A stretch of 28,552 nt of DNA from positions 1 to 28,552 of IMG/VR virus record IMGVR_UViG_3300027522_000023. One strand, given 5' to 3'. The first letter of the stretch is position 1. Each line of letters opens with the position of its first letter. A program made the position numbers and the translations under genes. This stretch comes from a virus. Shown piece by piece: positions 1 to 28,552 of the stretch. The notes beneath the pieces are model-generated. The model worked only from the letters and a program-made list of their open reading frames with translations. It made no database searches and was not told the origin of the DNA.

Positions 1-28
1 CGATAGTTTGTGAGCCTAAAGCTGCCAT
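1..28 (-). CDS. Tail fibre, N-terminal end (partial, runs off the window)
   Basis: An ATG at base 28 follows a strong AAGGAG Shine-Dalgarno (spacing 8-9) and encodes MAALGSQTI before the window ends. At the other end, the reading frame at 27017-28552 is open at its 5' side and begins AQTGITSLLAADIKIG. If bases 1 and 28552 are the same C, the two read through in frame as one 520-residue fibre. I infer that this is the true start of that fibre gene. Confidence 0.75.
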
Positions 29-46
29 TTTAAAATCTCCTTAAAT

Positions 47-172
47 TTAAACAATGTTTTCCCACTTGCGTTCTTCTAAATCCCAAGTGTCATTAATACT
101 TTTCCATAAATCACGAACTAATCGTGCAACTTGGTTAGGTATTGTTAATACTGATAATCCTAGCTTTAACAT
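47..172 (-). CDS. Small hypothetical protein, 41 aa
   Basis: The ATG at 172 overlaps the stop of the preceding gene (TAATG), which indicates translational coupling. The stop lies 18 bases before the fibre start codon. The protein begins MLKLGLSVLTIPNQ and ends in a tryptophan- and charge-rich segment (DLWKSINDTW, then EERKWENIV). It has a mildly hydrophobic N-terminus and no known domain. It sits between a head-region protein and the tail fibre, so a minor virion or assembly role is possible but unsupported. The 140-base gap would otherwise be unusually long for this compact genome. Confidence 0.6.
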   Translation of the reverse strand: MLKLGLSVLTIPNQVARLVRDLWKSINDTWDLEERKWENIV

Positions 173-513
173 TAACCTACGTACGCTATACACGCACCCG
201 AGGCTAAAGTAAACCCTGTATATCTTCCATAAATCGTCATTCCTTGTGGGAATGTTTCACCATCAATTGCAGAGCCACCATCGGCATCAATCAATGTACC
301 CGTTCCTGTATCGTCTGGAAATAACTGTTCTGTTTCTGCTACAAGTCCCCCGCTTCCAGAAGCGAAAACTGTATCTTCAGTAAACTGAATCGCAACAAAT
401 ACTCCAGAACCCGCACTACAAGTCACGGCTGTTGTGCCGTTTACAAATATTGCTCCGGCTTGTCCCATCGCTAAATTTTGTGCTTCTACTACTGCATATT
501 CTCTTATTGACAT
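172..513 (-). CDS. Small virion protein, decoration-type candidate (113 aa)
   Basis: This 113-residue protein is rich in Gly, Ala, Thr and Ser, has no catalytic motif and is predicted mostly beta. It begins MSIREYAVVEAQNLAMGQAG. Placement two genes after the major capsid gene, together with composition and length, fits a head decoration or minor head protein. That role is inferred from position, not from a recognised domain. The start ATG follows a GGAGAAAC sequence. Confidence 0.6.
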   Translation of the reverse strand: MSIREYAVVEAQNLAMGQAGAIFVNGTTAVTCSAGSGVFVAIQFTEDTVFASGSGGLVAETEQLFPDDTGTGTLIDADGGSAIDGETFPQGMTIYGRYTGFTLASGACIAYVG

Positions 514-571
514 ATTGTTTCTCCTTTAATGCCTTGCCGAGCGGTCAATCTCATAGGCATTTTGGTTATAA

Positions 572-724
572 TTATTTTTTAGCCTTTTTAGCTTTTACTT
601 CAACTTTAATCTTTACACCATTTTCATCACATTCTTCAAATCTATCTTCTAGTGATTTAATGTCGTGTACTATTTTGTTAAATTTTACAACTACACCACT
701 TGCTTTTTTAAAAAATTTGTTCAT
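572..724 (-). CDS. Small lysine-rich hypothetical protein, 50 aa
   Basis: I place the start at the ATG at 724 (MNKFFKKASG), which has a good Shine-Dalgarno (AAGGAG, about 8 bases upstream). An upstream ATG in the same frame at 766 would translate the hairpin after the capsid gene and has no ribosome site. The product is short and mixed-charge, with a lysine/alanine-rich tail (VEVKAKKAKK) and a probable helix in residues 18-35. No family is recognised. It lies between the capsid and the decoration-type gene. Confidence 0.55.
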   Translation of the reverse strand: MNKFFKKASGVVVKFNKIVHDIKSLEDRFEECDENGVKIKVEVKAKKAKK

Positions 725-744
725 TCTATTTTCTCCTTTATAAC

Positions 745-764
745 GGGCGGTGATTAAACCGCCC
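745..764 (-). terminator. Hairpin directly after the major capsid gene
   Basis: A perfect 7-bp GC-rich inverted repeat (gggcggt / accgccc) with a 6-base loop lies 20 bases downstream of the capsid stop. No T-run follows it on the minus strand, so it is not a classic intrinsic terminator. A partial attenuator or a 3' mRNA stabiliser for the highly expressed capsid message is more likely. Confidence 0.5.
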
Positions 765-783
765 ATTACGTTAATCAGTTAAG

Positions 784-1689
784 TTAAGAAACGTCACTTA
801 AGATGTAAACACCATAAGAATCTTTTACTTCAACTTGTCCCCAGAATCCTGTTGCAACGTATTTAGTCATACGTTCGGATTCTTCTCTTTGTGTTCTAAT
901 GCGGAATAAACCTTCTGCACCTACACCAAGACCAATTGCACCTTTACTGAATGCAAAACCGGCTGCATCCCCGCCAGATCCCACATCTTCATCGATTTGG
1001 TCCGACCAGTAAATATTAAATCCTGCAATGGACCCTACAAATCCAGTTTGAAATGCTTCTTCGCCTTTTCCACCCATCATTCCAATTGGACGTGCAGTTG
1101 CTGTATCAGTTGTTGATGAACCCGCAGTATCTAATGCTGTATTATGTAGCAAAGATATAATCCCTTTTGATCCCCAAATTTGGGCTGGACTTAAAACTAA
1201 AGAATAAGGCATTGGCGCCCCGGCACTTTTCATTTGTCGCATTGCACCAAATATATGAGAAAGAGCCAAAGAAGTACCCGCTCCACATTCAGTCTGTGAA
1301 AAGGTCTTTCCAAGTTCTACAAGATCGTCATCTAATTTAGCAGAAACGGCATTTCCTAAAGCCGGTCCGCTTTGTCCTTCGACATCATCGCCCGAACCCA
1401 TTAATACTAAATCACTAACTTGTGATTCAATTACGTGTTCTGAGATAGTTGCCGTTCTTGCTGCTGTTGTAATCGCTACCGCAGTAGTTGCAGTTGCTTG
1501 TGTCGCAGCACTTACATTCGCTGATGTAAGTTTTGTCCAATCTGAAAATTGAACGTGATTTGACCCTCTTGCGGCCTGTTTTACGGTAACAAGTGGATAC
1601 ATCACATTAACGTGATTAAATGCTATTACAGCATCTCCAATTGTTCTTCCGAGTCCACCGGCAGCAGTTGTGGTATTAGTTAAAGCCAT
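784..1689 (-). CDS. Major capsid protein
   Basis: This 301-residue protein is the HK97-fold-type shell protein of the head. It follows a scaffold gene and a small gene, the usual capsid position. The N-terminus (MALTNTTTAAGGLGRTIGDAV) and the C-terminal beta strands (residues about 280-301, WGQVEVKDSYGVYILSDVS) match the style of coat proteins from marine siphoviruses. A T/A-rich stretch near residues 55-80 probably belongs to the E-loop or N-arm region. The ATG is preceded by AAGGAG. Length is typical for phages with small heads. Assignment rests on position, length and sequence style, because these proteins diverge strongly. Confidence 0.85.
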   Translation of the reverse strand: MALTNTTTAAGGLGRTIGDAVIAFNHVNVMYPLVTVKQAARGSNHVQFSDWTKLTSANVSAATQATATTAVAITTAARTATISEHVIESQVSDLVLMGSGDDVEGQSGPALGNAVSAKLDDDLVELGKTFSQTECGAGTSLALSHIFGAMRQMKSAGAPMPYSLVLSPAQIWGSKGIISLLHNTALDTAGSSTTDTATARPIGMMGGKGEEAFQTGFVGSIAGFNIYWSDQIDEDVGSGGDAAGFAFSKGAIGLGVGAEGLFRIRTQREESERMTKYVATGFWGQVEVKDSYGVYILSDVS

Positions 1690-1721
1690 TTGCTTAAACT
1701 CCTTTTATTGTATTAAAGATT

Positions 1722-1958
1722 TTAGTCTTCATACGCTTTCTTCATCGTTCCCGGTCCAAAACCGCTAAACGTCCCGATACTATTTGGCTTCTTTCCTTTT
1801 TGTACTTGCTCCCCACGCTCCTCGTGAATGTCAAGATAAGTGTCGTAATTGACTTTAGAGCCTTTGTAAGTACATTCAATGTCTTCTCCGCCATTTATCG
1901 TCTTATGTCGAAGGTCATTGTCTGGGTCAAGCTTCTGTTTAAATAAATTAGTCGCCAT
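1722..1958 (-). CDS. Small hypothetical head-region protein, 78 aa
   Basis: The frame is open further upstream. The first sensible ATG (1958, MATNLFKQKL) overlaps the last codons of the scaffold gene, whose stop lies at 1948, so I start it there. The protein is hydrophilic and mixed-charge, with a Gly-rich C-terminal part (IGTFSGFGPGTMKKAYED). No domain is recognised. Its place between scaffold and capsid, present in many phages, suggests a head assembly or capsid-associated role, which is an inference. Confidence 0.6.
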   Translation of the reverse strand: MATNLFKQKLDPDNDLRHKTINGGEDIECTYKGSKVNYDTYLDIHEERGEQVQKGKKPNSIGTFSGFGPGTMKKAYED

Positions 1959-2502
1959 AACCAATCTTAATGCTTCCATCTGTTTGAGAGTTGTTAGCTT
2001 TCTTATATCCATTAGGATCAAGTGAAGCCCACTCTTCAAACGAAGCATAGCCGCCTGTTTCTGTTGGTTTAGAGTTATCAACGGAAGCCGGTGAAGGCAT
2101 CGTATTGACTTTTTTAACGTGGACTTCCAACTTTTCTAGTGGTAGTCCTTCATAAGTAGCACGATCTTCTTCTTGTAGTTCAGCAAGTAATGATTCTCGC
2201 TTCTTTACATTGTATTCGTCAAACGCATTTGCTTTAGTCTGTGCAACTTCAAGCTTCGCAGTCATATCAGTCATAATCTTCTCGTATTCGCCTTTTGACT
2301 CCATATCTTTCAGCTTAGTTGTCTCGGCTTGTTCTTTCGCATTCCTACGAAATGAATCTAGCTCCACCTTTAACGTGTTTTTTTCGTCTACAATCTCACT
2401 AAATCGTGCGTAAGGAACATTGTTGACGGGCTGCTTTTCTTCACTTGCAGTATCAGCGGTGTCCTGTTTTACGTCTTGGACTTCGACTTGTTGTTCACTC
2501 AT
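1948..2502 (-). CDS. Capsid scaffolding protein
   Basis: This 184-residue acidic protein is predicted almost entirely helical, with a long coiled coil over roughly residues 35-105 (SEIVDEKNTLKVELDSFRR and following). It has an acidic, disordered N-terminus (MSEQQVEVQDVKQDTADTAS) and a flexible C-terminal tail. Scaffold proteins sit just upstream of the major capsid gene and have this composition and length. They guide procapsid assembly and leave before DNA packaging. No protease motif is visible in the window, so the scaffold may exit intact or be cut by a host enzyme. Confidence 0.8.
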   Translation of the reverse strand: MSEQQVEVQDVKQDTADTASEEKQPVNNVPYARFSEIVDEKNTLKVELDSFRRNAKEQAETTKLKDMESKGEYEKIMTDMTAKLEVAQTKANAFDEYNVKKRESLLAELQEEDRATYEGLPLEKLEVHVKKVNTMPSPASVDNSKPTETGGYASFEEWASLDPNGYKKANNSQTDGSIKIGYGD

Positions 2503-2690
2503 TTTAACCTCTTGTTTGAGTTAGTTAATTCTTTTATCGGTTCAAATCGTATTCCATTATCATTTTCATATGGAAAATTATGATCAAATTCATTACTTGC
2601 TATTGCAATTGGAATACCATTTGGAAAAGCTTTGCAAGTACCATATTCTTTATCATTAAAATTTTTACATTCTGTACAAATACTAATCAT
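2499..2690 (-). CDS. Small cysteine-containing hypothetical protein, 63 aa
   Basis: The protein starts MISICTECKNF and carries a CxxC pair (residues 5 and 8) plus a third cysteine in TCKAFPNGIP and a histidine in FDHNFP. This pattern is compatible with a small metal-binding or disulphide fold. It ends in a GIRFEPI segment. Small CxxC...CxAFPxGIP proteins are, to my recollection, common beside minor head genes, but their role is unknown. Its start overlaps the end of the minor head gene and its stop overlaps the scaffold start (ATGA), so it is translationally coupled to both. Confidence 0.65.
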   Translation of the reverse strand: MISICTECKNFNDKEYGTCKAFPNGIPIAIASNEFDHNFPYENDNGIRFEPIKELTNSNKRLK

Positions 2691-3699
2691 TTACAGTAAC
2701 TATCTTTTTAGTATCAAATACAATAATTTGATCTCCACCGGTTCTTACAAGCCAATCATCGTATGATTCATTTAATTTTCTTGGCATTTTTACAATTACA
2801 GAATCATATCCTTCTTTTTTTGCTAAATTTGTATAAAAAGTCCCTCTTTTTCCTTCATACCCTAACCCTCTTGCTTCTATAAATTTTTCTGTCCATTTTT
2901 TAGGAAAACCACTACCAGAATTAATAATTAAAGGATTTTTTACATTTACTTTAACATTTAATACTGATTGTTTGCTTTTTCCTTTAGACCAATCTCGCAT
3001 CATTGTAAGCCTTGCCCATTCAGTCGCTTGTTCCGATTGATAGCTTAAATAAACACCATCGCCCCACATTCTTCCATTCTTATTTGATTTTAATGAAAAA
3101 CCTCTATTTGAAATACTTTTTTTTCTAATTTCTGTCGTTCCGTGAAACAATGTAGTCTTTACTTTACTTGCCTTTGCAAATTTTTCTGCTTTTTTTAAAG
3201 ACATTAATGGATTCCACTTAACATTTATTTTCTTATCTCTAATCAATGGTTTATCAAGGTTCTCGCCTTTATAATCCTCTGGTACTAATTGACATCTGCA
3301 ATTTGTTTGGCATATACTAAAACCAGAAGCCGGAAGTCCTATTGTCTCAAAGAACTCATACGTCCCTGTTTCTCTGTGTCTTTCTTCACAGTCAACGCAT
3401 ACCTTACCATCACCAACTGAAATCCATTGAAAGCTTTTTACACCGGCTTTTTTATACTTACTATTTACAGAGTCTTTAGAGTTTAACTCTACACCATTCT
3501 TAACTGTATTCTTTAATTTGTTTTTGAACGAACCAAATAACTGTCCGCTAGAATTAAGATCGTTTAACAATGTTTGACGTATTGCTTGGTCTGCCATCCC
3601 TTGTGACTTCATCGTTGCAACTAGCTCTTGTATAGACAATGTAGTCTGTGCAGCCGTTGCAGTTAATTGGTTTGATATAGTCGCTTGAAGATTAGGCAC
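2683..3699 (-). CDS. Minor head protein (SPP1 gp7-like) fused to an ADP-ribosyltransferase domain
   Basis: This 338-residue protein has two parts. Residues about 85-142 form the phage head-morphogenesis (SPP1 gp7-type) zinc-like motif: WISVGDGKVCVDCEERH, then GLPASGFSICQTNCRC, with C101, C104, H108, C130, C134 and C136. Residues about 180-335 resemble an ADP-ribosyltransferase fold: LFHGT (H186), a WGDGVYLS strand (Y217) and a C-terminal GDQIIVFDTKKI strand. The position usually held by the catalytic Glu seems to be Gln324. Such proteins are minor head components, and some enter the cell with the DNA. Transfer of ADP-ribose from NAD to host targets is possible, but the apparent H-Y-Q triad makes activity uncertain. 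It lies downstream of the portal and morphogenesis genes. Confidence 0.8.
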   Translation of the reverse strand: MPNLQATISNQLTATAAQTTLSIQELVATMKSQGMADQAIRQTLLNDLNSSGQLFGSFKNKLKNTVKNGVELNSKDSVNSKYKKAGVKSFQWISVGDGKVCVDCEERHRETGTYEFFETIGLPASGFSICQTNCRCQLVPEDYKGENLDKPLIRDKKINVKWNPLMSLKKAEKFAKASKVKTTLFHGTTEIRKKSISNRGFSLKSNKNGRMWGDGVYLSYQSEQATEWARLTMMRDWSKGKSKQSVLNVKVNVKNPLIINSGSGFPKKWTEKFIEARGLGYEGKRGTFYTNLAKKEGYDSVIVKMPRKLNESYDDWLVRTGGDQIIVFDTKKIVTVND

Positions 3700-4126
3700 G
3701 TCTTATTTGTCTTTCGATTTCTAATTCAACCATCTTCATAATATCTTTTTCTGCCTTCTTAGTAATACCAAACCATTCTCTTTTTGGAAGATTACCCGCA
3801 CCTTCTTGATGAAATCTACCAACGTCTGACATCGTAACATTAGACTTTGGATATGTCTGCTTTTCTCCCGGGTGTATGTTTACTTCTTGATTCATCTTAG
3901 TAGCTTTGTCAACTACGAGGTTACGCATCTTCCCTGTTCTTACTAATGTCTTGCCTGTGGCTTTCTTAGAAGGCTTTAAAGCACCCTTGATACCTTGCCC
4001 ACGTTCTAATCTTTGGAAGTGGTCTTTGCGTACAATCTGACCCGCAGTATTTAACTCTTTAGTTAAGTCTAAGTTGATTTTATTTAAATCAAAGTTTCTT
4101 GTTACTGTGATTGCTGTATTAGCCAC
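3692..4126 (-). CDS. Virion morphogenesis / tail completion protein (Mu gpG-like)
   Basis: This 144-residue protein has the conserved pattern of the phage virion morphogenesis family (Mu gpG, P2 tail completion S). A basic N-terminal half holds LVRTGKMRNLV (residues about 61-71), followed by VGRFHQEGAGNLPKREWFG (about 102-120) and a terminal helix. Members act at head-tail joining or tail completion. It overlaps the downstream minor head gene by 8 bases and follows the portal by one small gene, which fits the usual portal, minor head, completion neighbourhood. Confidence 0.75.
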   Translation of the reverse strand: MANTAITVTRNFDLNKINLDLTKELNTAGQIVRKDHFQRLERGQGIKGALKPSKKATGKTLVRTGKMRNLVVDKATKMNQEVNIHPGEKQTYPKSNVTMSDVGRFHQEGAGNLPKREWFGITKKAEKDIMKMVELEIERQIRRA

Positions 4127-4352
4127 TTTTCTTTAATACCTCTGTTGCAAATTTCTCGCCTTGCTTTGCACCCTTCTCTATCTCGTCCACGTGTTCATTT
4201 AAGAACGATAGACTAAGACCTAGTAAATACCCTTCAGTATCTTTAAGCATTTCATCTATATCTATTGCCGGTAAGATGTTATCTGCGTTCTGAATTACTT
4301 CGTCTTGCAGTTCATCTATCTTAGCAATATGATTAAGAACTAACTGTGCCAA
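4119..4352 (-). CDS. Hypothetical helical protein after portal, 77 aa
   Basis: Translation probably starts at a TTG (4352) inside the end of the portal gene, after an AAGGAC-like site. The overlap with the portal is 20 bases. The protein is acidic and helical (HIAKIDELQDEVIQNADNIL and onward) with no recognised domain. Its stop overlaps the start of the virion morphogenesis gene. A portal-associated or chaperone-like assembly role can only be guessed from the neighbours. Confidence 0.55.
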   Translation of the reverse strand: MAQLVLNHIAKIDELQDEVIQNADNILPAIDIDEMLKDTEGYLLGLSLSFLNEHVDEIEKGAKQGEKFATEVLKKSG

Positions 4353-5682
4353 GTCTCTTTAGTCCTTCAAATATTGGTTGTTCTGGTTGTTCTGGCTGCT
4401 GTGCTTCTGCTTCAAGCTTCTTGTTCTCGTCTACTCTATCCATAAGCTTCTTTAAATCTTTATCTGTAATGTCTGGATTAAAATAACGTATTAAATCTGT
4501 TCTATCCATCAAGCCTTTAGCCATCATAAATTCTAATCGTTCAAATTCTTGCTTTTGGTCTGTAGGAAATTCTATTTCTGCGAAGTCCACCGAATAATTT
4601 TCACCCATATCTTTACCCGTATGAACACGTAATACTTCTCTATCCACTTCATATCTTTCGTGTTCCCAGTCTCGCCATTTAGGAAGGTCTGATATTCTTG
4701 ATTCTAAATTTTCCATTTCTAATAAACGTAAGGCTGCACCACTTGGAGCATTACCAGATTCATCCCACTTGATGCGTAAATGGTTATTAATAGCAGTTTG
4801 ATTCGCAAAAGACTTAGCCACTTCAATCATTTGATTAAGATTAGCCGGGCTTGATACAAAAGAAAATGAACTATCTTGGGGCATTAAAAGCACACGATCA
4901 ATACCAAGCTTCATACGTGTAGCTTCTTCTATCCCTGTTGCTACAGGCTGACCAAACGCAAAACGTGTTGCCAATGCTATCTCTGTATTAGCGATGCCTA
5001 TTTGTACGGCTGCTCTTATTACATCTGATGCACTTTGTTTGTAGTCCATAAAAGTCACAGGCATAATTGAGTACGGATTTAGATTCTTATCGTTCACTTG
5101 TATTGTTCTACCGGCTTGGTCAAACTTTAAATGAATACCGGGTACACCATCTCTAGCTTCTGACCAGAATACGAACACACGGTTATTCCTTGCATCTCTA
5201 CCTACTTCATACGATACACCGAATGGACGTGAATCGCCTTCTAGATAATATCTTTTGTAGTGTGGTATAATATCATAATCTAATCTATTACCAACATATT
5301 TAGTGCGGAATGCCATTGATCCAGTAAGCCAAGCAGTCTCATTAAATTCACGTGCAACTGTATCTAAATGATGTGCAAACTGCATATAGTCAGTTGCTTG
5401 TTCACCGTTAATCATTCGCTTAGGGGGATTCTTATATATCATATTTCTAGCACGTGCAAAGCGTGGCACAATTTTCTGCGGAAAACTTGGTATTTGTTCT
5501 AACGTAGAAGGTGAAAACCATTGCTCAATGTGTTGGTCTACGTGTCTATGATAATAGAAGTCAAGGGCAGTATCACGTTCTGCACTCTCTTGGTCTTCTA
5601 GATTCTTTTGTGCTGTTCGTATAGAATCAAGGATTATCTGCTGCGATAAGTCGGGCAACACTACGTCATTAACTGTCATCAT
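4333..5682 (-). CDS. Portal protein
   Basis: This 449-residue protein has the length and features of a SPP1-type portal, the dodecameric ring through which DNA enters and leaves the head. Visible features are the N-terminal helix region, the FPQKIVPRFARARNMIYKNPP segment, a conserved TAWLTGSMAF stretch, a long central helix with RIKWDESGNAPSGAALRLLE (portal stem and crown), and a C-terminal acidic, Gln/Pro-rich tail (EAQQPEQPEQP). It begins with two adjacent ATGs, and the first overlaps the stop of the upstream 55-residue gene (ATGATGA). It lies next to the large terminase, its packaging partner. Confidence 0.9.
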   Translation of the reverse strand: MMTVNDVVLPDLSQQIILDSIRTAQKNLEDQESAERDTALDFYYHRHVDQHIEQWFSPSTLEQIPSFPQKIVPRFARARNMIYKNPPKRMINGEQATDYMQFAHHLDTVAREFNETAWLTGSMAFRTKYVGNRLDYDIIPHYKRYYLEGDSRPFGVSYEVGRDARNNRVFVFWSEARDGVPGIHLKFDQAGRTIQVNDKNLNPYSIMPVTFMDYKQSASDVIRAAVQIGIANTEIALATRFAFGQPVATGIEEATRMKLGIDRVLLMPQDSSFSFVSSPANLNQMIEVAKSFANQTAINNHLRIKWDESGNAPSGAALRLLEMENLESRISDLPKWRDWEHERYEVDREVLRVHTGKDMGENYSVDFAEIEFPTDQKQEFERLEFMMAKGLMDRTDLIRYFNPDITDKDLKKLMDRVDENKKLEAEAQQPEQPEQPIFEGLKRLGTVSS

Positions 5683-5846
5683 TCATACATCCAATTCTTA
5701 TCCATATTAAAATTCATTAAGTGAGTGTTATTAATTAAGTCCTGTGCTTCCCTTTTAATCTTTTGATCTATATGTATTCCGTATATCCATAGTACCGCAA
5801 ATACAAGATTGATTGCGACTGACATACCTAGTATAAAGGTTACCAT
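5679..5846 (-). CDS. Small membrane protein between terminase and portal, 55 aa
   Basis: The ATG at 5846 lies within the last codons of the large terminase, and the stop overlaps the portal start (ATGATGA). The N-terminal half is a clear transmembrane helix (residues 3-23, TFILGMSVAINLVFAVLWIYG), followed by a hydrophilic, basic then asparagine-rich tail (DQKIKREAQDLINNTH). No family is recognised. A one-helix membrane protein inside the packaging module is unusual, and I cannot say whether it acts in packaging, exclusion or lysis. Confidence 0.65.
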   Translation of the reverse strand: MVTFILGMSVAINLVFAVLWIYGIHIDQKIKREAQDLINNTHLMNFNMDKNWMYE

Positions 5847-7057
5847 CTTACGCTTTCCATAATCTTACGTGTAGCCGGGAATAGTCGATTAATCCCGTAC
5901 CCCATAGCATCTGATGCGTGTGTTTGTACGCTATCTCGTTTATCTATATCGCTCCCGTGCCATACGTTTCTTTCTAAGTCCATAATAAGATTAGGGCAGT
6001 TCTCACAAGAAAAATTGCCTTCACGTATTAGCTTATTAACTGAATTAACACGTTCACGTACAGGCGGATTGGCTTTAGGTGCTGATATGTTATATCCAGA
6101 GTGCGATTTAATAATAAAATGGTCACTATTTACAGCAGATGAACGTCTTGCACTCCCACTTGCATCCGGAAAAATCTTAGCCTCTGGGTATCTCTTTACC
6201 AATTCTTCGACCATATCATACGTTGTTGCGTTCTTTAATCTTACTTCATCAAATACGTGTATCCAATTAGGTCCGATATAAAATATCTCCGAACTCATAG
6301 CATCAACATTAAAATCCATACCGATTCCAATGGGTAGGTTCTCATTCTTTAAATCTGGACGTTCTTCAACGTGCTTATCCCTATCAAAGTCTTTATATAC
6401 TCTGCCTTGCGTTAGATTAACAAACTTGCCGTGTACGTACGCTTCAATTTGTTCTTCTGAATATGCCTGTAATAAGCTTTCTTTATAATCATCTGGTAGA
6501 TGTGGGTTGTCTAGCGTTGATGCCTGTATTGTGCCTATATCCATATTAGGATCATTAGCAATTACCCAACCCCAATTTAAACTTTCTGGTGTCCCTGTTA
6601 AGAATATTTGAGACTTCTTAGCCTCTGGGTGTCTTACTCGTGCAATCATCTGTTCAAATACTTCACGTTTTTGTATAAATGGTTCATCTATAACCGCCCA
6701 ACCAATGTTCGGACCACGTAACGAATCTGGTTTATCGCCAGAGCCAAGCCATATTGTACCGCCCCAGTTATGGAAAGTAAATTCTGAACGTTGCTGATTA
6801 TAGGTGTAATCAATTTCAGCACGTTGGCACATCTCTTTTAGCGTGACTATTATCGTCTTTGTTGCTAACTGGTGTGAAGGTGATATGTACATTCCCGGTA
6901 CAGGACTGTTTAAACAACTCATATAAAGAGACTTCAACGCTCCGATATAAGTCTTCCCACTTCCATATCCGCCAATCAATAGGACAATACGATTTGGCAT
7001 ATCCCAGAATTGCTGCTGATGCTTCAGCATACTGTTTTTCTTTATTGTGAAATTCAC
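5840..7057 (-). CDS. terL: Terminase large subunit (packaging ATPase-nuclease)
   Basis: This 405-residue protein is the DNA packaging motor. The N-terminal ATPase has Walker A GGYGSGKT (29-36), Walker B with catalytic acid AVIDEP (121-126) and a coupling motif LTGTPES (153-159). The C-terminal RNase H-fold nuclease has D248 in GMDFN, D298 in FPDASG and D383 in THASDAMGYGI. Translation starts at a GTG overlapping the small subunit stop (GTGA). At about 405 residues it is at the short end for the family, but all motor and nuclease motifs are present. Confidence 0.95.
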   Translation of the reverse strand: MNFTIKKNSMLKHQQQFWDMPNRIVLLIGGYGSGKTYIGALKSLYMSCLNSPVPGMYISPSHQLATKTIIVTLKEMCQRAEIDYTYNQQRSEFTFHNWGGTIWLGSGDKPDSLRGPNIGWAVIDEPFIQKREVFEQMIARVRHPEAKKSQIFLTGTPESLNWGWVIANDPNMDIGTIQASTLDNPHLPDDYKESLLQAYSEEQIEAYVHGKFVNLTQGRVYKDFDRDKHVEERPDLKNENLPIGIGMDFNVDAMSSEIFYIGPNWIHVFDEVRLKNATTYDMVEELVKRYPEAKIFPDASGSARRSSAVNSDHFIIKSHSGYNISAPKANPPVRERVNSVNKLIREGNFSCENCPNLIMDLERNVWHGSDIDKRDSVQTHASDAMGYGINRLFPATRKIMESVRW

Positions 7058-7371
7058 TCAATTACAATTCCATCTTTCCTAATACGTTGCTCCACATATT
7101 CTCTGGGCTTCCCCTCTACCCGGTTCATATACATCTCGGCAGCTTTTAGTGATCCATTCTCTGCCATACTTAAAACTTTATTTAAAATCTTTTCTTTACG
7201 TGTGTTGCCTTTACTATCTTCTGCTTTAGCAAGTTCTTTGAAAAGCTCTGACATTGAGCCATTGCGACCGTTTGGATTAGCGTTATTGCCTTCTTCAAAG
7301 CGATTACCTATCTTATTTCCTTTAGCAAATTGACCATTTGCCCGTTGGTTTACCGTTGTTTTAGCCATCAT
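7054..7371 (-). CDS. Terminase small subunit-like protein (DUF5681-type N-terminus)
   Basis: This 105-residue protein has the FAKGNKIGNRFEEGNNANPNG pattern (residues about 15-35) typical of DUF5681-type proteins encoded just before large terminases. A helical middle follows (SMSELFKELAKAEDS), then a C-terminal helix pair ending EGKPREYVEQRI. Small subunits bind the packaging start site and feed DNA to the large subunit. Two tandem ATGs (7371 and 7368) could serve as start. The stop overlaps the large terminase GTG, so the pair is coupled. Identity is inferred from position and style. Confidence 0.75.
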   Translation of the reverse strand: MMAKTTVNQRANGQFAKGNKIGNRFEEGNNANPNGRNGSMSELFKELAKAEDSKGNTRKEKILNKVLSMAENGSLKAAEMYMNRVEGKPREYVEQRIRKDGIVIE

Positions 7372-7534
7372 TATCGACTAAAGCCATCACTAAAGGCGTG
7401 TCTACTTTGTCCATTAAGTCTTTTACTTTATGTGAATCACATTCATATACATCAAATTCCAATCGCCACGTGTGTGTCATCTTTAAATTTTTTATTCCTA
7501 CTAACTCCACGTTTAATGCAACACCTTCATCCAT
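7361..7534 (-). CDS. Small hypothetical protein, 57 aa
   Basis: The ATG at 7534 overlaps the previous stop (TAATG), and the end overlaps the small terminase start by 11 bases. Residues MDEGVALNVELVGIKNLKM, then HTWRLEFDVYECD, suggest a short beta-rich fold. It is acidic with one cysteine. No family is recognised. Its tight coupling in the chain of small genes before the terminase supports it as a real gene. Confidence 0.6.
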   Translation of the reverse strand: MDEGVALNVELVGIKNLKMTHTWRLEFDVYECDSHKVKDLMDKVDTPLVMALVDNDG

Positions 7535-7713
7535 TACTTGCCAACAAGTCTTTTAGCTATTGTATGGCTTTGTGTGAATGTCTTACCTCTACGCATTTCA
7601 GTCGCCATCTTTTGCAAGTGTCTTTTTGTATGATGAACTTTGTGCGTTTGCATCTGTGATTTTTGTGTGCCGCTTAATCCTTTAAGATTTACGCCTGTTA
7701 AATTAGTAGCCAT
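7534..7713 (-). CDS. Small basic hypothetical protein, 59 aa
   Basis: The ATG at 7713 (MATNLTGVNLKGLSG) overlaps the end of a 33-residue gene, and the stop is shared with the next start (TAATG). The protein is strongly basic, rich in His, Lys, Arg and Gln (MQTHKVHHTKRHLQK), and could bind nucleic acid. No domain is recognised. It belongs to the run of small basic genes upstream of the terminase. Confidence 0.6.
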   Translation of the reverse strand: MATNLTGVNLKGLSGTQKSQMQTHKVHHTKRHLQKMATEMRRGKTFTQSHTIAKRLVGK

Positions 7714-7804
7714 AAGATGTTTTCTTTCTGCGTTTACTTTTATTCCCGGCTTTCTTTGCCGGTCTGCCTACTTTTTTTCCGTATGATCCTTTACCTTTTG
7801 GCAT
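7703..7804 (-). CDS. Very small basic protein, 33 aa
   Basis: The ATG at 7804 overlaps the end of the 107-residue gene by 14 bases, and GGAAAG lies just upstream. The product (MPKGKGSYGKKVGRPAKKAG, then a basic tail) contains a GRPAKK segment resembling an AT-hook core (GRP). An AT-hook-like peptide could bind AT-rich DNA. The short length leaves the possibility that it is spurious, but the overlaps on both sides fit the rest of the operon. Confidence 0.5.
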   Translation of the reverse strand: MPKGKGSYGKKVGRPAKKAGNKSKRRKKTSYGY

Positions 7805-8114
7805 TTCTTTCCTCTCTATCAAATACAGAGTTTGCCCAAGTCCTTCCGGCATTACCGCCCCAAAGTCCCCAAGCGACTGATGCCTTCCCCTTTACGTCAA
7901 TTCTTCTGTTACGTCTTTCTGCCGGTGTGTTGTGTCTAGCAAAAAAACTCCGCATTCTTTTAATTGTCTGTAAGCTTATATTTCGCCCTCCAGACAAATC
8001 CCTTGCCCTTGCTACTCCTACCAACGTACCACCTCTATTAGAAGGTGTAACGCTCCTCCTTCTTTCTAAAGCAACACGAGCAGCATTTTGGACTGCTCTT
8101 GGTGGTATCGGCAT
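7791..8114 (-). CDS. Basic phage protein with RMRSFFARH and WGLWGG motifs (unknown function)
   Basis: This 107-residue arginine-rich protein has a recognisable layout. Its start resembles MPIPPRAVQNAARVALERR, followed by a Gly/Arg segment (LVGVARARDLSGG), an LQTIKRMRSFFARH helix (residues about 48-61) and a C-terminal KASVAWGLWGGNAGRTWA block (about 76-93). I recall similar proteins encoded near terminases in aquatic phages, but I cannot name a family or activity with certainty. Its charge suggests DNA or RNA contact. It sits between the zinc-ribbon gene and the small genes before the terminase. Confidence 0.65.
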   Translation of the reverse strand: MPIPPRAVQNAARVALERRRSVTPSNRGGTLVGVARARDLSGGRNISLQTIKRMRSFFARHNTPAERRNRRIDVKGKASVAWGLWGGNAGRTWANSVFDREERNAKR

Positions 8115-8140
8115 TATTTATTTTTACCTTTTAAACATCT

Positions 8141-8344
8141 TTATTCTGATCTTGGTATAATTTTAACTTTAGAGTCTGAACCTTGTAAAAATATATGATT
8201 TTTTATAAATGAAATAGGCGAAATTACTTTTTTTGTTCTGCAAGAATCGCATTTAGGGCATTGCTCAGATGAATTGTCATCTATAGTGCAAACGGTTTCC
8301 CAAACCCATAAGCAATGATTGCATTTGTAGTCGTATCGTATCAT
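8141..8344 (-). CDS. FmdB-like zinc ribbon protein
   Basis: This 67-residue protein starts MIRYDYKCNHC and carries two zinc knuckles, CNHC (8-11) and CPKC (29-32), with the TKKVIS segment after the second. This is the pattern of the FmdB/CxxC putative regulatory zinc ribbon family, which is common in phages and bacteria and usually of unknown target. It is the first gene after the intergenic region at 8345-8460, so it probably heads the packaging/head transcript. A nearly perfect palindrome (CTTTCCGGAAAG) abuts its start codon. Confidence 0.75.
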   Translation of the reverse strand: MIRYDYKCNHCLWVWETVCTIDDNSSEQCPKCDSCRTKKVISPISFIKNHIFLQGSDSKVKIIPRSE

Positions 8345-8460
8345 CTTTCCGGAAAGAGTACGTTTTGTTTTCCTGTCTTCCGCATATACACCGTCTGATT
8401 ACCAGAAACACGGGTAGGGTAACAAACACCCTCTTACTTATAAGGTAAAAAAGGAACTTT
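8345..8460 (-). promoter_or_regulatory. Gene-poor gap with palindromes and an open frame lacking a start
   Basis: This 116-base gap divides the early genes from the head genes. It contains the 12-bp perfect palindrome CTTTCCGGAAAG (8345-8356), directly against the next start codon, and a small GGGT/ACCC hairpin near 8417-8431. A 30-codon open frame (first base 8433, TGA at 8343-8341) includes YPTRVSGNQTVYMRK, has no start codon at its beginning and ends as ATGA into the zinc-ribbon gene. An ATG at 8385 would give only 14 residues. It may be a coding remnant or a micropeptide. Confidence 0.35.
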
Positions 8461-8466
8461 TTACAA
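8437..8466 (-). promoter_or_regulatory. Candidate promoter for the packaging/head operon
   Basis: On the minus strand TTGTAA (8466-8461) and TATAAG (8442-8437) lie 18 bases apart, giving a reasonable sigma70-type match. It overlaps the stop of the sigma-like HTH gene and points toward the head genes. A T-rich run lies in the spacer. AT-rich DNA yields chance matches, so this is tentative. Confidence 0.35.
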
Positions 8467-8763
8467 AATAGAATCTTCTAAAGCCTTGTCACCTTTGAGT
8501 TTACAGCGATTCCAAGCTTTTGTTAAAGTTGATTCAGACTTATTTAATGTTTTAGATATTTCCTTAAAACTAGATTTTCTAATTTGATGATGAAAATATA
8601 CAATTCTTTCTAAATCGGTCATTAAATAGCCAAGCGTAAAACCTAAGTTTAAAAACTTTAGATTATTTATAGCTTTTTCTGCAAGTTCCTGTACTTCTGT
8701 TATTCTTTCTTCTTCTTCTGTGTTTCCGCACATTGGACAAGGTTCGTGGCTTAGTTCGTTCAA
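8461..8763 (-). CDS. Sigma-region-4-like HTH protein, likely late transcription regulator
   Basis: This 100-residue protein has a CPMC knuckle (C9, C12) near the N-terminus and a C-terminal helix-turn-helix resembling sigma70 region 4. LTDLERIVYFHHQI is followed by the SFKEISKTLNKSESTLTKAWNR recognition-type helices (residues about 50-87). Phage proteins of this kind (ArpU/RinA or late activator style) switch on structural genes. It is the last gene before the head operon gap, which suits such a role. Translation begins at a TTG overlapping the SSB gene stop. The function is inferred. Confidence 0.6.
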   Translation of the reverse strand: MNELSHEPCPMCGNTEEEERITEVQELAEKAINNLKFLNLGFTLGYLMTDLERIVYFHHQIRKSSFKEISKTLNKSESTLTKAWNRCKLKGDKALEDSIL

Positions 8764-9023
8764 AAAGGTAAATCGTCTTTCGGTTTAGAAGACAAATCGT
8801 CTTTAGGTACATAAGTATCTTCAACTATATAATGAGTTACACCTTTTTCAGAAGGTTCTTTTCTTCTTTGAATTAATAAATTAGCTGATCCATTCTTTCC
8901 AATAGCTTTTAATTGCTCTGTAAATTCGTCTACCTTTACCCATACTTTTAATATCTTCCCGCCATTATCAAAAGCGTGTTCTTTTATTACTGCTCCATTA
9001 AGATAGTTCTTGTCTTCTGGCAT
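8760..9023 (-). CDS. Small single-stranded DNA-binding protein (SSB-like)
   Basis: This 87-residue protein has a beta-rich body (IKEHAFDNGGKILKVWVKVD, residues about 14-33; NLLIQRRKEP; THYIVEDTYVP) compatible with a minimal OB fold. It ends in a charged linker and the terminal peptide KDDLPF. That tip matches the acidic D-D-x-P-F end of bacterial SSB proteins, which recruits replication and repair partners. It lies between an exonuclease and a transcription regulator in the replication cluster. At 87 residues it is shorter than usual SSBs, so the OB fold should be confirmed by structure prediction. Confidence 0.65.
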   Translation of the reverse strand: MPEDKNYLNGAVIKEHAFDNGGKILKVWVKVDEFTEQLKAIGKNGSANLLIQRRKEPSEKGVTHYIVEDTYVPKDDLSSKPKDDLPF

Positions 9024-9114
9024 TCTTGCGATCCCTTCTTATTTTAGATTTATATTCTTTAATGGCTTTTCTTTTCTTAGCCTTTTGTTGTTTTTTTGTT
9101 TTTGCTTTTCTCAT
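8998..9114 (-). CDS. Very small basic protein, 38 aa
   Basis: The ATG at 9114 opens a frame that ends inside the SSB gene (overlap 26 bases). The product is almost all Lys, Arg, Gln and Ala (MRKAKTKKQQKAKKRKAIKE and onward), so nucleic acid contact is likely if it is made. No Shine-Dalgarno is obvious. Low-complexity lysine runs arise easily in AT-rich DNA, which limits confidence. Confidence 0.4.
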   Translation of the reverse strand: MRKAKTKKQQKAKKRKAIKEYKSKIRRDRKNARRQELS

Positions 9115-9189
9115 AATTATTTGAGGGTAGAAGGTTCGCCAACCTACACTTTTTAAATTAACACCTAGAAAACCATTCTAAATGTTTCA

Positions 9190-9414
9190 TCAACAAGCTC
9201 TACCCCCAGTTTTTTTTAAATATATTGATTTTAATAACTTATTTACTTCTTCTACGTGTTCACCACAAGAATATCCGATTATTATTGTCTCGCTGCTTAT
9301 GTGCATAGACCTGTTGCTTTTTGTAGTTTTTAATTTTGTAAATTCATAAGAACCCTTGCCTAAACAAGAGCCGTGTTTACATATGTTAGGCATTATTTTA
9401 TTTATTTGAATCAC
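9190..9414 (-). CDS. Hypothetical protein, up to 74 aa
   Basis: The GTG at 9414 overlaps the exonuclease stop (GTGA). An alternative start is the ATG at 9393 (MPNICKHGSC). The protein has CxxxxC (CKHGSC), a later cysteine in GYSCGEHVEE and a final cysteine, so a small zinc site (C, C, C, H) is possible. No family is recognised. It lies between the exonuclease and the SSB in the replication module. Confidence 0.5.
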   Translation of the reverse strand: MIQINKIMPNICKHGSCLGKGSYEFTKLKTTKSNRSMHISSETIIIGYSCGEHVEEVNKLLKSIYLKKTGGRAC

Positions 9415-10349
9415 TTTGGAACGCTTCGCATATTTGTTTGTACATAATTAGAATTTTTCTTATGTCTAATATATGGTGTGTTACAGCCTTGACATCTATA
9501 CACCGGAAACTTATTTGCTGAAGTAAAATATTCTGTATTTGTTTCATCTAAAAACTCACACGCACAGTTAGGACAAACGTCTGCATCTACTAAAACACCT
9601 AAGTTCGGGTGATTCTTTATATATGGTCTAAGCTTTAAATAAACTTCTTCCAATCCCATTACATCGTGGCGGTTATATTCTTCCATTTTATTCAATTGTT
9701 CTTGATCACCGTGAATACAATCCACCCATAATTGAAAGTTTGTTGACAGTTTTTGTTCTAACTTAAAGTGTTTTGTTAAATAGTCTTGTTTGTTTGATAC
9801 AAAAGCAAATTCTCTACGTGCTACCTTAAGCGTATCAACCGTTTTAAAAGGCGAAGGAGGCTTTATATCATTATCAATAAATCGTGCGTTTAGCTTTCTT
9901 AAATCGAACCTATCGCCATTGTGTCCAATAACAATTTCAGCTTCATCCAGTAACTTCCAAATTGATTTTAATATTCGCTTATCATCACGAGTCTTTGTTT
10001 CTTTAGGTGTGACAATATCAGAAATAACATTTTCATCATATAACCATTTAGCAGCCCAAGACAAAACATACCAAGATTTTTCTTCACCATTTTCATCTTT
10101 AATTATATTTGTATGCGGAATAAACTGTTTATAGCTTGTGGTCCACACATAAACTTCCATCGGTGCAGTCTCTATATCAAATAATAAAATTTTAGGAATC
10201 CCAACCTTTGGCGATTCTCTAGGTACTTGAAACCATTTCTTGCAAGTAACGCAAACATATCTTTGCAAATTACATTCAAAACCTTTAGAATATATTACCC
10301 CTCTTTTTCTTACGTGCGATGAATTACATTTTGGACATATTGCTCTCAT
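9411..10349 (-). CDS. DnaQ-like 3'-5' exonuclease flanked by two zinc ribbons
   Basis: This 312-residue protein has three parts. An N-terminal zinc ribbon holds C5, C8, C33 and C36. A DEDD exonuclease core holds LLFDIET (D58, E60), VIGHNGDRFD (D149) and YNRHDV (D229), the usual Exo I, II and III motifs. A C-terminal zinc ribbon holds CPNCAC (C259, C262 or C264) and CQGC (C286, C289). It likely digests DNA or RNA from the 3' end, in recombination with the annealing protein or in proofreading. No phage DNA polymerase is visible in the window, so replication likely uses the host enzyme. Confidence 0.85.
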   Translation of the reverse strand: MRAICPKCNSSHVRKRGVIYSKGFECNLQRYVCVTCKKWFQVPRESPKVGIPKILLFDIETAPMEVYVWTTSYKQFIPHTNIIKDENGEEKSWYVLSWAAKWLYDENVISDIVTPKETKTRDDKRILKSIWKLLDEAEIVIGHNGDRFDLRKLNARFIDNDIKPPSPFKTVDTLKVARREFAFVSNKQDYLTKHFKLEQKLSTNFQLWVDCIHGDQEQLNKMEEYNRHDVMGLEEVYLKLRPYIKNHPNLGVLVDADVCPNCACEFLDETNTEYFTSANKFPVYRCQGCNTPYIRHKKNSNYVQTNMRSVPK

Positions 10350-10370
10350 TGTTTTTCCTTTGGTATGTGG

Positions 10371-10676
10371 TTACCATATTTGCTCTTGATCGCCTTGCTT
10401 TAATTCCCAAGTATGAACCGGCTTCCCATAGTTGCCCGGCTTCATTTCTTTAGTTTTTCGTAAATATCCTTCTTTTGTAAGATTAGACATTGCACGTCTG
10501 ACTGATGTTAATGGCTTAGTTATCATCTGGCAATAAGTCTGTATTTCTTCTGGGGAATATTGTTTGTTTTTGTTCTTTTCAAAAAATCCAAGAATACGGT
10601 CTTCTTGACTGTTTGCTTTTCTATTAGCTTCTTTAAGATTAAAACCCTTTAATTCATTTGTATTATAATAAGACAC
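10371..10676 (-). CDS. Winged helix-turn-helix DNA-binding protein
   Basis: This 101-residue protein has a winged-helix pattern: EDRILGFFEKN (helix 1), YSPEEIQTYCQ (helix 2), LTSVRRAMSNLTKEGYL (recognition helix, residues about 56-72) and a wing RKTKEMKPGNYGKPVHTWEL. It probably regulates phage genes or helps replication. It lies between the exonuclease and the nuclease-like gene. No specific family is certain. Confidence 0.65.
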   Translation of the reverse strand: MSYYNTNELKGFNLKEANRKANSQEDRILGFFEKNKNKQYSPEEIQTYCQMITKPLTSVRRAMSNLTKEGYLRKTKEMKPGNYGKPVHTWELKQGDQEQIW

Positions 10677-10681
10677 TTTTT

Positions 10682-11101
10682 TTAATAATCCTTACAATCT
10701 TTAATTTCTATTTTTTTTACACTATCTTTTAAATTTATATACCCGACAAATTTTAAGATTTTATCGTTATTTGTGAAATTTGTTGTAATTGGTTGTTCTT
10801 TCCATTCCCATTTAAAATCATAATTGTTTTTTTCAAGATTAGAAATATTAAATATATATATATCGCTATTTATATAGACCGCATAAACAAACTTTTTAGC
10901 ATATAATTTTGCATAACAAGAATTAAAAGAAAATTTACTAAATTCAATAATTTGTTTTTGGTAAAATTTTTTCCTAGCTTTTATTTCGATTATATAATTG
11001 CTATCATAAGCATCAAATCTTAAATATTTTTGTGAAGGTTTTTTTAAATCTAAAAAACAACATTCATTTATAGATTTTCGTATTAGATTTTCTTTATACA
11101 T
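10682..11101 (-). CDS. PD-(D/E)XK nuclease-like protein
   Basis: This 139-residue, very AT-rich and Lys/Asn/Ile-rich protein contains FDAYDSNYIIEIKARKK, which fits a PD-(D/E)XK core with D30 or D33, E39 and K41 (E-I-K). Strands follow (KFVYAVYINSDIYIFNI). Such folds cut DNA in restriction, repair or recombination. It lies directly after a methyltransferase gene, so a restriction-modification or DNA-processing pair is conceivable. Assignment rests on one motif and predicted secondary structure. Confidence 0.5.
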   Translation of the reverse strand: MYKENLIRKSINECCFLDLKKPSQKYLRFDAYDSNYIIEIKARKKFYQKQIIEFSKFSFNSCYAKLYAKKFVYAVYINSDIYIFNISNLEKNNYDFKWEWKEQPITTNFTNNDKILKFVGYINLKDSVKKIEIKDCKDY

Positions 11102-11121
11102 TTATTTATTAGTGTTATAAT

Positions 11122-11916
11122 TCATACAAATAAATCCTGTTGTATTTTTTCATTATTCCATTGTTCTGTAATTTTTAAATTTTCAACTTCAAAATAAACT
11201 CTTGATATGTTCTTGTAATTTCTTAAAAAAACAACTTTTAACATTTTTTTATTACGTTTGCCAATTTCAATTATCTTATCAACTATTTTTTGCGAAGTAT
11301 ATTCTTCCATTTTCTTTATTCCATAATGTCTTTCAACAAAGTCTAGTCGCTTAAATCTTTTATGCCCCATTTCGCCAATTGTAATAATTATGCCTTTTTT
11401 AGCCATTTTTATACAACAATCAAAACAATCGTAAGCACTTCCAAATGGATCAATATCAATTAAATCAAATTTCCAATTTTCATAATATAACTTATGTACA
11501 AGTTTTTCTGCTCTTTCAGTAAAATAAGTAACATATTTTGAATCAATATCGTTTGTATAAAGTTCAGAAACTTTCCCCTCATAAAAAGATTCTCCGCTAA
11601 ACAAATCAAGAACAAGCTTTGGTTTTATAACATTCAAAAACATTTCATTGTGCAAATACTTATCCTCCCTGTGAGCCTCGTTGTAGGTTTCCCCGTCTGA
11701 CTTTTTTAATCTTTTTCTTTTAATCTGTACGCTTACTTGTTTTCTGTATAAAAAATCGGCTATTTGTTTATTGCTAAATTTTTCTTTTATTAACATTTGA
11801 AGCCAATCAATTTCTTCCTTAGTCCATTTTCTTGGCGTGTTTTTTGTATATCCGCCATTCTTTAATTCTTCCCCCATATAATCTTTAGGAAGATAGTATT
11901 TTTTTAAATATTCCAT
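11122..11916 (-). CDS. HTH plus Trm1-like SAM methyltransferase
   Basis: I start this at the ATG 11916 (MEYLKKYYLPKDYMGEEL); a TTG 12 bases upstream is possible. The 264-residue product has an N-terminal Myb/SANT or HTH-like segment (KWTKEEIDWLQMLIKEKF, residues about 30-50). A class I SAM-methyltransferase fold follows: motif I VLDLFSG (102-108), acidic end of strand 2 TNDID (121-125), motif IV DIDPFGS (154-160). DPFG(S) is the motif of Trm1-type tRNA guanine methyltransferases rather than the DPPY of adenine DNA methylases. The substrate (tRNA, DNA or other) is uncertain. Confidence 0.7.
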   Translation of the reverse strand: MEYLKKYYLPKDYMGEELKNGGYTKNTPRKWTKEEIDWLQMLIKEKFSNKQIADFLYRKQVSVQIKRKRLKKSDGETYNEAHREDKYLHNEMFLNVIKPKLVLDLFSGESFYEGKVSELYTNDIDSKYVTYFTERAEKLVHKLYYENWKFDLIDIDPFGSAYDCFDCCIKMAKKGIIITIGEMGHKRFKRLDFVERHYGIKKMEEYTSQKIVDKIIEIGKRNKKMLKVVFLRNYKNISRVYFEVENLKITEQWNNEKIQQDLFV

Positions 11917-11948
11917 TTTAATATGCAAAAAGCTTTAGCTTGTTTGTG

Positions 11949-12314
11949 TTATAATAAAGCACGTATTTTTTCTAGTAATTCTTGTAATTCATAATTTTTA
12001 TATTTTTGCACAGTCTTATGCCGCCTTCGTAATTCGTCAAATTTTTCTTGTCCGAACTTGTCAATATACCATTTAAAGTATTCCCATTGGTCGAAGCCGT
12101 GTTTATAGTTGCACGGCCAACATTGGCAATGACAATTCCCGTCATCCGATATGTCAAACCGTGTTGAATAGTTTTTCCGTGTGAAGATATGACCATTCGT
12201 GAGATTGTCGGAAGTTCCGCATTGTACGCACCACTTGTCTCTTGCTCTAATGTATAACGATACATATTTATCAAGATTTCTTACTAATGTTTTTCGACTT
12301 GGTTTTTTGGGCAT
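11949..12314 (-). CDS. ninG: NinG/Rap-like recombination endonuclease
   Basis: This 121-residue protein matches the lambda NinG (Rap) family. DKWCVQCG (C29, C32) and a GHIFTR motif (H42) are followed by CHCQCWPCNY (C61-C68), which together give an HNH-like zinc nuclease pattern, and then a helical C-terminus. NinG resolves or cuts recombination intermediates and works with annealing proteins such as Red beta. Here a Sak3 annealing protein is encoded in the same operon. The start overlaps the preceding 53-residue gene by 44 bases and follows a GGAAG site. Confidence 0.85.
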   Translation of the reverse strand: MPKKPSRKTLVRNLDKYVSLYIRARDKWCVQCGTSDNLTNGHIFTRKNYSTRFDISDDGNCHCQCWPCNYKHGFDQWEYFKWYIDKFGQEKFDELRRRHKTVQKYKNYELQELLEKIRALL

Positions 12315-12432
12315 AATCTTCCATTGCTTTTATATATTTTATTTTACGCTTTTTAATTTCTGGCTCTGGCAATTTATTAATAATTGAATTAATCCAATCT
12401 AAATCTAATTCATTTAATTTTTCTTTTGTCAT
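12271..12432 (-). CDS. Small hypothetical protein, 53 aa
   Basis: The ATG at 12432 overlaps the stop of the zinc-ribbon gene (ATGA), and the frame runs 44 bases into ninG. The product is helical and charged (MTKEKLNELDLDWINSIINK, then PEPEIKKRKIKYIKAMEDYA). No family is recognised. Coupling to the upstream stop supports its reality, though the long overlap with ninG is unusual. Confidence 0.55.
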   Translation of the reverse strand: MTKEKLNELDLDWINSIINKLPEPEIKKRKIKYIKAMEDYAQKTKSKNISKKS

Positions 12433-12638
12433 TCGCACTTTGGACAATTTTTTCTTTCTTTGCCAATTGTAGGAAAATCTTCATAATAATCTACAGAACC
12501 GTGCGTTGATGAATAAGCGTTCTGCCAAGCTATTTTACATTTTTTACAAATATAAATAGCAGTATCTACAGACTCTCTTCTTTTAAGTCCTTCCGAATAA
12601 ACTTCTTTACCTTCTGAAATAAATTCTAATATGTTCAC
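12429..12638 (-). CDS. Small zinc-ribbon-like hypothetical protein, 69 aa
   Basis: This protein has two cysteine knuckles, CKKC (about 31-34) and CPKC at the extreme C-terminus, with a conserved-looking IAWQNAYSS after the first. A zinc ribbon is likely. The start (MNILEFISEGKEVYSEG) lies within the end of the replication gene, and its stop overlaps the 53-residue gene. Function is unknown; its replication operon context suggests DNA or RNA handling. Confidence 0.6.
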   Translation of the reverse strand: MNILEFISEGKEVYSEGLKRRESVDTAIYICKKCKIAWQNAYSSTHGSVDYYEDFPTIGKERKNCPKCE

Positions 12639-13414
12639 GCTGTAGCTCTATTTAATTGAATCTGCTCTAGTGGTAATAATTGCTCTCTACATTCCGGGCA
12701 TACCGCTCTTATACCTTTTTGACTTTCCCGTTTATGGTGTCCAGAAGGACAAGCTAGAATTATTTTACTTGAGCTTGATTTACTTATTTTAGTTGAACCC
12801 GGACGATCTTTATACCATTCTTGACGGCAGCAATTTTTAAAAGCAGATGAATAATTTGAATAACGCTTATCTTTAGAATCTAAATAATCAACAAACGATT
12901 CAAAGTACCATTCAATATTCAAATGCGGATAGTCTTTAGAATATTTACCAAAGTTCGCTTTAATTTCTTCTAGTTGCTCTTTTTTGCCTTTTTTCTTATT
13001 GTCTTTGTCTTTGTTCTTATCTTTATCTTTATCTTTATCCATATATAGGTCAGTTGGGCAACTGTTGGGCAACTGTTCAATTGGTTTGTCTAATTTATAT
13101 TTTTCTAATATTTTAATTACTGATTTATGTGCATTAACATTTTCGTTTAATATACCATATTGAAATTCAATAAATTTAGGTATAAACCATTTATCTTCAT
13201 CGATTGGAATAATTTTAGATTTAAAGTTTTTTAATATATCTGATTCTTTTATTTTTGATCCGATAAAGTGTGAAGCTGTTTCAATGTCTACTTCATATAT
13301 TCCAGCGTGATTGCAGTTATCAAGTAAGTACAACCAGAATAGTTTCATATCTTTAGTTGATTGCCTGAACCAACGTTTTTTCCATTTATCTGAGTCTGTA
13401 AATCTTTTAGCCAA
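12635..13414 (-). CDS. Replisome organiser / replication initiation protein
   Basis: This 259-residue protein begins with a domain typical of phage replisome organisers: MAKRFTDSDKWKKRWFRQST, then FWLYLLDNCNHAGIYEVD. A lysine/aspartate linker follows (residues about 125-146), then a DnaD-like C-terminal segment (SNYSSAFKNCCRQEWYKD, about 186-203) and a zinc-type end with C222, C239 and C242. It should bind the phage origin and recruit host helicase-loading machinery. As in lambda O, origin-like tandem repeats lie inside this coding sequence. A probable microprotein upstream overlaps its start by 8 bases. No phage helicase or polymerase is visible in the window. Confidence 0.75.
   Translation of the reverse strand: MAKRFTDSDKWKKRWFRQSTKDMKLFWLYLLDNCNHAGIYEVDIETASHFIGSKIKESDILKNFKSKIIPIDEDKWFIPKFIEFQYGILNENVNAHKSVIKILEKYKLDKPIEQLPNSCPTDLYMDKDKDKDKNKDKDNKKKGKKEQLEEIKANFGKYSKDYPHLNIEWYFESFVDYLDSKDKRYSNYSSAFKNCCRQEWYKDRPGSTKISKSSSSKIILACPSGHHKRESQKGIRAVCPECREQLLPLEQIQLNRATA
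13011..13085. repeat. Candidate replication origin: tandem iterons beside AT-rich hexamer tract
   Basis: Inside the replisome-organiser gene, the 11-bp unit gttgggcaact occurs twice in direct tandem (13053-13063 and 13064-13074), with a degenerate third unit at about 13075-13085. Each unit is part of a short palindrome (AGTTG GG CAACT). Beside it lie three tandem ctttat hexamers (13021-13038) plus variants, and an ATATATAG stretch. Iterons next to an AT-rich unwinding region inside the initiator gene match the layout of lambdoid origins. The function is inferred. Confidence 0.5.
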
Positions 13415-13493
13415 TTATAAATCCGTGTTGTATTATTCCTCTTGCAATCTGAAATAACATATACCAACAAAATAATTTACTAAAATTAATCAT
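13407..13493 (-). CDS. Putative 28-aa membrane microprotein
   Basis: The ATG at 13493 follows the preceding stop by a few bases and ends 8 bases inside the replication gene. The sequence MINFSKLFCWYMLFQIARGI and the short remainder form a plausible single membrane helix. There is no clear ribosome site. Small size makes it tentative. Confidence 0.3.
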   Translation of the reverse strand: MINFSKLFCWYMLFQIARGIIQHGFIIG

Positions 13494-13497
13494 TATT

Positions 13498-13743
13498 TTA
13501 TCCAATTGGTTCTCCTGTTTGCGGGTGTATCTGGGATAGTTCATATTTTGCCTCTTTCTTTTTATGTTCTTGTACGGTCCAATTTTTAGATTCATAGTGT
13601 TGATATGTTTTTTGGAACTCGCCTTCTGGATCACGTGCTTGTGATTGTGACAATATTAAGACCATTGGCTCCCTGTCGTCTGGTGGATAAAAATAAAATG
13701 TTCTGTAAGTCGTTGGCTTAGTTTTTTGACTTGTGGAATCCAT
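13498..13743 (-). CDS. Hypothetical early protein, 81 aa
   Basis: This protein starts MDSTSQKTKPTTYRTFYFYP immediately after the previous stop (TAAATG). It is hydrophilic with an aromatic, proline-containing N-terminal part and a C-terminal EPIG end. No domain is recognised. I preferred it over an overlapping frame because its start sits directly at the previous stop and its composition is more protein-like. It lies in the recombination/replication operon. Confidence 0.55.
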   Translation of the reverse strand: MDSTSQKTKPTTYRTFYFYPPDDREPMVLILSQSQARDPEGEFQKTYQHYESKNWTVQEHKKKEAKYELSQIHPQTGEPIG

Positions 13744-14019
13744 TTATAAATCCCTTAATTTATCAATTTCTTTATTTAAGGCTTTAGCATTATACTCTAT
13801 TTTAGATAAAGTATGAAGTATTTTTTCAGAATTTACTTTTAAGGCTTTTGCTTGTCGTTCCATTCTTTTCGCAAGACGAGCAAGAGTTGGTTCAGTTGTT
13901 GAACCGATAAATGATTTAGCTTCGGACGACTCCCGAAAAGTCTCTGTTTCACGTCCAATGTCTTCTTCCAACCCATTAATCTTTGTGCTTTTGCTAGAGA
14001 TTTTATTAATACGTACCAT
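13744..14019 (-). CDS. Helical hypothetical protein, 91 aa
   Basis: The start ATG at 14019 follows the annealing-protein stop by three bases and has GGAG at a suitable distance. The C-terminal half (residues about 45-91) is a strong coiled-coil candidate (ARLAKRMERQAKALKVNSEK and onward). The N-terminal part is polar and probably disordered. It is encoded directly after a single-strand annealing protein, so a partner or regulator of recombination is possible. No family is recognised. Confidence 0.55.
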   Translation of the reverse strand: MVRINKISSKSTKINGLEEDIGRETETFRESSEAKSFIGSTTEPTLARLAKRMERQAKALKVNSEKILHTLSKIEYNAKALNKEIDKLRDL

Positions 14020-14022
14020 TGG

Positions 14023-14622
14023 TCAGTTCTCCAATCCAATGTCAATCATTCCGTGCAATTTCATAATTGCAGCTTCGCCCTGTTTGTAAGTGTAATCTTC
14101 TGGTGCAGTCAGCATATCACTAACACCATTATATGTGTCGCTATCAATTTTATCGTCTTTTTGCAAATCAGTAATTATTCTCATCTGACCTTCAGTCAAT
14201 AGCTTTGGTTTTTCCAATTCTCCGTTTGGCAAATCTTCACCGGCATATATATATAATCCTAAGCCGTGTAGACTAATTGCTTTAGTCAAACATCTCATTA
14301 TTGATGTATTAATTTCAAAAGCGTTTGGGTTTTTTACAGTATTGTTTCTATTGTCTAGAACTGGGTGAACTTGTGTCATTTCAATTTCTTCAGCAATAAC
14401 AGTCACTTTGACAAAGCAACCAGCTTCCGTTTTCTGATATGGTTGTTTGTTTCCTTCTGTACCCCATTCGTGTACTATCCAATAGGCATCGGGTGCAACT
14501 TTTTTCAATTCAGTTACAGCCCAAGCCCAAGATAAATATGTAAACTTTCCTTTTTTTTCAGCAAATGCAGATACATTTATTTCGTTTAGTTTTTGAAATA
14601 AACTTTTATTTTTTACAGGCAT
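14023..14622 (-). CDS. Single-strand annealing protein, Sak3/DUF1071-like
   Basis: This 199-residue protein carries the hallmarks of the Sak3/DUF1071 recombinase family. FTYLSWAWAVTELKK (residues about 27-41) is followed by MRCLTKAISLHGLGLYIYAG (109-128) and GEDLP. These Rad52-like phage proteins bind single-stranded DNA and anneal complementary strands. A DnaQ-like exonuclease, an SSB and NinG in the same operon make a plausible annealing-based recombination system. A strong GGGAGG site precedes the ATG, which overlaps the end of the 103-residue gene. Confidence 0.85.
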   Translation of the reverse strand: MPVKNKSLFQKLNEINVSAFAEKKGKFTYLSWAWAVTELKKVAPDAYWIVHEWGTEGNKQPYQKTEAGCFVKVTVIAEEIEMTQVHPVLDNRNNTVKNPNAFEINTSIMRCLTKAISLHGLGLYIYAGEDLPNGELEKPKLLTEGQMRIITDLQKDDKIDSDTYNGVSDMLTAPEDYTYKQGEAAIMKLHGMIDIGLEN

Positions 14623-14924
14623 TTTTTTTCCTCCCTGTTTAGTTTTACAATTTTAATAGTAGATTCAACAATATCTGTAATACTATCTACTGATTTATAA
14701 TCGTATTGATTTGTTCTTTTGTTTAGTTTCATTGGCAACGTACATCTGTGAGCGTGGTTTAAAGCCCAACTGTCGCCATTTTTTATGATCTTATGAATAA
14801 GTTCGTCAATAGTATCGCCTAAAACAATACGACCTTTATTACCGTAAGGTGTGTCGCATTCTATACTCGCAACGTATGTGACGTTATCCAATTTGTAAAC
14901 TTTTGTGAAATATTTCCGAGGCAA
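14613..14924 (-). CDS. Hypothetical early protein with unusual start, 103 aa
   Basis: This frame begins most plausibly at a TTG (14924; MPRKYFTKVYKLDN) with no Shine-Dalgarno. An in-frame stop lies just upstream, and no ATG occurs before residue 65. The body (VTYVASIECDTPYG, then IVLGDTIDELIHKIIKNG) looks alpha/beta. Function is unknown. Its start codon lies in one arm of a large inverted-repeat/pseudoknot RNA element, so translation may be controlled by RNA structure. It overlaps the annealing-protein gene by 10 bases. Confidence 0.55.
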   Translation of the reverse strand: MPRKYFTKVYKLDNVTYVASIECDTPYGNKGRIVLGDTIDELIHKIIKNGDSWALNHAHRCTLPMKLNKRTNQYDYKSVDSITDIVESTIKIVKLNREEKKCL

Positions 14925-15004
14925 AATCAGAGCTTAAACCGACCACAGACAGAAATCTGTTGTGTGAATGCCTCGGTAAATTATTAGATTGAATCGGTTT
15001 AAGC
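14916..15004 (-). ncRNA. Pseudoknot-like cis RNA element over the start of the 103-aa gene
   Basis: Two perfect inverted repeats cross each other. Stem A is ccgaggca (14916-14923) with tgcctcgg (14969-14976); stem B is gcttaaaccga (14932-14942) with tcggtttaagc (14994-15004). A hairpin (about 14944-14964, ACAGA/TCTGT core) sits between the arms. Order A-B-hairpin-A'-B' is pseudoknot topology, or two mutually exclusive folds. On the minus strand it lies between the HTH gene and a gene whose TTG start is embedded in stem A. No known riboswitch family is recognised. Confidence 0.55.
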
Positions 15005-15018
15005 ATTGCAAATAGTAA

Positions 15019-15189
15019 CTAATTAATTACCTTAATTCCAAACACTTTTTTAATTAGCAGTAAAACGGCTTTTGAAGGATTACGCAAACCTTGCTCCCAA
15101 GATTCAACAGTACGTCCAGATACACCAAGTTTATTGCCAAACTTGACAGTATTTAAGCCAAGCTTATGTCTAATCTTTTGTATGCTCAT
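15019..15189 (-). CDS. Small XRE/Cro-type HTH protein, 56 aa
   Basis: The ATG at 15189 overlaps the previous stop (TAATG). The product reads MSIQKIRHKLGLNTVKFGNK, then LGVSGRTVESWEQGLRNPSK and a short helix. FGNKLGVSGRTVESWEQGLRN is the classic Cro/CI helix-turn-helix (residues about 17-37). At 56 residues it is a minimal DNA-binding module. It probably represses or tunes the early promoter upstream. No integrase is present, so a lysogeny switch is not supported. Confidence 0.8.
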   Translation of the reverse strand: MSIQKIRHKLGLNTVKFGNKLGVSGRTVESWEQGLRNPSKAVLLLIKKVFGIKVIN

Positions 15190-15374
15190 TATTTGTACTC
15201 CTCTGTTGATAATATAATTACTTTATTAATAGAGCCTAAATCTTCATCAGCGGAAGCATCGTCCCATTCTGATCCTCTCGCAAGTTTTTTTGCTTCTATT
15301 TTGTTGGGAGCATCTATATAATATGTTTTTGCAACTTCGTGTAATTCAATAACTTCTACTGTATAAGACTTCAT
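15189..15374 (-). CDS. Small early protein, DpnD/PcfM-like style, 61 aa
   Basis: The protein reads MKSYTVEVIELHEVAKTYYI, then DAPNKIEAKKLARGSEWDDA. This pattern of alternating beta strand and an EA-containing helix resembles the DpnD/PcfM-like small phage family, but the match is by eye and weak. It is an early gene between the 80-residue gene and the HTH gene, and overlaps the HTH start by one base. Confidence 0.55.
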   Translation of the reverse strand: MKSYTVEVIELHEVAKTYYIDAPNKIEAKKLARGSEWDDASADEDLGSINKVIILSTEEYK

Positions 15375-15616
15375 TATTTGTTCTCCCTAACAATTTGCAA
15401 TGTTTCAAGAATAGTAAACTTCTGATCATTTCCCATCTTTTTGCTTTCAAGTTCTTTTAATGCTTCAAATCTTGAATTAAAAGTTCCAAAAGTCTCCATC
15501 GTAAATGTTTCTCTTGTTGAAATATCTATTCCGTGTGCGGAATTTCGGGCATCAACCATTACATTGGATTCCGTTAAAAAACACAATACAAACTGTTTTT
15601 TTATTTTATGTTTCAT
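15374..15616 (-). CDS. Hypothetical first early gene, 80 aa
   Basis: The protein begins MKHKIKKQFVLCFLTESNVM with a good AGGTGA site upstream of the ATG. It appears alpha/beta with a C-terminal helix region (FEALKELESKK). No domain is recognised. As the first gene after the candidate early promoter it may be a host-takeover or regulatory protein, but this is inferred from position only. Confidence 0.55.
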   Translation of the reverse strand: MKHKIKKQFVLCFLTESNVMVDARNSAHGIDISTRETFTMETFGTFNSRFEALKELESKKMGNDQKFTILETLQIVRENK

Positions 15617-15763
15617 TTCATCACCTATTTGTTATTTATTGTTTCTCATTACGTAATTAATGTATGCTACATTGTAGTATTGACGCAAGTAAATAATAAA
15701 ATAAATTATATTAGACGAGAAAGCCGTTAAAAGTTTAGGTGTCTGTTTATACTAATAAAGCAA
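15617..15763 (-). promoter_or_regulatory. Early promoter region with palindromic operator candidates
   Basis: Two minus-strand promoter candidates lie here. TTGCGT (15688-15683) is followed after 18 bases by TACATT (15664-15659); the palindrome CTACATTGTAG (15667-15677) lies in its spacer and ATTACGTAAT (15648-15657) just downstream. A perfect TATAAT (15710-15705) has only a weak -35. The palindromes suit binding by a repressor such as the nearby HTH protein. The 200-base gap before 15818 holds this region and a terminator. Confidence 0.45.
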
Positions 15764-15796
15764 AAAAGCTCCACATCGCTTGAATATAGAGCTTTT
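15764..15796 (-). terminator. Hairpin terminator after the tail/lysis operon
   Basis: A perfect 8-bp inverted repeat (AAAAGCTC / GAGCTTTT) with a 17-base loop lies 22 bases after the stop of the last late gene. On the minus strand it ends in TTTTTT then GC. The long loop weakens it, and the U-run shares bases with the stem. It separates the late genes from the early promoter. Confidence 0.6.
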
Positions 15797-15818
15797 GGAA
15801 GTATGTCTGGGTGTGTGG

Positions 15819-16130
15819 TTAGCTTTTGCCGTTCGCACGTCCTTTTAAATATGATATTCCATCTGTTGTGTTGTTTAATTCTTTTATAATGTCATTACGA
15901 TAATTTCTGGTTGTTTCGTCTGATCTATTTAATCTATCTATTAATTTTATAGTAATATCAAAAGTCGAACGTACATTTCCTTCAATTTTTGCAATGGCTT
16001 GACGTATCTGATCTAAGTCTTGATTCTGTAGATTTTGGCTTTTAATTAAGTTCATAATCATATAAGCAAACAAAGCACAGACTAGACCAATTGTTCCATA
16101 TTCAGCGTAAACTTTAAGCATTGGACTCAT
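15819..16130 (-). CDS. Small membrane protein with C-terminal coiled coil, 103 aa
   Basis: The protein has one N-terminal membrane helix (residues about 10-29, EYGTIGLVCALFAYMIMNLI) and a long soluble helical tail (SQNLQNQDLDQIRQAIAKIE and onward). This layout resembles BhlA/holin-like or phage-encoded membrane anchors. It is the last gene of the late operon, in a chain of membrane proteins, with its start overlapping the previous stop (ATGA). A holin or spanin-associated role is possible but not proven. Confidence 0.6.
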   Translation of the reverse strand: MSPMLKVYAEYGTIGLVCALFAYMIMNLIKSQNLQNQDLDQIRQAIAKIEGNVRSTFDITIKLIDRLNRSDETTRNYRNDIIKELNNTTDGISYLKGRANGKS

Positions 16131-16357
16131 TTAATGTTTGTCCTTTTAGCAAGGCTGTCTAGTTCCATATTAATCGTTCTAAGGAGTGAATCGACTTCAA
16201 ACATTTGATAATGGATTTCTTCTAAGTCTTTATTATAGCCACCAATAAAAATATCATCTTCACAAGCAACTTGTAACAATAAAATTATAATTAAAGCAAA
16301 CCCAACAACCGACCACCAACTTAAATGTAATATTCTAAAAAACTTTTTATCAGTCAT
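16127..16357 (-). CDS. Membrane-anchored small coiled-coil protein, 76 aa (inner spanin-like layout)
   Basis: An N-terminal basic tip precedes a strong membrane helix (residues about 13-31, SWWSVVGFALIIILLLQVA), then C32 and a periplasmic coiled coil (YNKDLEEIHYQMFEVDSLLR and onward). It could be an inner-membrane spanin-like protein, or a lipoprotein with a non-canonical lipobox. It overlaps the thioredoxin-like gene and the 103-residue gene. Confidence 0.55.
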   Translation of the reverse strand: MTDKKFFRILHLSWWSVVGFALIIILLLQVACEDDIFIGGYNKDLEEIHYQMFEVDSLLRTINMELDSLAKRTNIK

Positions 16358-16734
16358 TATTTTTTATTCACTATTTTATTTATTGCTCGTGCAACTTCTT
16401 CTGTACTCAAATCAAGATTGCCATCAAAATTTGCTTTCCATACTTTTACTTTTTTACCATCTTTGAACAAAACTACGCTTGGAAAATTTCTTAGTCTTAG
16501 CTTTCGGATAGTCTGAGGAACATTTTTTGAAGATATTATCATCATTTGCGTTCCCATATGTGCCGTGTCTCCTTGCAAAATAAACTTGCCTTGATAAAAA
16601 TTTTGTTTAGAATCTTGTGACCATTCAGCCGTATATCGAACTAACCATAATCCTTCATAAATAGCTCCATAGTGATTTGCATCAGTTACTTGTTGCTGAC
16701 CAAACATTAAAGATATTAAAAGTAATAATCTCAT
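16357..16734 (-). CDS. Secreted thioredoxin-fold protein lacking the CxxC motif
   Basis: An N-terminal signal peptide (MRLLLLISLMFG) is followed by a thioredoxin-like domain: the beta strand WLVRYTAEW (30-38), then SQDS (39-42) where thioredoxin has CGPC, and later LRNFPSVVLFKDGKKV (81-96) with the cis-proline loop (P85). The whole protein has no cysteine. It is therefore not an oxidoreductase of the usual type and more likely a binding, chaperone or immunity module in the periplasm. It overlaps its neighbours by a stop/start (ATGA and TAATG). Confidence 0.75.
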   Translation of the reverse strand: MRLLLLISLMFGQQQVTDANHYGAIYEGLWLVRYTAEWSQDSKQNFYQGKFILQGDTAHMGTQMMIISSKNVPQTIRKLRLRNFPSVVLFKDGKKVKVWKANFDGNLDLSTEEVARAINKIVNKK

Positions 16735-17081
16735 TTTATTTTAATCCTTAAATCAAGCACTTGTCTGCTTAAATCAGATAGCTCTTCTTTTAATTCATCA
16801 GTTAATTCGAATAAATCATCAACATCTTCTTGTAATGCTCCTACTTGGGATTTGTATTGTTCATAAGATGCCGGGTGATTGTAGCCTTGTGGCTTACTTG
16901 GGTATTCACTTTCATATAAAGACTCTAAAGTTGGCAATTCTTTAGCTTCTTGAATGTCGGCTTGAAGAGCATACCACATTCCAATTAGACTAGCAAGACC
17001 TGTACCACCGGCAATCATAGTCTGTAGAGACAAAGTAAATTTTGACCCTAATATTTTTTCTTCGCTTATTTCCTTAGCCAT
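16731..17081 (-). CDS. Membrane protein with C-terminal coiled coil, 116 aa
   Basis: The protein starts MAKEISEEKILGSKFTLSLQ, then has a membrane helix (residues about 20-39, QTMIAGGTGLASLIGMWYAL). A Pro-containing linker and an extended coiled coil at the C-terminus follow (residues about 77-116, including ALQEDVDDLFELTDELKEEL). Spanin-like or holin-partner roles fit the layout and position but are not established. It starts at the stop of the lipoprotein gene (TAATG). Confidence 0.6.
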   Translation of the reverse strand: MAKEISEEKILGSKFTLSLQTMIAGGTGLASLIGMWYALQADIQEAKELPTLESLYESEYPSKPQGYNHPASYEQYKSQVGALQEDVDDLFELTDELKEELSDLSRQVLDLRIKIK

Positions 17082-17284
17082 TAATTTTTTCCACTATATA
17101 TTATATTCGGTTTTTTAATTTCTATTTTTTCCATCATTCCGTGTCTAACGCACCAATGCTTACTCCCGCTATGTATGTCATCTGATAAATAAATATGAGT
17201 AATTTTTTTATTGTCTAGTATATGATTATGCATAGTATTTGGAACGCAAGACATTAAAAATAGTAATGGTAAATATTTTATCAA
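17081..17284 (-). CDS. Small lipoprotein, 67 aa (outer spanin candidate)
   Basis: A TTG start overlapping the previous stop gives MIKYLPLLFLMSC, with an apparent lipobox LMSC (lipidated C13). The mature part includes HWCVRHGMM (about 43-51) and is basic. Short phage lipoproteins can be outer-membrane spanins or exclusion/surface proteins. The next genes encode inner-membrane coiled-coil proteins, so a spanin pair is plausible; the C-terminal part is not proline-rich, which argues against a typical Rz1. Confidence 0.6.
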   Translation of the reverse strand: MIKYLPLLFLMSCVPNTMHNHILDNKKITHIYLSDDIHSGSKHWCVRHGMMEKIEIKKPNIIYSGKN

Positions 17285-18312
17285 AATTCTTCCTCTACTG
17301 TTAAAGATACATTATAAATTTCTGGTGCAACTTGTGTCATATCTAAAGAATTATTTGCAAATCGACCAAATATATGCTCTGATTCCGCATTGTCACCTTC
17401 TGAGGCTTTGTCAATCGAAAAAATAAACGGCAAGTGATTGCCATTTGTTTTATTCCATACGTCAGAAATAAAGTTGTCATCAACAGCAATAGCATCGTAC
17501 TGGTCTGGCATTAATTGCGTATTGCTTAAAAAACTATACTTCATATCGTAAATAATTCGCCCACCATACATAGAATATTGATTAGAAGAATTTGTAAAGG
17601 GTGATTTAGACGTTGAAGTTGCTGTTCTTCCTATTGTTTTTAAATTGCTAAATCGCTGCCCTCCGTGTGATTCTTGCAAGTCATTTAATCTATTGTATGA
17701 AATCATTCTTGTAATATCAAGGTCTGGAGCGTGTGGCATATCAAAGTATTCACCAAGCATAATTGAACCGACAAATAAATCAGTTGATCCGAAAGTATTT
17801 GAAGAATTTCCTTCAAATTGTATTCCCCAAAATTGAAATGCTTGTTCTGCAAACCTAACAATTGTACTGCCGTCTTCTCCCGGTGTAATAATACTTGAAC
17901 TTATTGCATCTGCATTAGTTACTTCAACGGGTGTATCCATTGCTGTTGCACTTCCCATATTGACTGCTTGTACGTGAGCTAATGTATTACTTCCTTTAAC
18001 CAATACTTTTGCATCAGCAGTTTGCATATTGTGATTTAAAATTGCAATAAAAGATTTTTTATTTGCGGTACTTTGTGTATCTATTGTAATAACAACGTGA
18101 CCATCTGGATCAGCACTTGTATCAAAAGTTACTTTGTTTAAAGGTCTTAAATCGAACAACTCCGCTGCTGACCCTGTTGTAAATGTCCCCATATATCCAT
18201 TCCCGGCATTAGTGTCTGTTACTGCAAACTCAGTTGCTGCCACACCTCTTGATAATAAATAACTTATTTCATCCACATAAAATCGTGGTGTTCCTATGTT
18301 CATATTTGCCAT
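17281..18312 (-). CDS. Tail structural protein, 343 aa
   Basis: This protein is rich in Thr, Asn, Ser and Asp with predicted beta strands throughout (MANMNIGTPRFYVDEISYLL at the start and a YNVSLTVEEEF end). No enzyme motif is seen. It follows the large tail hub gene and begins right after its stop (TAA ATG). A tail tip, baseplate periphery or receptor-contact role is likely from position; specific identity is unknown. Confidence 0.65.
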   Translation of the reverse strand: MANMNIGTPRFYVDEISYLLSRGVAATEFAVTDTNAGNGYMGTFTTGSAAELFDLRPLNKVTFDTSADPDGHVVITIDTQSTANKKSFIAILNHNMQTADAKVLVKGSNTLAHVQAVNMGSATAMDTPVEVTNADAISSSIITPGEDGSTIVRFAEQAFQFWGIQFEGNSSNTFGSTDLFVGSIMLGEYFDMPHAPDLDITRMISYNRLNDLQESHGGQRFSNLKTIGRTATSTSKSPFTNSSNQYSMYGGRIIYDMKYSFLSNTQLMPDQYDAIAVDDNFISDVWNKTNGNHLPFIFSIDKASEGDNAESEHIFGRFANNSLDMTQVAPEIYNVSLTVEEEF

Positions 18313-20790
18313 TTAAGAAACCTTTATTGCTTTGATTGAACAGCCTGTTATTGATTTACTAATATCTGATATAATAAAATATCCAGACATTGCAGCACCG
18401 TATAATTCTAAATTACTATTCCAATTACTAAAATCTATTATATCACCAATTTCAAGGTGATTGTATTTAGGTCGTACACAATTAAATTCAACTATATCTT
18501 TTCTGCCTTTCATAATATGAATGTATGCTTCAGCTAATTTAGTTGCTGTCGTTGAATCAAGTATTTCATTGGCATCTAATTCGTATTGCATTGTTTGATT
18601 AAAACCGTTTACTGTCGTGCCTTGTGAAGTTGAATCAGTTGCCGTTGCTTCAGATTTGTTTTGATTTGCTCCGTAACTATGATTGTAATTAACTAATACA
18701 GAATTTTTCACAGAAGCTAAAGGTGTTTTACCAATTTTATTTAATGTCATATCATTATAATCAATTGTTTGATCAGAAGCTGAATAGTCGTCAGTTCTTC
18801 TTAATGTTTTTATTTTAAATTTACCATCTCCACCAATAAATACGTATGAAAAACACAGTCTCCCAAGTCTTTCAAGCATATCTTTTGAATCAATAAATTT
18901 ATATTGAGAAAATGCAAACTTAATATCTGCAATAGCATCTTCATATATATCTTTTAAAAATCCATTGGTTGTATTTCCAGAAGTGTCAAAAGTAGCGTGA
19001 TCAATTTCATCTGAAGTTAGTCCACCAATAACATAGCCTTCTCCACTTGCCATAATGTTCGCACTAATACTTAAAGTTGTTCCGCTGTCTCTAGCAGTAA
19101 CCATTGCAGTCGTTTTGTCTTTGATGTTGTATAAAGTTTGTCCTACAACTGAAGTTAAAAAAGCAGCGTTTGAATCAACTAATTTATTTGAAGTTGTGCT
19201 TGTTCCAGAGCCGGTATATATAGGACCTAATTCAGATCGTAAAATACTTTCTATAATAAATATAGGGTTTTCAATCAAAGCATTTGCGTTATATCCTTGA
19301 TTCCTTGAATCTGCATCAATGTATGCTCCGTATTGCCTACCCTTGCCAGAATAATATACATAATCAATTTCTGAAGGTGTCAAGTTGGTTTTTGTTCTGT
19401 ATTGTGTGACATAAGCTTCGCCACCACTATAGACTTTATCTTTATTTAATCCTAAGTGTCTAGGCACTAACTGCTCGTATTCTTCTTCAATGCTGTGTGA
19501 ATCAATCCCTTCAATTGTAAAATTAACAATTGCAGCAGATTGATATATTTGTGCAGATTCATTTGCATCTGTTGATATTAAAGTAAATTTTAAATCGCCT
19601 TCAAAATCCCAAGTTGCTGTTTTACCACTATAAAGTGAAGCAATATTTTCAGTAGTTTCGGAATCTGAGGTGATATTATCCATATCAATATTTGCCGAAC
19701 CTACCGTAAATCTAAAAGATTCATTATTTTCATCATCTAAATCGGTAACCGTTCCCCATTGGACTAAAGCCAACAATCCTGTGAATGTGCCTAATTTATT
19801 TACTTTCGGCAGAGCATAAGTCATTGTTGCAGTAGAATTGCCTGTAGTAGCTCCATTTGCAACCCAAGTTGCAACATCTGAAAAATCCCCATCGCTAATT
19901 CTTTCTTGATCAGATACTGAACTGTTGCCACTTCCCGAAGCCGCTGCAAGGTTTGATGTGCTAATAGGAAGATAAAGAGAAGCGGTACTTCCTTTGTATT
20001 CTAATATTGGATTTGCAGTAATTACGTTAGTCCCCGTAAGCGTTGGATAAAATCCGTCTTTATAAAAATAAACATTTTCAGCATCCATTGTATTAACTGC
20101 TTGTGTATCAGCTTTTGCAAGTGTTCCCGCTTCTTGTACGTCCCAAGCATCCGTGACAATAGCCGGGAAAGCACTTTTATAAAAATTATAATATTTATCA
20201 AAATGCGAAGTCGGAATTGTTCCAACATCTCCTTTTTCATAAAAGTCTCCGTACGCAATCGGGATAGGTTTCCCAATGTTTTTAGTTGGTGCATTTGTAT
20301 AGGTAGAAGAATCAACTGTATTTGACGGTATTCTTTTATGATACTTTGAAGAATTATCTAATAATGTAAGCGTTGTATTGTTTTCATCATAAGATATTTC
20401 ACCAGAGATAACACCAGAAGCAATCATTCTTGCAGCCGTGTCTAATGTAGTTGTGTTGTTGGCATTCAAAAATAATTCCCACTTACGATTCGCAAAATTA
20501 TTAGCAGCAAGTAAATCTGAAAATCTACCGCCTTTAATAGATTTCGCAGTATTTATAAGCGTAACACTCATATTGCCTGTTGATGTTGTAAAATTAAAGA
20601 AGTCTAATGATTGCGTATAGTTTCCAAAACTTGCAACAATGCCATAATATATATCTGTGCCGTCTTGTCTATGTCTATCACTTACACCAATAAAAGCAGA
20701 TTCATCATTATAATACAATTTAAGAACATAAAATGCGGTAGTATTGGAATTGGCTAAAGCACTTGTTAAAGCTGTATCAAAGGTTAGCAA
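18313..20790 (-). CDS. Tail hub / distal tail protein
   Basis: At 825 residues this is the largest gene in the window, encoded directly after the tape measure. Its C-terminal third (KIKTLRRTDDYSASD, then VEFNCVRPKYNHLEIGDII, and a terminal SGYFIISDISKSITGCSIKA) resembles the late beta domains of tail hub proteins. The N-terminal part (MLTFDTALTSALANSN; AFYVLKLYYNDESAFIG) resembles distal tail domains. It likely closes the tail tube and carries adhesion parts. Translation starts at a TTG with GAGG about 10 bases upstream. It could combine distal-tail and hub roles. Confidence 0.75.
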   Translation of the reverse strand: MLTFDTALTSALANSNTTAFYVLKLYYNDESAFIGVSDRHRQDGTDIYYGIVASFGNYTQSLDFFNFTTSTGNMSVTLINTAKSIKGGRFSDLLAANNFANRKWELFLNANNTTTLDTAARMIASGVISGEISYDENNTTLTLLDNSSKYHKRIPSNTVDSSTYTNAPTKNIGKPIPIAYGDFYEKGDVGTIPTSHFDKYYNFYKSAFPAIVTDAWDVQEAGTLAKADTQAVNTMDAENVYFYKDGFYPTLTGTNVITANPILEYKGSTASLYLPISTSNLAAASGSGNSSVSDQERISDGDFSDVATWVANGATTGNSTATMTYALPKVNKLGTFTGLLALVQWGTVTDLDDENNESFRFTVGSANIDMDNITSDSETTENIASLYSGKTATWDFEGDLKFTLISTDANESAQIYQSAAIVNFTIEGIDSHSIEEEYEQLVPRHLGLNKDKVYSGGEAYVTQYRTKTNLTPSEIDYVYYSGKGRQYGAYIDADSRNQGYNANALIENPIFIIESILRSELGPIYTGSGTSTTSNKLVDSNAAFLTSVVGQTLYNIKDKTTAMVTARDSGTTLSISANIMASGEGYVIGGLTSDEIDHATFDTSGNTTNGFLKDIYEDAIADIKFAFSQYKFIDSKDMLERLGRLCFSYVFIGGDGKFKIKTLRRTDDYSASDQTIDYNDMTLNKIGKTPLASVKNSVLVNYNHSYGANQNKSEATATDSTSQGTTVNGFNQTMQYELDANEILDSTTATKLAEAYIHIMKGRKDIVEFNCVRPKYNHLEIGDIIDFSNWNSNLELYGAAMSGYFIISDISKSITGCSIKAIKVS

Positions 20791-22209
20791 TTAATTTATC
20801 CTCGCTTGTCCCGTGCTTATCGCTTTATTGATAGCCGGTATAATACTGTTTGCTGCAAAGTTATGATCTATTACACCCATTCCGCCAAAACTTTGATTTA
20901 TTGTAATCTTTTGATTTGAAGCTGCTGAAGCACTCCCCGCAGATTGTGTTGGTGATGCACCAAAAAGAAAACTAACAATACCCGCTCCAACTTTATTAAG
21001 TCCCCCAGAGGCTTGTGTCATAAAGAAATCGTATAGTTTGGCTTGTGCTACCATAACCATTAATTGAATTACTGCTCGTTTTAATCCATCAGCTACATTG
21101 TCACCCATTACTGCTGAAGTAAGCATTGAAGAAGCCGTTTGTGCTGCAAATTCAGCAGCTTTTTTACTTGAACTATTTATTTCTTTATATATTACTTCTT
21201 GCAATTCTAAAGCCGGTAATTCTTTGTTTCTTATTATATCTACAGTATGAAGCTGAACTTCACTAGTTTTCTTATATTGTTCTGCTATAATTCCTAGTTT
21301 TTCTGACACTAATTGTAAATCTGGAGCTTGTGAAGAAATAACGCTCATTCCTTGAGGTAGTTTTGTCGATAAAGTTTCACCTAATTCTTCCAATTCTTTA
21401 AGACTCATTTCTTGAACGGTTTTTTTAAATTCTTCGACTGCTGCTTGAGAATCAGTCATAACTTTAACAATTTCCACTTGAGAACCAAAAAGACGAAATT
21501 TATCTGTAAGCCCTTCAACTGCTTCTGCTGCAAATTTTATACTTTTAGCAATAGTAATCACTACTGGAGATAATAAGTCGCCTAACGCTTCAGCAGCATC
21601 ACCAACAGCGTTTTTCATCTGTTCAATGCTTCCCGTCATTGTTTGCGACTGTGCTAATGCTTGACCGCCAAAAAGAGTAGCGACATTATTTGTTAATGTT
21701 TCTAAGCGTTCTGTTGATCCAACTGCCCCTTTAACTTCAATCCCATATCGACTCATTGCGTTTGTAGAACTACCAATTGTTTTAGCAACTAAATCTCCCG
21801 CACTTTTTAAGTCTAAACCCATACCCGCAGCTAAATCTAAAGTGGCTTTTGTTAAAAGTTTTATTTCATCTTCGCCTTTAACAAATGATGCTAACATAGA
21901 TTGCATCATAATTATATCTTCATCGCCAAACATCGACACTTGTTGCAATGCTGAAGCTTGTAATAATAATGCTTTTGAAGTTTTACCTAATGCTGTTGCA
22001 AGTTTTTTCTCTGCAAGTTCTTGTTTCCCAGATAATTCAATAGCAGCCCCTAAACCACTTATTAAACCTTTTGCAGCAAAAAAAGCAGCCCCGACCATAC
22101 CCGCTGCTTTACCTAATCCCACCATTCCTTTTTCAACACCTTTAAGTTCTTTTTTAGCTTTTTTCGTTCCTTTAGCTCTAACTTTAATGTTTAAATTTTT
22201 ATCAGCCAT
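20791..22209 (-). CDS. Tail tape measure protein
   Basis: This 472-residue protein starts MADKNLNIKVRAKGTKKAKK and has the tape-measure composition: alternating Ala/Gly-rich hydrophobic helices (VGLGKAAGMVGAAFFAAKG, about 30-48), long coiled regions, and a second hydrophobic block near residues 365-415. It sets tail length. At about 0.15 nm per residue it predicts a tail of roughly 70 nm, short for a siphovirus. Its start overlaps the end of the frameshifted tail chaperone. Confidence 0.85.
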   Translation of the reverse strand: MADKNLNIKVRAKGTKKAKKELKGVEKGMVGLGKAAGMVGAAFFAAKGLISGLGAAIELSGKQELAEKKLATALGKTSKALLLQASALQQVSMFGDEDIIMMQSMLASFVKGEDEIKLLTKATLDLAAGMGLDLKSAGDLVAKTIGSSTNAMSRYGIEVKGAVGSTERLETLTNNVATLFGGQALAQSQTMTGSIEQMKNAVGDAAEALGDLLSPVVITIAKSIKFAAEAVEGLTDKFRLFGSQVEIVKVMTDSQAAVEEFKKTVQEMSLKELEELGETLSTKLPQGMSVISSQAPDLQLVSEKLGIIAEQYKKTSEVQLHTVDIIRNKELPALELQEVIYKEINSSSKKAAEFAAQTASSMLTSAVMGDNVADGLKRAVIQLMVMVAQAKLYDFFMTQASGGLNKVGAGIVSFLFGASPTQSAGSASAASNQKITINQSFGGMGVIDHNFAANSIIPAINKAISTGQARIN

Positions 22210-22609
22210 TATCTTTCTTTGCCTTTTCTTGCATACAAGAGTTTACTTCTTTATCTATAATTGAGAAACAGTCAAGCCGGTGAGCAGAAATATTATCAAG
22301 TTCGCCAAGAGTGATATTGAACTTCGTTGTGTAGCTGTATTCGTTAATCATATCTACCATCCACTTTTCAATCAATAGATTACAGTCTGCAAAGAACGGC
22401 ACAGTATAAAAAAGCATCTGCCCATCAGTAAAATCTTTACTTGCTTTACATACTTCATCTATTATTGCCCACACATCTTCAATCGTTTGCATTCTAACCG
22501 GTTTGTGTTCATAAGTTACCGGGAGTTTCGCCACAGTATAGGGGAGGCTTCTATATATATCACGTGGTTCTGGTGTCCCAAAGTGCCAACACCAAACCGC
22601 TAGGCTCAA
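22202..22609 (-). CDS. Tail assembly chaperone, frameshift extension (GT-like)
   Basis: This frame has no convincing own start: only a TTG at its beginning (22609), no Shine-Dalgarno, and the first ATG lies at residue 40. It lies in the -1 frame relative to the 90-residue gene just upstream, which ends at 22606. A slippery AAAAAAA occurs 12 bases before it, with the -1 frame open between. It most likely extends the upstream chaperone into a 225-residue fusion (lambda G-GT type) needed for tail assembly. Its end overlaps the tape measure gene. Confidence 0.75.
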   Translation of the reverse strand: MSLAVWCWHFGTPEPRDIYRSLPYTVAKLPVTYEHKPVRMQTIEDVWAIIDEVCKASKDFTDGQMLFYTVPFFADCNLLIEKWMVDMINEYSYTTKFNITLGELDNISAHRLDCFSIIDKEVNSCMQEKAKKDNG

Positions 22610-22878
22610 CCCCCGGAATCTTTTTTTGCCGGTTCAATCCCTAAGTATTCTAAAAATATTGCTTGTAAAACTTCATCTACTTGTGCCATTCCCATCGCTT
22701 TAAAGTCATTTTCACCAAGTCCCGCAATATCGCCAACTTTCTGTAAAACATCGTAATACGCTTCTACATCCATTTTGCCATCCCACCAGACTTTTGCATT
22801 TAACTTATGCAACTCACGTCTTTGTGCGTATGTACAATCAATTACGTCCCACTCTTTTTCATTTATCTTAATAATCAT
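22606..22878 (-). CDS. Tail assembly chaperone (G-like), 90 aa
   Basis: The ATG at 22878 has a strong GGGAGG site. This small acidic helical protein (MIIKINEKEWDVIDCTYAQR and onward) lies between the tail tube and tape measure genes, exactly where phage tail chaperones lie. It ends ...IEPAKKDSGG, with the two lysine codons forming part of a slippery sequence. Normal termination gives 90 residues; a -1 slip gives the longer fusion. The short and long forms together normally coat the tape measure before tube polymerisation. Confidence 0.8.
   Translation of the reverse strand: MIIKINEKEWDVIDCTYAQRRELHKLNAKVWWDGKMDVEAYYDVLQKVGDIAGLGENDFKAMGMAQVDEVLQAIFLEYLGIEPAKKDSGG
22621..22642 (-). promoter_or_regulatory. 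Programmed -1 ribosomal frameshift site
   Basis: The minus strand reads GCA AAA AAA GAT, giving a perfect slippery heptamer A AAA AAA (22627-22621). A Shine-Dalgarno-like AGGGA (22642-22638) lies 10 bases upstream, the spacing of the stimulatory element of E. coli dnaX. A stem (22566-22576 with 22589-22598) lies 22 bases downstream, rather far for a typical stimulator. After slippage the frame reads AGA TTC CGG GGG TTG straight into the downstream ORF. Confidence 0.75.
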
Positions 22879-22894
22879 AATGCCTCCCGATTTA

Positions 22895-23884
22895 TTAAGT
22901 TGCTATTATTGTAATTAGAGCGTTTGAGCCGTCTGCTGTTGCTTTAAACGGCAAATCAATAAACACTCCACTATCAGTATCAGTATGAGAATAACCCGTG
23001 TATTTAGCTGTCGGAATATTAAAGTTAATAGCCGAGCCATCGCCAACAACAATTGCAACAGATGTGCCATCTCTAAAATCATCAATTGTATCTGTAACAT
23101 TGTTATCTAATAAGGCTGATACATTACCGGTGACTTCAATCATTCCGCCCCGCATATAAGCTGAAGGTTCAGCTTCAATTGAATTAACTGTTTCATATCC
23201 CACTCTTGTTGCCGGATTAGATATTGTAACATCAAAATTACTCAACACAACATTATCGCCGCCAATAGTCGTAGTTGTGCAATCAAAAAACCCTTCTTCG
23301 TAATCTGCTGCCGTTGCATTTGGTGCAGTTCCTTCTGTTCCGATTACCGGTTGGTAGCCACTAAAAAACGTACCAGAAGCAGTAAGTCGTCCACCGTTTG
23401 CAGTTGGATTCATACTTAAGGTTAAATCTTGAAGAATCGAAGAAAACATTAATCTGTCTTGATCTACATCTGGTGAAGATATAACAACACAAGCATACTG
23501 TCCTGTTGTAGCCCCTTCGGTGTATTCAACTGTTGCTTGATTTCCTGTAATTGCAGCAGTAACAGCCGGACTTGCATCTTCAGTTACTAATTGCAATAAA
23601 AGTTGTAATACCGCTTCGTTTTCTACTACGTAATCACTAAATGACCACGTAAAAGTTCCGCCTTTAAATACAGCAATATGATCATCTGGTCTTTGGACTC
23701 TTTGCCCAGAGCGGATTGCATCCGAAAAAGTTGAACCGGCTGAATAATCAATATCATTCACGGTCGGTGTTCTTAATTTATACAGCGTACCCGATACATC
23801 ATTAACACCTAGTGCATCTAACTGCAAAGATATATACGATTCAAATTGCTTACCGGAATAGACTGATTTGTCTAAACTTGCCAT
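22895..23884 (-). CDS. Major tail tube protein
   Basis: This 329-residue beta-rich protein is placed between the tail terminator candidate and the tail chaperones, the standard tube position. The start is MASLDKSVYSGKQFESYISL with a GGA-rich site upstream. The C-terminal domain (GDNVVLSNFDVTISNPATRV, then a GVFIDLPFKA end) resembles phage tube and Ig-like extensions; residues about 200-329 may be a surface domain. Its Thr/Asp-rich composition fits a secreted-type virion protein. The tube surrounds the tape measure and conducts DNA. Confidence 0.75.
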   Translation of the reverse strand: MASLDKSVYSGKQFESYISLQLDALGVNDVSGTLYKLRTPTVNDIDYSAGSTFSDAIRSGQRVQRPDDHIAVFKGGTFTWSFSDYVVENEAVLQLLLQLVTEDASPAVTAAITGNQATVEYTEGATTGQYACVVISSPDVDQDRLMFSSILQDLTLSMNPTANGGRLTASGTFFSGYQPVIGTEGTAPNATAADYEEGFFDCTTTTIGGDNVVLSNFDVTISNPATRVGYETVNSIEAEPSAYMRGGMIEVTGNVSALLDNNVTDTIDDFRDGTSVAIVVGDGSAINFNIPTAKYTGYSHTDTDSGVFIDLPFKATADGSNALITIIAT

Positions 23885-23924
23885 TTTTATTTGTTCCTTT
23901 TATTTTTATGATGTACCATCATTT

Positions 23925-24437
23925 TTATGTAAAAATTTCTGTTACTGTACAATTGAAAGACAAATTTGCTCTCCACATATCCAAATCATCTTCGTCTTGT
24001 TCGTAATTAACTTCTTCAATTCTGCCATCGTGATATTTATAAACACCAGAAGGCGAATAGCTTGTATTATTATGTATTAATCTTTTTAAATGCTCTGCCG
24101 TGCTTGTTAATTGTGTTTTAACATTTTTAAAACCACCGCCACGCATTAAAGTATATACAATATCAACTTCGTAATCCCTAGATTGACCAGAAGAAAGCAT
24201 TTGAATTAATGTATCTCCTTGTAAATCAATAGTAATAGATTGATTTCCACGATGCTCGTCAATTACTGGAATTTTAAATTCTTTTCTTATTAAATCTTGC
24301 AATGATTCTATTACGTTTTCATAAACTACATTAGCATAGCTGTCAGTATCACTTGAGCCAAAGTTCCAATCGTTTGATTCAGCAGACCAAAGCTTGTGAT
24401 TTTCTGCCCATAATGAAGATTGTAAAGTAGTAGCCAT
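23925..24437 (-). CDS. Tail terminator candidate, 170 aa
   Basis: The protein contains VVYENVIESLQDLIRKEFKI (residues about 37-56), a strand-turn-strand core and FNCTVTEIFT at the end. Length and position, after the connector gene and before the tail tube, fit a tail terminator that caps the tube and joins it to the head. Sequence similarity to a known family is not obvious to me. The start overlaps the previous stop (TAATG). Confidence 0.6.
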   Translation of the reverse strand: MATTLQSSLWAENHKLWSAESNDWNFGSSDTDSYANVVYENVIESLQDLIRKEFKIPVIDEHRGNQSITIDLQGDTLIQMLSSGQSRDYEVDIVYTLMRGGGFKNVKTQLTSTAEHLKRLIHNNTSYSPSGVYKYHDGRIEEVNYEQDEDDLDMWRANLSFNCTVTEIFT

Positions 24438-25420
24438 TAAATTCTTTCAGCGTTTGCGTGTTTGACTGCTAAAGTTCGTGAATCTAACTCGCCAGATACT
24501 TCCATTTCCCATTCATCATTTGCTGTATAAACACCCGGTGAAAATCTTACTTGCATTCCGTGTCCTACATCTTGAAAGTTGCCATCGATAACTTCCGCAT
24601 CGCTTGACTTGTCTATTTTTAAACTTGTGTCATCTGAAATAAAAGTATCATATTTAACACCAGAAGCAGAGCCACTTGTAAATGTCCCGGCTGTACTAAT
24701 AATAATTTTTATTACATCCCATACGGCTGTTGGTCTGCCACGTACATCAATGATTGATCCCGTTGTATTTGCATTGATTGATACTTCTCTAATTATACCG
24801 GAATTTTTAGCCAAGCCTTCGTCTTGCGATAAAGCAATTTCACCTTTACGAATCATATCAAGATAGCCTGTGCCTTCTGGATTCATAGCCATAGCCATTA
24901 ATTCATCGCCTTTGTCTTTGTCAAAAGGTCTAATCAAATCAGCACAAGCAATTATTGCTGTACTTCTTACGACTATTTCTGGGTAATTATTACCCGTGGC
25001 AGAAGCTACCCCAACACCTTTTCGTGGGTATATTGGCACAGGTAATACATTACGTACAAAGTCACTTGCTTTACGGACTGCTTCAGTTTTAGTGTCAAAC
25101 CAATCACGTCCCGCTTCTATAACCGCACTATTTAAAAGCGATGAAGATGAATCTTCTAAGAAGAAGCTTAATAGTCCCGTGCTTGTATTGTAATTAAATT
25201 CTTTGTTTGCATTTGGTGTATCTGTAACCGAAGTCATTTCTTCACCGTTATTAAATAGTTGCGTTACATAGCCCGAAGAATAAAGATAATATAAGTCAGT
25301 TGTACCGGAGGAAGTCCAATCGCTAGGTATAACCCTTCTTAAGTTATAATTATTAATATTTGGTTCTATGTATTGTAAGTCTGTGTTTGTGTCACAATAA
25401 GTTGCTTCGTATGTACTCAC
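24437..25420 (-). CDS. Virion structural / head-tail connector candidate, 327 aa
   Basis: The N-terminal half starts with a YCDTNTDLQYIEP segment and contains a helix-rich stretch AGRDWFDTKTEAVRKASDFV (residues about 103-122), reminiscent of DUF1320-like connector domains. The C-terminal half is beta-rich and ends HANAERI. Translation starts at a GTG overlapping the 61-residue gene (GTGA). It lies just before the terminator candidate, a head-tail junction position. The split into a connector domain plus an extra virion domain is an inference. Confidence 0.5.
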   Translation of the reverse strand: MSTYEATYCDTNTDLQYIEPNINNYNLRRVIPSDWTSSGTTDLYYLYSSGYVTQLFNNGEEMTSVTDTPNANKEFNYNTSTGLLSFFLEDSSSSLLNSAVIEAGRDWFDTKTEAVRKASDFVRNVLPVPIYPRKGVGVASATGNNYPEIVVRSTAIIACADLIRPFDKDKGDELMAMAMNPEGTGYLDMIRKGEIALSQDEGLAKNSGIIREVSINANTTGSIIDVRGRPTAVWDVIKIIISTAGTFTSGSASGVKYDTFISDDTSLKIDKSSDAEVIDGNFQDVGHGMQVRFSPGVYTANDEWEMEVSGELDSRTLAVKHANAERI

Positions 25421-25602
25421 GCTAAATGTGTCCTATTCTTTAAATCTTTAAAATTAATTGGTGTTGGTTCTTCCATTTCGTTTATAATATTAATCAAGGC
25501 AATTAGATCATTAAAGTAAATTTCTGGATTCTTGCAAAGCGTATTAAGGTCTATGTCTTTAGCTTTTTCTTTTATAACGTGGATAGAATCGCCTAGTGTC
25601 AT
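25417..25602 (-). CDS. Small hypothetical protein, 61 aa
   Basis: The protein reads MTLGDSIHVIKEKAKDIDLN, then an amphipathic helix and an ending FKDLKNRTHLA. Its ATG overlaps the lysozyme stop (ATGA), and its stop overlaps the next GTG. No known domain. It links the lysis and connector genes. Confidence 0.55.
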   Translation of the reverse strand: MTLGDSIHVIKEKAKDIDLNTLCKNPEIYFNDLIALINIINEMEEPTPINFKDLKNRTHLA

Positions 25603-26090
25603 AAGTATTCTTTTACTGTGTCTATGTACTTTTCTTCTGTGCCTTTGCCTTGTTCGGTGTTATAATACTTCTTCCAATATTTAGCACGTCCTTCTAATGT
25701 GTTTGGCATCTTCATTGGAACTCGCCAATACTTTAAACGACAATGCACAATCGCTGCTGATATATTTTTTTCAAGTATATCCGCCCACAATCTTTCATCG
25801 TTGTTTTGCCAATGCTTTAAATCGACTAGACTTACTATAGCACATTCGCCCATTAACGACTTGCGATGCTTTAAGTAATGCTGAAGATTATCAACTGCCG
25901 ATAACGGTTCTATCTGCCAGAAACTTCTTGCCGGTCCATCGCCTAACTGTCGCAAATACTTATACTTGGATTCAACTAAACCCGTTTCGTGGATTAAAGT
26001 AATTGCAGCTTCTGTTGCAAATTTGTCGCCCATCCCTTCACAAGTGGACTGAATAAGCGACTTCATTTGTGTTGGACTGATCACTTCCAA
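25599..26090 (-). CDS. Lysozyme-like endolysin or transglycosylase
   Basis: This 163-residue protein has a lysozyme-superfamily pattern: catalytic-type Glu in LIHETGLVES (E35), then LRQLGDGPARSFWQIEP (residues about 46-62) and a C-terminal helical half. Such proteins cleave the glycan of peptidoglycan, either at lysis or at entry. It lies right after two holin-like genes, supporting an endolysin role. The start is unclear: a TTG (26090) gives MEVISPTQMKSLIQ; ATG 26066 would remove 8 residues. No signal peptide is seen, so holin pores would be needed. Confidence 0.75.
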   Translation of the reverse strand: MEVISPTQMKSLIQSTCEGMGDKFATEAAITLIHETGLVESKYKYLRQLGDGPARSFWQIEPLSAVDNLQHYLKHRKSLMGECAIVSLVDLKHWQNNDERLWADILEKNISAAIVHCRLKYWRVPMKMPNTLEGRAKYWKKYYNTEQGKGTEEKYIDTVKEYL

Positions 26091-26317
26091 GCAATCTTTA
26101 AGAGTGAACTCAATACATCGAGAACTTCCTTCATTATCTGCTTCCGTTCTTCGTTGTCAAGTTTTCCATCATCTTCGTAAGCTTCTTGCAAAGCCTTAAA
26201 GACTTCTTTTATTTCATCAATCAACTTCTTGTATCTTAAACCCATAAAAGTCGCTCCACTAGCAACCATAATACCGGCTAAATAAAACAAGTTTGACCAA
26301 CTAAACCAATCACTCAT
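26081..26317 (-). CDS. Holin-like small membrane protein, 78 aa
   Basis: I choose the ATG at 26317 (MSDWFSWSNL) because AGGAGGT sits 5 bases upstream; an upstream in-frame ATG at 26362 lies within the previous gene. One membrane helix (residues about 9-27, NLFYLAGIMVASGATFMGL) is followed by a soluble tail with an EF-hand-like DDGKLDNEE (49-57). It overlaps the endolysin start. It is a holin or holin partner candidate. Confidence 0.6.
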   Translation of the reverse strand: MSDWFSWSNLFYLAGIMVASGATFMGLRYKKLIDEIKEVFKALQEAYEDDGKLDNEERKQIMKEVLDVLSSLLKIAWK

Positions 26318-26318
26318 A

Positions 26319-26549
26319 TTACCTCCTAAATAGGTATGCAATAAAACCACCAAATACGACACTTAATACCGATCCTATCCCTTGTATTGTTGCCATTCCA
26401 CCTTCTAGCTTTCTTACTCGTCCATTCTGCATTTGTACTGATAGCTTAGTGTCTCTGGCTTCTTTATGGATTGACTGCATCGTTGATTCAATACGTGCCA
26501 ATCTATCTACAAGGTCTAAACGATATTCATCGATTTGTGGTTTATTCAC
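26319..26549 (-). CDS. XhlA-like small membrane protein, 76 aa
   Basis: A GTG start overlapping the previous stop (GTGA) gives a soluble coiled coil (RLDLVDRLARIESTMQSIHK, residues about 10-29) and a C-terminal membrane helix (about 53-73, ATIQGIGSVLSVVFGGFIAYL). This layout matches XhlA-type haemolysin/holin-associated proteins of phages. It lies just before the second membrane protein and the endolysin, so the three form a likely lysis cassette. Confidence 0.65.
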   Translation of the reverse strand: MNKPQIDEYRLDLVDRLARIESTMQSIHKEARDTKLSVQMQNGRVRKLEGGMATIQGIGSVLSVVFGGFIAYLFRR

Positions 26550-26695
26550 TTTTTAGATTCTTTCTTGTCTTCTTTTTTTTCTTCTTCTTTTTTAGCTGCG
26601 GCCTCGTAACCTTGAATTAAAAAATTGACTTCTGCAATTCTCATATTCAATTGTTCACTTTCCGCTTTTAGCTGTTCTAGTCGTTTTTGTGGCAT
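26546..26695 (-). CDS. Small charged coiled-coil protein, 49 aa
   Basis: The ATG at 26695 follows GGGAGG by 5 bases. The product starts MPQKRLEQLKAESEQLNMRI and ends in a Lys/Glu-rich tail (EEEKKEDKKESKK). It is an amphipathic helix with no known domain. The stop overlaps the XhlA-like GTG. It may be a fibre-associated or lysis-cassette protein. Confidence 0.6.
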   Translation of the reverse strand: MPQKRLEQLKAESEQLNMRIAEVNFLIQGYEAAAKKEEEKKEDKKESKK

Positions 26696-26712
26696 AACGC
26701 CTCCCTTTGTTT

Positions 26713-26961
26713 TTATTCTGAATCTGCTTCTAATTTATCCGCCCAAGCTTCTTTAACTGCATCTGTCCAAAGCGTGTCTGCCATTCCTTTTATTTCATCA
26801 CTCTCTGAAGATACATCCATATCTGGTGTTAAAACTCTGCGTTTATATGAATAAGATAACGCATTACCATCTTCTACAATCGCAATTTTTTCCCGTTCTT
26901 GAATATGTTTGTATTCAGTTCTTACTTCGTAATCGTATGTTATTACTTTTTCTAAAGCCAT
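26713..26961 (-). CDS. Hypothetical protein after tail fibre, 82 aa
   Basis: This acidic protein (MALEKVITYDYEVRTEYKHI and onward) has a C-terminal helix (DTLWTDAVKEAWADKLEADS). The ATG is preceded by GGAG. Its start is 55 bases after the fibre stop. Small genes here can encode fibre assembly chaperones, but nothing in the sequence proves this. Confidence 0.55.
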   Translation of the reverse strand: MALEKVITYDYEVRTEYKHIQEREKIAIVEDGNALSYSYKRRVLTPDMDVSSESDEIKGMADTLWTDAVKEAWADKLEADSE

Positions 26962-26992
26962 TTTTTACTCCTGTTTGTTTTATTTGTTCCAT

Positions 26993-27010
26993 TCTAATTA
27001 TCCAATTAGA
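26993..27010. repeat. Inverted repeat between fibre and 82-aa gene
   Basis: A 7-bp AT-rich inverted repeat (tctaatt / aattaga) with a 4-base loop lies just after the fibre stop. No T-run follows on the minus strand. It may be a weak processing or stability hairpin. Confidence 0.35.
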
Positions 27011-27016
27011 CTTAAA

Positions 27017-28552
27017 TTATGCTGCTATATATGATATGCAAATTTGACCTTCAAAAGTACCATCTACATTATCAGCTTGTAAATATGATTCGTCAGCATT
27101 ACCTGTATTATGAACTTGTATAGTTATAAAATTATTACCACTCGTAATAATCGGAGTTATTTGTGTAGCTATTGAAGTAGAGCCATATCTATTAAAAGTA
27201 ATTGAACCAACAGACAATTCAGCACTATCATCTAAATCTGCACAAGTAAAAGGCATACTTATTTTTAAAGTACCCGCACCACTTCCACTATCAGTTTCAA
27301 ATTTACCCGACACAGTAACCATTCTGCCGATTTTTGTATATACAAGTTTTTGATTAGCTGCATCCAATACCCAACTTCCACTATCTGTCCCAGTAATTGC
27401 AGTAGTGTGTAATCCTTCTTCATAGTCATCAAGGAGTTCGCTTGACATTGTAGTTCCATCTGAAGTCGCTGAAAAGTCAATTCCTTTTCCGCTAGTAGCA
27501 ATTTTAATATTTCCATCAAATTTTGCATCACTTGCAACGTGCAACATCTCTGCCGGACTATTTGTACCAATACCTACTTTATTATTTGCCGCATCAACAA
27601 ATATCATATTAGCATTGCCAGTTGATTCTACTCTAAAATCAAGGTCAACCCCGCCTTCGTTAAAAACAGTTTCAGTTGGTAAAATATCAAATCGAGCAAG
27701 TAAAGACCCGGCAGACATTGTGTTTATGGCAACTCTACCATCTTCAGAGCCATCAGTAATATCTTTAATCTGTGAAATATATTCAGCATAAACAACATCT
27801 TGAGAGTTGTTATTGCGACCCGCAGACACTATTTTACCTAATTGGTCATTATTTGCCGGACTGCTAGAATTTCGATACATTCTTAAATTTGGTCCAACAT
27901 TAGCATCTGCATCAGTTGATGTCAAGGTAAGATTGTTTCCGTTGCCACTTGCGTTTATTACCATATGGTTATCCGGAAGTGTAACTAAGCCATTTTCATC
28001 TATTGTTATAAATTTAGTATTGACTGCTCCAAGAGTTGAAGCTTTACCAATCGTTAATTTATCTTCAGAGTCATCAAGACCTATGTGAAAGTCTAACGCA
28101 TTCCCATCAAAAATAATCTTTGCATCTTCAGCACCACCATCGCCAACAGTTAAAGTTGGCGTAGTTCCATTAAGCAACATACCACCACTTGCAGTAACAG
28201 CACCGGTGACTTGAAGCGTAGTAGCCATATCAACTGCACCATCAATGTCAACTGCATCTAAATTAGTTGTGCCATTAATATCAGCGTTACCTTCTATATC
28301 TAAACTTGCCCCGTCAATTTCACCGGTTACTGTAATTGAATCAACAAAAGCATCTTTCCAACGTACTCCTGTTGTTCCAAGATCAACATCACTATCAGAT
28401 TGTGGACCAAAGATATTATCAGCCACATACACTTGCTCTGTATTGTTAGCATAAAAATGTATTTCATTTACATCTTCAAAATCTATCTTGGTTTCATTAT
28501 CTTCTCCAATTTTAATATCTGCTGCCAATAATGAAGTGATTCCTGTTTGTGC
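27017..28552 (-). CDS. Tail fibre / receptor-binding protein (5' end cut by window end)
   Basis: This frame is open at the window end. It begins AQTGITSLLAADIKIG and continues GEDNETKIDFEDVNEIHFYA, a fibre N-terminal style seen in many aquatic phages. The middle is a low-complexity repeat of beta-solenoid-like TGEIDGASLDIEGNADINGT units, later NKVGIGTNSPAEMLHVASDA, and a final globular region (EGLHTTAITGTDSGSWVLD to EGQICISYIAA). The C-terminal part probably contacts the host receptor. Joined to MAALGSQTI at bases 28-2, the full protein is 520 residues. An in-frame TTG at 28528 is not a convincing start. Confidence 0.8.
   Translation of the reverse strand, partial: AQTGITSLLAADIKIGEDNETKIDFEDVNEIHFYANNTEQVYVADNIFGPQSDSDVDLGTTGVRWKDAFVDSITVTGEIDGASLDIEGNADINGTTNLDAVDIDGAVDMATTLQVTGAVTASGGMLLNGTTPTLTVGDGGAEDAKIIFDGNALDFHIGLDDSEDKLTIGKASTLGAVNTKFITIDENGLVTLPDNHMVINASGNGNNLTLTSTDADANVGPNLRMYRNSSSPANNDQLGKIVSAGRNNNSQDVVYAEYISQIKDITDGSEDGRVAINTMSAGSLLARFDILPTETVFNEGGVDLDFRVESTGNANMIFVDAANNKVGIGTNSPAEMLHVASDAKFDGNIKIATSGKGIDFSATSDGTTMSSELLDDYEEGLHTTAITGTDSGSWVLDAANQKLVYTKIGRMVTVSGKFETDSGSGAGTLKISMPFTCADLDDSAELSVGSITFNRYGSTSIATQITPIITSGNNFITIQVHNTGNADESYLQADNVDGTFEGQICISYIAA

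Follow-up and report, generated by a model that had tools for sequence, protein, structure and literature searches.

The window, i.e. the whole stretch of viral DNA analyzed here, is 28,552 nucleotides long (IMG/VR record IMGVR_UViG_3300027522_000023, positions 1 to 28,552). The element under study lies on its minus strand, running from 15004 to 14916; this is the coding strand, and the neighboring genes are all on the minus strand too. In all family members with readable flanks, the element is preceded by the end of the late gene block and followed by the first early gene. The late block of the window ends with a 103-aa protein (15819-16130). Two other minus-strand genes of the window gave weak matches. 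A head-maturation or minor-head-like protein (2683-3699) has a C-terminal part weakly matching ADP-ribosyltransferase families, and a small late-block protein (16357-16734), conserved in L007 and L008, has a marginal thioredoxin match. Read from the AUG at its 5′ end, the element is 5′-AUGCUUAAACCGAUUCAAUCUAAUAAUUUACCGAGGCAUUCACACAACAGAUUUCUGUCUGUGGUCGGUUUAAGCUCUGAUUUUGCCUCGG-3′ (15006 to 14916, minus strand). The features of the locus, in the order in which they are read on the minus strand, are as follows.

15764-15796, minus: late-operon terminator of the strong intrinsic type, preceding the element, with counterparts in relatives
15036-15041, minus: −35-like hexamer TTGGAA, weak in the window (TTGACA in L044 and L046)
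15012-15017, minus: −10-like hexamer TACTAT, 5 nt before the AUG, a weak match in the window
15004-15006, minus: invariant AUG, placed where transcription is expected to start; the first base of stem A is its G
14884-15006, minus: leader frame ORF0, spanning the fold with 40 codons and having a stop codon (TAA) that overlaps the start of the next gene
14994-15004, minus: arm A, 5′ half of the 11-bp stem; 100% of cells paired, three pairs with double changes
14977-14993, minus: linker J1, 17 nt, A/U-rich and strongly conserved, with a −10-like NANNNT at +22 to +27
14969-14976, minus: arm B, 5′ half of the 8-bp pseudoknot stem, four pairs with double changes
14955-14960, minus: 5′ arm of hairpin P3, ACAGAU, five of six pairs with double changes
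14945-14950, minus: 3′ arm of hairpin P3, GUCUGU, with covariation
14932-14942, minus: arm A′, 3′ half of stem A, a perfect repeat with A and covariation
14924-14931, minus: linker J3, 8 nt (9 in most relatives), consensus NYCGAUUUU
14916-14923, minus: arm B′, 3′ half of pseudoknot stem B, a perfect repeat with B and covariation
14613-14891, minus: downstream gene, a conserved small early protein of 92 aa with a TTG start and homologs in L006, L007 and L011

The preliminary description of this DNA reported two perfect interleaved inverted repeats with a hairpin in between, and both repeats were confirmed (11 bp, 14932-14942 with 14994-15004; 8 bp, 14916-14923 with 14969-14976). On the minus strand the order of the parts is A, B, hairpin P3 (14945-14960), A′ and B′, with stems A and B crossing each other. 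The same description considered the chance occurrence of such a pair very unlikely. For the window alone this was somewhat overstated, since dinucleotide shuffling of the window produced an 11/8 crossing pair of similar spacing on one strand in 10 of 400 cases (2.5%). Repeats equally good in 2.5% of the shuffles make the window sequence alone only suggestive. The covariation in relatives described below, on the other hand, is far beyond chance. Taken together, the predicted three-stem pseudoknot, consisting of stem A (11 bp), stem B (8 bp) and the inserted hairpin P3 (6 bp), is strongly supported. The order of helices is presumably similar to that in HDV-like folds; such a fold was considered and rejected, because J1 is 17 nt long and there is no P4.

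We collected relatives of the element using pattern matches in IMG/VR, loci of neighboring proteins, a covariance model and a topology script. Besides the window, ~24 IMG/VR contigs carry the element, representing ~16 distinct variants; contig 3300006164_000110 represents a phage identical or almost identical to that of the window. The length from A to A′ is 73 nt in every exact-pattern viral match, though the pattern permitted 58-83 nt. In the diverged members L046 and L024 the stem sequences have been rewritten with the pairing retained, while L058 and L061 have largely different sequences and share the same topology, location and promoter spacing. Five loci (L010, L012, L074, L087 and L127) were set aside as false or doubtful matches. 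Annotated phages and plasmids gave no match to the queries tried, and two scans of bacterial genome collections gave none except one 69-nt chance match (L188). In many more distant relatives, the search up to 900 nt from the marker gene found no fold of this kind. A second copy was looked for and not found, making the element single-copy.

The preliminary description had proposed to look for covariation in related phages, and this analysis revealed compensatory changes in all three stems. Among the 12 main-clade sequences, 99.0% of stem cells are paired and seven pairs show double changes. With L046 added (13 sequences), 98.8% of cells are paired and 12 of the 25 pairs display double compensatory changes, distributed over the stems as three in A, four in B and five in P3. 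None of 500 shuffles of these 13 sequences matched any of the covariation measures. As a control, we slid the pairing partner by 1-3 columns in the same set, and pairing fell to 27-44%. One of the stem A pairs occurs as C-G, U-G, U-A and A-U. Over 16 sequences, the stem cells comprise 378 Watson-Crick pairs, 22 GU, one AC and three other combinations. The excess of GU over AC (22 versus one) indicates selection on the minus-strand RNA rather than on DNA or on the opposite strand. A plus-strand reading was also considered and rejected: a peptide-like frame is present in some relatives (LKPTTDECPLCECPGELFDLIGLS in L006), but it is broken by stops and frame changes in others.

Nested folding of the element gave a z-score of −3.3 and two near-equal states, one combining stem A with P3 and the other stem B with P3. 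It is conceivable that stems A and B compete as alternative states. A different switch, based on nested folds through the ACCGA/UCGGU common to the arms, had been put forward in the preliminary description and did not hold up beyond the window. This alternative pairing amounts to −4.9 kcal/mol in the window and to about −1.3 kcal/mol in most other main-clade members, compared with −12.6 to −16.6 kcal/mol for the real stems, and it is not conserved. Both stem energies, by contrast, are nearly constant across members.

The flanks place the fold immediately after a predicted sigma70-like promoter, with the early genes downstream. The best −10/−35 placement leaves a gap of 5-6 nt before the AUG in each of the 17 members scanned, the −10 forms being TATACT, TATATT, TATAAT, TACAAT, TACATT and similar. 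With such spacing, the transcript would start no more than 2 nt from the AUG and the fold would be flush with its 5′ end. In most members, the upstream terminator is located −47 to −171 relative to the element, and it is farther away where extra genes intervene (−761 in the window, −1197 in L040 and −366 in L006). Downstream, the ribosome site of the first gene lies ~12-14 nt beyond arm B′ in most members. The first downstream gene itself varies between phages, which argues that the element serves the operon rather than a single gene. In the window this operon encodes a Sak-type annealing protein (SSAP), which is not the first gene.

Relatives bearing an integrase (L003/L102, L065 and L103) have the integrase and a tRNA-Asp-like piece at the same place and lack the element. 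The respective stretches, each with a tyrosine-recombinase gene and the tRNA-Asp-like fragment, are L003:780-1962, L065:9235-10440 and L103:5505-6115. ARAGORN detected no whole tRNA at these three integrase loci, and the tRNA-Asp-like piece resembles an attachment site. None of the integrase loci is also an element locus; as the contigs are partial, this is a tendency and not a rule.

In the preliminary description, the downstream gene was assigned a TTG start inside a stem arm. This codon (14924-14922) straddles J3 and B′, but in L006, L007 and L011 the start codon of the homologs, a TTG in two of the three, corresponds to TTG 14891-14889, which falls outside the fold. The idea that the fold covers an early start codon was therefore wrong with respect to the TTG. 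It may hold in another way, as an invariant AUG opens stem A. This AUG is present in all members, including the diverged L046, L024, L058 and L061. The frame that it opens extends for 38 to >116 codons in 19 of 19 members examined, whereas the other two frames carry stops. In the window, L006, L024, L033, L040, L046 and L058 it ends on or beside the start of the following gene, and in others it runs in frame into that gene. In L033 and L040 it remains open for 30 and 37 additional codons, respectively (P = 0.12 and 0.07), and stops at the next start codon. Shuffling gave a chance level of 0.12-0.37 per member for a 35-codon open frame, and stop avoidance in the AUG frame of the main clade has P = 0.018; these open-frame statistics are post hoc and come from related lineages. 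The encoded peptide shows a different picture. In the AUG frame, pN/pS is 0.82, compared with 0.83 in frame +1 and 0.57 in the remaining frame of the strand, and the variable columns are distributed over the codon positions as 13/16/15. Since its pN/pS is about that of frame +1, there is no sign of amino-acid selection, and we rejected ORF0 as a conserved peptide. It appears likely that the leader frame is translated and that it is the open frame, not the peptide, that is kept.

From its place and covariation, we infer that the element is a cis-acting 5′-terminal leader RNA of the main transcript, and it probably controls the switching-on of phage genes. Our first choice for how it might do so, to which we assign a probability of about 0.35, is a gate on translation: the pseudoknot would lock a leaderless AUG and compete with early ribosome loading. 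The AUG would act as a leaderless start codon with its G held in stem A, and the frame starting from it would cross the fold to end at the start of the first gene or fuse with it. A ribosome loading on the nascent 5′ end before A′ is synthesized would melt the fold and bring translation to the operon. Closure of the pseudoknot would, conversely, shut ribosome entry at the 5′ end. Linkers J1, J2 and J3 might provide the contact surface, whether for a protein, the ribosome, the polymerase or a ligand, that sets the balance. The invariance of the AUG and the frame kept open throughout the members examined are consistent with this mechanism. So is the promoter spacing, as leaderless gene starts combine an AUG at the transcription start with a −10 box some 5-7 nt upstream and lack a Shine-Dalgarno sequence. 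However, A1 and U2 may merely mirror a start-site preference (pyrimidine-A-T), with G3 being just the end of stem A. Most members have a Shine-Dalgarno sequence of their own at the first gene, which thus need not depend on ORF0. Masking of the start codon alone would also leave the strong conservation of J1, J2 and J3 unexplained, and the −10 and −35 matches in the window are weak, in addition to the post hoc nature of the open-frame statistics. Tentatively, the first three bases of the RNA could serve at once as transcription start, start codon and foot of stem A, with the element reading the arrival of the ribosome.

Few structured RNAs target an entire phage operon instead of a single gene, and the classic example is put of phage HK022. 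A possible, if doubtful, alternative is an RNA-only antiterminator like put, in which the nascent fold would bind the host RNA polymerase that made it and render this polymerase resistant to pausing and termination along the long operon. Antitermination by put involves the zinc-binding domain of the polymerase β′ subunit. PutL is ~70 nt long, forms the 5′ terminus of an early phage transcript immediately after the promoter and pairs from nt 3; it makes a third-strand contact and contains a −10-like pause sequence, NANNAT, at +23 to +28 (PMC9378689). The element is in the same place, has a similar size and also pairs from nt 3. The sequence NANNNT occurs at +22 to +27 in 14 of 16 members, and neither A23 nor T27 varies in the alignment of 14 sequences, but −10-like hexamers are common by chance in A/U-rich linkers. 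Like putL and putR, ~70-nt 5′ RNAs behind promoters that act independently of the identity of the downstream gene (PMC9378689), the element is indifferent to which gene comes next, as expected of an operon-level device. On the other hand, no strong intrinsic terminator was found inside the early operon of the window, and the single strong terminator, which closes the unit, would be overrun by an antiterminated polymerase. Nor would antitermination explain the open AUG frame, an open frame through put not having been reported. Finally, put consists of two adjacent stem-loops without a pseudoknot, in contrast to the covarying three-helix pseudoknot found here, and no sequence similarity was seen. 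Judged by the predicted fold, the element is not a member of put.

A leader acting as a sensor, in which a phage or host protein (e.g. the SSAP) or a small ligand would bind the pseudoknot and repress or activate translation of the operon, much like in pseudoknot riboswitches, seems rather unlikely. The highly conserved unpaired linkers and the annealing protein encoded in the same operon would fit, and there is a precedent in the leader of gene 32 of phages T4 and T2. Its pseudoknot, located upstream of the ribosome site next to an A/U-rich flank as in our case, is bound by the single-strand-binding protein gp32, which thereby regulates translation (PMC3014915). However, that pseudoknot is a simple coaxial one, belongs to one fixed gene and binds the product of that gene, whereas the element has an extra inserted hairpin, its first gene varies and the SSAP gene is not directly downstream. 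No gene was found to track the element, and no riboswitch in Rfam matched it. The HTH gene adjoins it only in the window and L040 among the members read, which also makes improbable the autoregulatory HTH operator suggested at the outset. A passive 5′ stabilizer, i.e. a flush stem shielding the long transcript from pyrophosphohydrolase and 5′-end-dependent decay, would agree with stem A beginning 0-2 nt from the inferred start site and with the nearly constant stem energies. We regard it as improbable, since a plain hairpin would suffice for this role, making the conserved linkers, the fixed 73-nt length and the pseudoknot superfluous. Least probable is a DNA-level element (a replication origin, regulator operator or recombination site) or a separate small RNA. 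The position between the late and early blocks, where integrase-bearing relatives hold the integrase and the apparent attachment site, would suit the former, but the presence of GU with almost no AC pairs points to selection on the RNA of one strand. As for the stable small RNA raised in the preliminary description, no terminator follows B′, the ribosome site of the first gene is close behind it in most members, and no second copy was found.

The start-codon lock would set the element apart from known leaders. We know of no described leader RNA that works through a leaderless start codon within a 5′-terminal pseudoknot, and if this reading is true, it would represent a new way of working. Pseudoknot riboswitches of the SAM-II, preQ1 and glutamine-II type likewise combine a leader pseudoknot with conserved linkers. 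The element differs from them in the inserted P3 hairpin and in having no common downstream function. No known riboswitch had been recognized in the window initially, and the comparison with Rfam 15 agreed: neither the window nor 15 further loci of the phage group gave a covariance-model score at or above the gathering threshold, and a permissive scan of the element returned chance-level matches only. The STAXI motif (Weinberg et al. 2010, PMC2864571) is a bacterial pseudoknot found near DNA-handling genes in two or three repeats, unlike the single-copy element. A literature search covering open-licence papers found no description of the element. It thus appears to be an undescribed RNA family within a known kind, that of structured leader RNAs. 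The family lies at one fixed genome control point in a group of uncultured phages, and with so simple a layout (promoter, ~90-nt fold, operon) the models of an antiterminator, a translation gate and a sensor can be tested together.

The surroundings of the element contain further features in some of its relatives. In L058-type phages, an inverted repeat (AAGGCTTAAGC...GCTTGAGCCTT) lies just upstream of the promoter of the element (L058:9070-9180). Between the element and the first gene, L033 (4700-4790) and L040 (10195-10260) have a possible second structured stretch, with an AACC...GGTT outer stem and two inner hairpins. Just downstream of the element, at L007:4450-4465 and also in L005, L025 and L026, there is an exact 16-bp palindrome, TGTTTCACGTGAAACA. 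It is confined to one phage type, and we take it to be the canonical bacterial parS (ParB-binding) site.
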